From Pirellulales bacterium (GTDB lineage: Bacteria > Planctomycetota > Planctomycetia > Pirellulales > PALSA-1355), in the NCBI GenBank assembly GCA_022844125.1, contig JALHMI010000008.1, forward strand, positions 248,001-312,000: a stretch of 64,000 bases of DNA, in the 5' to 3' direction. The position numbers and the translations under genes are program-made. Within the stretch, counting starts at the first letter, position 1. Each line of letters starts with the position of its first letter. This document shows, one piece after another, positions 1 to 64,000 of this stretch. Below the pieces are notes generated by a model that saw only the letters and a list, made by a program, of their open reading frames with translations, had not been told where the DNA came from and ran no database searches.

Positions 1-75
1 GGAGTCGATTGGCAGATGAAAGTCAAAGACGCCCGCGGTAAACTCAAGTCCCTCTACCCGAAAATCAGGGTGTGA
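1..75 (+). CDS. C-terminal tail of a transposase (partial, probably IS630-like)
   Basis: The first 75 bases read through to a TGA stop in frame 1 and encode 24 residues ending in the segment DARGKLKSLYPKIRV. This resembles, from memory, the extreme C-terminus of planctomycete IS630-family DDE transposases, where a DAR-x-KLK-x-LYP-like tail is common. Nothing of the catalytic domain is visible because the gene begins outside the window. The next 86 bases hold no gene, so the end of the element should lie there, before the sulfatase stop at 162. Family assignment rests on a short tail only and could be wrong. Confidence 0.4.
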   Translation, partial: GVDWQMKVKDARGKLKSLYPKIRV

Positions 76-161
76 CAGGGCACTAGAGGCATTCTCAATT
101 ATGCTCTCTCGGTACCGAAAATGCCCAGCAACTTGTTACCGTGTTTGTCGTTACCGGGCGG

Positions 162-1976
162 TCAATCCGCAGGTTGAGGCAACAGCCGCACCGAGCGCAA
201 ATCCATCACCGCCGCGCCCGGCTTGGTGCGCGGCTTAACTGTGAGCGTGTAGCGGCCAGGTTCAGCGATCTTCACGCTGCCGATCGTGCGCGGAGTAAAC
301 TTTTGGAAACCGCCAGTCTCTTCGACGGTCATCGACAGCTTTTGATCGGCAACCTCGACGTCAACCTGGCTGCCGCCGCTGCCGGCGCCGCAGCCTTGCA
401 AAAGTTCCACTGCGAACTCGCCGGGTGTCGTGACAACGAACTCCCAACTGGCCCAGTCGTCCTGACGAACCCAAAAGCCGAGCGTGTCCTTGTGCGGCAA
501 CGGTTCGTAGCGAAGCATGATGCCGTGAACGTCAGCTGTCTCGGCTGCCAGCGTGATCGAGCCATCCGCGGCCTGTTCGTTTGGCACGAAGCCGGGACTC
601 GGCGTCGGCATCTGGGCGTCGACCTGTTTGAGCCAACTGGCCAGCTTCGCGGCGAGCCGCTGGGCGACTTCCGGCTCGCGGTCGACAAGGTTTTGCGATT
701 CGCTGACGTCGGTGGCCAAGTGGAACAGCTCCCGGCGGCCCGAGTCGTAATACTCGATGAGCTTGTAGTCACCGTCGCGAATGGCGCCGCCGGCGCGGCC
801 GCCTTGCGGGCTGTAGTGGGGATAATGCCAGTACAAGATATCGCGCGGCGGGATGTTTTGGCCTGCGAGCAGTGGCACGATGCTGACGCCGTCAAGTGGA
901 TCGCTTACCGGGACCTCGCACGCGGCACAGATCGTGGACGCCAGGTCCATCGTGATTGTCGGCACGTCGCAGGTCGAGCCCGGCGCCGCATCTCCCGGCC
1001 AGCGAACGATCAGCGGAACGCGAATCCCGCCTTCGTAGAGATAGCCCTTGCCTTCGCGCAGCGGCGCGTTATTTGTGGCCGGAAGGTTCGTCGGCTGGCC
1101 GCTGGTGGCGAGGCCGCCATTGTCGGACGTGAAAATCACGAGCGTATTGTCCGCGAATTTCAGTTCATCGAGTTTCGCCAGCACCCGGCCAACGCTCTTG
1201 TCCATGGCATCGACAAGGCCTGCGAAGACGGGATTGCGCTGCAGCCCCGGCGGTTTGATCGCCGCATAACGAGCGATGGCCTCCGCTTGGGCCTGGATCG
1301 GCGTGTGTACGGCATAGTGCGACAGATACAGAAAGAACGGCCGCTCGGCGCTCTGCTGCTCGAGGAACTTTTCGGCTTCGGTGGTCAGCCGCTCGGTAAT
1401 GAATTCGCCGTCGGGCGGGTTTTCGAGTCCCGGGAGCTGCCGGCCGTCTTTCAGGTATGGAGCAAAGTGGCTCAACACGCTGCCGCGTTCGAAGCCTCCC
1501 CTCGCGATCTCAAAGCCATGTCGCTGGGGCTCGAAGCCCGCCGCGCCCAGATGCCACTTTCCAATCGCGGCGGTTACGTAGCCGGCGCCTTTCAAGCGTT
1601 CGGCAATCGTGACGGTTTCCAGCGGTAGCTCCTGATGGAACTCCGGGCGCAAGAGCTTGTGCTTGCGAGGATTGACTTCGCCGGGAATGAAGTCCGTCAG
1701 ATGCAAGCGCGCGGGATATAGCCCCGTGAGCAGCGCGGCACGCGTGGGTGAGCAGACGGGGCATGCCGAGTAGGCTTGCGTGAAGCGCATTCCCTGGGCG
1801 GCCAGTCGGTCGATGTTCGGCGTCTGGTAGTACTTCGATCCGGTGCAGCCTAGATCCGTTGCGCCCAGATCGTCCATCATGATGAAGACGATGTTGGGTC
1901 TCCCAGCATCGGCCGCCGAGGCGAGACCGGACAACAGGGGCAGAATCACCAGTGCCGGAATGCAGATTTGCAACAT
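162..1976 (-). CDS. Secreted arylsulfatase-type sulfatase
   Basis: A 604-residue sulfatase predicted to hydrolyse sulfate esters, probably of sulfated polysaccharides, outside the cytoplasm. Residues 1-22 form a signal peptide ending in a typical Ala cleavage site. The metal-binding start of the fold is seen as NIVFIMMDD (residues 28-36). The sulfatase signature CSPTR (75-79) followed by AALLTG supplies the Cys75 that must be converted to formylglycine. HTP and TSDNGG motifs follow at mid-length. After the catalytic domain, about 120 C-terminal residues form a separate beta-rich domain (containing DDWASWEF and a GRYTLTV motif) of carbohydrate-binding type. Planctomycetes carry many such enzymes. 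The exact substrate cannot be read from sequence. It stands alone and faces away from the next gene. Confidence 0.93.
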   Translation of the reverse strand: MLQICIPALVILPLLSGLASAADAGRPNIVFIMMDDLGATDLGCTGSKYYQTPNIDRLAAQGMRFTQAYSACPVCSPTRAALLTGLYPARLHLTDFIPGEVNPRKHKLLRPEFHQELPLETVTIAERLKGAGYVTAAIGKWHLGAAGFEPQRHGFEIARGGFERGSVLSHFAPYLKDGRQLPGLENPPDGEFITERLTTEAEKFLEQQSAERPFFLYLSHYAVHTPIQAQAEAIARYAAIKPPGLQRNPVFAGLVDAMDKSVGRVLAKLDELKFADNTLVIFTSDNGGLATSGQPTNLPATNNAPLREGKGYLYEGGIRVPLIVRWPGDAAPGSTCDVPTITMDLASTICAACEVPVSDPLDGVSIVPLLAGQNIPPRDILYWHYPHYSPQGGRAGGAIRDGDYKLIEYYDSGRRELFHLATDVSESQNLVDREPEVAQRLAAKLASWLKQVDAQMPTPSPGFVPNEQAADGSITLAAETADVHGIMLRYEPLPHKDTLGFWVRQDDWASWEFVVTTPGEFAVELLQGCGAGSGGSQVDVEVADQKLSMTVEETGGFQKFTPRTIGSVKIAEPGRYTLTVKPRTKPGAAVMDLRSVRLLPQPAD

Positions 1977-2271
1977 GAAGAGAGCGCCAGGTTAAGCGGA
2001 AAGACTAGAAGCAGAGCATCCGATGAGCCCCAGTCTAGCCGGCGAGTTGCCGGGTTTCACGTCCACGGTTCGGCTGTGCGGTTAAGCCCGGCGGATTTTG
2101 CGGGCTGAAGGGGCCGCTTGGATCGTAGGATCAGCCGGCGACGCGTGAATCTGTTGTGAATTTCCCCGTCGAGCGAGTACCATCGAAGTTACGGTCGCGC
2201 GGGCCACATGACTCGCGGCGGCACTCTCAATCACCCCTCGGCCATTCACTCAGCAGCCAGCGGAGCCCGAC

Positions 2272-3540
2272 GTGCAATACGACGTAATCATTGTCGGTTC
2301 GGGTCCGGCTGGCAGTTCGACGGCGCTGCACCTGGCGCATTTGAATCCGCGGCTTGCGGAGCGAACGCTGGTGATCGAGCGCGACAAGCATCCGCGGCAC
2401 AAGCTGTGTGGCGGTGGATGCGTGCCCGAGGTGGAGGTGATTCTCTCGCGGCTGGGGCTCGACTATCGCGAGGTGCCGCACGTCGACGTGGACTGGGCCT
2501 GGCTGACGTTTCGCGGCCGCGGGTTTCCACTGCGGTTCAATCGCGACTTTGCCTTCCGCGTGGTGCGCCGCAACGAGTTTGACGGCTGGCTGGCCGATCA
2601 GGTGCGCCGCCGCGGCATCGAGATTAAAGAAGAAACGCGGGTCACGAAGCTCGAACGCACCGACGAGGGCGTTGCCGTGCACACGACGCGCGGCGTATTT
2701 CATGGACGCGTCGTCGTGGGCGCGGATGGCACCAGCGGAATGGTGCGCCGGTTGGTTCCCGAAGGAGATCACCCTGCGCCGCTCGCCCGGCTTGTGGAGT
2801 TGGTCACTCCGGCCGATCCTCCGCACGTGCGTTCCACCGTGAAGGATGACGACGCGATTCTGGATTTCACCTACATGCCCGAAGGCGTGCAGGGTTACGT
2901 CTGGAGCTTTCCGACGAAGATCGCTGGGCTGCGAATGCGCAATTGGGGCGTGTACGACAGCCGCACCGTGCCGCGCAAGAGTGTCGGTTCGCTGCGCCCC
3001 GTGGCGGCCGACTGGATGGAGAAGGCCGGCTACCGGCTGGACGACTATCATCTCGAAGGGCATCCGATTCGGCTGTTCGAGCCGAGGGCCCGTTTTGCCG
3101 CGCCGAACGTGGTGCTGGCGGGCGACGCAGCCGGTGTGGACGCGACGTTCGGCGAAGGTATCAGCCCCGCGCTGGCATATGGGGAGCTCGCCGCCCGCGC
3201 AATCGGCGATGCTTTCGAGCGGAACGATTTCTCGTTTGGCAGTTATGGCAAGAGTGTGCTCGCCAGTCCCGTGGGGCGCTCGCTCAGCCGGCGAACCCAT
3301 GCAGCGAGGCTGCTCAACCGGATGTCGAATCCGTTCGTGCAGAAGCTGATCTGGTGGCGGATGGCGCCAGTCGCGCGGTGGTATATCACGAAGGTGCTCT
3401 TCAATTGGGGGCCGCAGGTGAAGCCCCTGCCGGCGCTGCACATTCGGCCGGAAGCCGTGCCCACAGGCGCGGAGAAAGCCGCCGAGGCCATTCCCGCGCC
3501 CCATGCCCGGCCGGCCGCGGTGCGCAGCGAGCGGGACTAA
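2272..3540 (+). CDS. Geranylgeranyl-reductase-family FAD-dependent oxidoreductase
   Basis: A 422-residue flavoprotein with an N-terminal Rossmann FAD motif (VGSGPAGSSTA, residues 8-18), the family signature CGGGCVPE near residue 46, and a second FAD-binding motif GDAAGVDATFGEGI near residue 284. This arrangement is typical of the geranylgeranyl reductase / FixC-like family, which reduces isoprenoid chains or acts as a lipid or quinone dehydrogenase. The start is GTG with a GGAG ribosome-binding site a few bases upstream. The last 25 or so residues are Ala/Pro-rich and probably disordered. It heads a same-strand run with an SDR enzyme, 6-phosphogluconolactonase and adenine deaminase. The substrate is not determined; isoprenoid or menaquinone side-chain reduction is the best guess. 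Confidence 0.85.
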   Translation: MQYDVIIVGSGPAGSSTALHLAHLNPRLAERTLVIERDKHPRHKLCGGGCVPEVEVILSRLGLDYREVPHVDVDWAWLTFRGRGFPLRFNRDFAFRVVRRNEFDGWLADQVRRRGIEIKEETRVTKLERTDEGVAVHTTRGVFHGRVVVGADGTSGMVRRLVPEGDHPAPLARLVELVTPADPPHVRSTVKDDDAILDFTYMPEGVQGYVWSFPTKIAGLRMRNWGVYDSRTVPRKSVGSLRPVAADWMEKAGYRLDDYHLEGHPIRLFEPRARFAAPNVVLAGDAAGVDATFGEGISPALAYGELAARAIGDAFERNDFSFGSYGKSVLASPVGRSLSRRTHAARLLNRMSNPFVQKLIWWRMAPVARWYITKVLFNWGPQVKPLPALHIRPEAVPTGAEKAAEAIPAPHARPAAVRSERD

Positions 3541-3677
3541 ACGCCAGCAGCGCGTCCGCTGGCAAAGCTAGCGCGGGCGATGCGGCATTGCTTCGCGGGC
3601 AGATTCAAGTGTTCAGGCAAACCATGCCGACTGCACTTGATAGCGAAAACTCTTGGCTACTGCTGTGTCTCTGCCCC

Positions 3678-4526
3678 ATGCGCGAACTTCGGGATCGGTT
3701 GGCCCTCGTCACGGGAGCCGCTTCAGGGATTGGCCGTGCGCTCGCCCTGGAGCTGGCCGATCGCGATGCGCGCCTGCTGCTGGCCGACATCGACGCGGCG
3801 GGCCTGGCCGAAACTGCTGCCCAAGCGCAAGCGCGCGGGGCGGATGTGCGAACCCAGGTGGTCGACTTGGCCGATCGCGAGCAAGTACTCGGGCTAGCTC
3901 GATTGGCCAGCGGTCTGCCCGGCGGCATCGACATCCTGATCAACAACGCGGGGATTGCCTACTACGGCACCACGCATGAAATGACGGCCGAACAGCTCGA
4001 GCGGGTGCTGGCCGTGAATCTGCTCGCGCCGGTGGTGTTGACGCACGAACTGCTGCCGGCGCTGCTGGCCAAGGCCAGCTCGCACATCGTGAATGTCAGC
4101 AGCGTGGCCGGCCTGGTTGGCGTGACTCGGCTCTCGGCCTACAACGCCACGAAGTTCGCCCTGCTGGGGTTCTCGGAATCTCTGCGGGCGGAGTACTCTT
4201 CGCGCGGATTGGGCGTAACGACGATTTGCCCGGGACTCGTGCGAACCAGGATCTTCGAAGTGGCGCTCAGTTCGCCGGGGCGACGGGCGCCGCGGTTTCC
4301 TCGCTGGCTGACACATTCGGCCGAGCGGGTGGCGAGGCGGGCTGTTCGCGCGATCGAGCGCAACCACGGTCTCGTCGTCGTGGGCGCCTGGCCACGCGTG
4401 ATCTGGTGGCTGAAGCGACTTGCGCCCAGCTTGTTTGTGCGACTGCAAGGCATTCGCCGCGTGCGCAGGCAGTCCAGCGACGGCGATGCGCCGACGTGCC
4501 AGCCCGATCAGCGCCGGGCCGCGTAA
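3678..4526 (+). CDS. Short-chain dehydrogenase/reductase (SDR)
   Basis: A 282-residue classical SDR. It has the NAD(P)-binding motif TGAASGIG near the N-terminus, the NNAG motif, a catalytic Ser in NVSSVAG and the YNATK (YxxxK) active site, followed by PGLVRT. The C-terminal 50 residues are basic and include a Trp/Leu-rich stretch (RVIWWLKRL), as in SDRs associated with membranes and acting on lipid-like substrates. The ATG at 3678 gives a normal SDR N-terminus; an in-frame ATG at 3624 would add 18 residues with no similarity. It lies 137 bases after the geranylgeranyl-reductase-like gene and could share its transcript. The specific alcohol/ketone substrate is unknown. Confidence 0.88.
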   Translation: MRELRDRLALVTGAASGIGRALALELADRDARLLLADIDAAGLAETAAQAQARGADVRTQVVDLADREQVLGLARLASGLPGGIDILINNAGIAYYGTTHEMTAEQLERVLAVNLLAPVVLTHELLPALLAKASSHIVNVSSVAGLVGVTRLSAYNATKFALLGFSESLRAEYSSRGLGVTTICPGLVRTRIFEVALSSPGRRAPRFPRWLTHSAERVARRAVRAIERNHGLVVVGAWPRVIWWLKRLAPSLFVRLQGIRRVRRQSSDGDAPTCQPDQRRAA

Positions 4527-4599
4527 GCATTCGTCATCCCGCCGCCGGCCGCGCGCACCATGGTTGACGCTTCGCCCCTTTCGGGAGTAGCCTGTCGAC

Positions 4600-5370
4600 A
4601 TGGCTGCTTCGAACTACGAACTCAAGGTCTGCGCCGGTCCCGACGAACTGGCCGCCAAGAGCGCGCTGGCGATTGCACGCACGGCCTCCGAGTGCATTCG
4701 ACACCGGGGCACGTTCACGCTGGTGCTCGCCGGCGGGTCGACGCCCCGGCGGACGTACGAGCTGTTGGCCCGCGGCGAAGGGGAGCACAGCATCGACTGG
4801 TCGCGGGTGTTTCTGTTCTTTGGCGACGAGCGATTCGTGCCACACGACGATCCGCGAAGCAACTATAGACTCGCCCACGACACGCTGCTTTCGATCGCGC
4901 CAATCGGTGGTGAGCAGGTGCTGGCCGTGGATACGGCGCTGCCGACGCCGGCGGCGAGCGCGGCGGACTACTCCGATCGCGTGGCCAAGTTCTTCGCCCA
5001 GCCGCGCGGCACGCTGCCCGCGTTCGATATGGTCCTGCTGGGGCTCGGCGACGATGGACACACGGCGTCGCTATTCCCAGGAGCCGCGGCGCTAAAGGTG
5101 CACGACCAGATTGCGACCTGGAGCCCGCCGGGAGTGTTGCCGCCGCCGGTGGATCGAATCACGCTGACAATGCCCGTGCTGAACGCCGCACACCAGGTGC
5201 TGTTTCTGGTCTCGGGGGCCGGCAAGGCTGACGTCCTGGCGGAAGTGCTTTCGGGGAAGGCCAGGATCGAGGACCATCCGGCGGCGGGCGTGCATCCGAA
5301 GGCGGGACGCGTGAGCTGGCTGGTCGATCAAGAAGCCGCGGCTAGATTGCCCCAGAAAACCAGCGAGTAG
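4600..5370 (+). CDS. pgl: 6-phosphogluconolactonase
   Basis: A 256-residue protein of the DevB/Pgl type that hydrolyses 6-phosphoglucono-1,5-lactone to 6-phosphogluconate in the oxidative pentose phosphate pathway (cytoplasmic). The family motifs are clear: LAGGSTPRRTYELL (residues about 43-56), FFGDERFVPHDDPRSN, the GLGDDGHTASLFPG signature with the catalytic His, and RITLTMPVLNAA. Length is normal. It is followed after only 8 bases by adenine deaminase on the same strand, so the two are probably co-transcribed. No glucose-6-phosphate dehydrogenase gene is nearby in this window. Confidence 0.95.
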   Translation: MAASNYELKVCAGPDELAAKSALAIARTASECIRHRGTFTLVLAGGSTPRRTYELLARGEGEHSIDWSRVFLFFGDERFVPHDDPRSNYRLAHDTLLSIAPIGGEQVLAVDTALPTPAASAADYSDRVAKFFAQPRGTLPAFDMVLLGLGDDGHTASLFPGAAALKVHDQIATWSPPGVLPPPVDRITLTMPVLNAAHQVLFLVSGAGKADVLAEVLSGKARIEDHPAAGVHPKAGRVSWLVDQEAAARLPQKTSE

Positions 5371-5378
5371 GATTCAGC

Positions 5379-6998
5379 ATGTCGGACGTTCGCATCTCGG
5401 GGCATCTCGTTGATGTTGTCAGTGGCCAGGTTCGCGATGGTTCGGTGATCGTGCGCGAAGGCAAAATCGCGGGCATCAAAGAACATCCGGTGCCGCACGG
5501 GCCGTTTATTCTCCCAGGCTTCGTCGACAGCCACATCCACATCGAAAGCAGCATGATGCCGCCGGCCTCGTTCGCCCAGGTAGCCGTGCGGTTTGGCACC
5601 GTGGCAACGGTTTCCGACCCGCACGAGATCGCCAACGTGCTGGGTGCACCGGGCATCGACTACATGCTCGAGAGTGCCCGGCAGACGCCGCTCAAGTTCC
5701 ATCTCGGCTGCCCCTCGTGCGTGCCCGCCACGAGTTTCGAGACGGCGGGCGCCACGCTCGACTCCAAAGAGGTCGCCGAACTGCTCGCGCGACCGGAGAT
5801 TGGATACCTGAGCGAGATGATGAATTATCCGGGCGTGCTGCACGGCGATCCTGAGGTGCTGGCCAAGATCGCGGCGGCGCATGCGCTGAAAAAGCCTGTC
5901 GACGGACACGCGCCGGGGCTCAAGGGGGAGGATGCCCGGCGCTACGCGTCCGCTGGGATTACAACCGACCACGAGTGTTTCACGCTCGAAGAGGCGCTTG
6001 ATAAGATCGCCTGCGGGATGAAGATTCTGATTCGCGAAGGCTCGGCCGCCCGGAACTACGAAGCCCTCAAGAGCCTGCTTGCGACACACCCAGCCTCGTG
6101 CATGCTGTGCAGCGACGACAAGCATCCGGACGATCTGCTCGAGGGGCATATCGACGGGCTGGTGCGCCGCGCCGTGGCCGATGGATTCCCCGTGATGAAC
6201 GTGCTGCGCGCGGCCTGCCTGCATCCGGTCGAGCACTACAAGCTGCCGGTGGGGCTGCTCCGGGTGGGCGATCCGGCGGACTTCATCGTCGTCGATGATC
6301 TCACTTCGTTCCGGGTGCAGGAGACCTGGATCGATGGGGTGCGCGTCTACGGCGACAGAGCGTCGTCGTTCGACTGGTTGCCGCCGCAGACGCCGAACCA
6401 GTTCGAGTGTTCGCCGAAGCGGGCGGAAGAGTTCGCCGCGCGCGACGAAGCCCGCTATCGCGAGGCGATCGTGGCGATCGACAAGCAGATCGTCACCGAG
6501 CGCGAACAGGTGACGCTGCCGGTGCAGGACGGCCTGCTACAGCCGGACCTGGCGGCGGATGTGCTGAAGATCGCGGTGGTCAACCGGTATCGCGATACCC
6601 CGCCAGCCGTGGCGTTCGTGAAGAACGTGGGACTGAAGCGAGGGGCGATCGCCTCGACCGTGGCGCACGACTCGCACAACATCATTGCCGTGGGCGTGAG
6701 CGATGCGATGCTGGCCAAGGCGGTGAACGCCCTGGTCGCGGCACGGGGCGGCGTGTGTTACGTCGACGAAGACACCGAAGCCGTGCTGCCGCTGCCGATT
6801 GCCGGGCTGATGAGCGAACTCCCGCCTGAGGAAATTGCAGCCCGCTACGCCCGGATTGACCGTCTTGCGAAAGAGGCCGGCGCCACCTTGACCGCGCCAT
6901 TCATGACGCTGTCGTTCCTGGCGCTGCTCGTGATCCCGAAGCTCAAGCTGAGCGATCTGGGACTGTTCGATGCAGAGCGGTTTGCGTTTGTGGAGTGA
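5379..6998 (+). CDS. ade: Adenine deaminase
   Basis: A 539-residue metal-dependent amidohydrolase predicted to convert adenine to hypoxanthine and ammonia in purine salvage. Diagnostic segments are FVDSHIHIESSMM (N-terminal HxH metal site), SDPHEIANVLG, CSDDKHPDDLL (metal-binding Asp region) and the C-terminal adenine-deaminase domain with HDSHNIIAVGVSD. Length and domain order match the bacterial AdeC family. It is the last gene of the rightward run that includes 6-phosphogluconolactonase 8 bases upstream. A large palindrome lies 32 bases after its stop and may end the transcript. Confidence 0.94.
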   Translation: MSDVRISGHLVDVVSGQVRDGSVIVREGKIAGIKEHPVPHGPFILPGFVDSHIHIESSMMPPASFAQVAVRFGTVATVSDPHEIANVLGAPGIDYMLESARQTPLKFHLGCPSCVPATSFETAGATLDSKEVAELLARPEIGYLSEMMNYPGVLHGDPEVLAKIAAAHALKKPVDGHAPGLKGEDARRYASAGITTDHECFTLEEALDKIACGMKILIREGSAARNYEALKSLLATHPASCMLCSDDKHPDDLLEGHIDGLVRRAVADGFPVMNVLRAACLHPVEHYKLPVGLLRVGDPADFIVVDDLTSFRVQETWIDGVRVYGDRASSFDWLPPQTPNQFECSPKRAEEFAARDEARYREAIVAIDKQIVTEREQVTLPVQDGLLQPDLAADVLKIAVVNRYRDTPPAVAFVKNVGLKRGAIASTVAHDSHNIIAVGVSDAMLAKAVNALVAARGGVCYVDEDTEAVLPLPIAGLMSELPPEEIAARYARIDRLAKEAGATLTAPFMTLSFLALLVIPKLKLSDLGLFDAERFAFVE

Positions 6999-7029
6999 AG
7001 AGGCATAGTTCGTCAGTTATCGCTTCTCG

Positions 7030-7114
7030 GTCTTCGGCCGTAGGCCGGCAACATGTCAGCCTTGGGCAACGCCCAAGGAGTCGGGCTGACATGTTGCACG
7101 CCTGCGGCGTAAGT
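7030..7114. repeat. Large imperfect palindrome (nested inverted repeats)
   Basis: A perfect 14-bp inverted repeat (7048-7061 with 7084-7097) encloses a second perfect 7-bp stem (7061-7067 with 7071-7077, loop AAC). The outer flanks continue the symmetry imperfectly out to about 7030 and 7114. It lies between adenine deaminase and the next gene, so it could act as a terminator or as an interspersed palindromic element. There is no T-tract immediately after it, which argues against a simple intrinsic terminator. Confidence 0.65.
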
Positions 7115-7220
7115 AAGGCGAGCCGACCATACCATCGACCAGCAAGGTTGAACCGCAGCGCGGCCACCCAAGGCACACGACGAAGAATCGCGTGCCTCCT
7201 CGGCGTGGTATCATTCCTGG

Positions 7221-7607
7221 ATGATCACAAGTCCAGAGACGCCGCGAAAACGCTCATTTCGGTTCGGCTTGCGATGGATGTTGATCGCGGTCGCACTGTG
7301 CGCGATCGGACTGACGATCGGGTCGCAGTGGCTGGTCGTCCACCGTCGTCACAGTGTCCTGCATGCGCTCCGAGCAGATCCCCGCGTTCTCGATGTCTCG
7401 ATGGAGAGCGACTACTTGCACGGCGCGGAACGCCTAAAAGATCGTGGCTTCCTCATGCCGACAGTTCGTCGTTGGCTAGGCGACGAAGGCGTACTATCCG
7501 TCACGATCGCCGGAGAGCCGACCCCTGAGGAGCAAGAGCGAATCAAAGACGATTTTCCGGAAGCGGTGATAAAGGCCGGACCGCGAGCCGGAATAGGGAT
7601 GTTTTGA
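7221..7607 (+). CDS. Small single-pass membrane protein, function unknown
   Basis: A 128-residue protein. Residues 1-17 are basic (PRKRSFRFGLRW) and are followed by one hydrophobic segment (about residues 18-36, MLIAVALCAIGLTIGSQWL) and a mostly polar remainder. The basic RFxLRWxL start before a single membrane helix is common in planctomycete membrane proteins of unknown role. The topology suggests a short cytoplasmic tail and an external domain. The downstream half (PTVRRWLGDEGVLSVTIAG) has predicted alpha/beta character but no family I recognise. It converges on the multi-pass protein at 7642. Confidence 0.6.
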   Translation: MITSPETPRKRSFRFGLRWMLIAVALCAIGLTIGSQWLVVHRRHSVLHALRADPRVLDVSMESDYLHGAERLKDRGFLMPTVRRWLGDEGVLSVTIAGEPTPEEQERIKDDFPEAVIKAGPRAGIGMF

Positions 7608-7641
7608 GTCGAGGTTCGCGACGCTATTCTGATGCCGCTTG

Positions 7642-8964
7642 TTAGCGCGTGGCGCCGAAGCCGAAGAGCATCAGCCCGAACGAGAAGGCGGCGATAATCG
7701 GCCCCCCTAGAACAATTGCGCTCGCAATCGCAAACTGCAGTGCGGCAAACTGCGCGATATCGACGCGCGGTAACTGTTGCAAGCAGGGCATGGGGCGCGA
7801 TCGCTGCCATGCCAGTGTGAATCCCCAGATCGCCGTTGCGAACATCATTAACGAATCGGGCAGGGTCAATACATACAGGAAGTCCACCCAATCGGGAACG
7901 AACGAAAGCTGCTCCAGTTTGACCAGTTGGTAGATGATGCCGGCGGTAGCTGCGAGTCCGACGGCCAGGGCGCCGGCGACTCGCTCATGAAATAAACTTG
8001 CGCCCGGCGGCGATTCGAGCTGTGGACTGCTTGCAGAAAAAGTCGGCTCCGAGGGCTTGGCTGTCAGCCGAAATGCGAACCAGGTGGCGAATAGTGCAAC
8101 CAGAAATATGGTCACTACGGTCGGCGGCCAAGGGGGCGCCATGATCGATTGCTCAAAGTGAGGCGAGAGCGCGTGCAGCCCCGGTCCTGCGAGCCAGGTA
8201 ATCAAGGAGCACTCAGCAAGCACCAAGACCCCGAGCGCCGTCGTCAGGACCAGCCGCCACCTGCGGACTTGCCACTTCTGCACGCAACCCGCAATCAGCG
8301 CGAGATGCATGAGGCACAGGGGCAGGCCAAAGCTGGCGCCTAGTGCAAAGAACTGCGCGCTGCGTGCCACATTGACTGGTTGTGGCCGGTGGTGAGTTGC
8401 CGCATCCACGCCGTTGAGCGCGACATATACCAGGAGCCACACCAGGAGACCGTTACACCAGTAGGCGATCAGGGCAACCGGCAAGCACACGATCGCGGCA
8501 AGTGTAAACAGTCGCCTCTGCGTCGGCTGCCGGTGGGAGGCACGCCGTCGGGACTGCCCCAGGCCGATGGCAATTTGCATGCTCAGCAAGATGAGCATGA
8601 AGGAAATTGTGTTTAGACTAAAAAGCAGGTCCAGGTGCGACCAATCCTCGTCCCCGTAATCGACCCACTCGGCGGCTGTGTAGTATCGCACTACGATTCC
8701 AGTCGCCAGGCCTCCCACGGTCATTGCCATCAGCAAAGCAAACACCGTGGCGGACGGCCGGTCCTCGGGAGCGAGCTGCTGGCGCGCCTTGAGAGTCGCG
8801 GGCAATCGGCGAAGCAGGCTGCTGGCCAATGCGGCGCCTATGGCCACGAGGACGAAGTCAACCGCGCCACCCTGCGGCAAGCGGGCAACGGCCAGGCCGC
8901 AGCCGATTGCCACTGTCGCGAGCAGAATCTGGCCGATCGTGTAGCGTGGCACGGACGGTCTCAC
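7642..8964 (-). CDS. Multi-pass membrane protein, function unknown
   Basis: A 440-residue integral membrane protein with roughly ten to twelve hydrophobic segments, for example residues about 8-26, 33-49, 94-112 and 125-142, with more in the C-terminal half. No catalytic or transport motif is recognisable. The start at 8964 gives a short polar N-terminus followed directly by the first helix (YTIGQILLATVAIGCGLAVA), an opening often seen in planctomycete membrane proteins of unknown role. It lies just upstream of the right end of the small secreted-protein gene on the same strand. A role as a sensor or membrane scaffold would be a guess. Confidence 0.7.
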   Translation of the reverse strand: MRPSVPRYTIGQILLATVAIGCGLAVARLPQGGAVDFVLVAIGAALASSLLRRLPATLKARQQLAPEDRPSATVFALLMAMTVGGLATGIVVRYYTAAEWVDYGDEDWSHLDLLFSLNTISFMLILLSMQIAIGLGQSRRRASHRQPTQRRLFTLAAIVCLPVALIAYWCNGLLVWLLVYVALNGVDAATHHRPQPVNVARSAQFFALGASFGLPLCLMHLALIAGCVQKWQVRRWRLVLTTALGVLVLAECSLITWLAGPGLHALSPHFEQSIMAPPWPPTVVTIFLVALFATWFAFRLTAKPSEPTFSASSPQLESPPGASLFHERVAGALAVGLAATAGIIYQLVKLEQLSFVPDWVDFLYVLTLPDSLMMFATAIWGFTLAWQRSRPMPCLQQLPRVDIAQFAALQFAIASAIVLGGPIIAAFSFGLMLFGFGATR

Positions 8965-9028
8965 TATGTCCTGGAGTCGATTGTCTCCAGAATACCACGA
9001 TCAGCGATTGCGAACCGCTAGGGCCGCA

Positions 9029-9364
9029 CTATTCGAGCGGCGGATTCTCCTGCCGGAACCGCGCTGGCAATTCGCTCGGATCGAGCGGCATGATCGCGTT
9101 GACGCGCGAAAGGTTGACCAGCATTGAAATCGCCTCGGGACCGGCCGAGGGCCGAGCATGCTCGAGAATCTCCGCACGAACCCACTGATGATCGACGAGC
9201 TCGTGAACCACGATCTCGAAGTCTTCGCCGTGCACGATGCATCGATAGCGATGGCCCACTGTGAGGAACGCGTCCTCATTTTGCTGCGGCGAACTGGCGC
9301 CGATGAGCGAGGTGGACGTAAGCACAACGACACCAATCGCGACGAGACCGAATTTTCTGTTCAT
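9029..9364 (-). CDS. Small secreted protein, function unknown
   Basis: A 111-residue protein with an N-terminal signal peptide (MNRKFGLVAIGVVVLTSTSLIGA, residues 1-23). The mature part is about 88 residues, acidic, and contains a compact hydrophobic-polar pattern (HRYRCIVHGEDFEIVVHEL) suggesting a small beta-sheet domain. There is one cysteine after the signal, so no disulfide is expected within the monomer. It sits 19 bases downstream of the DUF900-type hydrolase on the same strand and could be co-transcribed with it. I do not recognise a family. Confidence 0.65.
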   Translation of the reverse strand: MNRKFGLVAIGVVVLTSTSLIGASSPQQNEDAFLTVGHRYRCIVHGEDFEIVVHELVDHQWVRAEILEHARPSAGPEAISMLVNLSRVNAIMPLDPSELPARFRQENPPLE

Positions 9365-9383
9365 CGAGCGCTCTCCTGGTTTG

Positions 9384-12041
9384 CTAGCGATTCGTCTTTT
9401 CTTCGCTGGCCGTTTGTGTCTGTGGCCGAATCGCCCAGTACATCAGCTCGCCGAGCAGTTCGGCTTCGAGCCAGATCCGCTCGGTCGGACGCTTGCCGAC
9501 GACGACCAGCTCGTGCAGATCGCTCACGATCGATTGCACATCGCCGATGTAGGAATGCCCCAAGAGACTCGTATCGACCATCGAGGCGTCGATCGTGTCC
9601 ATGCCATTGGCGACGATCAGCTGCGGCTCGGTCTCGCCCAGCCGCTGGTAGTTGTGGAAGTAGCGCGACATCATCAAGGCCCGATCGCGCGACGAGGCGT
9701 ACAGCGTGCAGTGTTGGGTGTTGTCCTGAATGTGCGGCAGCACCTGCGAACGAAACACGCGGCTGTCGATGTCCGGCGCGGCCAGCACGATCTCGCGGAA
9801 CAGGGCCTTGTTCCTCACTCGCGACTCGGGCGACATGCTGCGCAGCGCTCCGGCCAGTACGCGGTTGCCCATGCTGTGAGCGACGATGTGAATCCGCTTG
9901 GCGCCGCTGCGGGTGGCCAGGTCTTCGAGCAGTTCGCGCAGGGCGGGGATCGACACCTCGGCGTTCTGCTCGTCAAAGGTGTATTTCACCGGATCGGCGT
10001 ATGAGGGCCAACTGAACGAGATCGGCGCGCCGCGGAACTTGAGATCCACCGCGAGCTGGGCCGTGCGAAACACGGCATCCTCGAACGAGACGTTGTAGCC
10101 ATGGATGAACAGTAGCGACGCGCCGTCGGCCGTACCGGCCAATTGACTGTTGAGGCTCGCGTAGAACTCGTCCTTGTCCTTGTGCTCGCTCACCTTCTGC
10201 AGCGTGAAGTGCTTCTCCGCGTTTTCGGGCGCTTGCAGCACCCAGACCGAAAGCGGGCGGTTCAGTTCGCCGGCGACGCGATTCTCGGGCTTGGGAACCG
10301 AAATCTTGCACGTGCCATAGTTGAGGTTCGTCGGAACCGAACCGTAAAGTTCGCCCGAGAGTTCGTCGCGCAGCTCGCTGCGGACGTAAGCTTCGAAGCC
10401 GGCCATCGAGACCACCAGCATCACGCCGGTGACCACGGCGGCGGCCGCCCAGGCCCGGCGACCGAGCATGGGGAACACGACGAGCGCGAGCAGGATCAGG
10501 GCGTACAGCACCACCGCCGGCAGGCTGAAGAAGAAGCTCTTGAAGTAGACGGCGAACTGGCGATCTTCGGCCGTGAGCCGCTGGCGGTTCGTAGCGTAGT
10601 GGACCGTAATGCTGGTTAGGTCTTCTGCCGGCGGAGGCGGCGTGGTTTGGGCTGCGAGCGTCGCAATGTCTTCGGGAGCGGAACTACCCGGCAGAGCTCG
10701 TCCGTCGGGCACGGCAACCTCGTCCTCGGGTACAGAATCCGCTGCCGCGCTGCCGGGTGCGGCACTACCAGGCTCCATCTCGGCCATGGGACCGAACGGA
10801 TTGCTGGGCGGCGCTGTGGCGGCTGGTGTTGGCGCAGGAGCGGCGGCAAACGTGGGCTCCGGGGGCGCGGCGGCAGCGGGGTCGCTCGGTTCGAACTGTT
10901 CGGAAGCGAATTCCTCGGGCGCCGCCATCATCGGTTCAGCCATCATGGGCTGAGCCATCATCGGCGCTGCCATTGGGCCTGCCATCATCCTTGCCGTTTC
11001 GGGGGCGACGGTTTCGGCCAGATGCTTGTGGGCATCGGCAGGCCCGGCCGCTGCCGAGCCGCCGGAGGGAGCGAACTCGTCGGGACGCGAAGTCGCCAGC
11101 GGCGGGGACGCTTCAGGCACTACTTCGACGCGAGGTGCCTGATCGCGAATCGGATTCGGCCGCGGTCCGCCGACGCGCGAACCACCTGCTCGCAGGCTGC
11201 CGGTGCGCGGGCGCGTCGCGGTGATCGAGGGCTTGGCTGCGTCTTTCGGCTCGGGGGACTGCTCGGGTTCCGTGATTCGAATTGTAGCCGTGGGCGGTTT
11301 GACCGCGGCCAGCCCGCTGGAAATCTGGAAGCCGCCGGTGAGGACGCCGGCCGGAACGCTATAGAGCTGACCGTTACCGCGCCGGTCGGCAACACGGAGC
11401 TCGCCGGTCTCGGCATCGAAGTCGAGCGACTTCTTGGGCCCACCCTCGCCGGCGATCGTGCGCAGGAATCGGCCGTTGTCGGCGCGCCACAGGTCGATCT
11501 CGTCGGGGTTGTCGCGGCGCACGGCGGCGATCCAGCGCGCGTCGGGAGAGATTTCAACCAGGCTGTAAGCACGTCGGCTATTCTGCAGCGGGTGCAGGCG
11601 GCGTACCTTGATCGCGTCGATCACCACCAACCCGCCCGAGCTGTCGACCGCGACCATGAAGCGGCCACTGGCCGAGACGTCGAACGGTTCGAGGGCGGAG
11701 AGATCGCGCAGGATCGAGGAATGGTTGGGTTGCTGGCCGCGCGGCTTCGCGGCGACTTCGATGGGCGTGCGTTCGACGATCGGTCGACGGGTAGTCGGTT
11801 GATCGGACCCCTGCCCCGTGATTGTTTTGCTAAACGCGCAGTTCGGCTCTTGCGCGGCGGACGTCGATGGTTCCGCTTCGGTGACGAATTGGGCGCGGGG
11901 TGCGGCTTCGAGCTGCGTCGACGAGAGAGGACGGCGCAGTCGCGTGGTTCCCGGCTGAACGCTGGGCCCATCGGCGGCAGTTGCCAATCCGGCAAGCGTT
12001 AGCGAAAGTGCGAGCGATACGAGCGCATGCTTACGAAACAT
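9384..12041 (-). CDS. Secreted/membrane DUF900-type alpha/beta hydrolase with propeller-like N-terminal region
   Basis: An 885-residue composite protein. Residues 1-22 are a signal peptide. Residues about 110-240 resemble WD40/beta-propeller strands (SPDARWIAAVRRD, IDLWRADNGRFLRTI). A long low-complexity linker follows, with a Met/Ala/Pro-rich run (repeats of MMAxPMMA). The C-terminal 390 residues form a DUF900-like (COG4782) serine hydrolase: HYATNR, FIHGYNVSFEDAVFRTAQL, FSWPS and the nucleophile elbow AHSMGNR, then a catalytic-triad-compatible Asp in LAAPDID and His in LLGHSYIGD. Between HYATNR and the rest lies a pair of hydrophobic segments (FFFSLPAVVLYALILLALVVF and AAAAVVTGVMLVVSMAGF) that would anchor the enzyme. 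The substrate is unknown (ester or lipid). The two-helix insertion inside the hydrolase domain is unusual. Confidence 0.85.
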   Translation of the reverse strand: MFRKHALVSLALSLTLAGLATAADGPSVQPGTTRLRRPLSSTQLEAAPRAQFVTEAEPSTSAAQEPNCAFSKTITGQGSDQPTTRRPIVERTPIEVAAKPRGQQPNHSSILRDLSALEPFDVSASGRFMVAVDSSGGLVVIDAIKVRRLHPLQNSRRAYSLVEISPDARWIAAVRRDNPDEIDLWRADNGRFLRTIAGEGGPKKSLDFDAETGELRVADRRGNGQLYSVPAGVLTGGFQISSGLAAVKPPTATIRITEPEQSPEPKDAAKPSITATRPRTGSLRAGGSRVGGPRPNPIRDQAPRVEVVPEASPPLATSRPDEFAPSGGSAAAGPADAHKHLAETVAPETARMMAGPMAAPMMAQPMMAEPMMAAPEEFASEQFEPSDPAAAAPPEPTFAAAPAPTPAATAPPSNPFGPMAEMEPGSAAPGSAAADSVPEDEVAVPDGRALPGSSAPEDIATLAAQTTPPPPAEDLTSITVHYATNRQRLTAEDRQFAVYFKSFFFSLPAVVLYALILLALVVFPMLGRRAWAAAAVVTGVMLVVSMAGFEAYVRSELRDELSGELYGSVPTNLNYGTCKISVPKPENRVAGELNRPLSVWVLQAPENAEKHFTLQKVSEHKDKDEFYASLNSQLAGTADGASLLFIHGYNVSFEDAVFRTAQLAVDLKFRGAPISFSWPSYADPVKYTFDEQNAEVSIPALRELLEDLATRSGAKRIHIVAHSMGNRVLAGALRSMSPESRVRNKALFREIVLAAPDIDSRVFRSQVLPHIQDNTQHCTLYASSRDRALMMSRYFHNYQRLGETEPQLIVANGMDTIDASMVDTSLLGHSYIGDVQSIVSDLHELVVVGKRPTERIWLEAELLGELMYWAIRPQTQTASEEKTNR

Positions 12042-12135
12042 CGTCAGGCCTCCTTGCCGAGTGCGCGGCGAGCTATCGAATCTCGCCGCGCCGGAAGTTC
12101 ACGAGCGGTGCGTTCCGCGTGCTAGCAGGACGGCA

Positions 12136-14319
12136 TCACTTGCCGGCCGATTGCCACGCCGACTGCAGTTCGTGAACCACGAGCGAACGAACCTGCGCGG
12201 CTCCGCCGCGCGTCGTCATAGAGAATGATCGGTTGTTCGCGACCAAGTTATGACCCATCGGCATATAAAGGGCCCCTGCTCCGCCAAAAATATCGACGGA
12301 CGCGCGGTCGACAAACATCCGCAAAGACAGTTTGCCGTCCACGGAAGCTAGCGGTGCTTGCTTGTCGAGGCACCGCACCACGCCGGCCTTTGCATCGTAA
12401 AAGATCTCCAGGCCGCGAAGATTCAGGACCACTTCCGAGGCAGCGCCGGGTTCGAAGTCGACGACGATTTCGGCCAGCTCGCAGGAAACATCGGCCAGCG
12501 GATTGTCGCCCGGCGAAAGCGTGCCGGCCGGAAGATCATGAGTTTTTGTACGGAGTGATTCGAGCTCTTTCACCGGCTCGACGAACATCCGCGGTCCCGC
12601 GGCCGTCTCGTGCAGTGTGAGCACGACCGGCAGCCCCATCATCTGGTTGAATGGCATACCCGGCAGCGCCACCTGCCCCCAGGGGATCAGAATCCGCCGG
12701 CCGTCCTTCGCGGGAATGTTCGTGTAGGTTTGCGAAGCGTAGAAGCAATTGCCATGGTGCAGCGCGTGCGGGCCAGATTCGGTGGTGAACGATGTGCCGT
12801 CAAACTGGCCGACCAGGTAGCCGCCGTTGGCGCCGTAGAAAATCCAGCGCGACGAGTCTGCTTTGCCCTGTCCAGCCTTGCCCGCCGGAAGTTCAAACAG
12901 CTCGGGACATTCGATCGTGCCTGGGATGCGCAAGTCCGATAGCTTCTCCCACTTTTTCAGGTCTGGCGAAGCGAAGATCGCGAAGTCGTTCTTCTCCAGA
13001 TACAGCGCCATGATCCAGCGGCTGGTTGGCTCGTGCCAGAAGACCTTGGGATCGCGATTGCCGGGCGCGAGCTGCTTCAGCACCGGATTGCCGGCAAACT
13101 TAGTCCAGGTCTGGCCGGCGTCATTACTATAGGACAGACACTGCGTGAACTCCTTGCCGGCGGCCGTATAGATGCAAACCAGCGGCGGCTTCGCGCCGGT
13201 CTGCAGGCCGCTTGTATTGCCCTCATCGACGACGGCCGAACCCGAAAACGCGGTGCCGAGCTCGTCGGGATAGATCGCGATCGGGTGCTCGGTCCAGTGC
13301 ACCAGGTCGGGCGACGTGGCGTGCCCCCAGTGCATGTTGCCCCAATTCCAGCCGTACGGATTGTGCTGGAAGAAGAGGTGATAAACGCCGTTGTGATTGA
13401 CCAGTCCGTTCGGATCGTTCAACCAGCCGCGACGGGCCGAGAAGTGAAACTGCGGGCGGAGCGCTTCGCGATACAGCTCGCCGGCGCCGGGAAGTTCATC
13501 CGACTGCGTGATTGCCGCGAGCGCTTGTGAACCTTCACGCAGCTTATCGACCGCGATCGTGAGGTTGCGCCCCTGCCACTCGTCCAGATCAAGAAAGGCC
13601 CACCAGTCGGGCCGCTCGTCGGCAAGCTCGATGTCGAATGTTCGCTGGGGTACGCCAGCGACGCTGACCGTCATCTTTCGCTGCGTTGCACCGTTTTCGA
13701 TCGGCAGGTGCAGGTAGCGCTGCGAGACGACGAGCGCCCGCTGGGGATTGAGCTGCCAACCGGCGAGCGGCTTGTCGGAGAGCACGAAGTGGTCGGCATT
13801 GACGTGTCCCCAGCCGCCAGTGTGGCGGTCGACGATCTCGATCACAGCCTCTTTGCCAGCGAACTCGCTCACATCCCAGGCGGTTTCTTCCAGGTGTTCG
13901 CTGCCGCCACTGGCCGACGAACACGCCGTGCGCACGCGCTTGCCGTCGACGAGCAGGTTGACACATGTTTCGTCGGGATGGTTGCCGCCGCCGACCAGGA
14001 AGTGCAGGAACTTGCGGTCGAGGAGAATCGTGGGCGAGGTGAGCGTGCCGGTCGTACCGTCGCCGCCCAAGAATGAGTTGACGAGACGCTCGCCCAGATA
14101 GCCGCTGACTTGCATCTGGTTCGGCAGCGTGCCCTGCGCGGGACCGGTGCCGAAGGCTTCGCCAGTCGCCGTCCACAAGCCGTAGTTGGGGCCTTCGAAG
14201 TTGGCGATGCGAAGGTCCGCTCGCGGCGGACTGCCTTCCGGTTCAGCGGCTCGGGCGAGGCCCGCGACCCCCAGGGTTACGAGGGCCACGACCAACCGCC
14301 ACGAGCTGTGCATCGTCAT
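12136..14319 (-). CDS. Secreted glycoside hydrolase family 32 (levanase/invertase type)
   Basis: A 727-residue GH32 enzyme predicted to cleave beta-fructosides (levan, inulin or sucrose). A signal peptide covers about residues 1-24. An additional N-terminal beta-sandwich of about 160 residues (ANFEGPNYGLW ... HTGGWGHVNADHF) precedes the catalytic part. The five-blade catalytic propeller shows WLNDPNG (nucleophile Asp), HWGHATSPDLVHW, FSGSAVV, RDPKVFW (transition-state Asp) and ECPELF (acid/base Glu). A C-terminal beta-sandwich (LRMFVDRASVDIFGG) closes the protein. The start was set at the ATG overlapping the stop of the upstream cupin gene (ATGA), which implies translational coupling; an ATG 6 bases later is possible. 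The open frame continues far upstream, but that part overlaps the cupin and is not coding. Confidence 0.93.
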   Translation of the reverse strand: MTMHSSWRLVVALVTLGVAGLARAAEPEGSPPRADLRIANFEGPNYGLWTATGEAFGTGPAQGTLPNQMQVSGYLGERLVNSFLGGDGTTGTLTSPTILLDRKFLHFLVGGGNHPDETCVNLLVDGKRVRTACSSASGGSEHLEETAWDVSEFAGKEAVIEIVDRHTGGWGHVNADHFVLSDKPLAGWQLNPQRALVVSQRYLHLPIENGATQRKMTVSVAGVPQRTFDIELADERPDWWAFLDLDEWQGRNLTIAVDKLREGSQALAAITQSDELPGAGELYREALRPQFHFSARRGWLNDPNGLVNHNGVYHLFFQHNPYGWNWGNMHWGHATSPDLVHWTEHPIAIYPDELGTAFSGSAVVDEGNTSGLQTGAKPPLVCIYTAAGKEFTQCLSYSNDAGQTWTKFAGNPVLKQLAPGNRDPKVFWHEPTSRWIMALYLEKNDFAIFASPDLKKWEKLSDLRIPGTIECPELFELPAGKAGQGKADSSRWIFYGANGGYLVGQFDGTSFTTESGPHALHHGNCFYASQTYTNIPAKDGRRILIPWGQVALPGMPFNQMMGLPVVLTLHETAAGPRMFVEPVKELESLRTKTHDLPAGTLSPGDNPLADVSCELAEIVVDFEPGAASEVVLNLRGLEIFYDAKAGVVRCLDKQAPLASVDGKLSLRMFVDRASVDIFGGAGALYMPMGHNLVANNRSFSMTTRGGAAQVRSLVVHELQSAWQSAGK

Positions 14320-14687
14320 TCGTCCAGATAGTGTGTATCGTCGACGCTGATTTCCGGAATGCCGACGACGAGGACGCGGAGCGTGCCTCGGACCGCGTGG
14401 ATCACGCCGGGCGGCACATGTACGATCGAGCCGGGGCGAAGCGTTTGGGTCTGGCCGTCGAGCATGATCTGCCCTTCGCCGTCGAGCACGTAGTATAGTT
14501 CGGCGCTGCGGCGGTGGTAATGCTCGCGCTGGCTGCGAAGGTCGACGACGTGTGCGAAGGCGGCCACGCGGCCGGCATCTTCCTCGTCGATCAGCCGCTG
14601 GAAGGCGCCGCTCGTGGTCAGGTGCCGGGGCACTTCTGCGGCGTGGCGTACCAGCGTGATCCAGGTTTCTTCGAGCGGCAGGGACAT
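14316..14687 (-). CDS. Cupin-fold protein
   Basis: A 123-residue single-domain cupin. The metal-binding motif 1 is seen as HYHRRSAELYYVLDGEGQ (His-x-His ... Glu), and motif 2 as PGSIVHVPPGVIHAVRG. No signal peptide. The gene overlaps the GH32 start by four bases (ATGA), so the two are translationally coupled, suggesting a link to sugar use: either a sugar-binding or epimerase-like enzyme, or a regulatory cupin. A second cupin with a similar build (HYHKRLTEVYYVLE) occurs at 51649 in this window. The reaction, if any, is not known. Confidence 0.85.
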   Translation of the reverse strand: MSLPLEETWITLVRHAAEVPRHLTTSGAFQRLIDEEDAGRVAAFAHVVDLRSQREHYHRRSAELYYVLDGEGQIMLDGQTQTLRPGSIVHVPPGVIHAVRGTLRVLVVGIPEISVDDTHYLDE

Positions 14688-14906
14688 CGTGGCTCCGAAT
14701 CGGCGGCGTGAACTCGGCGGGTGTTAGCGTTGCGGACGCGGGCGAGGTTGCCCCTGGCTTTTCGCGGGGCGGCCAACAAGAATGGAGGGTCCGCCCGAAA
14801 CAGCCCACCGTATGCGTATCGCAGGATTGGCCCCGTGGCCATGAGCGAAAACCAGCCACGGCCCAGCGCGCCTGGAAAAACGCCGGCCACCTTGTGAGAA
14901 CGATCC

Positions 14907-16259
14907 GTGTCTTCCGCCCAAAGTGCCAAACCGAAGACCGCGCGAGTCGAAGATGTGCCCTGCCTCGGCTGTGGTTGCATGTGCGACGATATCGTGGTGG
15001 TGCTGGCAGATAGTGCGCAGGCAGAGAGTGGCATCGCGCAGGCGGAGCATGCATGCGAGCTGGGTCAGCGCTGGTTCTTCGATGTGCCCGCGGCCGAGTT
15101 GCCCACGTGCACCATCGCCGCTCAGCCGGCGACGACGGCAGACGGCATTGAGCACGCGGCGCAACTGCTGTTCAAGTCGCGCTATCCGCTGATCTACGGC
15201 ATGCGACACGCCAGTTGCGAAACGCAGCAAGCGGCGACGAGCCTGGCCGATTGGCTCGGCGCGTGCATCGACACGCCGACCAGCTTGCATCACGGACCGT
15301 GGGGCGTTTCGTTTCAGGGCGTGGGCGAAGTCACCAGCTCGCTGGGCGAAGTGGCCAACCGCGGAGACCTCCTGATCTTCTGGGGCGTCGACCCCGTCAC
15401 CACCCACCCCCGACACTTCGAACGCTACAGCGTGGAGCCAAAGGGAATGTTCGTCCCGCGCGGCCGCGCCGATCGCACGCTCGTGGTCGTCGACATCGAA
15501 CCCACGCCGACGGCCGATGCCGCCGACCTGTTCCTGCAGGTCACGCCGGGGCGCGATTTCGAAGCCCTCTGGACACTGCGCGCACTTATCGCCGGCCATC
15601 AGCCTGACGCCGACCAGGTACTCGCCGATACCGGACTCTCGCGGGACGTGTGGCAGGACCTCGTCGACCGCATGAAGCAGGCCCGCTTCGGCGTGATGTT
15701 CTTTGGCACAGGGCTCGCGCTCACCCGTGGACGGCACTTGAACACCGAGGCGCTGCTGGCCGTGGTGCGCGACATGAACGCGCACACCCGGTTCGTCGCC
15801 AAATCGATGCGCGGCAGCGGCAACGTGGCCGGCGCGGACAACGTCCTCGCCTGGCGAACAGGCTATGCCTTTGCCGTGAACCTGGCGCACGGCTATCCGC
15901 GGTTCAACCCCGGCGAGTACACGGCGAACGAGATCCTCACGCGAGGCGAAGCCGATGCCGTGCTGCTGGTGGGCTGCGACATGGATGAAGATCTAACCCC
16001 TGCGGCCAGGCAGGATCTGGCCAGCGTGCCGCATATCGTCATCGGCCATCGTCCGACGGCCGAAGCGGCCAGCGCGACCGTGGCGTTTCAGACTTCGGTG
16101 CCCGGCATTCACACGGGCGGCACGGCGTACCGGATGGACGAGATCCCCCTGCCCTTGCGGCCGGCGGTCGCATCAACTTTGCCGAGCCAACTGGAAATCC
16201 TGGCAGCGATTGAGCGCCGCGTGCGCGAGCTGCAAGCCGCGGGAGACGCCGCGTCATGA
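14907..16259 (+). CDS. fhcB: Formylmethanofuran dehydrogenase subunit B-like protein (FhcB/FwdB)
   Basis: A 450-residue homologue of the molybdopterin-family subunit of formyl-methanofuran dehydrogenase, a part of the tetrahydromethanopterin C1 pathway (formyl transfer/hydrolysis to formate in bacteria). Residues 19-26 (CLGCGCMC) plus Cys50 match the positions of a [4Fe-4S] ligand set. Residues 97-106 (YGMRHASCET) align by pattern with the archaeal segment whose Cys ligates W or Mo. The stretch HHGPWGVSFQGVGEVTSSLG and FWGVDPVTTHPRH matches archaeal FwdB closely. The last base triplets overlap the fhcA start (ATGA). In bacteria this complex (FhcABCD) serves formaldehyde oxidation. The C and D subunit genes are not adjacent here. 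Confidence 0.9.
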   Translation: MSSAQSAKPKTARVEDVPCLGCGCMCDDIVVVLADSAQAESGIAQAEHACELGQRWFFDVPAAELPTCTIAAQPATTADGIEHAAQLLFKSRYPLIYGMRHASCETQQAATSLADWLGACIDTPTSLHHGPWGVSFQGVGEVTSSLGEVANRGDLLIFWGVDPVTTHPRHFERYSVEPKGMFVPRGRADRTLVVVDIEPTPTADAADLFLQVTPGRDFEALWTLRALIAGHQPDADQVLADTGLSRDVWQDLVDRMKQARFGVMFFGTGLALTRGRHLNTEALLAVVRDMNAHTRFVAKSMRGSGNVAGADNVLAWRTGYAFAVNLAHGYPRFNPGEYTANEILTRGEADAVLLVGCDMDEDLTPAARQDLASVPHIVIGHRPTAEAASATVAFQTSVPGIHTGGTAYRMDEIPLPLRPAVASTLPSQLEILAAIERRVRELQAAGDAAS

Positions 16260-17923
16260 GCAGTTCGCTGACCAAGATCGCCGGCGGAACGGTTTACGAT
16301 CCGACGAACGGCGTGGATGGCCAGGTGCGCGACATCTGGATCGACGGAGCAAAGATCGTCAGCGCGCCGACCGATCCCAGCGTGCGACCGGCCCGCACGA
16401 TCGACGCCCGCGGCATGGTCGTGATGCCCGGCGGGATCGACATGCATTGCCACATCGCCGGGCCGAAGGTGAACGTCGCCCGCCGCATGCGGCCTGAAGA
16501 AAAGCGCGAGGCCGCGCCCGTCGTGCGCACGCGCACCACGCACAGCGGCACGATGGGCAGCGTGCCCAGCACGTTTGCCACCGGCTACAAATATGCCGGG
16601 ATGGGCTACACCACCGCGTTCGACGCCGCAATTCCGCCGCTCGCCGCCCGGCACGTGCATGCCGAGTTCGCCGATACGCCCTGCCTCGACAAGGGCTTTT
16701 ACGTCGTCGTCGGCAACAACCACTACCTGATGCAGGCCATCCGCGACCAGGAGCCCGAACGCGTCCGCGCGTTCCTCGGCTGGGTCCTTTCGGCCACCAA
16801 GGGTTTCGCCCCCAAGATGGTAAACCCCGGCGGTGTCGAAGTCTGGAAACAGCAGCAAGCCGGCAACGTCAGCGGGCTCGATTCGGTCGTCGAACACTTC
16901 GACGTCACGCCGCGCCAGATCATTCGCGGCATCACGCAAGCCGCCCACGAGATCGGCCTGCCGCATCCGGTGCATCTGCATTGCAACAACCTGGGCATGC
17001 CCGGCAACTGGTCGACCACGCTCGAAACGATGAAAACGCTCTCCGAGTTCGGCGGGCATCTCACACACATCCAGTTTCACAGCTATGGCGGCTCCGACGG
17101 CGACGAGAGCACGTTCGGCAGCGAAGTCGCCCAGCTCGCCGCCTATGTCAACGCGCATCCGAACCTCACCGTCGACGTCGGCCAGGTGCTCTTCGGACCG
17201 ACCACGAGCATGACGGGCGACGGACCGCTGGGCTATTACCTCAGCAACGTCTACGGCACGAAGTGGTTCTCAGCCGAGATCGAGATGGAGGCCGGCTGCG
17301 GCATCGCCCCCATCGAGTACAAGCAAAAGAGCGTGATCAACGCCCTGCAATGGGCGATCGGCCTGGAGTGGTATCTGCTCGTCGAGGATCCGTGGCGCGT
17401 CGTGATGAGCACCGACCATCCCAACGGCGGCTCGTTCCTGGCCTATCCGCAGATCATCCGCCTGCTGATGGATCGGACCTATCGCCGCGATGTGATGAAA
17501 ACCCTGCCGCCGCAGGTGCGCGAGCGCTCGTCGCTATGGGACCTGGAGCGCGAGTACACGCTCGCCGAAATCTGCATCATCACCCGCAGCGGCCCGGCCA
17601 GAATCCTGGGCCTGAACCACAAGGGGCATCTCGCCCCGGGCGCCGATGCCGACGTCACCGTCTATACGCCCGACGCTAATGTCCAGACGATGTTCGAGCT
17701 GCCGCGATTCGTGATCCATGCCGGCCGCGTCATCGCTGAACAAGGCGACCTGCGCGAGCCGGGCTTCGGCAAGACGCTGCACGTGGCGCCCCAGTACGAC
17801 CGCGACGTCGAGTCGGACATCGCCCGCTGGTTCGAGACGTACAACTCGATCCGCTTCCGCAACTACCCGGTCGGCGAAGAGTACCTGGCCGAGCACGAAG
17901 TCGTGGCCTGCCGGCGGACGTAG
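16256..17923 (+). CDS. fhcA: Formylmethanofuran dehydrogenase subunit A-like hydrolase (FhcA/FwdA)
   Basis: A 555-residue amidohydrolase-superfamily subunit that, in the FhcABCD complex, hydrolyses formyl-methanofuran-type cofactor to formate. Metal-ligand motifs are visible: MHCHIAG (HxH) near residue 62, HLHCNNLG and HLTHIQFHSYGG (central histidines), and STDHPNGG (catalytic Asp). PGGIDMHCH and LAPGADADVTVY at the two ends are the standard amidohydrolase edges. It overlaps fhcB by four bases, so the two are translationally coupled and stoichiometric. Downstream, two small hairpins and then a convergent gene follow, so the operon ends here without fhcC or fhcD. Confidence 0.93.
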   Translation: MSSSLTKIAGGTVYDPTNGVDGQVRDIWIDGAKIVSAPTDPSVRPARTIDARGMVVMPGGIDMHCHIAGPKVNVARRMRPEEKREAAPVVRTRTTHSGTMGSVPSTFATGYKYAGMGYTTAFDAAIPPLAARHVHAEFADTPCLDKGFYVVVGNNHYLMQAIRDQEPERVRAFLGWVLSATKGFAPKMVNPGGVEVWKQQQAGNVSGLDSVVEHFDVTPRQIIRGITQAAHEIGLPHPVHLHCNNLGMPGNWSTTLETMKTLSEFGGHLTHIQFHSYGGSDGDESTFGSEVAQLAAYVNAHPNLTVDVGQVLFGPTTSMTGDGPLGYYLSNVYGTKWFSAEIEMEAGCGIAPIEYKQKSVINALQWAIGLEWYLLVEDPWRVVMSTDHPNGGSFLAYPQIIRLLMDRTYRRDVMKTLPPQVRERSSLWDLEREYTLAEICIITRSGPARILGLNHKGHLAPGADADVTVYTPDANVQTMFELPRFVIHAGRVIAEQGDLREPGFGKTLHVAPQYDRDVESDIARWFETYNSIRFRNYPVGEEYLAEHEVVACRRT

Positions 17924-17944
17924 TCGCGTCCGAAGCGTGCCGTA

Positions 17945-17986
17945 TTTGAAGACTATCTTCAAAGCCAGGGGAATACTTTCCCCTGG
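17945..17986. terminator. Tandem hairpins between convergent genes
   Basis: Two adjacent perfect stems: an 8-bp stem 17945-17952 / 17956-17963 with a 3-base loop, and a 9-bp GC-rich stem 17965-17973 / 17978-17986 with a 4-base loop. They lie between the stop of fhcA (+) and the stop of the giant pilus-cluster gene (-), where a bidirectional terminator would be expected. There is no long T-tract. The second hairpin with its flanks (AGCCAGGGGAATACTTTCCC) closely resembles copies at 23328-23349 and 29465-29486 and so also belongs to a short interspersed repeat family. Confidence 0.5.
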
Positions 17987-18011
17987 AACGAAGCCGCCTA
18001 GCAACGCGGCG

Positions 18012-21000
18012 TTACTCAATGAACCGCTTGAGCAGGATGCCGTCGGCCATGTTGTGGTCCTTGCCGCGTTCGAAAGCGACCGGAATCGAGCGATCGTAGA
18101 TATAGAACGCCCGATGCCGCTTGATCTCGCCGGTGTCGGAGCCGAGTTCATTCCACAGCTGGTAACCGTCGGGATGTCTTGCTAATGGTGGCATGGGGTC
18201 GCCTGGCCGCGGTGGCTCAACTGGTCGCACCTCGAAGTACCCAACCGTAATCCAAACAGCGTAGACATTGCTGCGCGTGGTGAGCAGATTCTTCACCCGC
18301 TGCAGTGTGTTCACGCGGAAGTATGGATTGGCATCGGGATTGTCCGTGCTCTGCGTTGATAGATATCGGAACAGCGGTTCCGTTTCGGTGGCTGAAGCGG
18401 GGTCAAGCGGACGTAGGAACGTTACTTCTATCTCATCGCGATCACCCGCAACGTCTGTATCGGGTAGTTGGTACGACGCGCCACTTGCCGAGCGAAATGG
18501 ATTGCCGAATCGGGTTGGGTAACTTCCAGGTGTGAAAGTGGCCACGCCTTGGCGGCTCTCCGAGACCTCCTTCCACGTTGGGAAGTTATGAGCCGCAGTG
18601 GTGTTCATGACGCCATCCCAAATGGCCGATCCGGAACTTGCGCCATACTGATCGCTGGGAATGGTGTTGATATTGATCTTCCCGGGCTCGCGATACTGCG
18701 AGATGCGATTGAACGGCGGCAGCAATGACATCCGCAGTTCGGCATCATAGGGATCGGCTGCTGCGAAGTTTGTCGGAGGAACTTCCATTTCTGTACCAAC
18801 AAAGCGCGATGGCACGTGGACGTAGTCGAGAATTCGATGCAAGTTTCCGTGGATTGCCCAATGCGATGCCGGCGTTTCCCAAAGATTCGGCAGGTGTCCG
18901 CGCCCCGTAGTCACTTGATACGGTTGGTTGGGAAGCGGCTTGTAACTGACCGCTAGTTGCGAGGATCGCATTTGCGGCACCAGCAAGAGCTCCATTTCGT
19001 TGGCGTACGGCCGATTGTTCCAAGGCAGCCACGTAAAGGGCGCCGCCTTGGTCGCCGTTGCCTTGGGGAGTCCCAGGTACGACCTGCGATTGTTCGGCGG
19101 TTGAATCAGCGGGTCCGTGGAGACGAACGTCGTCGTATTGTCTCCCGGCACACCGTAGGCTTTGTTCACGAATCCTAAGCTGTGCTGGAGCGCTCGGTCA
19201 AAGTAATGTTGCTGTCCGCCGACTACTGGCGTAAGTGCTCCAGGTGTCAACGAATTCAGCGGCTGCGAGTACCAGAGTGGCGGATTCGCGACATCCAGGA
19301 TGTCGCCGCGCTGATACGAGGCTAGGCCGTTCGTGTATATCGGGGCCGGAGGAGGAGTGAGGACGCGCGGATCTTGAGTGCTCACCACGCCATTGAACAC
19401 CGTACAGTCGATGCTCATGGAATCGATCGTTAGATACGGATTCGTATTCTGATTCCAGGGCTTGAGCGGATTTGCCAGCCGCTGCAAGTGAATCATCCGG
19501 AAGTTTGGCCGCGTGCCATCCGGTGGCTGGTTTGGAGCAGTGGCGCCGCCAAGGTACGGATTCTTCGTGTCGAGCGGGATATCGAGGGGTGGTGCGTAGG
19601 TCTGTTCGCCCCCCGCCGTTGTCCCAGTAGTCGGAGGGTAAATAGGGTCATTGGGCTTAGGTTCGGAGATACTGGCCATTACGTTTGGAAAGGTCGACGG
19701 CGTTCCGGCCATCAGAGCTTCGGTGAGCGCGACCGCGACCGCAGGTTGAGTTTCTGAAACTGCCGGCTCCGCGTAAGGGGGTGGAGCGTTGTTATTGAGA
19801 ACCTGAACCTGAGATACGCTGGGGTCTGGATTCGGACTCAGAACGATTCGTCGATTGGCAGCATTTGCCGTGTCGCCGGCTCCTTGCACCCTTGCGATGG
19901 GGCTCACGAACTGCCGAGCGCCCAGGTTAGTAAGACCCGGCAGGCCGGCCGAACCCACAACCGCGTGCCGGCCAGGAAGAACGGGTGCAAGCGGATGCGC
20001 CGGGTCTGAGAAGTAGCGAGGAGCTGCCGCATAATCGTTGATGCTTGTAGGGTCAGCGAAGTAGACCGTGCGATCGACATCGGTGTCAACGAATGGCACG
20101 GTCGGTGCCGGCGGCCCTGGGTCGTCCGGGTCGGCTCCAATGCTGGCGTTGGCCACAACGAGCATCCGCCAGACCGGCGAGGAATTTGTTTGCACATCAA
20201 GCGCATCCAGCTTTACGCCGCGAATGGCCGGATTGGTATAGAGTTCCGCCGGCATTTCCACCGCAGCCGGCTGTCCATTGTTGATTGGATCAACTGATGA
20301 TTGCGTCAGCCAGGGGTTGTAGAGCTCGATGAAGAACGGTGCGAACGGACGAAGTCGTTGATCGAAGTCTTTGTCCTGTCGATCCATCATTGCTTCGGTC
20401 GTAGTACCCGGCATCGTTTCGGTATCACCATAGAAGTTATCCACCGAAGCTTCATCGCCGGTGTCCTCCGTACGCCGATCGTGGTACGCCAGCGTTTCCG
20501 TGATGAGCAGTTCCGGTCGTTCCATGCCCCATACAACCGCCGTTCCGGCCGGCGGAGCTACGGTCAGGTCCCCATTCGCCGTCCAACCATCTCGGAACGG
20601 GAAAAGGTTGAAATGGAATGGCGTCATGATCGAGTCGCGGTCGCGGAAGTCAACGATGTTCACGGCCCACTGGGCGATGCCGCGTGCGGTCTCTTCCGGC
20701 GTGTTGTTTCCCGTGTTGCCATCGAAGTCGATCTCCTCGTTGCCCTTGAGCAGCATCATCAGGATGTACAGATGACGCGCCAGGAGCTGCCGGGCCATCT
20801 GCTGATCGGTCAGTTCATTCGGAGTGCCGTTCAGGTCGACGTCCTGGCCGAACACATAGTTGGGCACGATTGCCGTAGCCGAAAAGGTCGTCGGCACAGA
20901 CATCCCGGCCGCGAACCAGAACGACGTCTCGCTTTCATCAGGTTCATCGACAACGCCATCGCCGTCGTCGTCGCGACCGTTTCCCAACGGACGATTCAAA

Positions 21001-23378
21001 TCGAGCTTGCGCCCCGCAATCACTTCGGGCGGCAGCATCTTGGGGATTTCCGCCGGGATTGAAGCGGCAGGCAGCCCGCCTTGAGTGAGCTTCTCGCGCA
21101 GCAGGTCGATGACGTTGGACGACATCATGACAGTCGCAGCACCGCCTAGAATCTCGCGCGTGGGGACACTCGCCGGGACCGGCAAATCGAAGCTATCGGT
21201 GGTGACCATATTGCGGAGCACCGCGAGCGGCGGACCACCACCGGCATTAACTAGTTGGCGGAGTCGATCTGGCAGACCAGAGGAATCGTTGTCGTAGACT
21301 CTCAACAGTCGTTCGATCTCTGCGACTGTGTAGGGCGTGTCGAGCGGATTTCGGGTGTTTTCGCCTGTGAAAGGAGGTGTCTGCGTGATCACGTTGCCGT
21401 GTTTGTTGCGGCTATTCAGGTTCATCTCATACGGGCTGTCGTCACGATCAGCGAGCACGCCCATGTAGGGCATCATTGGATTGCCCGCCAGATCCAAGGC
21501 GACGAATCCCCGTCCCCAAAGATTCGGCGGCGTGCCGAACGCCGAACGCCGATTGGCGTCGGTCGGGTCGGGATAGGTTGTTCGCATGAGGCCTGCAAAG
21601 CGATCGCCAAAGGCGGTCGCGCCGGGATACGCTCCGAACTTTTGCGGAGCGACGGGAGTGAATAAGCTCATGCTGTTGTAGACCGGCTGCGAGTTCACGT
21701 CGCGCGCCCAGTCATAGAGACTCACATTCGGTTCGCTGTAGCGGGCGCCCAGCAGTTTGGAATACGCCACCAGTTCCGAAGCGTTGATTGGCCTGGGCGG
21801 CGAACCCAGTGACCGAAACAGCGGTAACAGGCTGATCTCGGCCGGGCCGTAGCCCTGGCCGCGCGGCAGCTCAGGGCCGGCCGTCGCGGCACCCAGAAAC
21901 TGGCTCGCCAACAAGTTGCTATTCGAAAACGCCTGAGGCGATACACCCGCAGTCGTGGAGTGATAGTACTGGTCAACTTGCGCGATGTTGCCATGAGCGT
22001 TGACGTTCAGTCGGCCATCGAGATCGAGGCACAGAATTGCCACGAGCGGTTTGTACGCGCGACCGTCCGGTGCGGTGCGAACGGGAAGGCCGGCATCCAC
22101 CCAGATACTCTCAGGAATTCCGTCGCCATCATTGTCGACATCGTAGGGACCTGCACTCAGATCCATCCTCGGAAATCGCGGATGATCGTCGTTCACGTTA
22201 CCCGCAGACTGTGGCCGCAATGTGCTTTGACGTATCACCAGCCGCCGAGCTTCAATTCCCTCCGCGCTGCCACTGAATTCAGTTTGGTACTTCTGCTGCA
22301 GGTAAAGGTAGGTATCGGGCCGATGAAGCGAGGGGATGATTGCAGACGGAGTGCCAGGCGCGGGCATAACCAACGGAAGATGCGCCAGCAGCATGTTCTG
22401 CGTGTCGGGCGCGTCGTAGTCTTCGTCGGGACCGCCGATGCCGCCGAAGACGTAGTATTCAGCGGGCGGAGTCACGGTGAGTGAAGTTGCCGCACTTTGG
22501 CCGTTCCAGTACTTGGAATTCGGCAGTAGAGCACATGGAATACTGACCGTACCGCTCGGGAGTTGGATCGATTGAGCAGCACTGATCAATGTTGGAGCAG
22601 TGGGATCGACGATTGTCGGGTCTAAGCCAAAGCCCGTGCCGTTAAATGGGCGGCCATTAACGATGAACCCCACGGGAGGTTCGGCCTGCACCGCGGTGCC
22701 CAGGACGCCTTCGAAGGCCACAACTCGAATGCGATATTGACCACCGGCGTAACCCCAACCGAGGATTCGCGTACTGCGGCCATCAGCCGCGCCGCCGATC
22801 GCGGTAAACACGCAACCATTGAAATAGCCCGGGGTTTGAAGCTGTGTCTGGATTAGCGGGTAGGGAGGCGTCGAGACGGTCGGAACGTCGATACCAGGGA
22901 ACGACGTGAACTCGATGGGCTCCAGGGGAGTAAACGTCAGGTCGTAGACCAGGCTCGTCGTCGAATGTGCGACGAAATTAAGTGGCGTGGGCGACGTGGG
23001 TGGCGTTACATGTTGGCGGTATACGATGCCATCGTTCCCGTACATGTCTTCGAGCAGTCCATGCGGCCCGATCACACTCTGCGGATCATTCGTGCCGCGG
23101 ATGCACTGGGCGAACACGTTGTCCAGAAGCTGACTTGGATCCTCCCCCGTCTGTTCGTTCTTAATTGCATACCGGGTCGCGTCGTAGTGCCGGCTCGAAA
23201 CCAGCACGAACGTCACGGCCACCAGCGAGAACAGCATCAGCAGGCTGAGCACCACCAGCAGCAGCACGCCGCGGCGCGCGCGCAATCGCGAGCGACGCTG
23301 CACTACCACTTCAAGCCCAAGCCGAAGCCCAGGGAATGCCTTCCCTGGGAACGCCGTGATTTGGTTCCGCTTGCACAT
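18012..23378 (-). CDS. Giant GspK/PilX-like prepilin-type protein
   Basis: A protein of about 1788 residues, last gene of the pilus/secretion cluster. Near the N-terminus, ARRG is followed by a ~25-residue hydrophobic helix (VLLLVVLSLLMLFSLVAVTF). This is a prepilin-like processing site without Glu at +5, as in GspK minor pseudopilins. The rest is a very long, Pro/Asn-rich, probably surface-exposed region. It contains three acidic Dx[DN]xDG-type loops (DVDNDGDGIPE, RDDDGDGVVDE, EIDFDGNTGNN) that could bind calcium. Typical GspK is ~300-350 residues, so this is about five times larger. The ATG at 23378 was chosen because AAGGA precedes it by 10 bases; an ATG at 23468 would add 30 residues but has no good ribosome site. 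The pre-helix leader contains a GC hairpin repeat (encoding FPGKAFPG). Confidence 0.8.
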   Translation of the reverse strand: MCKRNQITAFPGKAFPGLRLGLEVVVQRRSRLRARRGVLLLVVLSLLMLFSLVAVTFVLVSSRHYDATRYAIKNEQTGEDPSQLLDNVFAQCIRGTNDPQSVIGPHGLLEDMYGNDGIVYRQHVTPPTSPTPLNFVAHSTTSLVYDLTFTPLEPIEFTSFPGIDVPTVSTPPYPLIQTQLQTPGYFNGCVFTAIGGAADGRSTRILGWGYAGGQYRIRVVAFEGVLGTAVQAEPPVGFIVNGRPFNGTGFGLDPTIVDPTAPTLISAAQSIQLPSGTVSIPCALLPNSKYWNGQSAATSLTVTPPAEYYVFGGIGGPDEDYDAPDTQNMLLAHLPLVMPAPGTPSAIIPSLHRPDTYLYLQQKYQTEFSGSAEGIEARRLVIRQSTLRPQSAGNVNDDHPRFPRMDLSAGPYDVDNDGDGIPESIWVDAGLPVRTAPDGRAYKPLVAILCLDLDGRLNVNAHGNIAQVDQYYHSTTAGVSPQAFSNSNLLASQFLGAATAGPELPRGQGYGPAEISLLPLFRSLGSPPRPINASELVAYSKLLGARYSEPNVSLYDWARDVNSQPVYNSMSLFTPVAPQKFGAYPGATAFGDRFAGLMRTTYPDPTDANRRSAFGTPPNLWGRGFVALDLAGNPMMPYMGVLADRDDSPYEMNLNSRNKHGNVITQTPPFTGENTRNPLDTPYTVAEIERLLRVYDNDSSGLPDRLRQLVNAGGGPPLAVLRNMVTTDSFDLPVPASVPTREILGGAATVMMSSNVIDLLREKLTQGGLPAASIPAEIPKMLPPEVIAGRKLDLNRPLGNGRDDDGDGVVDEPDESETSFWFAAGMSVPTTFSATAIVPNYVFGQDVDLNGTPNELTDQQMARQLLARHLYILMMLLKGNEEIDFDGNTGNNTPEETARGIAQWAVNIVDFRDRDSIMTPFHFNLFPFRDGWTANGDLTVAPPAGTAVVWGMERPELLITETLAYHDRRTEDTGDEASVDNFYGDTETMPGTTTEAMMDRQDKDFDQRLRPFAPFFIELYNPWLTQSSVDPINNGQPAAVEMPAELYTNPAIRGVKLDALDVQTNSSPVWRMLVVANASIGADPDDPGPPAPTVPFVDTDVDRTVYFADPTSINDYAAAPRYFSDPAHPLAPVLPGRHAVVGSAGLPGLTNLGARQFVSPIARVQGAGDTANAANRRIVLSPNPDPSVSQVQVLNNNAPPPYAEPAVSETQPAVAVALTEALMAGTPSTFPNVMASISEPKPNDPIYPPTTGTTAGGEQTYAPPLDIPLDTKNPYLGGATAPNQPPDGTRPNFRMIHLQRLANPLKPWNQNTNPYLTIDSMSIDCTVFNGVVSTQDPRVLTPPPAPIYTNGLASYQRGDILDVANPPLWYSQPLNSLTPGALTPVVGGQQHYFDRALQHSLGFVNKAYGVPGDNTTTFVSTDPLIQPPNNRRSYLGLPKATATKAAPFTWLPWNNRPYANEMELLLVPQMRSSQLAVSYKPLPNQPYQVTTGRGHLPNLWETPASHWAIHGNLHRILDYVHVPSRFVGTEMEVPPTNFAAADPYDAELRMSLLPPFNRISQYREPGKININTIPSDQYGASSGSAIWDGVMNTTAAHNFPTWKEVSESRQGVATFTPGSYPTRFGNPFRSASGASYQLPDTDVAGDRDEIEVTFLRPLDPASATETEPLFRYLSTQSTDNPDANPYFRVNTLQRVKNLLTTRSNVYAVWITVGYFEVRPVEPPRPGDPMPPLARHPDGYQLWNELGSDTGEIKRHRAFYIYDRSIPVAFERGKDHNMADGILLKRFIE
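23328..23349. repeat. Short hairpin repeat inside a prepilin leader
   Basis: A perfect 9-bp stem (23328-23336 / 23341-23349, loop TGCC) within the coding region of the giant GspK-like protein, just before its prepilin-like site, encoding part of FPGKAFPG. With its flanks it matches the second hairpin at 17965-17986 and the hairpin at 29465-29486, forming a small family around this operon. Confidence 0.6.
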
Positions 23379-23507
23379 CTTCTTCTGTTCCTTCGGCTTG
23401 TACGCCACCGGACCGCCCCTTTGGCCCGAATAGCACCGACACGTTCGCCCGCTCTCCGTCTTCCGCATTGCCTGCTGAAAACTGAAAACCGAACACTGAA
23501 AACTATC

Positions 23508-24674
23508 TCACTGCACTTCCAGCGGCATCTGCTTCTCGTAGACGTTCACAATGTTGTCGAAAATCCAGGCCCGGGTGCTCGTATGCGGGACATTCCAGTC
23601 GGTGCCGGAAAGCGTGACTCTTTGCGAGGTGGCACCGCCGGAAGTGACAGGAGTTGCGGCCGACAGCACTCTGTACCAACGATACTCATAGGTGGAGACA
23701 ACACTTGGCACTGTCGAAAGCGTGCGCCGCCCGCCAAGCATCAGCCACTGTCCTGGCCGAACTGAAACCGGTTTGTTCGTGAGCGGGTGGTTAGGCAGAT
23801 CTCGCAGGATTGCCTCGCCGCCACCTGGCATCGGCAACACAGGAAAGGGATCGAGCTCGACAACGTATTCGCCGATTGCCTTTGGTGGATTGTCGGTCGT
23901 TAGTTGCACCACACGCTTGTAGAAGACCGCGACAGAGACAGTCACATTGCCGAATTGCGCTTGCTTCGAACCATCAGAAACGACCGTTGCCAGCCAGGTG
24001 TAATTGCCATCATTCATGCGACGAGTGTTGCCCGGGAACCACTTGGGCGACGGCGGAAAGTCCGAGTTTGTGGCATTCGGCTCCAAAATCTGGTCGAACG
24101 AACTGCGGAACACTGAATCGAACACGGCGTTCTGTTGCGGCAGGTTGACGCCCGCGCCAAACGTAAACGGCACGATCCGGAGCATTGGGGCAGGACGCAG
24201 TGGTGTCGGCTCAGGAGCCAAATTGACCTTGGAGGACAAATCGCCGTTGGAGTTGGAATAATAGTAGGGAAAGTACGGGCCAAGATTCGACGCACCTGTG
24301 ATCGCCAGCGGATCGATCGCGTACGCGATATTGTTTACAAATCCAATCCCCGTGCCGTAGGAGTTACTCGTAGGTAACTGCCCTTGAAACGGATCGGGTC
24401 GGTTCGCGTCGTACACGGGGTAGTAGCTGCCGCCGGAGTAGTAATTCCACCCTGCCGGGTTCAAAAACCCGCGCACTTGCATATCGCGGAACGCGGCGCG
24501 GCCGACCATCGACGCGTTGTCGAGCTTGGCCGCTTCGACGATCTCATGCCGGCCGGCCGGAATCAGCGCGGCCACGCCCAAGAGGCCCACGGTCAGGACG
24601 AACATCGAGATCAGCACTTCCATCAGGCTGATGCCGCGGCGCGCACGGCGTTTCCGAAAGGAACTGCTCATCAC
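23508..24674 (-). CDS. PilV/GspI-like prepilin-type protein
   Basis: A 388-residue minor-pilin/pseudopilin-like protein. Its leader is short and basic (MMSSSFRKRRARRG), ending in Gly14. The mature N-terminus ISLMEVLISMFVLTVGLLGVAALI has Glu at +5 and the ~20-residue hydrophobic helix expected of class-III-signal proteins processed by prepilin peptidase. The remaining ~350 residues have beta-rich globular character. The start overlaps the upstream gene stop by four bases (ATGA), giving translational coupling. It lies between a GspH-like gene and the giant GspK-like gene. This is the only prepilin besides the GspG-like one with an ordinary leader. Confidence 0.85.
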   Translation of the reverse strand: MMSSSFRKRRARRGISLMEVLISMFVLTVGLLGVAALIPAGRHEIVEAAKLDNASMVGRAAFRDMQVRGFLNPAGWNYYSGGSYYPVYDANRPDPFQGQLPTSNSYGTGIGFVNNIAYAIDPLAITGASNLGPYFPYYYSNSNGDLSSKVNLAPEPTPLRPAPMLRIVPFTFGAGVNLPQQNAVFDSVFRSSFDQILEPNATNSDFPPSPKWFPGNTRRMNDGNYTWLATVVSDGSKQAQFGNVTVSVAVFYKRVVQLTTDNPPKAIGEYVVELDPFPVLPMPGGGEAILRDLPNHPLTNKPVSVRPGQWLMLGGRRTLSTVPSVVSTYEYRWYRVLSAATPVTSGGATSQRVTLSGTDWNVPHTSTRAWIFDNIVNVYEKQMPLEVQ

Positions 24675-26365
24675 CGACCTCCCAGGCTTTGTGATTCACG
24701 CGCGAAATCGAGTGCACCCCTGTACGTCCGCCCGGACGTGGCGTCGAGGTTGCCGTTGAGGGTCTGGTCAATGGCCTGGCTCTGAGTCGTGATGTTCGGA
24801 TCTGTAATGCCATACATCTTTTGGGGACCAGTTATAGGATCATCTTCTATGACCTGTGCGTGCGGGGCGATTTCCGCCACGGTGACCTGGCCGGTTTGAT
24901 AGCCGATCGTCACCCAGAAGTTTTGGGCCGGTGCAGGCGGCGTGGTCGCATCCTTGGCAGGGAGCGGGCTGAGGTTCTGGAAGACGATGTCTTGTGGGGT
25001 TCCACGCGTCGTAACGTCGAACATCAAATCGCGTCGGCCTAGTAATAGGAAAATGGGATCGGTCGGCCGCACAAGCGTGCCGTCGTCCGGGCTTGTGACC
25101 CATTCCAGTCGCCCGCTCGGCGAGAAGATAATCTGGGGGTCAAATCGTACCAGAGGCGGATTGATCGTGGCGTCCAAATCACCCGTGTAGCCCTCCTGAT
25201 TGAAACGCATCGAGCCCACACCGGATACCGACAGATCGAACACAATGCCTTCGGGCAGTTGCAGCGGAGGTGAGCTAGTTCGAACCGGCTGCCGATAGAA
25301 TTGATAGGGCACGCCGTAGCGGTAGCCATCGGCGAAATCCAACGCCTCATTATTCTCGTCAATCAAGAACCAGTAGCCGTCGGTGTCGTTGCCCGGCGGG
25401 GCCGCAGTAACCGGCTGGCCTAGCTTCGGATCGACGCCGGAAACTGACTGCGGCACCGAACGCAGTGTGTAATAAACGCCGCGATAGTCGAGTCGCACCC
25501 GATCTCCGTAGCGAACCATGTTCTGCCATGAGTCAGCGGGAGTTGTGAATCCGGTGATGCAGGGCCAGCACGGAATTGAGAAATCGCCGCCCATCGTATA
25601 TGTGTTCGCGAATGCACTGTTTTCCAGATCGAACTGCATGTCGTTGCCGGGAATTGGGATAACTTTCCAAGTGCCGTTCGCCTCCGTCGTGCCTTCGACG
25701 TTGGTGATGCTGACAAAAAGCGTATCGTCGAGTGGGAACGGGAGCGCTGTAGCGACGGTAATTCGAATAGCGCCACTGCCGTTGTTCGCCGCGCCGGTAA
25801 TCGTGCCATTCAATTGGTAACGGCCGATCGTCATCTTCGACTGCATGGTGTCCCCCGAGTACGGCGGCGGGACCTCGACCTGCGCCATCTGTAGCGCAAA
25901 CGGCTGGCCGTTGAATCGCTCGATCACCACGCCCACGGGCCGGCCGGTCTGCACGGCCCGAGCCTTCGCCGCGCCCATGAACGACGTGACGAGCCGGGTG
26001 GCTTCGCGCATCTGGCGGTTTTGCATCGCGGGAGCGATGATCGGAATGGCCGCGGCCGTGACCATCAGGATGATCAGCATCACGACGAGCAGCTCGAGCA
26101 GCGTGACCCCGCGCCGCCCCCTAGCCCCCGGCTTTGCCGGGGGGCCGTTTGGCGCGGGCACTCCGTGTGCTGTAACCGACTCACGTTGGGCGTTCGACGA
26201 GCTGTGGGCTGTGTGGAATTGGTTGGCGCTGGTGATCCGACTCGGCGGTTCTGCGACGGCACACGGCGTGTGCCTGCTACGTTGCAGCGTGATCGCGCGC
26301 GAAGCATGGCGCGCGCGCGCCGCGCCGGTTGCCGATCGAATTTGCTGCGCCGCCTGTCGCACCAT
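24671..26365 (-). CDS. GspH/FimT-like prepilin with an 86-residue repeat-filled leader
   Basis: A 564-residue prepilin-like protein. The processing site GRRG|VTLLELLVVMLI has Gly86 and Glu at +5, followed by a ~20-residue hydrophobic helix, then a ~450-residue exported domain. The 86-residue leader is far longer than the usual 6-30. Its residues ~28-70 are encoded by one copy of the 132-bp palindrome-tipped element (26157-26280), and residues ~74-82 (GPPAKPGAR) by a GC hairpin. The start ATG at 26365 directly follows the upstream stop (TAAATG), which supports translation of the whole leader. An internal start nearer the cleavage site cannot be excluded, as no ribosome site decides it. It is coupled by ATGA to the PilV-like gene. 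Confidence 0.8.
   Translation of the reverse strand: MVRQAAQQIRSATGAARARHASRAITLQRSRHTPCAVAEPPSRITSANQFHTAHSSSNAQRESVTAHGVPAPNGPPAKPGARGRRGVTLLELLVVMLIILMVTAAAIPIIAPAMQNRQMREATRLVTSFMGAAKARAVQTGRPVGVVIERFNGQPFALQMAQVEVPPPYSGDTMQSKMTIGRYQLNGTITGAANNGSGAIRITVATALPFPLDDTLFVSITNVEGTTEANGTWKVIPIPGNDMQFDLENSAFANTYTMGGDFSIPCWPCITGFTTPADSWQNMVRYGDRVRLDYRGVYYTLRSVPQSVSGVDPKLGQPVTAAPPGNDTDGYWFLIDENNEALDFADGYRYGVPYQFYRQPVRTSSPPLQLPEGIVFDLSVSGVGSMRFNQEGYTGDLDATINPPLVRFDPQIIFSPSGRLEWVTSPDDGTLVRPTDPIFLLLGRRDLMFDVTTRGTPQDIVFQNLSPLPAKDATTPPAPAQNFWVTIGYQTGQVTVAEIAPHAQVIEDDPITGPQKMYGITDPNITTQSQAIDQTLNGNLDATSGRTYRGALDFARESQSLGGR
26125..26143. repeat. GC hairpin (CCCCCGGC/GCCGGGGG) inside a prepilin leader
   Basis: A perfect 8-bp stem with loop TTT, in frame within the leader of the GspH-like prepilin. 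The same stem occurs as 56681-56703 (where it is a terminator) and 57781-57799, and a variant occurs at 46414-46433, so this is a dispersed short palindrome. Confidence 0.7.
26157..26280. repeat. Palindrome-tipped interspersed element, fifth copy
   Basis: About 124 bp, clearly homologous to the four tandem elements at 27631-28242 (shared core GGCGTTCGACGAGCTGTGGG and GATCCGACTCGGCGGTTCTG). The right tip is the palindrome 26259-26273; the left tip is shortened. As in the tandem array, it is followed by a 21-bp segment (26281-26301) carrying GCAGCGTGATCGCGCG, a near copy of the prepilin-site DNA of the same gene at 26093-26113. It lies in frame inside the GspH-like leader. Confidence 0.85.
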
Positions 26366-28309
26366 TTACCTCGTGCTGAGCTGGTGGTTAGTGATGTTGT
26401 CGAGATGTGCGCCGTCGGGCTCGCCTGTGCCTGGTGACTCTTCGCCGATCAATTTGCCGCTTGTGCGAACGTAGCACGGGTTGAGCTTTACGCCGGTACC
26501 GCTAACGGGGCTGCTGGGTGGGTCTTCATTTGGAGGGGGGAGATCGCCAGCATATTCGAGAATGTTGGGGTCGTACTCCGTGACAATTCCGTAGGCTCGG
26601 TCCGGTCCGCCGGAGTAGATAAAGGGAATCAAGCCAAAATTAGCAGTCTCGGTTTCAGGGTAGCTGTTGTTCGGATAGACGCCGCGTGAATCAAATGGGT
26701 CGGGATTGAGAATTGCGATCAAGTCACTTGTCTGGGGTGCGCCTGCGCTAAATGGCGGGGTATAACCGTTTGGCGTCTGACAAGTAAAGATTGCAGACAC
26801 ACTATTGTGCTGGTAGCCGACGATCTGCCCCATTTTATTGCCGTCAATGTGTTTGGTTGTCGGGTCGATCACTGCCAAAGCACCGCCTACATAGCTACCT
26901 GGCGTCGTCGAAAATCGCTCTCCGTTGAACGTCACTGTCACAGTTTGGCCGGCCGTACTAGGGATGGATGGCTGCGTTACCCCGCGTACTTGCAACCCGC
27001 TGGTCAGTCCAGGCGCCCAGCGCAGGAAGCGGATCGGACGGTCCCAGGCGTCCAGGAATTCAGGGAAGCCATCGTTGTCGATATCTCCGACGTCACCCGC
27101 CTTGAAGAAGTCGCGCGAGTCGCCTTCTTGCGCCAGCGTTTCCATCACGATCATGTACAAACACTCGGCCCCCTGAAAATCTTCCTTGCTTACGTCGCGG
27201 GCGTATTCGTACGGTCCAGTCGCAGCCTGTCCAGTTACCGCCTGCCACTTCCGCTGATAGGCCAGAAACGCCGATGGAGGTTGCATTTTGTCAGCGACAG
27301 GCCAATCGAGCGGCGATACTGGCGGGTTGCGAACATCGGCCCAGCGGTCGGGCATCTCCATCCGCATCAGGTCGCGGAGGCATTCTAGCCGCATCCGAGC
27401 CATTTCTTTTGGAAGGGCGGTCCCGTCAAACTGGATCGGCACGCGCCGCGTTTTGTATTCGTCGTAGCGCCGCATGATGATGTTGTTCAGCTTGGCAATC
27501 AGAGCCCGCGTGCGGTGGGCCTTGGCGGTTTCCTGCGACTGGAACATCGCGAACAACATCATGCTGGCCAGGATCCCGATGATCGAGATCGTGATCAGCA
27601 GCTCAACCAGCGTGAACCCGCGGCGCGATCGTAGTAAGCACACTCCGTGTGCTGTAACGGAAGCGCGTTGGGCGTTCGACGAGCAATCGGCACTGTGGAA
27701 ATGGTCGCTGCTGGCTATCCGACTCGGCGGTTCTGCGACGGCACACGGAGTGTGCCTGCTACTTTGCAGCGTGAACCCGCGATGTAGTAAGCACACGCCG
27801 TGTGCTGTAACCGACTCACGTTGGGCGTTCGACGAGCAATCGGCATTGTGGAAATAGTCGCTGCTGGCTATCCGACTCGGCGGTTCTGCGACGGCACACG
27901 GCGTGTGCCTGCTACTTTGCAGCGTGAAGCCGCGCCGTAGTAAGCACACTCCGTGTGCTGTAACCGAATCACGCTGGGCGTTCGACGAGCTGTGGGCTGC
28001 GTGGAAGTGGTTAGCGCTGGCTATCCGACTCGGCGGTTCTGCGACGGCACACGGCGTGTGCCTGCTACTTTGCAGCGTGAACCCGCGCCGTAGTAAGCAC
28101 ACGCCGTGTGCTGTAACCGATTCACGCTGGGCGTTCGACGAGCTGTGGGCTGCGTGGAAGTGGTTGGCGCTGGCGATCCGACTCGGCGGTTCTGCGACGG
28201 CACACGGAGTGTGCCTGCTACTTTGCAGCGTGATCGCGCGCGCAGCGCGAGCCCGGGCCGGCGCGGGGCCGGCAGGAGCGATCGCGAATTGAGTGCGCGA
28301 GTGGATCAC
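26366..28309 (-). CDS. GspG/PilE-like prepilin with a ~231-residue leader made of four 51-residue repeats
   Basis: A 647-residue prepilin-like protein. The cleavage site RRG|FTLVELLITISIIGILASMMLF (Gly231, Glu at +5) and hydrophobic helix are canonical, and the mature part (~416 residues) is a globular exported domain. In front lie 29 ordinary residues and then four 51-residue repeats, each ending in a decoy motif RGFTLQ (about residues 74-80, 125-131, 176-182) without the Glu or the hydrophobic helix. The repeats are encoded by four 153-bp tandem DNA units. The ATG at 28309 overlaps the upstream stop (ATGA), supporting translation of the full leader. A GTG close to the true site (giving VCLLRSRRGFTL) is an alternative start. 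The leader would be removed by prepilin peptidase. Confidence 0.8.
   Translation of the reverse strand: MIHSRTQFAIAPAGPAPARARAARAITLQSSRHTPCAVAEPPSRIASANHFHAAHSSSNAQRESVTAHGVCLLRRGFTLQSSRHTPCAVAEPPSRIASANHFHAAHSSSNAQRDSVTAHGVCLLRRGFTLQSSRHTPCAVAEPPSRIASSDYFHNADCSSNAQRESVTAHGVCLLHRGFTLQSSRHTPCAVAEPPSRIASSDHFHSADCSSNAQRASVTAHGVCLLRSRRGFTLVELLITISIIGILASMMLFAMFQSQETAKAHRTRALIAKLNNIIMRRYDEYKTRRVPIQFDGTALPKEMARMRLECLRDLMRMEMPDRWADVRNPPVSPLDWPVADKMQPPSAFLAYQRKWQAVTGQAATGPYEYARDVSKEDFQGAECLYMIVMETLAQEGDSRDFFKAGDVGDIDNDGFPEFLDAWDRPIRFLRWAPGLTSGLQVRGVTQPSIPSTAGQTVTVTFNGERFSTTPGSYVGGALAVIDPTTKHIDGNKMGQIVGYQHNSVSAIFTCQTPNGYTPPFSAGAPQTSDLIAILNPDPFDSRGVYPNNSYPETETANFGLIPFIYSGGPDRAYGIVTEYDPNILEYAGDLPPPNEDPPSSPVSGTGVKLNPCYVRTSGKLIGEESPGTGEPDGAHLDNITNHQLSTR
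27631..28242. repeat. Four tandem 153-bp units of a palindrome-tipped element
   Basis: Units start at 27631, 27784, 27937 and 28090, exactly 153 bp apart. Each begins GTAGTAA, then a palindromic tip GCACAC-NNN-GTGTGC, ~88 bp of core, a second inverted palindromic tip, and CTGCTAC (132 bp). A 21-bp spacer containing GCAGCGTGAACCCGCG then follows, which on the coding strand spells RRGFTLQ. Units 1 and 2 are more alike, and units 3 and 4 are more alike. The tip loops are complementary within unit 1 (TCC/GGA) and within unit 2 (GCC/GGC), but are exchanged between units 3 and 4. The structure is REPIN- or MITE-like. No transposase is encoded. Confidence 0.92.
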
Positions 28310-29355
28310 GGCAGATCGTCTCCGAGCTTGGCAGCCGACGAGAAGTTCGTGGCATTATCGTCGTCGGTCATCGTCACGAGGTCATAGTTGATGCCGGACG
28401 GGTAGCGACGTGCGAAATCGTTCGGCGGAGGATCCTGGCCATACTTGCCATCGCCGCCCGCAGCGATGAGCTGAAATGAATCGGGATTGGCCCAGTCTTC
28501 CTGGCTGTTGAAGTCCTCGTTCGCGCAGGTCGAACCGTTGCCATTGCGATCGTGCCAATACGGCGCTGCAACGCCCGCATCGGTAAAGATCGGTGTCCCC
28601 GGCAGATTGAACTGGTTAGGCCGGGCCTCGGTGCTAGGTGCAACGGGTGCTGCAAACTCATAAAACCGCGAATCGAAATACACGATCGGCGGCGCGCCCG
28701 ATTCCCATACCGGAAAGGCCATCGTGGGATTGGTCGACGTGGTGTAGCGCGCGTTGACGGGGAAATACGACGGCGCGGGATTCGGCAACGCGCCGGTGTC
28801 GATGGTTCGCCCCGCCAGCCGCGTCTGATCGAACTCGAAGAAGTTGTTCGTGCGCTTCTGCGGAGTGGTACCGACTTCGTTACCACTGACGGGATCGATC
28901 GGTAAGCCCTTGACGCTCAGGATCGGAGCCGTGGGATCAGCGCTGAACCCTTGCAGCCAGAAGACAATCGCCTGGTCGGGGCGGAAGTTCTCCAGGTCAA
29001 TGCCCGCTGCTTCCAGGTCACGACGCAGACGAGCGTCGTCCGGGTTATATCGCTGAAAAGCCATCGCGAGATGCTGCTTGACGGCTTGCCGGCGCCGGTT
29101 CTGTTCCGCCGCGTCAACGGTCGGATCCCGAAACGCCAAATTACACGGCGGATAACTCCCGTACGTCTCCTTATAACGCTTCATCGCCGCGTCGATCTGG
29201 TCCAGCTCCGTCTTGATGGCCGTGGCTCGGGCGGTGCCCAGCGCTCGCATGACGGCCACCGTGCCCAGCGAGGCCAGGATGGCGATGATCGCGATCACGA
29301 CCAGCAGCTCGGTGAGCGTGAAACCGCGGCGGGGGTGTTTCGGGGGAAGCAACAT
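28306..29355 (-). CDS. GspG-like prepilin (pseudopilin) with normal leader
   Basis: A 349-residue prepilin-like protein with leader MLLPPKHPRRG (11 residues), then FTLTELLVVIAIIAILASLG with Glu at +5. This is followed by the GspG-like segment ATAIKTELDQIDAAMKRYKETYGSYPP, the strongest sign of a major-pseudopilin relative. Ordinary GspG is ~140 residues; here the C-terminal domain is about 200 residues longer. It is the first prepilin gene after GspF in transcription order, and overlaps the next gene by ATGA. It probably forms, or joins, the pseudopilus or pilus fibre together with the three following prepilins. Confidence 0.9.
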   Translation of the reverse strand: MLLPPKHPRRGFTLTELLVVIAIIAILASLGTVAVMRALGTARATAIKTELDQIDAAMKRYKETYGSYPPCNLAFRDPTVDAAEQNRRRQAVKQHLAMAFQRYNPDDARLRRDLEAAGIDLENFRPDQAIVFWLQGFSADPTAPILSVKGLPIDPVSGNEVGTTPQKRTNNFFEFDQTRLAGRTIDTGALPNPAPSYFPVNARYTTSTNPTMAFPVWESGAPPIVYFDSRFYEFAAPVAPSTEARPNQFNLPGTPIFTDAGVAAPYWHDRNGNGSTCANEDFNSQEDWANPDSFQLIAAGGDGKYGQDPPPNDFARRYPSGINYDLVTMTDDDNATNFSSAAKLGDDLP

Positions 29356-29464
29356 GACTGGGATCCTTCGTTTCGTGTTTGGCTCTGTTGGTTCGTTGTG
29401 CGTGCGGCGCCCTCTTGGCGTCGCACGCTGGGGGGATTCATGGAGAGCGGTTCGTGACGCAGTT

Positions 29465-29486
29465 CCCGGGCAAAGTATGCCCCGGG
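29465..29486. repeat. Short hairpin between gspF-like and gspG-like genes
   Basis: CCCGGGCA pairs with TGCCC(C)GGG with one bulged C. On the minus strand the sequence reads AAGCCCGGGGCATACTTTGC, matching the layout of the hairpins at 17961-17990 and 23321-23354. It lies in the 171-base gap between two genes of the same operon and could modulate relative expression. The rest of the gap shows nothing else. Confidence 0.5.
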
Positions 29487-29526
29487 CTTGGTGGATATCG
29501 CCGCGACCGCCGTACTTCTCCTCCCG

Positions 29527-30855
29527 TTAGCTCAGGTTGGTAATCAGGGCCACCAGCGGCATGAACAGTGCGATCACGATGAAGCCGACGGCGCCGCCCA
29601 GGAAGATGATCAACAGCGGTTCCATCAGGCTCACGAGGCTTTCGGTCAGCACCGAGACTTCTTCGTCGTAGGTGTCGGCCACCTTGTAGAGCATCGTGTC
29701 GAGCTCGCCGGTTTCTTCGCCCACGTCGACCATGTTGACGGTCAGGTCGTCGACGACGCGGGATCGCATTTTGCCCATGTAGATCAGCAGTCCGATCGGC
29801 CCGCCGCAGAAGAAGGCCCAGAAGAACGCCGCCATGGGATGGAACGACATCTGGGAGTATTCCTTCATGGGCTTGGCGATCGATTCGCCCTCGCGAATGG
29901 ATTCCGAGATCTTGGCGAACAGGTTCTCGAACACGGCGTTGCCGCTCGTTTCGCGGGTGATGTTCAGGCCTTCCAGAATCGGCACGCCCGAGGCCACCAG
30001 CGTGCCCAGGGTCCGGGTGGTGCGGGCGAGGATGTTCTTTTCCACGAGCTGGCCGAAAATCGGCATCTTCAGCAGGAACATATCCCAGCCGACGCGGCCG
30101 GCTTCGAACTTGCGCAACAGCTTGATGAACAGCCAGATACTGATCGGAATGCCGGGAATCAGGTACCAGTAGGTGACGGTCAGGTAGGAGACGGTCATCA
30201 GCATGATCGTCATCGGGGGGAGTTCGACTTCGAAGTCCTCGAAGATCGTCACGAAGCTGGGGACGATCTTGATCATGATGAACGTCAGAATGCCGACGGC
30301 CACCGAGATGACGACGATCGGATAGATCATCGCGCCTTTGATTTTGCGTTTGAGCGACTGGGCGCGTTCCTGGAAGTCGGCCAGGCGCTGCAGAATGAGT
30401 TCCAGCGCACCGCCGGCCTCACCGGCCTTGATCATGTTCACATACAGGCGGTTGAAGCACTTGGGCGACTTGGCCATGGCTTCGGAGAGCGTCGAGCCGC
30501 CTTCGATCTCGTCGCAGGTGTCCTGCAGGCTGACCTTGAGGCGGCCCCCCTTGCACTGCTGTTCGAGGATTCGCAGGCTGCGCAGAATCGGCAGACCGGC
30601 GTCCTGCAGAATCGAGAGCTGGCGGGTGAAGGTAGTGAGGACCTTGCTGTTGACGCCGCCGATGACGAAGCCGCGTTTCTTGCCCCCCTTGGCCTTCTCG
30701 GCGGCCACCTTCTTCTGCTTCTTGACGGCGATCTTGGTGACGAAGTAGCCCATCTGGCGAATCGTCGCCTGGGCTTCTTCTTCACTCACGGCCTCGATGA
30801 CGTCCTTGATCTCCTGACCGGTGGAGTCCATGGCCTCGAATTGATAGGTCGGCAT
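29527..30855 (-). CDS. Type II secretion / type IV pilus inner-membrane platform protein (GspF/PilC)
   Basis: A 442-residue GspF-family protein that couples the assembly ATPase to pilin polymerisation. It starts MPTYQFEAMDSTGQEIK, typical of the family. It carries two GspF domains (LSILQDAGLPILRSLRILE and VASGVPILEGLNITRETSGN), each with the GEETG-like segment and membrane helices (MIYPIVVISVAVGILTFIMI, LIIFLGGAVGFIVIALFMPL). In the second domain an extra ~25-residue hydrophobic segment (HPMAAFFWAFFCGGPIGLLIYM) precedes VGEETGELD. The ATG at 30855 has AGGAT about 10 bases upstream; a longer open frame reaching into the preceding gene is not coding. It lies between GspE- and GspG-like genes. 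Confidence 0.95.
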   Translation of the reverse strand: MPTYQFEAMDSTGQEIKDVIEAVSEEEAQATIRQMGYFVTKIAVKKQKKVAAEKAKGGKKRGFVIGGVNSKVLTTFTRQLSILQDAGLPILRSLRILEQQCKGGRLKVSLQDTCDEIEGGSTLSEAMAKSPKCFNRLYVNMIKAGEAGGALELILQRLADFQERAQSLKRKIKGAMIYPIVVISVAVGILTFIMIKIVPSFVTIFEDFEVELPPMTIMLMTVSYLTVTYWYLIPGIPISIWLFIKLLRKFEAGRVGWDMFLLKMPIFGQLVEKNILARTTRTLGTLVASGVPILEGLNITRETSGNAVFENLFAKISESIREGESIAKPMKEYSQMSFHPMAAFFWAFFCGGPIGLLIYMGKMRSRVVDDLTVNMVDVGEETGELDTMLYKVADTYDEEVSVLTESLVSLMEPLLIIFLGGAVGFIVIALFMPLVALITNLS

Positions 30856-30940
30856 GGCTGTGAGATCCTGGTTCTTGAAGACTCGAGGGTTTTGGGTAGT
30901 TGTCGGGCCGGTTGAGCCCGCATCGGTTCGTCTTGGGGAT

Positions 30941-32659
30941 TTAGCCTTCCATGACCGTTTCGCGGACGATTTCGTCCAGCGTCGTGGCGCCGTCTTCGGC
31001 GGCTCGCATGCCGGCGTCGCGCAGGGTGACCATGCCATAGCTGCGGGCCGCGTCGCGAAGTTCTTCGGTCGAAGCGTCTCGCATGATCATGTCGCGCAGG
31101 TTGTTGTTCATGACCATCAACTCGAACAAACCGACGCGGCCCTTGTAGCCCGTGTTGTTGCAGGCGTCGCAGCCGCGGCCGCGAAAGAAGTTCTTGCCGG
31201 CGACGTCCGAGGGCGTCAGGTCCAGGTCGGCCAGGGTCTCGCTGCTGGGGACGGTCGTCTCACGACACTGCGTGCAGATTCGCCGCACCAGCCGCTGGGC
31301 CAGAATGCCTTCGACCGTGGCCGTGATCAAAAACGACTGAATGCCCATGTCGCGCAGTCGGGTGACCGTGCTGGGGGCGTCGTTCGTGTGCAGCGTGCTG
31401 AACACGGTATGCCCCGTGAGCGAGGCCTGCACGGCGATCTCGGCCGTTTCGATGTCGCGAATTTCGCCCACCAGGATCTTGTCGGGATCTTGTCGCAGGA
31501 TGGCCCGCAGGCACATTGCGAAGGTGTTTCCGATCGACGAATCGATGGGCACCTGAATGATGCCGTCGATGTCGTACTCGATGGGGTCTTCGGTGGTGAT
31601 CAGCTTTTCAGTGATCACGTTCATCTCACTCAGCGCCGAGTACAGCGTGGTGGTCTTGCCCGAGCCCGTGGGACCGGTGACGAGGATGATCCCGTTGGGC
31701 TTGTGCATGATCTCGCGGAAGGCCTTCATGGTGGGCGCGTCCATGCCCACTTTGTTCAGGTCGAGCGACACCACCGAACGGTCGAGCACTCGCATGACGA
31801 CGCTCTCGCCGAACATCGTCGGCAGCACGCTCACGCGCAAGTCGACCGGGTGCCCGCCGACGGTCAGTTCGATGCGGCCGTCCTGCGGCATGCGCCGCTC
31901 GGCAATGTCGAGATTCGCCATGACCTTGATGCGGGTGGTGATCGCGAACGCCAGGTGGCGCGGCGGCGGCACCATTTCGTAGAGCACGCCGTCGGCCTTG
32001 ATGCGGATGCGGAACTCGTCTTCGAACGGCTCGAAGTGCAAGTCGCTGGCGTGGTCGCGAATCGCGATCAGCAGCACCATGTTCAGCAGCTTGCGGACCG
32101 GCGCGCTGTCGGCCAGGGCTTCGACGCTGGTCAGGTCGATCGGGCCTTCTTTACCGGCGGCGGCCGCGGCGGCTGCCAGTTCCTCGTCGGCGTCCAGGTC
32201 GGCCACGAGGGTTTCTACGCTCTCGGTATCCGAGGCATAGTAACGTTCGAGCGCCTTGAGGATTTCTCGCTCGGTGGCCACCACGGCGCGAATGTCGTAT
32301 CCCAGGAACGTACGCAGCTCGTCCTGAATCGCCAGGTTCTGCGGGTCGCACATCGCGATCGTCAGCGAACCGTCGCGAAACGCGATCGGCAGGATGCGAT
32401 ACATCTGGGCCATCGTCTCGGTCACCAGCCCCAGCACGTTCGGCGGGATGACGATGTCGGCCAGGCTGACGACCTGCATGCCCCACTGCTCGGCGACGGC
32501 CTGGGAAAGCTGCTCTTCGTTGATGAGGCCCTGGCTCTCGGCGAACTTGCCAATCAGGATGCCGGGAGCCGACCGGTGCTCTTCGAGAAGCGTTTCGAGT
32601 TGATCGTCGGAGATGAATCCGAGATCGACCAGAATCTGTCCCAGTCGACGCATTGCCAT
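30941..32659 (-). CDS. GspE/PilB-type assembly ATPase with MshEN N-terminal domain
   Basis: A 572-residue secretion ATPase powering pseudopilus or pilus assembly at the inner membrane. Residues ~4-70 form an MshEN-like domain (RLGQILVDLGFISDDQLETLL ... LIGKFAESQGLINEEQL), a fold known to bind cyclic di-GMP in relatives. The Walker A motif is GPTGSGKT (329-336), the Asp box EDPIEYD follows, Walker B is ILVGEIRD, and the His box ends STLHTNDA. A zinc-binding Cys tetrad (462, 465, 497, 500) is intact. It is 91 bases downstream of pilT and 85 upstream of gspF. It is one of two assembly-type ATPases in the cluster. Confidence 0.94.
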   Translation of the reverse strand: MAMRRLGQILVDLGFISDDQLETLLEEHRSAPGILIGKFAESQGLINEEQLSQAVAEQWGMQVVSLADIVIPPNVLGLVTETMAQMYRILPIAFRDGSLTIAMCDPQNLAIQDELRTFLGYDIRAVVATEREILKALERYYASDTESVETLVADLDADEELAAAAAAAGKEGPIDLTSVEALADSAPVRKLLNMVLLIAIRDHASDLHFEPFEDEFRIRIKADGVLYEMVPPPRHLAFAITTRIKVMANLDIAERRMPQDGRIELTVGGHPVDLRVSVLPTMFGESVVMRVLDRSVVSLDLNKVGMDAPTMKAFREIMHKPNGIILVTGPTGSGKTTTLYSALSEMNVITEKLITTEDPIEYDIDGIIQVPIDSSIGNTFAMCLRAILRQDPDKILVGEIRDIETAEIAVQASLTGHTVFSTLHTNDAPSTVTRLRDMGIQSFLITATVEGILAQRLVRRICTQCRETTVPSSETLADLDLTPSDVAGKNFFRGRGCDACNNTGYKGRVGLFELMVMNNNLRDMIMRDASTEELRDAARSYGMVTLRDAGMRAAEDGATTLDEIVRETVMEG

Positions 32660-32750
32660 GGAGAGTTACGCCTTCGTTGCTGAAGCGGTGCGGAACGGGG
32701 GAGCGAACGAATCTCGCTCGTCAGTCAGGTTTGCAGGTTGTCTTGCTCGG

Positions 32751-33905
32751 TTACTTCTTTTTGCCGTGTCCGTTGTCCTTGTCGCCTTTATCGTCCTTGT
32801 CGGCGTCGTCCTCATCGAACATCCCGCGCTCGGCGTTGGCAATCCGGGCGGCCAGTTCGTCGGGCGAGGCGGCCTTGGCCAGCAGGTCCTGCTTCGTGCA
32901 GTTGCCGGCCTTCCAGTGCCGGAACAGCGCGTCGTCAAGCAGAACCATGCCCTGCTTGGCGCCGGTCTGGATGGCCGAGTTGATGCGGAACGTTTTGTTT
33001 TCGCGAATCAGGTTGCCGATAGCCGAATTGCACACCAGCAGTTCGTGCGCGGCGACGCGGCCACCGCCGATCTTGGGAATCAGCGTTTGCGAGAGCACGC
33101 CGATGATCGAGGTGGAAAGCTGCGTGCGAATCTGATCCTGCTGGCTCGTGGGGAATACGTCGATGATACGGTTGACCGTGCCCTGGGCCCCGGTCGTGTG
33201 CAGCGTGCCGAACACGACGTGCCCCGTTTCGGCGGCGCTGATGGCCGCCTCGATCGTGGGCAAATCGCGAAGCTCGCCCACGAGGATGATGTCGGGATCT
33301 TGTCGCAGAGCGCGGCGCAGCGCTTCGGAAAAGCTGGGCACGTCGACGCCGATCTCGCGCTGGTTGACCGTCGATTTCTTGTTCGGATGGAAGAACTCGA
33401 TCGGATCTTCGATCGTGATGATGTGATGATCAAAGTTCTCGTTCAGGTAGTTGATCATGCTGGCCAGCGAGGTGCTCTTGCCGGAACCCGTCGGGCCCGT
33501 GACCAGGAACAAGCCGCGCGGGCGCTGGATGAGCCGTTCGCAGGCCGCCGGCAGCCCAAGCTGCTCCATGGTGAGCAGCTTGTTCGGGATCTGCCGCAGC
33601 ACCATCGCCACGTTGCCACGCTGCTTGAAGATCGAGACGCGGAAGCGGGCCAGGTCGCCAAACGCGAAGCCAAAGTCCGAACCGCCCACGGCCTGCAGTT
33701 CCTGCTGGCAGCGGTCGGGGGTGATGCTCTTCATCAGCGACTGGGTGTCGGACGGCTCGAGCACCTTGGTCTTGAGCTTGACCATGTGGCCGTCGTGCCG
33801 AATCACGGGGGGCTGGCCCACCGTGATGTGCAAGTCGCTGGCGCCCTGCCGCACGACCGCGTGCAGCAGCTTATCAATATGAATGGTCTCGGCGGTTGTC
33901 GACAC
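32751..33905 (-). CDS. pilT: Pilus retraction ATPase PilT
   Basis: A 384-residue twitching-motility ATPase that depolymerises type IV pili. It begins with the PilT-type ASDLHITVG segment (22-30), has Walker A GPTGSGKS (137-144), EDPIEFFH, a Walker B region ILVGELRDL and HVVFGTLHTTGA. It lacks the MshEN and Cys-tetrad regions of assembly ATPases, as expected for PilT. The C-terminus has a ~25-residue highly charged Asp/Lys tail (DEDDADKDDKGDKD) not usual in PilT. It is followed by a GspE/PilB-like ATPase and preceded by a second PilB-like gene, so this cluster is more likely a retractable pilus than a pure secretion system. Confidence 0.93.
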   Translation of the reverse strand: MSTTAETIHIDKLLHAVVRQGASDLHITVGQPPVIRHDGHMVKLKTKVLEPSDTQSLMKSITPDRCQQELQAVGGSDFGFAFGDLARFRVSIFKQRGNVAMVLRQIPNKLLTMEQLGLPAACERLIQRPRGLFLVTGPTGSGKSTSLASMINYLNENFDHHIITIEDPIEFFHPNKKSTVNQREIGVDVPSFSEALRRALRQDPDIILVGELRDLPTIEAAISAAETGHVVFGTLHTTGAQGTVNRIIDVFPTSQQDQIRTQLSTSIIGVLSQTLIPKIGGGRVAAHELLVCNSAIGNLIRENKTFRINSAIQTGAKQGMVLLDDALFRHWKAGNCTKQDLLAKAASPDELAARIANAERGMFDEDDADKDDKGDKDNGHGKKK

Positions 33906-34393
33906 GCTTTCCGTCCTCTCTAACTTTCACGGGCCTGACTGGCCGCTCGGGGCGTCCCAAGGCCGGGACTTCCGACGCGGCGCGTTGATCGGCGAATATG
34001 CACGAACTTATCGCGAATAACCTCCAGCGAATCCCGCAGGGAGTCGAGACCCGTTGGAGCCGTGTTGCACACTGTTCCGGTGTGGTGACACAAGTTCCGG
34101 TGTTCTGTCGGGACGAAGCTGGAACCAGCCGGCCCGATTTGCCAGAGGATTATTCGTGCGTACCAGACAAGCTGCCAAGCCGCCGCCAGCCTTGCGACGA
34201 ACTCCGATCGTGCACCTGGCTGCCCTGTGCAGAGCTGCGACGGGCATGGGGACGGTGGCACTTGTGCGGTAAGTTGTTTGTTCCTGGGGATAGGTTGCGG
34301 TGGTCGTCCCTTTGCTGCTGGCGGTTGTTGCCCCGCGTTGATCGGCCCGACCCCCGGGTAATTGCCAGGGACCGAGCGTGGCGTTCGGGTTGG
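33906..34393. other. Intergenic region upstream of pilT with a 10-bp direct repeat
   Basis: This 488-base gap holds no convincing gene. GTTCCGGTGT occurs twice, at 34074-34083 and 34094-34103, 20 bases apart centre to centre, about 170 bases upstream of pilT. That spacing is close to two helical turns and would suit an operator. No clear sigma-70 or sigma-54 promoter could be assigned. The PilB-like gene upstream may read through it. Confidence 0.35.
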
Positions 34394-36106
34394 TTATTCC
34401 TCGGGCCTCTTCGAGACGCGAAAGACCTCCTCGATCGTGGTGGTGCCGGCCAGTACCTTACGAATGCCGTCGTGGTAAAGCGGTACCATGCCTTGCGCTA
34501 CGGCGACGCGGTACAGATGCTGGGTGGGTGCCCCGGCGAAGGCCAGCTCGCGAACCTTGTTGGTCATCATCATCATTTCAAAGATGCCCTGGCGGCCGCG
34601 GTAGCCCGACTTCGAACAGTTTCCGCAGCCTTTGCCCTTCATGAATTTGGCGGTGGCGGCCATCTCTGGCGTGATGCCGGCGGCCTCGAGCTGAGCGTCC
34701 GACGGTTGGTGCGGCTGTTTGCACTTGGGGCATATAACCCGCACAAGCCGCTGTGCCAGAACCGAGACGACCGAACTTGCGACGAGGTAGCCGGGGACCC
34801 CCATATCCGTCATTCTTGTAATAGCACTGGGCGCATCGTTCGTGTGAAGTGTACTGAAAACTAAGTGTCCAGTTAAAGAGGCCTGAATCCCCATCTGGGC
34901 AGTCTCGCTGTCTCGCATCTCTCCCACTAGAATCACGTTCGGAGCCTGACGCAACATGGCCTTGATGATTTTGGCGAAATCCAGCCCGATATGGTGCTTC
35001 ACCTCGACCTGGTTGATGCCCGGCAGGTAGTACTCAACCGGGTCCTCGGCCGTAATAATTTTGCGGTCCGGCTTGTTCAACTCGTTCAGGGCCGCGTACA
35101 GCGTGGTGGTCTTGCCGGACCCTGTCGGACCGGTGACCAGGATGATTCCGTTAGGCCGCCGGATCAGGTTTTTGAACTGCCGAAAATCGTTCTCCGACAG
35201 CCCCAGCTGCCGGACGCCCACCCGGATGCTGTCCTTATCCAGCACGCGCATGACGCAGGATTGGCCGTGGTTGGTCGGGAGGATGCTCACCCGCAAGTCG
35301 AGCTGCTTGTCACCCACGGTGACCTTGATGCGACCGTCCTGGGGTCGGCGTCGTTCCGCAATATCGATATTCGCCAGAATCTTGAGGCGTGAAAGGAGCG
35401 CCCCCAGCAGACGTCGGGGGGGGCTGTCGCGCTCGACCAGCACGCCGTCGATCCGGTAGCGGATGCGAACCCGGTCCTCGAACGGCTCGACGTGGATGTC
35501 GGACGCCCGGAGCTGCACCGCCTCGGTAATGATGAGCTGGGTCAGGCGGACGATCGGGGCGCTGGTTTCATCGATGACTTCGTCCGAGCCGCCGCCGGTT
35601 TCCTGCTCGGTCTCGGTGAAGTCGATGGCCGTGTCGGTGAATTCCTGGAGCATCGAGTCGGCGCTCTGATCCTCCGTCTGCCCGTAGTGCCGGTTGATGG
35701 CTTCCTGAATCGCCGAGCGGGGCGCCAGGGCAATCTCGATGTTGCGATTCAAGATGAAACGCAGCTTGTCGAAGGCCTCCAGGTCCGATGGGTCGCTCAC
35801 AATCACCTTCAGCGACCCGTCTTCCTCGGCCATCGGAAGCACGGAGTTTTCGCGGGCCACGGACTCGGGGACGAGCTCGACGATTGACGGCGGAATCACG
35901 ACTTCGTTCAGGTCGATATATTCCAGGCCGTGCTCTTTGGCCATGGCTTTCATCACCTCGACCTCGGTGGCATAGCCCAGGACGATGAGCTGATCGTGCA
36001 CCTTTTTTCCGCTGGTTCGGGCGACGCGTTTGGCTTCCGCGTATTGGTCCGCGGAGATGATGCCCTGGCGGATGAGGATCTCGGCAAAGTCCGACTTCTT
36101 GGCCAT
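34394..36106 (-). CDS. pilB: PilB/GspE-type assembly ATPase with MshEN domain
   Basis: A 570-residue assembly ATPase, first gene of the cluster. The MshEN-like N-terminus (FAEILIRQGIISADQYAEA, residues 7-25) is followed by a second half with DLNEVVIPPSIVELVP. The Walker A motif is GPTGSGKT (326-333), then AEDPVEYY, ILVGEMRDS, STLHTNDA and CPKC ... CGNC (the Cys tetrad). The ATG at 36106 gives the normal family start; an ATG 54 bases earlier would add an unrelated 18 residues. It differs clearly from the GspE-like ATPase at 30941, so the locus has two extension-type motors plus one retraction motor. A 9-bp stem lies ~80 bases upstream of the start (36187-36212). Confidence 0.93.
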   Translation of the reverse strand: MAKKSDFAEILIRQGIISADQYAEAKRVARTSGKKVHDQLIVLGYATEVEVMKAMAKEHGLEYIDLNEVVIPPSIVELVPESVARENSVLPMAEEDGSLKVIVSDPSDLEAFDKLRFILNRNIEIALAPRSAIQEAINRHYGQTEDQSADSMLQEFTDTAIDFTETEQETGGGSDEVIDETSAPIVRLTQLIITEAVQLRASDIHVEPFEDRVRIRYRIDGVLVERDSPPRRLLGALLSRLKILANIDIAERRRPQDGRIKVTVGDKQLDLRVSILPTNHGQSCVMRVLDKDSIRVGVRQLGLSENDFRQFKNLIRRPNGIILVTGPTGSGKTTTLYAALNELNKPDRKIITAEDPVEYYLPGINQVEVKHHIGLDFAKIIKAMLRQAPNVILVGEMRDSETAQMGIQASLTGHLVFSTLHTNDAPSAITRMTDMGVPGYLVASSVVSVLAQRLVRVICPKCKQPHQPSDAQLEAAGITPEMAATAKFMKGKGCGNCSKSGYRGRQGIFEMMMMTNKVRELAFAGAPTQHLYRVAVAQGMVPLYHDGIRKVLAGTTTIEEVFRVSKRPEE

Positions 36107-36847
36107 CACAAGTCCGTGTTCTTCGTGGAGTTCAGTGGTCTGGGGGGCCGCGCTGTGCACTTTACCCGCGGCGCAATGTACGCTTTCCTGCCGTCGAAAT
36201 GAGGACGGCAGGTGGTTGACATATTAACGCTTTGCAGTCCTGCAAGCTTCCCCCCAATCACCCCTGGGAGAACAACTTCGCCAGAGTCCGCAGCCCTTCG
36301 CCCAGCTCGCGACTCGCCTGAATGTTTGGCGCGCGCTGGTCCAAGCGGCGGACTGGCCTTAACGAGTCGTTTGCCCCCCCGGGGCGAAAGAACGTTGCCT
36401 GCTCTGGTGCGCGTCTAGGAAGCGGCGCGCGAGAAAAGTGGTAACTCTGTTCTAATTTGAGACTAATGGCGATCTGGCGGCTTGTCAACAAATCGCCGGA
36501 TACGCGGCAGAATCGACGCCGGCATCCCGATTTTGCGGGTGCGTTATTCCAGGGGCTCAGGTCGTTCGGACTCCCCCGGCGACGAACGGACCGCGGGGGC
36601 AATATTCGGCCCGCGAAACTACGAATGTGTGCTTGCCGAGGGCGGGGCCGCGCGCGGTTGTAGCGATTCGGCCGATCCGGTTTTTGGCGCGTGGCCCCTG
36701 GCCGCTGCTTGTGGCAGGGGTCAGCCGGTCATTATCCTGGAACTACAGGCCCCGGCCGGGACAGGCACCTCTAAGCTCGGGGCTCTGAACACTCTTATCC
36801 TTTCAGCGGTTCAACTTCAGTAGTTGCCCCAAGGGCTCAGGTTGCGC
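36107..36847. other. Divergent intergenic region with a hairpin
   Basis: About 740 bases separate the PilB-like gene (-) and the S53-like peptidase (+). A perfect 9-bp stem (36187-36195 / 36204-36212, loop GAAATGAG) lies in the probable leader of the PilB-like transcript. A second, bulged GC-rich hairpin lies around 36690-36720. Several short open frames exist, but none has a ribosome site, codon pattern or recognisable product. Promoters for both directions must lie here, but none stands out. Confidence 0.4.
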
Positions 36848-39745
36848 ATGCCGTTCGCGCGTGGTGAGGGGGACAGTCGATCGCGGGTGCCCGTGGGCCG
36901 GCAGGCGCGTTCGCGCGTGGCCGCCGGCGAACTGCTGGAAGACCGCCAACTGCTGGCCGCCGATCTGTCCTATCAAGACGTTGGCGAGCTGTGGGCCGCA
37001 GCGCTGGGCGCCGAACCAATCGCCACGCCGCTGACGAACGTTGTGGCCGAGCCCCTGGCGGGCACTGCCAACCCCAGCGGGTTCTCGCCCGCGCAGATTC
37101 GCACGGCCTACGGCTTCAATCAGATCTTCTTTCAGAACAATACGATCGTCGGCGACGGCACGGGCCAAACGATCGCGATCGTTAACGCCCATCACACGCC
37201 CAACGCCGCCAGCGACCTGGCCGCGTTCAGCGCGTACTACGGCCTCCCCAATGCCCCGAGCTTCGTGCAGGTCGATCAGAATGGTGGCACCGACTATACG
37301 ACTTCCGTCAGCGGCTGGGCGCTCGAAACGGCGCTCGATGTGCAATGGGCTCATGCGTTGGCGCCCGGCGCAAATATTCTCTTGGTCGAGGCCAACACCG
37401 CGAACTTCAGCGACTTATTCGCCGCGGTCGACTATGCCCGCAATGTGCCGGGCGTATCGGTCGTCTCGATGAGCTGGGGCGCGGGCGAGTGGAATGGCCA
37501 GTCGTTTTTTAACCAGTTTCTCACCACGCCGCCCGGTCACGCCGGTGTGACGTTCTTCGCCGCGGCCGGCAACTCGGGCGGACCCGGCGTGTTTCCGGCG
37601 TACTCACCGAACGTCGTGGCCGTCGGTGGCACGAGCGTCACGCTCAACGGTTCCAGCCAGATCATCAGCGAAACGGCCTGGAGCGGCAGCGGCGGCGGCA
37701 TCAGTCAGTACGAGGCGAAGCCGAGCTGGCAGAACGGCGTCGTCACCCAAAGCCTGACGCAGCGCGTGATGCCCGACGTCGCCTTCCTGGCTAACCCGAA
37801 CACGGGCGTGGCCGTGTACGACACGTTCAATAATTCACCCGGCACGCCGTGGTCGAAGGTCGCCGGTACGAGCTTTGCCGCGCCGAGTTGGGCATCGCTC
37901 GTGGCGGTCGCCAATCAGGGGCGAACGCTCGCCGGCCTGCCGGTGTTCGACATGAACGCTCTGATGACCCGGCTCTATACGATGCCGGCCAGCAACTTCA
38001 ACGACATCACGAGCGGCACGAGCACAGGTGCGATTCCACAATCGGCCGGCGTGGGCTACGACGCGATTACCGGCCGCGGCACGCCCAAGGCCGCACTCCT
38101 GGTCGACAGCCTCGTGGGCGTCAGCTCCGCACCCTCGGGCGTCACATTGCTCGCCGCGAGCGACACCGGCATCTCGAACTCCGATCGCATCACGCGGCTC
38201 AACAACTCCAGCGGCGGACAGACGCTGCAGTTCCAGGTTACCGGCACCGTTGCCGGCGCCACGGTACAGCTCTTCGCCGGAGCTACGCTCATCGGTTCGG
38301 CCGTGGCGGGCGGAGCCTCGACGATCGTCACCACCAACGGCAGCTTCACGCTCACCGACGGCGTGCACTCAATTACCGCCAGGCAAACCGAGCCGAGCGA
38401 GGTGCAATCGCCCGCATCACCAGCGCTACAGATCACGGTTGACGCCACCGCGCCGACGGCGGCCTTCGCGGCTGTCGCGCCCGACCCGCGCTTGGTTCCC
38501 GTCAGCTCCATCGGCCTGACCTTCAGCGAAGTCGTGAGCGGGCTGAATCTGAACGCCCTCTCGCTCTCGCGCGATGGCGGCGCGAATCTGCTGACGGGTG
38601 CACAGCCGATTTCGACGCTCGACAACATAACTTGGACGCTGGGCAACCTGACGACGATCACCAGCGTGTCCGGCGTCTATCAGCTGTTGCTCACGTCGGC
38701 CCTCTCGCCGGTCATCGACGTGGCGGGGAACATCGCCGGCAATGCGCTGGAGTCGTTCACGGTCGCTATCTCGGTGATGGGACGGATGCTGTTTTACAAC
38801 CAGTCGAAGTTCGACGGGAACAACAGCGCCATCAACGCGGCCGACGACGCCGCAATCGCGAGCGACAAATCGGCCTACATCGCCGGCAGCGGCCTGGCCA
38901 ACTTCAGCGCTGTCTCGAGCTACTCGCGCGGCATCAACGGCATCATGATCGACATCGCCGGCTCGCATCCGAACATCTCGATCAACGACTTCAGCTTCCG
39001 CGTGGGAAACAACAACTCGCTCGGCACCTGGACCGCCGCGCCGGCGCCTTCGCTTGTGACCGTGCGACCCGGCGCCGGAGTGGGCGGTTCCGATCGGATC
39101 GCCATCACCTGGGCCAACGGCGCCATCAGCAATCAGTGGCTGGAAGTGACGTTGTTGGCCAACCAGGATTCCGGTCTGGCCGAGGCCGACACGTTCTACT
39201 TCGGCAACCGGATTGGTGACACCGGGCTAAGCACTCCTCCCAGCGTGTTCTTGACGTCAGCAGGTGACGAACTGGCTGCTCGGGCCAACCCGGCGATCCA
39301 GCAAGGCGTGACCAACATCTACGACTTCAATCGCGATTCGGTTGTGAGCGGCGGCGATCAATTGACCGCCCGAAACAACGCTGGATTTCTGGTGCGATTG
39401 AATCTGGCCACGCCGCTGGCGGCGCCGTTGGTCGGCGAGGATGATGGCGATGGGGAAGGCACGGAGCAAGGCGGCGTGGACGCGATTGCGAGTGCCTTGA
39501 ACGTGCCGGCCGAACCTGAAATTGCGCCGCTGGCCGAACCAGCGGTTGCCGAGCCGCTGGTGGCGTCGCCTTTTGCCGCCGTGCTGACTCCTGCCGCGGA
39601 GCGCGTGCTTCCGCACGATCGCGGCCTCTCGCTGGCGCTGGCGCACGCCTGGCTGAAGCGCGCGAGCGACGCGGTGGAAGATTCGCCGCTCGAAGATTCG
39701 CTCTTGAACCTGCTGTCAGCAGCGCGTTCGCGGCGAGGGCGCTAG
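36848..39745 (+). CDS. Secreted S53-like (sedolisin-type) serine peptidase with LEPR-XLL-like N-terminus and shared C-terminal module
   Basis: A 965-residue exported protein. LLEDRQLLAADL (residues ~29-40) matches the LEPR-XLL-type N-terminal signal of planctomycete surface proteins. The peptidase region shows WALETALDVQWAHALAPGA, with the Glu-x3-Asp pair expected of sedolisins, VSVVSMSWG, FFAAAGNSGG and the nucleophile-type GTSFAAPSW. The oxyanion position, usually Asp in S53, appears to be Asn (AAGNSGG), as in subtilases. Beta-sandwich domains follow (VTLLAASDTGISNSD, DGVHSITARQTE). From 38780 a C-terminal module with a dockerin-like DFNRDSVVSGGDQL loop is shared with the next gene. ATG 36848 (AGG upstream) was preferred to a TTG at 36824. 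Confidence 0.85.
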   Translation: MPFARGEGDSRSRVPVGRQARSRVAAGELLEDRQLLAADLSYQDVGELWAAALGAEPIATPLTNVVAEPLAGTANPSGFSPAQIRTAYGFNQIFFQNNTIVGDGTGQTIAIVNAHHTPNAASDLAAFSAYYGLPNAPSFVQVDQNGGTDYTTSVSGWALETALDVQWAHALAPGANILLVEANTANFSDLFAAVDYARNVPGVSVVSMSWGAGEWNGQSFFNQFLTTPPGHAGVTFFAAAGNSGGPGVFPAYSPNVVAVGGTSVTLNGSSQIISETAWSGSGGGISQYEAKPSWQNGVVTQSLTQRVMPDVAFLANPNTGVAVYDTFNNSPGTPWSKVAGTSFAAPSWASLVAVANQGRTLAGLPVFDMNALMTRLYTMPASNFNDITSGTSTGAIPQSAGVGYDAITGRGTPKAALLVDSLVGVSSAPSGVTLLAASDTGISNSDRITRLNNSSGGQTLQFQVTGTVAGATVQLFAGATLIGSAVAGGASTIVTTNGSFTLTDGVHSITARQTEPSEVQSPASPALQITVDATAPTAAFAAVAPDPRLVPVSSIGLTFSEVVSGLNLNALSLSRDGGANLLTGAQPISTLDNITWTLGNLTTITSVSGVYQLLLTSALSPVIDVAGNIAGNALESFTVAISVMGRMLFYNQSKFDGNNSAINAADDAAIASDKSAYIAGSGLANFSAVSSYSRGINGIMIDIAGSHPNISINDFSFRVGNNNSLGTWTAAPAPSLVTVRPGAGVGGSDRIAITWANGAISNQWLEVTLLANQDSGLAEADTFYFGNRIGDTGLSTPPSVFLTSAGDELAARANPAIQQGVTNIYDFNRDSVVSGGDQLTARNNAGFLVRLNLATPLAAPLVGEDDGDGEGTEQGGVDAIASALNVPAEPEIAPLAEPAVAEPLVASPFAAVLTPAAERVLPHDRGLSLALAHAWLKRASDAVEDSPLEDSLLNLLSAARSRRGR
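38780..39412 (+). repeat. C-terminal module, copy 1 (in the S53-like peptidase)
   Basis: This segment encodes GRMLFYNQSKFDG, YSRGINGIMIDI, WLEVTLLANQDSGLAEADTFYFGNRIGDTG and a dockerin-like DFNRDSVVSGGDQLTARNNAG. The same order of motifs occurs in the next gene at 42705-43350. It is a duplicated protein module of about 210 residues, probably for surface attachment or complex assembly. Confidence 0.85.
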
Positions 39746-40097
39746 GCTAGCGCTCAAGGGCGTGGGAGAACTGACGAGCTCATCTGCCAACCCTGGCGCG
39801 GTGCAAAGCTGGCGCGAATGGCTCGCCGCGGACGGGAAGCCGGAGTGGATCGCTGGACCGTTCAACGGTGCCAATCGCCGGCGATAGTCGACCGACACGA
39901 CTGTCGCGATGCAGCGCCGACTCCGCTCAAAATATCCCCAGCGATTCACAGATTTCGATTGACTCCCTTGGACACATTCCAATAGACTGACGATTGAACC
40001 CGTCGGGGGGGCGTTCCCACCTCACCTCGCTGCGCCCTCCGCCTGGCTGGTTCACGGAACAACAGAATTCATACATATCTATTCGGAGGCGAGCATC
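39746..40097. other. Gap between the two surface-protein genes
   Basis: This 352-base gap contains the decayed module tail described separately (39765-39887). The remaining ~210 bases before the next start hold no gene, but end in a good ribosome-binding site (GGAGG) about 9 bases before the ATG at 40098. Confidence 0.5.
39765..39887 (+). pseudogene. Decayed remnant of the surface-protein C-terminal tail
   Basis: One frame reads GELTSSSANPGAVQSWREWLA then ADGKPEW to a TAG at 39885-39887. The tail of the ELWxxDGT protein is GELLAYAMQNWREWLDADDE. The DNA run TGGCGCGAATGGCTCG followed by CGCGGACG is shared almost exactly (39810-39833 versus 43456-43479). No start codon or upstream body exists here, so it looks like a leftover of duplication or recombination between these neighbouring genes. 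Confidence 0.55.
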
Positions 40098-43000
40098 ATG
40101 CGATGCTACCGTAGCGCGCTGCGCGCACGAGGTGAGGGATTCGAGGTCCTGGAATCGCGGCAACTACTTTCCGTCACGCCGCAACTCCTGGCAGACATCA
40201 ACCCCGAGCAGTCGTCCTATCCGCGGGATTTCATTGAGTTCGACGGCAAGCTGTTTTACACGGCTGAGCATGCCGAGTACGGTCGCGAGCTGTGGTCCAG
40301 CGACGGCACGCCCGAGGGAACCGGGCTGGTGAAAGACATTCGTCCGGGCGAAGACGATTCAAAAATCTCAGGTCTGACGGTTTCCGGCGGCTGGCTGTAT
40401 TTCGTCGCCGACGACGGTACGCATGGCCGCGAGCTGTGGCGGACCGATGGAACGGCGGAGGGCACGGAGCTCTTTCACGAGTTCAGCCCTGGCGGAAACG
40501 GTCTGGGCACCGATCCGGACATGGCCGACGTTGCGGGGACACTCTTCCTCGAAACAAGCAATCCTGCCAACTTGTGGAAGTCGGACGGCACCGAGGCAGG
40601 CACCGTCTTGCTGAAGTCCATTTCAAACTCCGCGGAGAACTTTACCGCGGTCGGAGATCTACTGTTCTTCACGGGAGCACGTGATGAACTCTGGAAGAGC
40701 GATGGAACACCGGAAGGTACAACGCTCGTCAAGGACTTTAACACGGGGATCGGTCACGGGGGCTGGGTCGAAGAGCTCACGGCCTTCGATGGCAATTTGT
40801 TTTTCGTCGTCGATGGTTTCGTGTGGAAGAGCAATGGCACCGCCGCGGGAACTGTCAAAGTAGCTTCTGCGGGCGCCTACCAGCTCTCGTATGCCGAGTC
40901 GCTCGAAGTAGCCGGAGACAAACTGTTCTTCGCCGCGCGCCGAGACAACCAAGATGACATCTGGGTAATCAATGGCGAGAGCTCACCGGCGGTTCCTGTT
41001 CAAATCCCAACGAACCTTTCCATCTACGAGCGAGATCAACTGACCGCCGTGGGCAACTCGGTGTACTACCGCGATGGATTGGGTGGGTCGCATGGTCTCT
41101 GGCGCACAGATGGTACAACCGAAGGCACGAATTTCGTTGTCGCACTCGAAGAGGATGGCCAGCCTCTCTACATTGACCAGATGACGGCATTTGGTGACGA
41201 GCTGTTCTTCGCGACCTCGATGAACAACAGCATCGATGGTCCTGACCTGTGGCGAGCCAACGGCACGCCGGAGGGTACTTCGCGCTGGCGAACGTTCATC
41301 GTAGCGCCCATGTTCTACTTCTCAATTCGGGGTTTGGGCATTGAGCTCGGCGTGGCCGGCGGCAACCTGTACTTCACCGCCAACGGCGGCGGCACCGGAC
41401 TCGAACTGTGGCGGACCGACGGCACGGACGAGGGGACGCTGCAATTGCACGACCTGCCGAACGTCGCGACCGATTCGTCTACGCCGCGAGACTTCGTGTC
41501 CACGACCACGCACGTCTACTTCACGGCCGACAACGGTTTTGGCCGGCAACTGTTCTCTGCGGCCGGTCCCAACGGCCCCGTCACGCAGCTCACGCCGTCG
41601 ATGAGCGGCCTCGTCGGCTCGCAGGTCGAGCAGCTCACGCCAGTGGGCAGCCTGCTGTACTTCGTGGCCGTCGACGAGAACGGCCGCTACCTAGGCGTCA
41701 GCGATGGCACACTCGCGGGCACGCAGCGCTTGAGCTGGCCCTTCGCCATGGGCGAGGTCGAAGTTTACGGTCTCAATGAGTTCGGCGGGGGCGTGATCTT
41801 CCTTATCGCTGACGAAACGCTGGGCGTGATGATCGCTCGGGCCGACTCCGAGGGCATTGAAATCGTTCACACGTTGGGAACCACGTTCACGGTCTCAGAC
41901 GTTGATGCGCCGGTCATCTGGCAAGGCCACTACTACTTCATCGCCGGCGAAGGCACCAAGGAAATATGGCACACCGATGGTACGTCGGCCGGCACGCAGC
42001 GCTTGAGCGACACCGCGCCCAACCTGGGACCGTATGGGCAGGGACTCACCGCTACGACCAACCTGCTGTACTTCATCTCAGCAGAGTCTGACGAAAGTCC
42101 CTCGCGCCTGTGGCGCACCGATGGCACGGCCGAAGGCTCGTTTGCGTATTCCGACTTACAAGTACCGCTGCAGTTGAAGGCACTGGGGAATTACCTGTTT
42201 TTTAGCTTCCGCGGCCATTTCAACCCTTACGACAACGAGCTTTGGTCAACGGACGGAACGATCGAAGGCACAATCCTCGTCGGAGAGTACAACGAACCCC
42301 ATGCGATGTCGTGGCTAAGTGGCATGCAGCTTATTGCTGCAGAGCTCAATGGCTTACTGTACTTTTTCGGACCAGCCGCAACGGTTGGGTCTGAATTCGC
42401 CCTCTGGCGCAGTGACGGTACGGTAGGCGGAACAGAGCATGTCGTCGACTTCCCCGACATTGGGAGTAGTCGAAATTGGCTGATCAGCAGCGAAGGCGGC
42501 AGGCTGCTTTTGTATGTGAACAGCTACATCTACGAGAGCGACGGCACGGCAACTGGAACGCGCAAACTACCCGTTAGCCCTTACTTGTCGGTCGAGTTTG
42601 GTCGTCAAGTTGCGTGGCTAAACGACACGCTGTATTACGGGCTATCGACAGCCGAATACGGCTGGGAGCCATTCACCTATACGCGTGGACCCTCGAGCGT
42701 CGCTGGTCGCCACTTGTTCTATAACGAATCGGTTTTTGACGGGAACGGTTCGACCGTCGATTGGCAAGCCGACGGGCGGGCAATTGACACGAACAAGCAG
42801 GCCTACCTGCCAGGCAGTGGCCCAGCCACATTCGCCAACATCTCGAGCTACTCGCGAGGGATCAACGGCATCCTGATTGACATTCTGGACCTGCCCGACA
42901 ATGTTCTCGGTCCTTTGATCACCTTGGACGATTTCGCATTCCGCGTCGGCAACACGAACGACCCGAACTCGTGGGCCGACGGGCCTGCTCCCAACCAAAT

Positions 43001-43508
43001 AGGCTTCGTCGAGTACACGGATCTCGGCTGGGGAATCTTCCTGAGTTGGGAATCTGGCGCGATCAAAAACACCTGGCTGGAAGTCACCGTGCTGGCGAAC
43101 GAACGGACCGGCCTGGCCGAGCCCGACGTGTTCTACTTCGGCAGCCGAATCGGCGACACCGGCTCGGGCACTCCGGCCGCGGCGGTAACGAGCGCGGCCG
43201 ACGAGCTGGCGGCCCGCTTTGCACTTGGTGTGAATCAATCGATTGTGAGCCTGGTGGACTTCGATCGCAACGGCGTCGTCAACGCCGGCGACGCTCTGAT
43301 CGCGCGCAACAACGCCGGTATCCTCCTGAAGCTGGATCTCCCCGGCGAAAACTCGCCAGCCGCGGTGCCACTGGTGCTCGCAGAACCGTTGCGGACATCC
43401 GCCGCGGCCAAGTCGCCCTCCCGCGGCGAACTCCTGGCCTACGCCATGCAAAACTGGCGCGAATGGCTCGACGCGGACGACGAGGATGAGTTCTTTGGCG
43501 GACGCTAA
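40098..43508 (+). CDS. Surface ELWxxDGT repeat protein with LEPR-XLL-like N-terminus
   Basis: A 1136-residue exported protein. It begins with FEVLESRQLLSVTP (residues ~15-28), an LEPR-XLL-type N-terminal signal. About fourteen ELWxxDGTxxGT-type repeats follow (for example ELWRTDGTAEGT, EIWHTDGTSAGT), spaced ~45-60 residues apart and giving a long beta-propeller or solenoid. From 42705 it carries the same C-terminal module as the upstream peptidase, including DFDRNGVVNAGDALIARNN, and ends with a short acidic tail. A strong ribosome site (GGAGG) supports the start. The protein probably acts as an adhesin or surface scaffold. The catalytic function, if any, is not visible. Confidence 0.88.
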   Translation: MRCYRSALRARGEGFEVLESRQLLSVTPQLLADINPEQSSYPRDFIEFDGKLFYTAEHAEYGRELWSSDGTPEGTGLVKDIRPGEDDSKISGLTVSGGWLYFVADDGTHGRELWRTDGTAEGTELFHEFSPGGNGLGTDPDMADVAGTLFLETSNPANLWKSDGTEAGTVLLKSISNSAENFTAVGDLLFFTGARDELWKSDGTPEGTTLVKDFNTGIGHGGWVEELTAFDGNLFFVVDGFVWKSNGTAAGTVKVASAGAYQLSYAESLEVAGDKLFFAARRDNQDDIWVINGESSPAVPVQIPTNLSIYERDQLTAVGNSVYYRDGLGGSHGLWRTDGTTEGTNFVVALEEDGQPLYIDQMTAFGDELFFATSMNNSIDGPDLWRANGTPEGTSRWRTFIVAPMFYFSIRGLGIELGVAGGNLYFTANGGGTGLELWRTDGTDEGTLQLHDLPNVATDSSTPRDFVSTTTHVYFTADNGFGRQLFSAAGPNGPVTQLTPSMSGLVGSQVEQLTPVGSLLYFVAVDENGRYLGVSDGTLAGTQRLSWPFAMGEVEVYGLNEFGGGVIFLIADETLGVMIARADSEGIEIVHTLGTTFTVSDVDAPVIWQGHYYFIAGEGTKEIWHTDGTSAGTQRLSDTAPNLGPYGQGLTATTNLLYFISAESDESPSRLWRTDGTAEGSFAYSDLQVPLQLKALGNYLFFSFRGHFNPYDNELWSTDGTIEGTILVGEYNEPHAMSWLSGMQLIAAELNGLLYFFGPAATVGSEFALWRSDGTVGGTEHVVDFPDIGSSRNWLISSEGGRLLLYVNSYIYESDGTATGTRKLPVSPYLSVEFGRQVAWLNDTLYYGLSTAEYGWEPFTYTRGPSSVAGRHLFYNESVFDGNGSTVDWQADGRAIDTNKQAYLPGSGPATFANISSYSRGINGILIDILDLPDNVLGPLITLDDFAFRVGNTNDPNSWADGPAPNQIGFVEYTDLGWGIFLSWESGAIKNTWLEVTVLANERTGLAEPDVFYFGSRIGDTGSGTPAAAVTSAADELAARFALGVNQSIVSLVDFDRNGVVNAGDALIARNNAGILLKLDLPGENSPAAVPLVLAEPLRTSAAAKSPSRGELLAYAMQNWREWLDADDEDEFFGGR
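42705..43350 (+). repeat. C-terminal module, copy 2 (in the ELWxxDGT protein)
   Basis: It encodes GRHLFYNESVFDG, YSRGINGILIDI, WLEVTVLANERTGLAEPDVF, YFGSRIGDTG and DFDRNGVVNAGDALIARNN, in the same order as copy 1 at 38780-39412. The Asp-rich DxNxDG-like loop resembles half a dockerin repeat. Confidence 0.85.
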
Positions 43509-43920
43509 CCTGCGCCGCAGCAAGTCAAAAGGCTGACCGCGCCATGTCCTCGTCGTCGGAACTCCGCACTGCGCTTCGGAAGCGCCGAGACGGCGAAAAA
43601 CGGCCACGCGCCAGGAGCGGTGGTTGGCTCGTGCGACGCTGCAATCGTCGGCAGCCCCCATAAACCTGGATCGGTTCCGGATTCAGCCCGGAGTGGAGCT
43701 GTCAGGCGGTGCTTGGACGCTTCTTTACGCCCGGTCGTGGACATTGTCGATCCGGACGGGGAGAATGTCGCGGGAGCGATTACCGCCACTAGGTCGACAC
43801 CCGGCCGCGCCCGGCGGAACGTGGTGATCGACGAACAGAACGTCGAACTCGAGAGCGGCATTCTCCGGCGTAAGACCTGACGAGCGTACAAGGATTAACC
43901 CCATCGAGAGGCAGATTGCC
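43509..43920. other. Intergenic region without a supported gene
   Basis: These 412 bases contain short open frames on both strands, none with a ribosome site or recognisable product. A possible ribosome-binding purine run (GAGAGGCAGA) precedes the VOC-protein start at 43921. Confidence 0.4.
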
Positions 43921-44832
43921 ATGCGGCCACTCTTCAGCACCATCCGCACGTTGGCCACCGGCTGTGCGACGCTGGCGTTCTTCCTGGCAACTTCGGGAGC
44001 CTCGGCGGGCGAGGGCGTGCGCATTCCCGAGTTGATGTTTATGCCGTCGGTTAACCTCGTGCTGTCCGTCGGCGACGTCGCGAAGTCGAAGGAATTCTAT
44101 GGCGACATCCTGCAGCTCAAGCCCATGGCGAACTTAAACCTTCCCGGCGGGCTCGTCATGACCCGCTATCAGGTCGGCACCACCGAGATCAAGTTGCTGC
44201 ACAGCGCCACCACGCGGAAAGCGGAGTCGGGAAAAGTGGATGCGGCCACGGGAATCCGCCGGCTGACCCTCTTTGTTCGCGATCCGCAAGGCTTGAGCGA
44301 AAGGTTCAAAGCCCACGGCCATCCGTTGCCCGCGTTTACGGCGGAACCTTCGGCCCGGGGGTGGAGCCAGGTGATCGTCGATGACCCCGACGGTAACCAG
44401 ATCGCACTGGTGGTTCCGCCCGACGGAACGCCGGACGACGTCTACAAGAACATTGAACTTCGGTTAACCGTGAAGGACTTGGAGGCAAGCCGGAAGTTCT
44501 ACCGAGAATTCGTGGGCTTCGCGGAGCAAGAATCGGTCAAGCTGCCGGCTGCCGAAGGGGGCGAACTGCATCCCTATCGGTTCGGCAACACGACCATCCT
44601 GTTGGGTACATTCGGCGATGCCTTGCCGCCGCATACAGGGCGCTGGGAAGAAGCCCACGGCATGCGCTACATTCAGTACATCGTGCGCGACCTCGATGCC
44701 GTCAACGAGCTTGCGAAGTCATCCGGTGTCACAATCGAACAGCCGATTTTCCCATTGGGTAAATTGGCTCGGATCATGTTCATCGGCGATCCCGACGGCA
44801 TCATCAATGAATTTGTTGGACTGCCGAAATAG
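43921..44832 (+). CDS. Secreted two-domain VOC (glyoxalase-fold) protein
   Basis: A 303-residue protein with a signal peptide (residues 1-28, ending SGASA). Two vicinal-oxygen-chelate domains follow: residues ~40-165 (VNLVLSVGDVAKSKEFYGDIL ... DDPDGNQIALVVPP) and ~177-303 (ELRLTVKDLEASRKFYREFVG ... GDPDGIINEFVG). VOC domains are metal-dependent and serve glyoxalases, dioxygenases and resistance proteins, but the substrate cannot be told. An exported VOC protein is uncommon in general yet seen in planctomycetes. It stands alone, convergent with an esterase. Confidence 0.85.
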   Translation: MRPLFSTIRTLATGCATLAFFLATSGASAGEGVRIPELMFMPSVNLVLSVGDVAKSKEFYGDILQLKPMANLNLPGGLVMTRYQVGTTEIKLLHSATTRKAESGKVDAATGIRRLTLFVRDPQGLSERFKAHGHPLPAFTAEPSARGWSQVIVDDPDGNQIALVVPPDGTPDDVYKNIELRLTVKDLEASRKFYREFVGFAEQESVKLPAAEGGELHPYRFGNTTILLGTFGDALPPHTGRWEEAHGMRYIQYIVRDLDAVNELAKSSGVTIEQPIFPLGKLARIMFIGDPDGIINEFVGLPK

Positions 44833-44910
44833 TCCGGTAGCGCCGCGTGGCAGGTTTCTCGGCGCCGCCGTCTCGATGACGCTATCACGGCAGCGATCGT
44901 GAAATTACGG

Positions 44911-45672
44911 CTACACCCGCAGCCGTTCGCTTTCCAGCCGCTGGTGGATGAAGCCCAGGGCTTTCTCGGCCATGCGGCCGTAATAATCAAAGCCGTGGCC
45001 GCCGCCGCTGGTCTCCAGATCGGCTTCGTAAGGGATGCCGAGCGCCGCGAGCTTCATCCGCAGCCGCTCGGCGCTTTCGTGCCAGCGGGTGTCCACCGGA
45101 TCGCAGCAGAAGAACATGTTGCGCGGCCAGTTCAAAGGATGCACGTGCAGCGTGGCGGTGTCCTGCCGCGCGGCTTCCTTGTCGACGTACATCTCAAAGA
45201 GCGTTTCGTCCCCTTCGTCCATCCGCGTGTGATAGTCGATCGCCGGAGAGATCGCCGCGAGCACGGGAAACTTATTCGGAAACTTGAACGCCATCCGCAG
45301 CGCCCCCTGCCCTCCCATGCTCGTGCCCAGGAGCGCGACGCGCGGTGGCTCGACCCGCCAGTTGGCGTTCAGCCACTCCATGACGTGGTCGCGCACGTAG
45401 CACTCGGCCGAGATCTTGTTGTCGAACTCGCTGCAGATCCGATCCGTCCACCAGGAGCGCGCCGTCCGCGGACAGATCACGCGAAATCCATGGCGATCGA
45501 ACTCGCGAATAAACTCCGGTTTGTCGTGCAAATGGTTGAGATGCACGCCGTGCAGGTAGATCACGGTGTAGCCGTGCTCGCTCGCGCGCGGCGGCTGGTA
45601 GATCTCACAAATATGGCCGGCCACTTCGACTTCGGACCATTGGCCGGCGGTGGCTGCAGACGGAGACGCCAT
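44911..45672 (-). CDS. Alpha/beta hydrolase, esterase-D-like
   Basis: A 253-residue cytoplasmic hydrolase. VIYLHGVHLNHL carries the oxyanion HG, GTSMGGQGALRMAF contains the nucleophile Ser, and GGGHGFDYY supplies the catalytic His. The pattern is that of the esterase D / S-formylglutathione hydrolase and acetyl-xylan-esterase-like group. There is no signal peptide. The natural ester is unknown. It converges on the VOC protein gene, with 78 bases between the stops and no clear terminator. Confidence 0.85.
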   Translation of the reverse strand: MASPSAATAGQWSEVEVAGHICEIYQPPRASEHGYTVIYLHGVHLNHLHDKPEFIREFDRHGFRVICPRTARSWWTDRICSEFDNKISAECYVRDHVMEWLNANWRVEPPRVALLGTSMGGQGALRMAFKFPNKFPVLAAISPAIDYHTRMDEGDETLFEMYVDKEAARQDTATLHVHPLNWPRNMFFCCDPVDTRWHESAERLRMKLAALGIPYEADLETSGGGHGFDYYGRMAEKALGFIHQRLESERLRV

Positions 45673-45934
45673 CGATGACTGATTTCGGGGGTGCTGATTT
45701 CGAGAACGTTACGGCGAAGAAGCGCGCCGGCCTCAGTTTATCCCTTCGGCGCCAGCCGCGAAAGCCGCAGAGTCGAGTGTCGGAATCTACGGCGCACGTT
45801 GCTCACGATCCGCACGACCGGCAAGCCTGGCGCGATCGGACGCGCAGTTCGTGGTAGGTTTCAGATAGCAACGGGCGAGCCACGGCGCAGGATCGCGCCA
45901 TGCAGAACACACCAAGCGAACGAGACGAATCAGG

Positions 45935-46369
45935 ATGAGTACTTCCTCGGCCCTGGGCGATCGCGGCTTCCGCCCCGAGACATTCACACCGCTGCCCGCG
46001 CTGCCGCCGCATGCCGAGCTTGATGATCCGATCGACCTGGCGAGCCTCTTGCGGCGCTGCCTCGACGACGTCACCTTCTGCGGCATGATCCTGCACAAGT
46101 TCGCCGCGCGCAGCGCCGATCAGCTGGCCGCGCTCGAGCGTGCACTCGAATCGGGCAACGCCATCGAACTCGCGCGCGAAGCGCACACCTTGCAAGGCGT
46201 GGCCGCGAATATGGGTGCGCTGGCCATGCGTGCCCGGGCCGACGACCTGGAGCGTGCGGCACGCGCGGGCGATCTGAGCGCGGCACGCAAGCTGTACGCC
46301 GCGGCGCGCGGCGAAGTCGACCGCTGCCGGCTGGCCGTGCCGGAACTGCTGCTGCGGCTGGCACATTAG
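45935..46369 (+). CDS. Stand-alone histidine phosphotransfer (Hpt) protein
   Basis: A 144-residue protein. The C-terminal ~100 residues form an Hpt helical bundle. AREAHTLQGVAANMGA (81-96) contains the phospho-accepting His84 in the AHxLxG context. Residues 1-30 are Pro-rich and probably disordered. Hpt proteins relay phosphoryl groups between hybrid histidine kinases and response regulators. No kinase or regulator is adjacent, so this works in trans. It faces the redoxin fusion gene convergently. Confidence 0.85.
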   Translation: MSTSSALGDRGFRPETFTPLPALPPHAELDDPIDLASLLRRCLDDVTFCGMILHKFAARSADQLAALERALESGNAIELAREAHTLQGVAANMGALAMRARADDLERAARAGDLSAARKLYAAARGEVDRCRLAVPELLLRLAH

Positions 46370-46458
46370 CGAGGCGCGGGCGATCGTGGGCGCTCAATCG
46401 CGGCGTCGAAGAACCCGCTGGCAATGCCAGGGGCTGCCCAGGAACCGCCACATCGACG

Positions 46459-48249
46459 CTACTTCACTTCCGTCGCCGCCGCCGGCTTTTGCGTCAGCTT
46501 CAGCGTCCCCGGAATCGTGGCCGTCGTGAACCAGCCGATCATCATCTCGTCCCAGGTCTGCTCGCCGAAACGAATCGTCTTGGTCGGATCGGGATTCGTG
46601 GGGCTCTCGGCCGAGTTGTCGTAGTAGGCCTCGCAGTACAGCTTCGCCCCCTTGGGCATCAGCTTCGGCTTGGCCAGGATGTAGTCGATCTGCCAGTTGA
46701 AGTCCCACCGCGGCACGTCCAGCAGCACTTCGCGGGTGCCGTCGGGATAGATCGCTTCGTAGCGGAACGACTTGCCGCGCATGTGCATGTGCGGCGTCAT
46801 GCTCAGCAGCATTTTGTCTTCCTTGAAGCGGTACTGCGAGACGACTTTGTAGTCTTTCGCTCCGGGCGGAATCGCGAAGGCGACGTTGATCGCCCAGCCG
46901 CTCTCGGCGATTTGATTGACTTCGCTCGCGTTGATGAACTTGAGGCCCAGCGTGCTCAGGTCGAGCTGCTCGCGGCCGTTGGGCGTGTAATGCATCTGGA
47001 ATACGATCTTCGAGCCGGCTGGAATCTTCTTGGCCATGCCCCCTTCCATCATCCGCGGCGGAGAGCCCGGTGCATACGCGGCCAGCAATGATCCGCGCAA
47101 GAGGTCGACTTGTCCGCCGGGCGCTTGCAGGAACACCAGGATGTGGTGCACGACCTGGCGATTGCCGGGCCGGGCTTCGCAGGCGACCATCCACATGTCT
47201 TCCGTGAAGCCCGGATCGACCGTGAAGTGCTGGTAGTCCACGATCCCTTCGGCCGGCACCTTGAACGGTTCTTCAGCCATCTTGACCACCAGGTCCGGCT
47301 GCGGAATGCTCCAGCCCACGACAAAGTTTCGCGGTTCGGGCAGGTCGCTCTTGTCGCCTTCGGGGCAGCCGGCGTCGACCCACGCAAAGATCTGCCGTTT
47401 TTCCTCGTCGCTCAGGCGCGCGTCGTTGAGGAAGTGACCGATCTTCGGATCGGCGAACCAGGGGGGCATGCGTCCCTGGTCGACGACTTCGCGAATCGTC
47501 TCGGCCCAGCCAATCGCATCTTCATAGCTGGTCAGCGTGAAGGGGCCGATCTCGCCTTCGCGGTGACACTCGACGCAGCGATTCTGAAAGATCCGGGCGA
47601 TCTCGCGCGAGTACGTGACTTCGCTCCCCGTGGGCTTGGGCATCCGTCCAATGTAACAACCCACGGCTTCGGTCTCGGGCGTGGTGACTTCCTTACCGGC
47701 CAGCAATTCGTCGAGCGCAAGCTTCAGATCGCTGCGCGGATTGGTGGTCTTTTGCAGACCGGGTTCGTACTGACCATCGATGCGGCCGTGATAGCGCACC
47801 GTCCGGGTTTCATCGAGCACGAACACTTCAGGCGTGCGCTCCGCGCCGTAAGCGTCGGCCACGACGTTCTGCTCGTCCTTCAGCACCGGGAACGTGAGCT
47901 TGTGCTCCTTGGCGTACGCCGCAACCTCTTCCGCGGTATCCTGCAAGTTGGAGTCGATGCCGATAACGGCCACGCCGTGCTCGGCATAGTGCGTGGCAAG
48001 TTCGCTCAACCGCGGGGCATACAGCCGGGCGAGTGGACACTCGGTGCCGAGGAACAGCACGACGACGAGCTGCTTGTCCTTTAGGTCCGCCAGGCTGACG
48101 TCGTTGCCGTCGGCCCCCTTGAGCCGAAACTCCGGGGCCTTCTTGCCCACAGCCGAGACTTGCTCCGCGGCGGTCGCGGCTGGCAGCAGGCTTCCCAAAG
48201 CAAGCAGAGCAGCACAGAAAATGTGCCCGCGAGTACGAACGTGCGACAT
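46459..48249 (-). CDS. Secreted redoxin - cytochrome c - copper monooxygenase-like fusion
   Basis: A 596-residue exported protein of three parts. After a signal peptide (1-27), residues ~33-190 form a thioredoxin-like redoxin (APEFRLKGADGNDVSLADLKDK, FLGTECPLA). Residues ~215-300 contain one haem-c site CVECH within FQNRCVECHREGEIGPF, a planctomycete cytochrome-c-like pattern. Residues ~320-590 resemble the copper type II ascorbate-dependent monooxygenase (PHM/DBH) fold, with VVHHILVF, QMHYTPNG and TPHMHMRGKSF as copper-site candidates. The fusion suggests an extracytoplasmic redox enzyme that hydroxylates or oxidises an organic substrate with electrons from the haem. The substrate is not known. 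Its start region faces the Tat oxidoreductase gene. Confidence 0.87.
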   Translation of the reverse strand: MSHVRTRGHIFCAALLALGSLLPAATAAEQVSAVGKKAPEFRLKGADGNDVSLADLKDKQLVVVLFLGTECPLARLYAPRLSELATHYAEHGVAVIGIDSNLQDTAEEVAAYAKEHKLTFPVLKDEQNVVADAYGAERTPEVFVLDETRTVRYHGRIDGQYEPGLQKTTNPRSDLKLALDELLAGKEVTTPETEAVGCYIGRMPKPTGSEVTYSREIARIFQNRCVECHREGEIGPFTLTSYEDAIGWAETIREVVDQGRMPPWFADPKIGHFLNDARLSDEEKRQIFAWVDAGCPEGDKSDLPEPRNFVVGWSIPQPDLVVKMAEEPFKVPAEGIVDYQHFTVDPGFTEDMWMVACEARPGNRQVVHHILVFLQAPGGQVDLLRGSLLAAYAPGSPPRMMEGGMAKKIPAGSKIVFQMHYTPNGREQLDLSTLGLKFINASEVNQIAESGWAINVAFAIPPGAKDYKVVSQYRFKEDKMLLSMTPHMHMRGKSFRYEAIYPDGTREVLLDVPRWDFNWQIDYILAKPKLMPKGAKLYCEAYYDNSAESPTNPDPTKTIRFGEQTWDEMMIGWFTTATIPGTLKLTQKPAAATEVK

Positions 48250-48410
48250 TTCGAAATCCTCGTGCGAATGCAGTTACGGCCAGCTTATGGCGGCCGGAGT
48301 TGGTTACCGTGTTGTACCCGGCAAATGGCTGGGGGGTGTCAGCGGCGGCCCAGCGAAATTCTACCCGTCGGGGCGCCGCGGGCTATTTCCTAGCGGTTTT
48401 CGCTGCGTTT

Positions 48411-48445
48411 TGGCAACAGGAATATTGGGTACTGGCAACAGGAAT
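48411..48445. promoter_or_regulatory. 13-bp direct repeat in a divergent promoter region
   Basis: TGGCAACAGGAAT occurs at 48411-48423 and 48433-48445, 22 bases apart centre to centre, i.e. two DNA turns. It lies between the divergently transcribed redoxin fusion (start 48249) and Tat oxidoreductase (start 48547), a place suited to a shared operator. Confidence 0.4.
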
Positions 48446-48546
48446 GTGACCGACAAAAGGTGGTTTGGGTGTTCAACTTGCATTAGAATCGGCGGTCGGA
48501 CCTGCTCCCCAACCCTACCCTGCCCGCTTGGAAAGGATCCACGGTC

Positions 48547-50007
48547 ATGTCGCGACTCAATCGCCGCAAATTCCTGCAGACGTCCGCCGCCGCTAGCACC
48601 GCTTTCGGCCTGTTCACGATCGCCGGCACTAAGGCCTCGGGCAAGGTGCTCGGCGCGAACGACGCGGTCCGTGTCGGCGTGGCCGGCATTCGCGGTCGAG
48701 GGCAATCGCACATCAATGCGTTCGCCAAGGAGCTCAAGGATCAGAACACGCAGGTCACTTATCTGATCGACCCGGACACGCGGCTGTTTGGCCCCCGCGG
48801 CTCGACGGTGAACGAACTCGGTGGGAACGCGCCCAAGACGGTGAAGGATATTCGCGAGGCGCTCGACGACAAGAACCTCGACGTGATCACCGTGGCCACG
48901 TGCAATCACTGGCATTCGCTGATCACGATCTGGGCCTGCCAGGCCGGCAAGGACGTGTATGTCGAAAAGCCGATCAGCCACAACGTGTTCGAAGGCCGGC
49001 AGTGTGTCGAAGCAGCCAAGAAGTACGGCCGCGTCGTCCAGCACGGCACGCAGCAGCGGTCGAGCATCGAGCGGGCCAAAGAGATCGCGGCGCTGCAGAG
49101 CGGCAAGTATGGCAAGCTGCTCGTCTCGAAGGGCTATTGCAGCAAGCCGCGCTGGAGCATCGGCAACAAGCCCACCGAAGCAGCGCCGAGCGAACTTGAT
49201 TTCAATCTGTGGCTGGGTCCTGCGCCCGAGCAGGCTTACCACGGCAACCTGGTGCCGTACAACTGGCACTGGTTCTGGGATACCGGCAACGGCGACATCG
49301 GCAACCAAGGCGTTCACGAAATGGACGTCGCCCGCTGGGCCATCAAAGACGCCACGCTTCCCAAGAGCGTGTGGAGCCTGGGCGGCCGCTTCGCCGTCGA
49401 AGACCAGGGCCAAACCCCCAACACGCAAATGGCCGTGTTCGACTACGGCGACGCGCTCTTGCTGTTCGAGGTCCGCGGTCTGGTCGGCAACAAGGACCGC
49501 GGCAACTTCCCGGGCAACGTCTCGAACGAGTACTACACGACCGAAGGCCGGATCCACGAAGGCAAGTTCTACGGGCACGGCAGCGACGTGGGCGAAGCGC
49601 TGGCCGATGCTGATGCGCATGTCACCCCCGGCGGCACGTTTGGCAGCTTCCTTTCGGCGGTCCGCAGCCGCAAGCCGCAAGACAACAACGCCAATGCCGA
49701 AGTGGCTCACTACTCGGCGGCGCTATGCCACCTGGCGAACATCTCCTATCGGCTGGGCGAGAAGGCCAGCTACGACAAGGCCGCCGGCTCGATCGGCGAC
49801 AACAAACAGGTCGTCGCGAGCTTTGGCGCCCTGCAGGACAACCTGAAGGCGGTCGGCGTGAAGCTCGAACAGACGGAGTATCAGGTCGGCCGAAAGCTCG
49901 ACTTCGACGCCGCGAGCGAAAAGTTCACCGGCGAAGGCGCCGACGCCGCCAACCAGCTGCTCTCGCGCGAGTATCGGGCGCCGTTCGTGGTGCCCCAGCA
50001 GGTGTAA
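48547..50007 (+). CDS. Tat-exported Gfo/Idh/MocA-family oxidoreductase
   Basis: A 486-residue oxidoreductase. RRKFLQTSAAA at residues 6-16 is a twin-arginine signal, so the folded protein with cofactor is probably exported. The Rossmann part has VGVAGIRGRGQSH and the family's YVEKPIS motif; the C-terminal part has GVHEMDVARWA with the likely catalytic His. These proteins use NAD(P) to oxidise or reduce sugars or inositol-like compounds. Planctomycetes encode many Tat versions of unknown substrate. A strong terminator follows at 50067-50100. A second paralogue lies at 61459 in this window. Confidence 0.93.
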   Translation: MSRLNRRKFLQTSAAASTAFGLFTIAGTKASGKVLGANDAVRVGVAGIRGRGQSHINAFAKELKDQNTQVTYLIDPDTRLFGPRGSTVNELGGNAPKTVKDIREALDDKNLDVITVATCNHWHSLITIWACQAGKDVYVEKPISHNVFEGRQCVEAAKKYGRVVQHGTQQRSSIERAKEIAALQSGKYGKLLVSKGYCSKPRWSIGNKPTEAAPSELDFNLWLGPAPEQAYHGNLVPYNWHWFWDTGNGDIGNQGVHEMDVARWAIKDATLPKSVWSLGGRFAVEDQGQTPNTQMAVFDYGDALLLFEVRGLVGNKDRGNFPGNVSNEYYTTEGRIHEGKFYGHGSDVGEALADADAHVTPGGTFGSFLSAVRSRKPQDNNANAEVAHYSAALCHLANISYRLGEKASYDKAAGSIGDNKQVVASFGALQDNLKAVGVKLEQTEYQVGRKLDFDAASEKFTGEGADAANQLLSREYRAPFVVPQQV

Positions 50008-50066
50008 GAGCAGCCCCGGGCGGTTCACCACGTCCGCTCGTTACCCAACGGGATAGCGCAACAAAA

Positions 50067-50100
50067 AAACCTGCCCAGGACTTTCGTCCCGGGCAGGTTT
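50067..50100. terminator. Strong bidirectional intrinsic terminator
   Basis: AAACCTGCCC (50067-50076) pairs with GGGCAGGTTT (50091-50100), and GGAC pairs with GTCC inside around loop TTTC, with one A-C mismatch. The A-run before and T-run after give a U-tract in both directions. It lies 60 bases after the Tat oxidoreductase stop (+) and 29 bases after the Cys-rich gene stop (-). Confidence 0.95.
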
Positions 50101-50128
50101 TTCGTTTCAGGCAATCAGTCGTTCGTGC

Positions 50129-50989
50129 TTAGCTGCGACGGACGATCTTGCTGCTGGCGGCAACCACGCGACGCTTGCTGGGGACCGAAGCCGAGGGATC
50201 GGCAGTCGGAGCAGGAGGCATCGGGGCAGCGTCTTCAGCCGGGGCACCAGCGTCGCCCATCGGGGCTACGCCACAGCCGCTGGCACAGCCGGTCGCACAA
50301 CCAGCGGCACAGCCCTGGGCACAACCATCCGCACAGCCGGTGTTGCAGCACGAAGGCTTGCAGCACTTCTTGTGGCAGTGGAAGATACCGAGCAGACCGC
50401 AGTGACGCTTCTTGCAGCAGCTCTTCTGGCAGCAGTTGTTGCAAGCCGGGGCACAGCCGCAAGCCGGTTCAGCAGCCGCACAGCCACAGGCTGCCGGAGC
50501 CGCACAACCCGGATCGCAAGCCGCCGCACAACCGCAAGCAGCCGGAGCCGCACAAGCCGGCTCGCAAGCCGCAGCGCAACCGGTGTTGCAGCAGCTGTGG
50601 CACTTCTTGTGGCAGCAACCAAACAGGTGGTCGTGCAAACCACACAGCAGACCGCCACGGCACTTGCTACGGCCGCAGCACTTCGACGCACAGCACGAGT
50701 CGCAAGGGGCAGCACAGCCGCAAGCCGGCTCAGCCGCACAGCCACACGCCGGCTCGCAAGCCGCCGCACAGCCACAGCCCGGATCCGCTGCACAGCACGA
50801 GGCTTCGGCCGCACAGCAAGCGGGCTCACAACCCTTGTCGCAACCACACGACGGTTCGCAGGACGTGCAACAGGTGTTGCAGCCGCAGTCGTTCAGACCC
50901 AACATGCGGTCCAGAAGCTCAAAACCAAAGCTCTGGCTACACAGGCCTACGCTGACTACTAGCGCACCAAAGACCATGTTCCATTTCAT
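50129..50989 (-). CDS. Secreted cysteine-rich repeat protein
   Basis: A 286-residue exported protein with a signal peptide (residues 1-23, MKWNMVFGALVVSVGLCSQSFG). I count 60 cysteines in all, about one in five residues. They lie mostly in short units of the type CEPACGCAA, CGCAAACDPGCAAP and CNxCCxKxC, plus two HKKC segments that include histidines. The tail (~45 residues) is Cys-free, Pro/Ala-rich and basic at the end. Such density suggests a disulfide-crosslinked wall or matrix component, or metal binding. The ribosome site is good (AAGGAG, ~11 bases upstream). It stands alone between two noncoding stretches. Confidence 0.85.
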   Translation of the reverse strand: MKWNMVFGALVVSVGLCSQSFGFELLDRMLGLNDCGCNTCCTSCEPSCGCDKGCEPACCAAEASCCAADPGCGCAAACEPACGCAAEPACGCAAPCDSCCASKCCGRSKCRGGLLCGLHDHLFGCCHKKCHSCCNTGCAAACEPACAAPAACGCAAACDPGCAAPAACGCAAAEPACGCAPACNNCCQKSCCKKRHCGLLGIFHCHKKCCKPSCCNTGCADGCAQGCAAGCATGCASGCGVAPMGDAGAPAEDAAPMPPAPTADPSASVPSKRRVVAASSKIVRRS

Positions 50990-51648
50990 CGAGCAACGTC
51001 TCCTTTACTTGAACTGCGGATAGCGTGCACCCTGGCTTCTGGCACCAGCTTCGTCTGGCCGTTCCGCCTTTTGAGGGAGCGGTCGGGCCGAGACGGATGG
51101 CCTTTGGCAATCCCGCGTCTCGAAGAGAGAACGCCATGACTGCCGGGGGCTAACTTGGGGAAGGCGATGTCAGGCAGGGTTTGGGTGGGGTCGGAACCAG
51201 CAGTTCACACGGTTGTTGGCGCCAGGACCGGTCGAGCCAATCCTTGACTCGAAAAGTCCGAGCCGGTTGTCCTAACGCCTCTCTATACGTGCCTCTTCCG
51301 GCACGCGATCCTCTGTGGGTAACAACAACCGTATCGGCACGCTGGCAAACGCCCCTTGAGAACGCAGAAGTATTTTTCAAGTACGGGTTTACGACGACTG
51401 TTACGCAGACATTGCCGCAGGCGTAAGCCGGCGAAACCTTGCCGATTACACGATGCGACTTTGCGGCTGGTAGCCTCTGGTGGGGCGCTGTGGTAGGGTG
51501 ACAATGCCGGTTGCGAAAACTTCGCCGCGAGAAGAGCCATCCGCGCGGTCTCGTGCCTGCCATTCGACCTTAACGGCGGCCGCCCTCCGCCGCTCCACTT
51601 GCACTCGTCAAAAGCTACTAGCAGACCCTGATAGCGTCCCGATCGCCC
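50990..51648. other. Intergenic region upstream of the Cys-rich protein gene
   Basis: About 660 bases without a supported gene. It includes the leader and presumably the promoter of the Cys-rich gene (-). No ncRNA, riboswitch or promoter motif was recognised. Open frames crossing it lack ribosome sites and overlap the cupin that follows. Confidence 0.4.
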
Positions 51649-52020
51649 ATGAGTTCCAGCCCCGCCACCCAGAATCGACGCGCCGTGGTCATCTCTTTCG
51701 ATGACATTCCGCCGGTCCCCTGCCCGTGCGGACAGGCCCGCCGCGCTTTTGCCGACGTGGCCGAGTATCCCGGCACCGTGCATCGAACCGACATCACCGC
51801 CGATGCGCAAACGCACTATCATAAGCGTCTCACCGAGGTGTATTACGTTTTGGAGTGCGAAGAGCACGCAGCCATCGAACTCGACGGAGAGAGTGTCCCG
51901 GTCCAGCCGGGCAGTTGCATCCTGATTCCACCCCTGGTTCGCCATCGCGCAATTGGGCCCATGCGGGTGCTGGTCCTCGTGCAGCCCAAATTCGATCCGG
52001 CGGACGAATGGTTCGACTAG
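51649..52020 (+). CDS. Cupin-fold protein
   Basis: A 123-residue single-domain cupin with motif 1 HYHKRLTEVYYVLECEE (two His and a Glu) and motif 2 PGSCILIPPLVRHRAIG. The N-terminal 45 residues include CPCGQARR, a short Cys pair of unknown meaning. It resembles the cupin at 14316 in build (both have H-Y-H-x3-x-E-x-YYVL) but not closely in sequence. It is followed by a hairpin terminator-like structure. The likely role is binding of a small molecule or sugar; no reaction can be assigned. Confidence 0.82.
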   Translation: MSSSPATQNRRAVVISFDDIPPVPCPCGQARRAFADVAEYPGTVHRTDITADAQTHYHKRLTEVYYVLECEEHAAIELDGESVPVQPGSCILIPPLVRHRAIGPMRVLVLVQPKFDPADEWFD

Positions 52021-52039
52021 CGGCGGTTCAGACGCAGAC

Positions 52040-52076
52040 GAGGCCGTTCTCCCCGCTTCGCATTCAGAACGGCCTC
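52040..52076 (+). terminator. Hairpin after the cupin gene
   Basis: A perfect 11-bp stem (52040-52050 / 52066-52076) with a 15-base loop, beginning 20 bases after the cupin stop. There is no T-tract, so it may be a factor-dependent terminator or transcript-stabilising structure. The rest of the 314-base gap before 52335 shows nothing else. Confidence 0.5.
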
Positions 52077-52334
52077 TCAGTGACTGGCCGTTGAGGGTCT
52101 CGCTGAACCCCGCGCGACTCCCCAGCGTAGAAGCGCCGGCGAGCCGATTGCCGCCAAATGCGAAGGGGCAGGAAATGCCCGGAATTTGCGGGAGATTGCG
52201 CGGATCAGGACCGTCCTCGAGCCCGGTCCGGTGCTTGCCGCACGTCGAGGCACGTCGTATCCTAGGATTATTCCGTTCGATCCCACCTGCCGCCGCCCGC
52301 CCAGTCCAGGCGGCACATCCTTCCAGAGCCAGAC

Positions 52335-54569
52335 ATGACACGACATTCGCTCGGCCGCGTCGGAACCTTGGTCGTCACCGTATTGATAGTCGCCTGCGGC
52401 GCTGCCTCGGCCGCGGAAGTCGATCCGCTGGACTGGCCCCAGTGGCGCGGACCAGAGGGAAACGGCATCTCGCGCGAAACCGGTCTCGTGACCGAGTGGG
52501 ATCCGGCCGCCGAGGGCACCAGCGGCAACGTGCTCTGGCGCAGCGACGAGTTGGGCGGGTTCTGCACGCCGATCGTCATGAATGGCAAGCTGTACACCAT
52601 CGTCCGGGCCGACGCCGGCACCAAGAAAGATTGTGAGAAAGTCGTCTGCGTCGACGCCAGCACCGGCAAGAAGATCTGGGAACGCCGCAATAACATCTTC
52701 CTGACCGACGTGCCGGCCGAGCGCATCGGCTGGGCCAGTTGCGTAGGCGATCCCGCGGCGAAGAAGGTTTACGCCATCGGCGCGAATGGCTATCTGCAAT
52801 GTCTCGACTCCGAGACCGGCGACCAGAAGTGGCACGTCTCGCTCAACGAAGAATACGGACTGCTAACCACCTACGGCGGCCGGCTGACCACCCCGGTGCT
52901 GTTCGAAGACCTGGTGATCGTGGGCGGCGTGATTGTCGGTTGGGGCGACGCGGCTCGCCCGACCCACCGCCTACTGGCATTCAATCAAGACGATGGCCGG
53001 CTGGTCTGGATCAACGGCACCAAGCCGCTGCCGGAAGATACCACCTATAGCGTGCCCGCGATCGCCATGCTCGATGGCCAGGCGGCGCTCGTGTTCGGCT
53101 CCGGCGACGGCGGCGTGCACGCCTGGCAGCCGCGCACCGGCAAGCCGATCTGGAACTTCGATTTCTCACTCCGCGGGCTGAACATCTCGCCGATCGTGGT
53201 CGACGGCAAAGTCTACATGTCGCAGGCCGAAGAGAACTTCAATAATGCTGCTTCGATGGGCGGCATCCTCTGCATCGACGGCAAGGGCCAAGGTAACATC
53301 ACGGGGACCAACGAAATCTGGCGCGCCGCGGGCATGGTCGGCAAAAGCTCGCCGCTGCTGCTCGATGGCCGAATGTACGCCTTCGACGACGGCGGCAAGA
53401 TCTACATTCTCGATGCTGCCACCGGCAAACCGGTGAGCAAGAAGTCGAACAAGCTAGTCGGCACGATCGTCCGGGCCAGCCCACTGTATGCCGACGGCAA
53501 GATCTACGCCTGCACGACCAGCGCCTGGCACGTGCTCGAACCGACCAAGGACGGCGTGAAGTTCATCGAGCGGATGCGGTTGCCCGCGGATGACGAAGTC
53601 ATCGGTTCGCCGATCGCCTCGCACGGCAAGATCTATCTGCCGACTACCTCGCGGTTGTATTGCCTGGGCACGCCGGACGCGCAGACCGGTTCGACCGAAG
53701 CTCCCGCACCGGCCCAGGAAACACCCGCCGGCAAGGACGATGCGGTGGCCCAGGTGCAACTCGTTCCGGCCGAAGTGCTGATCAAGCCGGGCGACAACCT
53801 GAAGTTCGCCATCAAACTGTTCAACGAACGCGGGCAATATCTCCGCGATGCGACCGAGGCCGAGTTCACGGTCGCCGGGCCGGGCCAGATCAGCTCCGAC
53901 GGAACTTTCGCCTCGGCCAGCGACGCCGCCCACAAGGCCGCCATCGTCACGGCCAAAGTCAACGGCGCGACGGACACGGCCCGCGTCCGGATGGTGCCGG
54001 AGCTGCCCTGGAGATTTGACTTCGCCAATAACGAAGTCCCCGTGACCTGGGTGGGCGCTCGCTACCGCAACATCATTCGTCCGGTCGACAAGAACCCCGT
54101 GATGGTCAAAGTGACGACCATTCCCAAGGGCACGCGCAGCCAGGCCATCATGGGACAGAACGATCTGCACGACTACACAATCCAGTCCGACGTGCAGGGC
54201 GTGACCACCGGCGGCAAGATGCCCGACATCGGGCTGATCGCCCAGCGCTACACGATGGATCTGATGGGCGATCACCAGGAAATTCAGATTCGCTCCTGGA
54301 CCTCGCAGCTCGACCGCTTCTCCAAGACCGTGCCCTTCAAGTGGGAAGGCAACACCTGGTACACGATGAAGTTCCGGGCCGAAGCCGCGGGCGACAAAGC
54401 CATCCTCAAGGGTAAGGTCTGGAAGCGTGGCGAGCAGGAGCCCGAGGCCTGGACCATCGAAGCCGTGGACGAAGCCCCGAACCTCGTCGGCGCGCCGGGC
54501 TTCTTCGGCAATGCCCAGGTGGCGGAGATTTATTACGACAACGTTTCGGTAACCCCGAACGAGAAGTAG
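52335..54569 (+). CDS. Secreted PQQ-type beta-propeller protein
   Basis: A 744-residue exported protein. Residues 1-27 are a signal peptide, followed by DWPQWRGPEGNGIS, the common planctomycete outer-wall start of such propellers. Blade motifs recur every ~45 residues (GNVLWRSDELGG, VVCVDASTGKKIWE, CLDSETGDQKWHVS, HAWQPRTGKPIWNFD). From residue ~460 a linker leads to an Ig-like region (VQLVPAEVLIKPGDNLKFAI) and a C-terminal lectin-like domain (DIGLIAQRYTMDLMGDHQEIQI). No PQQ-dehydrogenase catalytic site is evident, so it is probably a binding or scaffold protein. A second propeller gene starts 78 bases after the stop and is probably in one operon. Confidence 0.9.
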   Translation: MTRHSLGRVGTLVVTVLIVACGAASAAEVDPLDWPQWRGPEGNGISRETGLVTEWDPAAEGTSGNVLWRSDELGGFCTPIVMNGKLYTIVRADAGTKKDCEKVVCVDASTGKKIWERRNNIFLTDVPAERIGWASCVGDPAAKKVYAIGANGYLQCLDSETGDQKWHVSLNEEYGLLTTYGGRLTTPVLFEDLVIVGGVIVGWGDAARPTHRLLAFNQDDGRLVWINGTKPLPEDTTYSVPAIAMLDGQAALVFGSGDGGVHAWQPRTGKPIWNFDFSLRGLNISPIVVDGKVYMSQAEENFNNAASMGGILCIDGKGQGNITGTNEIWRAAGMVGKSSPLLLDGRMYAFDDGGKIYILDAATGKPVSKKSNKLVGTIVRASPLYADGKIYACTTSAWHVLEPTKDGVKFIERMRLPADDEVIGSPIASHGKIYLPTTSRLYCLGTPDAQTGSTEAPAPAQETPAGKDDAVAQVQLVPAEVLIKPGDNLKFAIKLFNERGQYLRDATEAEFTVAGPGQISSDGTFASASDAAHKAAIVTAKVNGATDTARVRMVPELPWRFDFANNEVPVTWVGARYRNIIRPVDKNPVMVKVTTIPKGTRSQAIMGQNDLHDYTIQSDVQGVTTGGKMPDIGLIAQRYTMDLMGDHQEIQIRSWTSQLDRFSKTVPFKWEGNTWYTMKFRAEAAGDKAILKGKVWKRGEQEPEAWTIEAVDEAPNLVGAPGFFGNAQVAEIYYDNVSVTPNEK

Positions 54570-54647
54570 TCGCGCAAGCGCGATGCCGCTCGCAGTCCGG
54601 TTAACACACACATACCAACGACAACTTTCGTCGCAGAGACCCTCGGC

Positions 54648-56639
54648 ATGAAAAAGGCTCAGCTCGTTTCTTCGTTCCTCTTGGTTGGACTGACTGCGGG
54701 CATGCTCACTGCCGCGGCGCCCAGCAAGCCGGCTCCCAAAGATGACAACCCGCCGCAGGGCGTCGGTCCGCTCGATTGGGGCCAGTGGGGCGGTTCCAGC
54801 AAGCGCAATAACACGCCCGAGGGCAAGAATATTCCTGTGGAGTGGACAATCGGCTCGTTCGATCTGAAGACGGGCGAGTGGAACAAAGACGAGGCCGAGA
54901 ACGTGAAGTGGACGGCCTCGCTCGGCTCGCAATCGTACGGCAACCCGGTGGTCGCCAACGGCAAGGTTTACGTCGGCACCAACAACGGCGCCGGCTACCA
55001 GAAGCGCTATCCCGCCGCGGTCGACCTCGGCGTACTGCTCTGCTTTGACGAACAGGACGGCAAGTTCCTCTGGCAGCACTCGAACGAAAAACTGCCCACG
55101 GGGCGCGTTCACGACTGGCCGCTGCAAGGTGTCTGCGCCGCGCCGATCATCGAAGGTGAGCGAGTCTGGTACGTGAGCAATCGTGGCGAAGTGCTGTGCC
55201 TGGATGCCGAAGGTTTTCACGATGGCCAGGACGACGGCCCCGTCACCAACGAACCCGTGAAACTGTTCGATATCGCGCGGGCCGAAGATCCCGCGATGGA
55301 CAAAGTGACGGGTATCGTGAAGGCCCTCGAAGGCGGCAAGCTGCCGCCGGAAGTCATCACCGCGGCGGAGGCGGCGGGTCTAACGGTTCCGGCCGATGCC
55401 AAAGTGGCCGCCGAGGGTAAGGGCTTCAAGGTCAACTTCACACCCGCAGGCGGCGTCGCTCGGACATTGAACCTGCGGCTCGAAGGCCCGCGGCTGGCGT
55501 GCTACAAGGTGCTCAATAACGACGACAAGGACGAGGCCGACGTCATCTGGCGCGTCAACATGATGACCGATCTGGGCGTCTCGCAGCACAACATGTGCAG
55601 TTGCTCGGTTACGATTGCCGGCGACACGCTGTTTGTGAACACCTCGAACGGCGTCGACGAGGGGCACGTGAACCTGCCCGCCCCGTCCGCTCCGAGCTTC
55701 ATCGCCATGAACAAAGATACCGGCAAGGTGCTCTGGACCGACAACACCCCCGGCGAAAACGTCTTGCATGGCCAATGGTCGTCGCCCGCTTATGGTGTGC
55801 TGGGTGGCGTCGCTCAGGTGATCTTCGGCGCCGGCGACGGCTGGATCTACAGCTTCGACGCCGAGAAGAGCGCCGCGACGGGCAAGCCCGTCATGCTCTG
55901 GAGTTTCGACGCAAACCCCAAGGAATCGAAGTACGTGCTGGGCGGCCGCGCCGATCGGAACCACATCATCGGCACGCCGGTTATCTACGATGGCATGGTT
56001 TACGTGGGCGTGGGCGAAGATCCCGAGCACGGCGAGGGTGTGGGCCACTTGTACTGCATCGACCCGACGAAGCGCGGCGACGTCAGCCCGCAGTTGGCCT
56101 TCAACGTGAAGGACCTTACCAAGCCGATTCCGCACAAGCGGATGCAGGCCGTCGTAGCCGAGGATGGCGACGTGTCCCGGCCGAATCCCAACAGTGCACA
56201 AGTCTGGCACTACGCCAACTACGACGCCAACAAGAACGGCAAGATCGAATTCGAGGAAACGATGCACCGCACCTGCGGCACCGTGGTGATCAAAGACGAT
56301 CTGTTGTACGTGGCGGACTTCAGCGGCTTGTTCCACTGCCTGGACGCCAAGACGGGTGTGCCCTACTGGACGCACGACATGCTGGCCGCTGCCTGGGGTT
56401 CGCCGCTGATCGTCGAGGACAAGGTTTATATCGGTGACGAAGACGGCGACATCACCGTCGTCAAGCTCGGCAAGGAGCTCGAGATCCTGGCCGAAAACAC
56501 GATGGAGAATTCGGTGTACAGCACGCCGGTCGTGGCGAACAACACGCTGTTCATCGCCAACAAGGATCACGTGTTCGCGATCACCAGCGAAGACAGCGCC
56601 GCGGACGAAGACAGCGCCGCGGACGAAGAGGAGAAGTAA
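54648..56639 (+). CDS. Secreted PQQ-type beta-propeller protein with acidic tail
   Basis: A 663-residue exported protein. Signal peptide 1-24, then DWGQWGGSSKRNNTPEGKN. Propeller blades follow (NPVVANGKVYVGTNNGAGY, VLCLDAEGF, IAMNKDTGKVLWTDNTPGEN, IYSFDAEKSAATGKPVMLW, FHCLDAKTGVPYWTHD). An insertion of ~80 residues (ALEGGKLPPEVITAAEAAG) interrupts an early blade. A loop DANKNGKIEFEETM is EF-hand-like. The tail EDSAADEDSAADEEEK arises from an exact 18-bp tandem duplication (56589-56606, 56607-56624). Paired with the propeller at 52335. A perfect terminator follows at 56681. Confidence 0.9.
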   Translation: MKKAQLVSSFLLVGLTAGMLTAAAPSKPAPKDDNPPQGVGPLDWGQWGGSSKRNNTPEGKNIPVEWTIGSFDLKTGEWNKDEAENVKWTASLGSQSYGNPVVANGKVYVGTNNGAGYQKRYPAAVDLGVLLCFDEQDGKFLWQHSNEKLPTGRVHDWPLQGVCAAPIIEGERVWYVSNRGEVLCLDAEGFHDGQDDGPVTNEPVKLFDIARAEDPAMDKVTGIVKALEGGKLPPEVITAAEAAGLTVPADAKVAAEGKGFKVNFTPAGGVARTLNLRLEGPRLACYKVLNNDDKDEADVIWRVNMMTDLGVSQHNMCSCSVTIAGDTLFVNTSNGVDEGHVNLPAPSAPSFIAMNKDTGKVLWTDNTPGENVLHGQWSSPAYGVLGGVAQVIFGAGDGWIYSFDAEKSAATGKPVMLWSFDANPKESKYVLGGRADRNHIIGTPVIYDGMVYVGVGEDPEHGEGVGHLYCIDPTKRGDVSPQLAFNVKDLTKPIPHKRMQAVVAEDGDVSRPNPNSAQVWHYANYDANKNGKIEFEETMHRTCGTVVIKDDLLYVADFSGLFHCLDAKTGVPYWTHDMLAAAWGSPLIVEDKVYIGDEDGDITVVKLGKELEILAENTMENSVYSTPVVANNTLFIANKDHVFAITSEDSAADEDSAADEEEK

Positions 56640-56680
56640 TTCTCGCTTTGGTTGGCGTCGAACGTAACAGTAACCCAAGT

Positions 56681-56703
56681 AACCCCCGGCTCTGCCGGGG
56701 GTT
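56681..56703 (+). terminator. Intrinsic terminator
   Basis: A perfect 10-bp stem (56681-56690 / 56694-56703) with loop TCT, then TCTTGTTAC. It lies 41 bases after the stop of the second propeller gene. Its GC core is the same palindrome as at 26125-26143 and 57781-57799. Confidence 0.88.
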
Positions 56704-56727
56704 TCTTGTTACTCGGATCGGTTGATC

Positions 56728-57099
56728 ATGACGAAAAGAGTTCTCGACGTCGGACAATGCAGTCCCGATCACTGGTCGATCAAGCACCTGCTTGAGGGTG
56801 AGCTCGGCGCCGAGCTTGTGCAGGCGCATCTGTCCGGCGAGGCGCTCGAGAAGCTCCGCGCCGACAAGTTCGACCTGGTGCTCGTGAACCGCAAGTTCGA
56901 CGCCGACTACAGCGACGGGCTCGAACTGATTCGTGCGATCAAGGCCGACGCCGCGCTGGCCGACCTCCCCGTCATGCTGGTGAGTAACTATCCCGAGTAT
57001 CAGGCCGAGGCCGTCGCCGCGGGGGCCCTGCCGGGGTTCGGCAAGGCGGAGCTGCGCTCCCCTGCGACGAAAGTAAAACTGGCCGCTGTGCTCACGTAA
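56728..57099 (+). CDS. Degenerate response-regulator receiver domain protein
   Basis: A 123-residue protein with the length and strand-helix rhythm of a stand-alone receiver. DLVLVNRKFDADYSDGLELI matches the region around the phospho-acceptor, but the usual Asp is replaced by Asn (VLVNRK). PVMLVSNYPEYQAEAVAAGA and GFGKAEL match the later Ser/Thr and Lys positions. It is probably a pseudo-receiver working by protein contacts rather than phosphorylation. An in-frame TTG 6 bases earlier is unlikely to be used. It comes 25 bases after the terminator, so it has its own promoter. Confidence 0.72.
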   Translation: MTKRVLDVGQCSPDHWSIKHLLEGELGAELVQAHLSGEALEKLRADKFDLVLVNRKFDADYSDGLELIRAIKADAALADLPVMLVSNYPEYQAEAVAAGALPGFGKAELRSPATKVKLAAVLT

Positions 57100-57186
57100 G
57101 CGATCGACGTTCGCCGGGTGGAACGCCCCTGAAACTCCCTGCAATCGTAGCCCGAAGCGCGCTTCTCGCGCTTCGATACTAGGCAT

Positions 57187-57741
57187 TTACGGCGTCACGG
57201 CGCGCAAGCCCGGCAAGCCGTCGATGCTCGCGGCGTTGTTCTGCCGTTTGTACTCGGCGAGCTTCTCGGTCCCCTTCTGCTCGCAGTAGTCGACAAGCTG
57301 CGACCGCTCGCCAACATACTCATAGTTCGGCACTCCCCAGCCGCAGGAGTCGGCCACACGCTCGAGCTCGACGACGATGACGGACCGCGCGCCGAGGTAC
57401 TCGGGAAACTCCGGCGCCAGCGCATGCCACTCGGCGTCCTGCGGTTCGACGACGCGCCCGCGGCCGTATAGCCGGACGATCTTCGGTGCGCCGGTGAACT
57501 CGCAGAACATGATCACGATGCGACCGTTCTCGCGCAGATGGGAGACCGTCTCGATGCCGCTGCCGACGAGGTCGAGATAGGCCACGGTCTTCGCGTCGAG
57601 CACGGCGAATGAATCGAGCCCCTTGGGCGAAAGGTTCAGGTGCCCCTCGGGCGACGTCGGCGCGGTGGCGACGAAAAACACGTGCTGCGACTCGATCAGT
57701 TTTCGCAGTTGGTCGTTGAGTTCTGAGTAAACTTTGCCCAT
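57187..57741 (-). CDS. Pyridoxamine-5'-phosphate-oxidase-fold protein
   Basis: A 184-residue flavin-binding split-barrel protein of the PNPOx-like family. HVFFVATAPTSPEGHLNLSPKG and VAYLDLVGSGIETVSHLRENGRIVIMF are characteristic; LYGRGRVV follows. Such proteins bind FMN or F420-like cofactors and reduce small substrates. The C-terminal ~50 residues (CGWGVPNYEYVGERSQL) are family-typical for the subgroup. It converges on the receiver gene. A GC hairpin lies 40 bases upstream of its start at 57781-57799. Confidence 0.88.
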   Translation of the reverse strand: MGKVYSELNDQLRKLIESQHVFFVATAPTSPEGHLNLSPKGLDSFAVLDAKTVAYLDLVGSGIETVSHLRENGRIVIMFCEFTGAPKIVRLYGRGRVVEPQDAEWHALAPEFPEYLGARSVIVVELERVADSCGWGVPNYEYVGERSQLVDYCEQKGTEKLAEYKRQNNAASIDGLPGLRAVTP

Positions 57742-57780
57742 TGCTCGCTCTTACGGTGTGTGTGGGAGGGATCGAAGAAC

Positions 57781-57799
57781 CCCCCGGCAAAGCCGGGGG
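57781..57799. repeat. GC hairpin (CCCCCGGC/GCCGGGGG)
   Basis: A perfect 8-bp stem with loop AAA in the gap between two minus-strand genes, flanked by GAAGAA and CTGCGAAGG. Same palindrome as at 26125-26143 and 56681-56703. No T-tract follows on either side, so it is a dispersed repeat rather than an obvious terminator. Confidence 0.7.
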
Positions 57800-57866
57800 C
57801 TGCGAAGGACTGGTACTGGCTCGGCAAATCAGACCGCCAGTCACTTCGTCAGGTTCGCGCCGGCGT

Positions 57867-58028
57867 CTACCCACGGCCGCCTTCGCAGCAGGTCTCGCAG
57901 ATGGTGTGACACTGGCTGCATTGCAGCTTGCCGCGGATTTCGATCAGCCGGCCGCCGCACACCGGGCAGGCCGGCCGACAGGCGGCCGCAGAGGGCACTT
58001 CCGCCGCCTGACATTCACTTGCGTCCAT
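57867..58028 (-). CDS. Small zinc-ribbon protein
   Basis: A 53-residue cytoplasmic protein with CPVCGG and LQCSQCHTICETCC, giving two CxxC pairs that would bind one zinc, plus additional cysteines. GAGG precedes the ATG at 58028 by seven bases; an upstream ATG adding 12 residues has no comparable ribosome site. It lies on the strand opposite to the FAD dehydrogenase that follows. Function unknown; zinc ribbons of this size often act in protein or nucleic-acid contacts. Confidence 0.65.
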   Translation of the reverse strand: MDASECQAAEVPSAAACRPACPVCGGRLIEIRGKLQCSQCHTICETCCEGGRG

Positions 58029-58177
58029 GCTTTGTCCTCGCTCCTTGCGAAAGAAATCGCCCACATCCGCTCATCGTATCGCCGGCTCGCCGCACCGCAA
58101 AGCGCCTGCCGCTTGCGCGTTGTGAGACGGCAGCGTAGAATTGCACGTTTCCCCGGTTGTCCCCAGTTGCGAATTTT

Positions 58178-59785
58178 ATGCCCATCCGCCTCTCGAACAT
58201 CCGCCTGAGCATCGATGAGCCCGAGCTCGCGCTGGCGGAGCGCGCGGCGGGAGTGCTCGACGTGCGGCCGCAGGAGATCCAGCGCTGGCGGATCCTGCGC
58301 AAGAGCCTCGATGCCCGCGACAAGTCGAACATCTCGTACGTCTATTCGCTGGAAGTGGCCGCCGGCGATCCCACGGCCGAACCGCAGTTGGTGCGCCGCG
58401 CCAGCCGCTTGAAGCAGATCGGCGCCGAGCTGTACGACTCACCGCGTTTCGAAATGCCGACGCCCGGCAGCCAGCCGCTGGGCGAGCGACCCGTGATCGT
58501 TGGTTCCGGTCCGGCGGGCGTGTTCGCGGCGTACTTTCTGGCAGAGCAGGGGTACCGGCCGCTGGTGCTCGAACGCGGCAAACCGGTACGCGAGCGGATT
58601 CGCGACATGCACGCCTTCGACGAAGGCGGACCGCACGATCCCGAAAGCAACTACCTGTTTGGCGAAGGGGGCGCGGGCACGTTCAGCGACGGCAAGCTCA
58701 CGTGCCGCTCCAGCGGGCCCGACGTGCAGCGCGTGCTGGAAATCTTCGCCGAGTGCAAAGGCAAGCCGTCGATCCTGTACGATCACCGCCCGCACCTGGG
58801 AAGCAACCGTCTGCCAGCCGTGGTGAAGGCGATCCGCGAGCGGATCATCGAGATGGGAGGCGAGTTCCAGTTCGACTGCCGCGTGGACGATCTGGAGCTC
58901 GACGGCAACCAGCTTCGCGCGCTGGTCACTTCGTCGGGACGCATTCCAACCGCGCTCGCCGTGCTGGCGATCGGCCATAGCGCTCGCGACACCTATGAGA
59001 TGCTGCACGCCCGCGGGCTGCCGATGGTGCACAAGCCGTTTCAGCTTGGTTTGCGGATCGAGCAGCCGCAGGAACAAGTGAACCGGGCGCAGTATGGCGC
59101 GGCAAAGCTGGAAGAGAAGCTGGGTTCGGCCGATTACTCGCTCGTCGCCAAGGGCGAGCACAACGTGTTCACATTCTGCATGTGCGCCGGCGGCTACGTG
59201 ATGCCCAGCGTTTCGGAGCCGGGCTACTTCTGCACGAACGGCATGAGCCTTTCCAAGCGCGATTCGCCGTACGCCAACAGCGGGCTAATGGTCACGCTCA
59301 AGCCGGAGCAGTTCGGCGGTACTCATGTGCTAGCCGGTATGCAATTGCAGCGGCAGTTCGAACGCGCGGCCTACGAACTAGGCGGCGGGCGGTACGATTG
59401 CCCGATCCAGCGAGCTGGGGACTTTGTGGCTCGCCGTGCTTCCACGGGCGTTCCTTCGTCGAGCTATCCGCGCGGCTTGGTGCTGGCGGAACTTGATAGC
59501 GTCCTGCCGCCCGTTGTGGCCCAGGCCATCCGCCGGGCGTTGCCGGTGCTCGATCAGCGCTGGCGGGGACTGTTCCTGCGCGAGGCAACGCTCGTGGGGC
59601 CCGAGTCGCGCGGAAGCGCGCCGGTGCGGTTCCTGCGCGACGAACACACGCTGGAGAGTCCCGGCCTGGCGGGAGTCTATCCGATTGGCGAAGGGGCCGG
59701 CTATGCCGGCGGCATTGTGAGCGCCGCGCTCGACGGGCTGCGGGTGGCCAAATCGATCATCGGCCGTTACGCGCCGGTGGGCTAG
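58178..59785 (+). CDS. FAD-dependent dehydrogenase (COG2509-type)
   Basis: A 535-residue flavoprotein. Residues ~1-80 form an N-terminal domain (MPIRLSNIRLSIDEPELAL). The Rossmann motif VGSGPAGVFAA starts near residue 107 and is followed by the family segment GEGGAGTFSDGKLTCR. GVYPIGEGAGYAGGIVSAALDG closes the FAD site. CMCAGGYV is a conserved Cys region typical of this poorly characterised oxidoreductase group (YgfK/COG2509-like). ATG 58178 was chosen over a TTG 21 bases earlier. The physiological substrate is unknown. Confidence 0.88.
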   Translation: MPIRLSNIRLSIDEPELALAERAAGVLDVRPQEIQRWRILRKSLDARDKSNISYVYSLEVAAGDPTAEPQLVRRASRLKQIGAELYDSPRFEMPTPGSQPLGERPVIVGSGPAGVFAAYFLAEQGYRPLVLERGKPVRERIRDMHAFDEGGPHDPESNYLFGEGGAGTFSDGKLTCRSSGPDVQRVLEIFAECKGKPSILYDHRPHLGSNRLPAVVKAIRERIIEMGGEFQFDCRVDDLELDGNQLRALVTSSGRIPTALAVLAIGHSARDTYEMLHARGLPMVHKPFQLGLRIEQPQEQVNRAQYGAAKLEEKLGSADYSLVAKGEHNVFTFCMCAGGYVMPSVSEPGYFCTNGMSLSKRDSPYANSGLMVTLKPEQFGGTHVLAGMQLQRQFERAAYELGGGRYDCPIQRAGDFVARRASTGVPSSSYPRGLVLAELDSVLPPVVAQAIRRALPVLDQRWRGLFLREATLVGPESRGSAPVRFLRDEHTLESPGLAGVYPIGEGAGYAGGIVSAALDGLRVAKSIIGRYAPVG

Positions 59786-59818
59786 CACGGGGGACACCAT
59801 GGCGCCTAACCTGGTCCG

Positions 59819-60076
59819 CTACGCGCTGGCCCGCTGCGGATCGTACACTTCCAGTTGATTCTCGACATAGCGCACGCCATCGACGCGCAGCACTATCGCT
59901 TCGGCGAACTGTCGGAGCTGACCGTAAGGCACGCGCCCGATGAGCGTCACGACACCGGACTCGTAGCGGCAGCGGATCGCACGCAGGAAGTAGTAGGGGC
60001 TTTCCCGGAGCCGGCGTTCGGCAGCCTGAGCGATGGCTTGCGAATCGACGTTGGTTTGTAGAGAAAGGATTGTCAT
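59819..60076 (-). CDS. BON-domain protein
   Basis: An 85-residue protein consisting of one BON domain: a helix (IAQAAERRLRESPYYFLRAI), then a beta strand pair around SGVVTLIGRVPYG, then a second helix and VDGVRYVENQLEVY. BON domains bind phospholipids or sit in envelope proteins. No signal peptide is present and no ribosome site is clear. It converges on the FAD dehydrogenase gene with 33 bases between stops. Its start region faces the sarcosine-oxidase-like gene. Confidence 0.8.
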   Translation of the reverse strand: MTILSLQTNVDSQAIAQAAERRLRESPYYFLRAIRCRYESGVVTLIGRVPYGQLRQFAEAIVLRVDGVRYVENQLEVYDPQRASA

Positions 60077-60202
60077 TGGAGTGCGTGGGGTTCGGCTGAT
60101 AGCATTCAGCCAGAATGTATTTCAACCGTTATCGGCGGATCCGGCCGAAAAATTCACGCTCGTCGGTAGCACCGGAATTCCCAACCTCGCAAAAAGCTTG
60201 CT

Positions 60203-61342
60203 ATGCAAACCTTTGACGTCATTGTGCTGGGGGTTGGTGGCGTCGGCAGCGCTGCGCTCTATCATCTCGCCCGGCGCGGGGCCAGCGTGCTGGGGATCGA
60301 ACAATTCGGCCTGGCCCACGATCGGGGCAGCTCGCACGGCCAGACCCGCCTGATCCGCCAGACCTACTTCGAACACCCGGACTATGTGCCGCTCGTACAG
60401 CGGGCGTTCGACGGTTGGACCGCGCTCGAACAACTCTCTGGCGCCGAACTCTATCGCCAGGTTGGGCTGATCCAGATCGGTCCGCCCACGGGCGAGGTGA
60501 TTCGCGGCGTGCGGGCGAGCGCGGCCGAACACCACCTGCCGATCGAGAATCTAAGTGCGCAGGAGGCCATGCAGCGTTTTCCGGGCCTGAGCCTTTCCGA
60601 CGAATGGGAAGCGGTGTACGAGAACCGCGCGGGGTATCTCTTCGTGGAGCGGTGCGTGGAAGCTCACGTCGCCGCGGCAAAAGCCTGCGGCGCGACGCTG
60701 CATCTCGATGAGAGCGTTCGCGAGTGGAGCGTTTCCAGCGGCACTGTGCGCGTCGAAACCGACCGAGGTGAGTACGAAGCGAAGCGACTCGTCATCGCGG
60801 CTGGCGCCTGGTCGGTTCCGCTGCTCGCTGAGCTTGGCGTCGGGCTGGAAGTTCGCCGTAAGCCGCTCTATTGGTACCAAACGAGCACGGACGACTATCG
60901 CGCTGAGCGCGGTTTCCCCGGCTTTCTGTTCGACCTCGCCGAGGGCTGCTTCTATGGCTTTCCGCAGATCGACGAGCAGGGGCTGAAAGTCGCCGAGCAC
61001 AGCGGTGGCCGCGTGATCACCGATCCGGCGACGATCGATCGCGAGCTCGATCCGGCGGATGAGGCCCGCGTGGCTGGCTTTGTCCAGCGTTATCTTCCGG
61101 CGGCCACCACCGAACGGACTCACCACGCCGTCTGCATGTACACGATGAGCCCCGACGGCCACTTCATCCTGGATCGCCATCCACAGCATCCCGAGGTCGC
61201 CTTTGTTGCCGGGCTTTCGGGGCATGGCTTCAAATTCGCGGGCATATTAGGCGAGGAACTCGCACGGCTTGCGCTCGACGGCAAGGTCGATCCGCGAGCC
61301 AGATTTCTGAGCTTGCAGCGTGAATCGCTCCGCAAGGAATAG
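60203..61342 (+). CDS. Sarcosine oxidase / N-methyl amino acid oxidase-like flavoenzyme
   Basis: A 379-residue FAD amine oxidase of the monomeric sarcosine oxidase (MSOX/SolA) family. The Rossmann motif VIVLGVGGVGSAA is at the N-terminus, followed by EQFGLAHDRGSSHGQTRLIR, as in the family. CMYTMSPDGHFILDRHP carries the Cys that covalently binds FAD in relatives, and GLSGHGFKFAGILGE closes the site. It oxidises N-methyl amino acids to formaldehyde, glycine and peroxide, which would link to the tetrahydromethanopterin genes (fhcB-fhcA) elsewhere in this window; that link is inference. A Tat oxidoreductase follows 116 bases later. Confidence 0.9.
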   Translation: MQTFDVIVLGVGGVGSAALYHLARRGASVLGIEQFGLAHDRGSSHGQTRLIRQTYFEHPDYVPLVQRAFDGWTALEQLSGAELYRQVGLIQIGPPTGEVIRGVRASAAEHHLPIENLSAQEAMQRFPGLSLSDEWEAVYENRAGYLFVERCVEAHVAAAKACGATLHLDESVREWSVSSGTVRVETDRGEYEAKRLVIAAGAWSVPLLAELGVGLEVRRKPLYWYQTSTDDYRAERGFPGFLFDLAEGCFYGFPQIDEQGLKVAEHSGGRVITDPATIDRELDPADEARVAGFVQRYLPAATTERTHHAVCMYTMSPDGHFILDRHPQHPEVAFVAGLSGHGFKFAGILGEELARLALDGKVDPRARFLSLQRESLRKE

Positions 61343-61458
61343 TGATTCGCTCCGCTCGATGTGATATCGTAGCAGGATCACGTTCACGCCTCTTATTAGT
61401 CGGCCCCCGTCCGGCTGCCTGCCAAGGACCAATCTCGCCAGCTTTCGGAGCTTCCGCC

Positions 61459-62778
61459 ATGTCGTACCTCACCGATCGTCGCCGCTTCCTTCAAGCCACG
61501 GCTCTCACCGGCGTGGGCGTTTACGTCTCGACCGCCGTGGCCGAAGACAGCAAGTCGCCCAACGAGCGCCTCCGCTTCGCCTGCATCGGCGTCGGTGGCA
61601 AGGGACGCAGCGACTCGACCGATGCCCGTCGGGCGGGCGATATCGTGGCCATCTGTGACGTCGACGACCGGACGCTCGAGAATGCCGGCACCACGCAGTT
61701 CCCGAAGGCCGAGCGCTACAGCGATTTCCGCAAGCTGCTCGACGCGATGGAAGGCAAGGTCGACGCCGCCACGATCAGCACGCCCGATCACATGCACGCC
61801 GTGGTCACGGCGGCGGCCATGCGGCGCGGCATCGCTTGCTACACGCAAAAACCGCTCACGCGCACGATCTGGGAATCTCGCAAGCTGGGCGAGATCGCCC
61901 GCGAAGCCAAGGTCGCCACGCAGATGGGGAACCAAGGCACGAGTTTCCCGGGCCTCCGTAAAACGGCTGCGGCGCTCCAGGCCGGAGTGATCGGCAACGT
62001 GAGCGAGGTTCATGTCTGGACCAATCGCCCGCATTGGGCCTGCGGCTGCCCGCGTCCGGCCGAAGCGCCGATTCCCGAGAACGTACACTGGGATCTGTGG
62101 CTCGGCACGGCGCCCGAGCGGCCGTATGCTCCGGGCTATCACCCCAACTCGTGGCGCGGCTGGTGGGATTTTGGTTCCGGCGCGCTGGGAGACATGGCCT
62201 GCCACACCGTGAACATGCCGTACATGGCCCTCGAGCTGCGCGATCCGACGAGCGTGCAGGCCAAGACCGCGGGGCACAATCGCGACAGCTTCCCGAAGTG
62301 GTCGGTCATCGACTTTGAGTTCCCGGCGAACGACAAGCGTCCGGCCGTGAAGATGACCTGGTACGACGGTGGCCAGAAGCCGCCGGCCGAGTTGTTCGGC
62401 CGCGAACCCGTCACGCCGACCGGCGTGCTGATGATCGGCGACAAGGGGAAGCTCTTTGCCAAAGGAGACTACTGCGAGTTCGGCTACGTGCTGCTCGAAG
62501 GGACCGACGTGAAACTCGAGTACCCCAAGGTGACCAACCACTTCGTCGAGTTCGCCAATGCGATCAAGGGTGGTCCGGCCGCCACGTCGAACTTCCCTGA
62601 CTATGCCGGCCCGCTGACCGAGACGATCCTGCTAGGGAACCTGGCCGTGTGGGCCGCCCCCGATCCGGAAACGCCCGGCAAGAAGGTCGAATGGGACGCC
62701 AGGAACATGGTGGCCACGAACGCTCCGGAGCTGGCCAGCGTCGTCAAGCCGGAGTATCGGGCCGGTTATGAGCTTTAG
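61459..62778 (+). CDS. Tat-exported Gfo/Idh/MocA-family oxidoreductase
   Basis: A 439-residue oxidoreductase. The Tat signal DRRRFLQATA lies at residues 6-15. The NAD(P)-binding start ACIGVGGKGRSD and the STPDHMHAVV segment are family-typical. The EKP position reads YTQKPLT, a Gln in place of the usual Glu. The C-terminal half has GALGDMACHTVNMPYMA, the catalytic-His region. ATG 61459 was chosen because the Tat motif is then N-terminal; the open frame upstream overlaps the preceding stop. A paralogue lies at 48547. Substrate unknown, probably a sugar. Confidence 0.92.
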   Translation: MSYLTDRRRFLQATALTGVGVYVSTAVAEDSKSPNERLRFACIGVGGKGRSDSTDARRAGDIVAICDVDDRTLENAGTTQFPKAERYSDFRKLLDAMEGKVDAATISTPDHMHAVVTAAAMRRGIACYTQKPLTRTIWESRKLGEIAREAKVATQMGNQGTSFPGLRKTAAALQAGVIGNVSEVHVWTNRPHWACGCPRPAEAPIPENVHWDLWLGTAPERPYAPGYHPNSWRGWWDFGSGALGDMACHTVNMPYMALELRDPTSVQAKTAGHNRDSFPKWSVIDFEFPANDKRPAVKMTWYDGGQKPPAELFGREPVTPTGVLMIGDKGKLFAKGDYCEFGYVLLEGTDVKLEYPKVTNHFVEFANAIKGGPAATSNFPDYAGPLTETILLGNLAVWAAPDPETPGKKVEWDARNMVATNAPELASVVKPEYRAGYEL

Positions 62779-62834
62779 AGCGCAAGGCCAAGCCCTGTAA
62801 GCATTTTTGGCAGGTTTTCGCAATCCGGTAAACT

Positions 62835-62863
62835 TTGACACTTCATCCCATTCCGCGCATACT
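62835..62863 (+). promoter_or_regulatory. Possible sigma-70 promoter
   Basis: TTGACA at 62835-62840 (perfect -35) and CATACT at 62858-62863 (4 of 6 for -10), separated by 17 bases. They lie about 115 bases upstream of the transglutaminase-like gene. The rest of the 200-base gap (62779-62978) shows nothing else. Confidence 0.35.
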
Positions 62864-62978
62864 GGGTAAAGTGAACAGAGTTTCCTTTCTCGAGAATTCC
62901 GCGCTTGGTCCCGCCCGCATGGCCTCACGGCCCGCGGCGCCATCCCTTGGACCGAGCCACAATGCTGACGGGTTTGCT

Positions 62979-64000
62979 ATGCGAACACCATTGCAGTGCG
63001 CCGCGCTGGCGGCACTAGTTGCTCTTCTAACCGGCTCTACGTTAGCCCGCACGGCTTGGGCTCAGCTCGACCAGGTCGAAGACACCAAGGTGGCCGGCGA
63101 AGCGGACTCGCGCCCGTTGTTCGAGCGTAAGGGCAAAAAGACTCCGGCCTTCGAGTCGGACGCACCTGAAGCGACGGGCACGAAGAGCAAGGCAGTCCGC
63201 CAGCCAGCGAAGAACCGCTATGCCGTGGCCGATCCGGCGCTGGAGCTCGCCGATCCGCGGACGTATCGCCTGCGGGTGGTCGTGAAGATCACCGCCCAGG
63301 AAGCCGAGGTCGACAACATTGTCGCCACTTGTCCCATTCCGATGGAGTGGCCCGAACAAAAGATTCGTCTCCTGGAAGAGAAGCGCGAGCCGCAGACCGC
63401 ACGGGTCAGCGAGCAAGTGCTACCCGGGCAGGCCGCGATTCTGAAGTTTCAGGTACCGCACATTGCCAAGGGCAAAGAGGCCTCGGTTGAGCGGCTCTAC
63501 GAGATCACGCGCTATCGCACGAAATTCACGCTGCCGCCGGAAGACCTGGTGATGCCTAAGATCGCACCACCGGAGTTGCGCGAGCAGTTGATTGGGATTC
63601 CGCCAGGCGTCGAGATTCAGAACTCGAAGATGATCGACCTGGCCAACACGCTGACGAGCGCCAGCCGCGAGGAAGGTCCCTGGGCCACAGCCAAGTCATT
63701 CTGGAGCTGGACGCGCGACAACGTGAAGTTCGAGAACGGCGACTTCCGCGGCGCGATGCACGCACTCGACCAGCGCTGCGGCGACTGCGAAGAGATGAGC
63801 GCGCTGTTCGTGGGGCTCTGCCGGCTGTCGAAGATTCCGGCCCGCACGGTCTGGGTCCACTCGCACGACTATCCCGAATTCTACCTGCTCGATAAGCAGG
63901 GCAAGGGTCATTGGATTCCGGCGCAGGTGCTGGGTCCGGCGTGGTTCGGCGAGATGGCCGAGTATCGTCCGATCTTCCAGAAGGGGGATAAGTTTTACGA
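62979..64000 (+). CDS. Secreted transglutaminase-like protein (partial, cut by window edge)
   Basis: The first ~340 residues of an exported protein. ATG 62979 opens a signal peptide (MRTPLQCAALAALVALLTGS ... ARTAWA, residues 1-28). A linker rich in Lys/Glu/Ala follows, then a beta-sandwich (TYRLRVVVKITAQEAEVDNI). From residue ~240 a transglutaminase-like core appears: DQRCGDCEEMSALFVGLCR contains the catalytic Cys of papain-like transglutaminases, and VWVHSHDYPEFYLL the His, with HWIPAQ next. These domains usually cleave or crosslink peptides. Length and C-terminus are unknown because the frame is still open at 64000. Confidence 0.82.
   Translation, partial: MRTPLQCAALAALVALLTGSTLARTAWAQLDQVEDTKVAGEADSRPLFERKGKKTPAFESDAPEATGTKSKAVRQPAKNRYAVADPALELADPRTYRLRVVVKITAQEAEVDNIVATCPIPMEWPEQKIRLLEEKREPQTARVSEQVLPGQAAILKFQVPHIAKGKEASVERLYEITRYRTKFTLPPEDLVMPKIAPPELREQLIGIPPGVEIQNSKMIDLANTLTSASREEGPWATAKSFWSWTRDNVKFENGDFRGAMHALDQRCGDCEEMSALFVGLCRLSKIPARTVWVHSHDYPEFYLLDKQGKGHWIPAQVLGPAWFGEMAEYRPIFQKGDKFY

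Follow-up and report, generated by a model that had tools for sequence, protein, structure and literature searches.

A dockerin-like module shared by many secreted proteins of a Pirellulales bacterium, its probable spread by gene conversion, and a relic gene end between two of its carriers

Two neighbouring genes of a Pirellulales bacterium encode secreted proteins with unrelated bodies that share one C-terminal module, and this module is a multi-copy element of secreted enzymes and repeat proteins, undescribed in the libraries searched. In the preferred reading, whose probability is put at about 0.6, the two modules are a copy pair of an exoprotein module that is homogenised by gene conversion and serves as a putative docking tag, and a short relic between the two genes comes from a lost copy of the ELWxxDGT type. 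The module is ordinary as one more shared exoprotein module; it is unusual in its in-genome homogenisation. The window is the whole stretch of 64,000 nucleotides that was analysed, and all the features located in it below lie on the + strand.

A shared module in two unrelated proteins

The first gene (36824..39745, longest frame) encodes a protein of 973 aa with a sedolisin-like (S53) body, Big_13-like domains and the module. Its label as S53-like in an earlier note on this DNA was correct: phmmer matched residues 51-362 of a 370-residue query to solved sedolisin chains with E values of 1e-8 to 2e-8, despite which no Pfam S53 or S8 model was found on the protein at E 1. The second gene (40098..43508) encodes a protein of 1136 aa whose body consists of 13 ELWxxDGT repeats, above the cut-off of TIGR04534 with 361.9 bits, so that the two proteins are indeed otherwise unrelated, as had been claimed. 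The C-terminal block that they were said to share is also real, since BLASTP aligned residues 650-870 of the S53 protein with residues 867-1093 of the ELWxxDGT protein over 230 columns, 117 of them identical (51%, E 4e-59).

The module, located at 38780..39448 in the first gene and at 42705..43391 in the second, comprises about 220 residues, begins with GRxLFYN and ends just past a dockerin-like loop. A predicted beta domain (GRxLFYN..SSYSRGINGIMID..VFYFG) is followed by a two-fold dockerin-like element, in which [ST]AxDxLxARxN occurs twice and one clear loop of the EF-hand type is found. This second loop reads DFNRDSVVSGGD in the S53 protein (39323..39358) and DFDRNGVVNAGD in the ELWxxDGT protein (43257..43292); a loop of the dockerin-like kind proposed for the end of the block occurs in both proteins, with S and not G at loop position 6 in the S53 copy. 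The strict EF-hand-like form of the second loop was present in 47 of 70 modules and a relaxed form in 60 of 70, and alignments showed the first loop to be expanded, irregular and degenerate. A variable linker follows the module, and the C-terminus often has an acidic-leucine motif.

Searches of libraries and structures returned no established family for this module. No Pfam or NCBIfam model covered it when both window proteins were searched (Dockerin_1 was also run against 18 modules), a sequence search of the PDB gave no convincing relative, and two Foldseek searches with module models yielded generic Ig-like matches only, none with E <0.001. The AlphaFold models used had a mean pLDDT of 56-58 overall, with most blocks of the beta core at 70-89. 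A literature search found no description of the module, the planctosome model being the nearest idea; LEPR-XLL was mentioned in 2 papers.

Copy number and carriers

The module was sought in this and related genomes, as the earlier note had proposed, and turned up in about 20 copies in the bacterium's own genome and as 14-33 matches per family member. The own genome gave 23 module matches, which include 19 near-complete modules, of which one is split, as well as a decayed fragment and two copies at contig ends; three other genomes of the family gave 14, 33 and 23 matches. Beyond the family the module becomes scarce: of 35 other members of the order, 10 had one or two matches and the rest none, and in a sample of 392 genomes of the phylum, for which fewer candidates were scored per genome, it was found in 6 besides the own genome.

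The bodies of the carriers are diverse and include arylsulfotransferase, sorbosone dehydrogenase, beta-lactamase/PKD, PhoPQ-related, SdrD_B, trypsin-like, PMP-repeat and P-domain proteins. In 59 carriers the final module sits at most 140 residues from the end of the protein. However, the module is not simply a C-terminal sorting signal, because it is internal or N-terminal in about 7 carriers and in tandem in 6. One orthologous pair has a module split by an insert of 330 residues that is 56% identical between the two genomes; in these genes (own L022 7832-9796 and G002 L103 10142-12184, from both genera), the insert of roughly that length is a repeat domain placed after the first ~36 residues of the module.

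Copying of module DNA as a cassette

Several pairs of genes are alike in their modules and different elsewhere. In the own genome, two genes at contig ends (the end of C2, L023 3406-3524, and the start of C15, L024 1-119) share 119 identical bp that begin at the first residues of the module and run to both contig ends, and their bodies are paralogous with 42% protein identity. The assembly likely stopped there at a repeat too long to assemble, made of near-identical module copies. The family member G002 likewise has 127 identical bp at two contig ends. In the same genome, the modules of L095 and L111 are 97% identical at the nucleotide level and 93% at four-fold sites, with the 240 nt upstream at the background level of 57%, and L094/L095 and L098/L099 show the same pattern, with both flanks, tails included, at background. 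A similar picture was obtained in the own genome for L013 and L014, with beta-lactamase and SdrD_B bodies, where modules of 83% nucleotide identity stand between flanks at background, again including the tails. The exchanged unit in these pairs stops near the module end and leaves the tails uncopied.

The phylogeny of the module points in the same direction. In a tree of 72 modules the genome label changed 7 times, compared with 36 when the labels were shuffled, and many carrier bodies are orthologous between genomes, yet their modules cluster by genome. An AU test rejected sister modules for the orthologous bodies L019/L104 (p 1e-48); for other orthologous pairs the p values were 0.065 (S53), 0.053 (L009/L091), 0.091 (ASST) and 0.133 (the split module). 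Since most of these tests miss 0.05, the incongruence between tree and bodies is decisive for one pair only.

It could be argued that each module was inherited vertically with its gene, the likeness between copies reflecting shared composition and strong purifying selection with no exchange. The PMP-repeat genes L015_4001 and L107_3309 behave in this way, as they keep sister modules with a support of 100/98, and the several AU tests that fail to reject sister modules for orthologous bodies are also compatible with it. As a general account, however, vertical descent is very unlikely, given that otherwise different genes match exactly over 119 and 127 bp from the module edge onwards, that modules with 97% nucleotide and 93% four-fold identity lie beside background flanks, and that sister modules are rejected for L019/L104; sharp mosaic edges contradict it for several gene pairs.

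Homogenisation of the module by gene conversion as a DNA cassette is well supported for some genes and is what we infer for the rest of the family, on the strength of mosaic similarity, no recombination event having been seen in very close strains. Module DNA would be copied from gene to gene in tracts bounded roughly by the module edges, and such conversion without exchange of flanks would both spread the copies and keep them alike. Site-specific recombination at the module start was rejected as a candidate, because synonymous sites show no elevated conservation at that point. A modest rise in four-fold-site identity, clearest in G002 and also seen in G001, was observed at the SSYSRGINGIM stretch (alignment columns 40-60), and either codon bias or a conversion hot spot might account for it.

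The earlier note had proposed module shuffling by recombination at this very locus. Shuffling in the genomes of the family is supported by the mosaic pairs and the tree; between the two window genes it is unsupported. The two modules are 53% identical to each other in this comparison, below their best partners elsewhere in the genome at 64% and 58%, respectively, and they are unpaired in the module tree, although the AU test does not reject their pairing (p 0.23). In 3 of 4 adjacent carrier pairs the modules are no closer mutually than to other copies, and the L017 pair is marginally closer (56 vs 55).

The intergenic relic

Between the two genes lies a relic of 41 codons and a stop (39762..39888), in a frame that differs from that of the S53 ORF, which translates as VGELTSSSANPGAVQSWREWLAADGKPEWIAGPFNGANRRR followed by the stop. 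Its likeness to the tail of the ELWxxDGT protein (GELLAYAMQNWREWLDADDEDEFFGGR, 43392..43508) was claimed before and is real at the DNA level. The core of the relic (39802..39834) is identical to 43447-43479 at 31 of 33 nt, with blastn E values of 6e-9 in the window and 2.4e-7 in the 6.4 Mb genome, and the ELWxxDGT tail is the sole other copy of the core found, no comparable third copy having been returned by the genome-wide search. At the protein level, the alignment of the relic with this tail scored 66, which none of 5000 shuffles reached. Outside WREWL the DNA matches at 15/18 (p 2e-5) and 26/42 positions, above chance, and the protein match is weaker there (p 0.035). The two observations that would have refuted the earlier proposal were not made: the module is found elsewhere and the relic beats chance outside WREWL. 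Both nucleotide differences in the 33-nt core change the amino acid, so selection at the protein level is a poor explanation of the likeness, which would reflect a fairly recent copy. A promoter-like site, a consensus match only, lies between the relic and the ELWxxDGT gene (39959..39988).

The relic copies the tail and not the module, and the exchange tracts described above end near the module end. Its origin from a lost or partly duplicated neighbour of the ELWxxDGT type is preferred over other origins, at roughly even odds: the relic would be the 3' end of a former tandem or partial copy of such a gene, left behind by deletion. The preference is based on the relic being a tail, on the S53 orthologue of G002 having its own tail of the present type, and on a precedent for decay in the own genome. 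The precedent is found at C10:83315 (L022 1133-1663), where a decayed module fragment occupies a neighbourhood matching that in which G002 has a full module gene (L103 631-3315), and it follows that gene loss with leftovers does occur in this genome.

In an alternative origin, the relic is the old tail of the S53 gene itself, displaced when this gene acquired a new module end and stop by recombination, so that its former tail was stranded downstream. The open stretch of the relic does start some 17 nt past the S53 stop, and the relic shares an arginine-ending tail with the S53 protein and its orthologue. Such a displacement is nevertheless unlikely, since the G002 orthologue, 65% identical in its body, has a tail of the present S53 type (IDDALLDLLAGGSRHAARRRR vs LEDSLLNLLSAARSRRGR) without WREWL, and exchange tracts elsewhere stop short of the tail. 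This orthologue is followed by a gene that reads as a helicase, with neither a relic nor an ELWxxDGT neighbour. A small functional ORF or regulatory peptide, suggested by an open stretch of 41 codons framed by a GTG start and a stop, is extremely improbable given that no such gene follows the S53 orthologue in G002, that what the relic resembles is the terminal part of a long protein and that no comparable third copy was found in the genome.

A profile built on the tails of G001, G003 and two genes of the own genome failed to lift the relic or the ELWxxDGT tail above background, so the relic was rejected as a member of a general tail family, and the 500 bp downstream of the carriers contained no second displaced tail of this kind, most matches being overlaps with the next gene. 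At CDI and Rhs loci, orphan tips are displaced gene ends left downstream of a modular surface protein. The relic resembles them in lying 3' of such a protein; it differs in that here a conserved module moves between variable bodies and in having no toxin or immunity context, its displacement being a proposal only.

A putative docking function

The earlier suggestion that the module is a common wall-docking or assembly domain fares well in so far as the module is general and accompanied by LEPR-XLL-like N-termini; docking itself is possible. Because the module is uniform across unrelated bodies that bear N-termini of a secretion type, a common partner in the envelope may be argued for. All copies would bind this one partner at the cell envelope or matrix, which is the likely cause of their uniformity, and the module would thereby serve as a tag for docking or retention. 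The receptor sought in this connection was not found, no cohesin in the genome exceeding the Pfam cut-off (PF00963, best E 0.045), and for that reason an assembly of the cellulosome or planctosome kind is unsupported as such.

One specific mechanism would be assembly of the carriers on cohesin scaffolds, with the module as a genuine type I dockerin, as in the planctosome proposed for freshwater Planctomycetes. This is a cohesin/dockerin complex proposed for Nemodlikiaceae; the model relies on domains recognised as cohesins and dockerins and on an anchor with a lamin tail (PMC6461901). The secreted peptidases and P-domain proteins that carry dockerin-like modules here recall that model (PMC6461901), and the module shares with type I dockerins (PF00404) a two-fold element in which one loop is clearly of the D-x-[DN]-x-[DN]-G type, strict in the 47 modules counted above, and is followed by a DxLxAR helix-like stretch. 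The identification is still distinctly unlikely. Only 3 of 18 modules matched Dockerin_1 (PF00404), with a best E of 0.044 and below the gathering cut-off, and PF00404 gave no match at E 1 in the full window proteins; moreover, the first loop is degenerate, a fused beta domain without a dockerin counterpart makes up more than half of the module, and the best cohesin score stays under the cut-off. Relative to the planctosome, the module is of another type.

Sorting domains such as the T9SS CTD and PEP-CTERM provide a second comparison, in which secreted proteins with little else in common carry one conserved end module, frequently together with a short motif at the terminus. The present module shares these traits but can also be internal, N-terminal or in tandem, and carries an EF-hand-like loop; none of the sorting-domain models of Pfam and NCBIfam matched the two window proteins.

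The routing and retention of large secreted proteins in planctomycetes are poorly understood. A module that is borne by ~20-30 unrelated exoproteins per genome, copied as a cassette and absent from the family databases searched offers a defined handle on both processes; it could be used in reporter fusions or as receptor bait, and its copies in close strains could gauge the rate of cassette movement. A more far-reaching view, tentative and doubtful as a whole, is that one undescribed module, made of the beta domain, the dockerin-like element and the acidic-leucine tag, is borne by much of the family exoproteome and stays uniform through frequent gene conversion within the genome since all copies must fit one envelope receptor, which would amount to a new system of display or retention with its own assembly rule.

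N- and C-terminal companions of the module

Both window proteins were described as having N-termini of the LEPR-XLL type. The motifs are present, as LEDRQLL in the S53 protein (36935..36955) and LESRQLL in the ELWxxDGT protein (40149..40169), but with 18.6 and 15.5 bits, respectively, both fall under the PF07595 cut-off of 25.5. The co-occurrence that had been suggested is supported among the carriers: a regular expression for the LEPR-XLL-like motif matched 52 of the 62 whose N-terminus could be read, whereas shuffled sequences gave 0.4 on average, a contrast somewhat flattered by the expression having been composed after viewing the sequences. Planc_extracel (PF07595) resembles the LEPR-like element seen near the N-terminus of most carriers and differs in being spread beyond them: it gave 38 matches with E values of 10 or less in the own genome, of which 16 are module carriers.

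At the other end, 32 of 58 carriers had a motif of the form [DE]xLLDxLL among their final 24 residues, against a mean of 1.8 and a maximum of 8 in shuffled tails, a comparison to which the same caution applies, as this expression was likewise composed after viewing the sequences. The S53 protein has such a motif at its C-terminus (LEDSLLNLL, 39689..39715); the ELWxxDGT protein and the relic have none. A longer, helical-looking tail, AVAKAI...DxxLLDSLLxxLGL, is common to some carriers of three genomes (L009 and L019, and carriers in G001 and G003).
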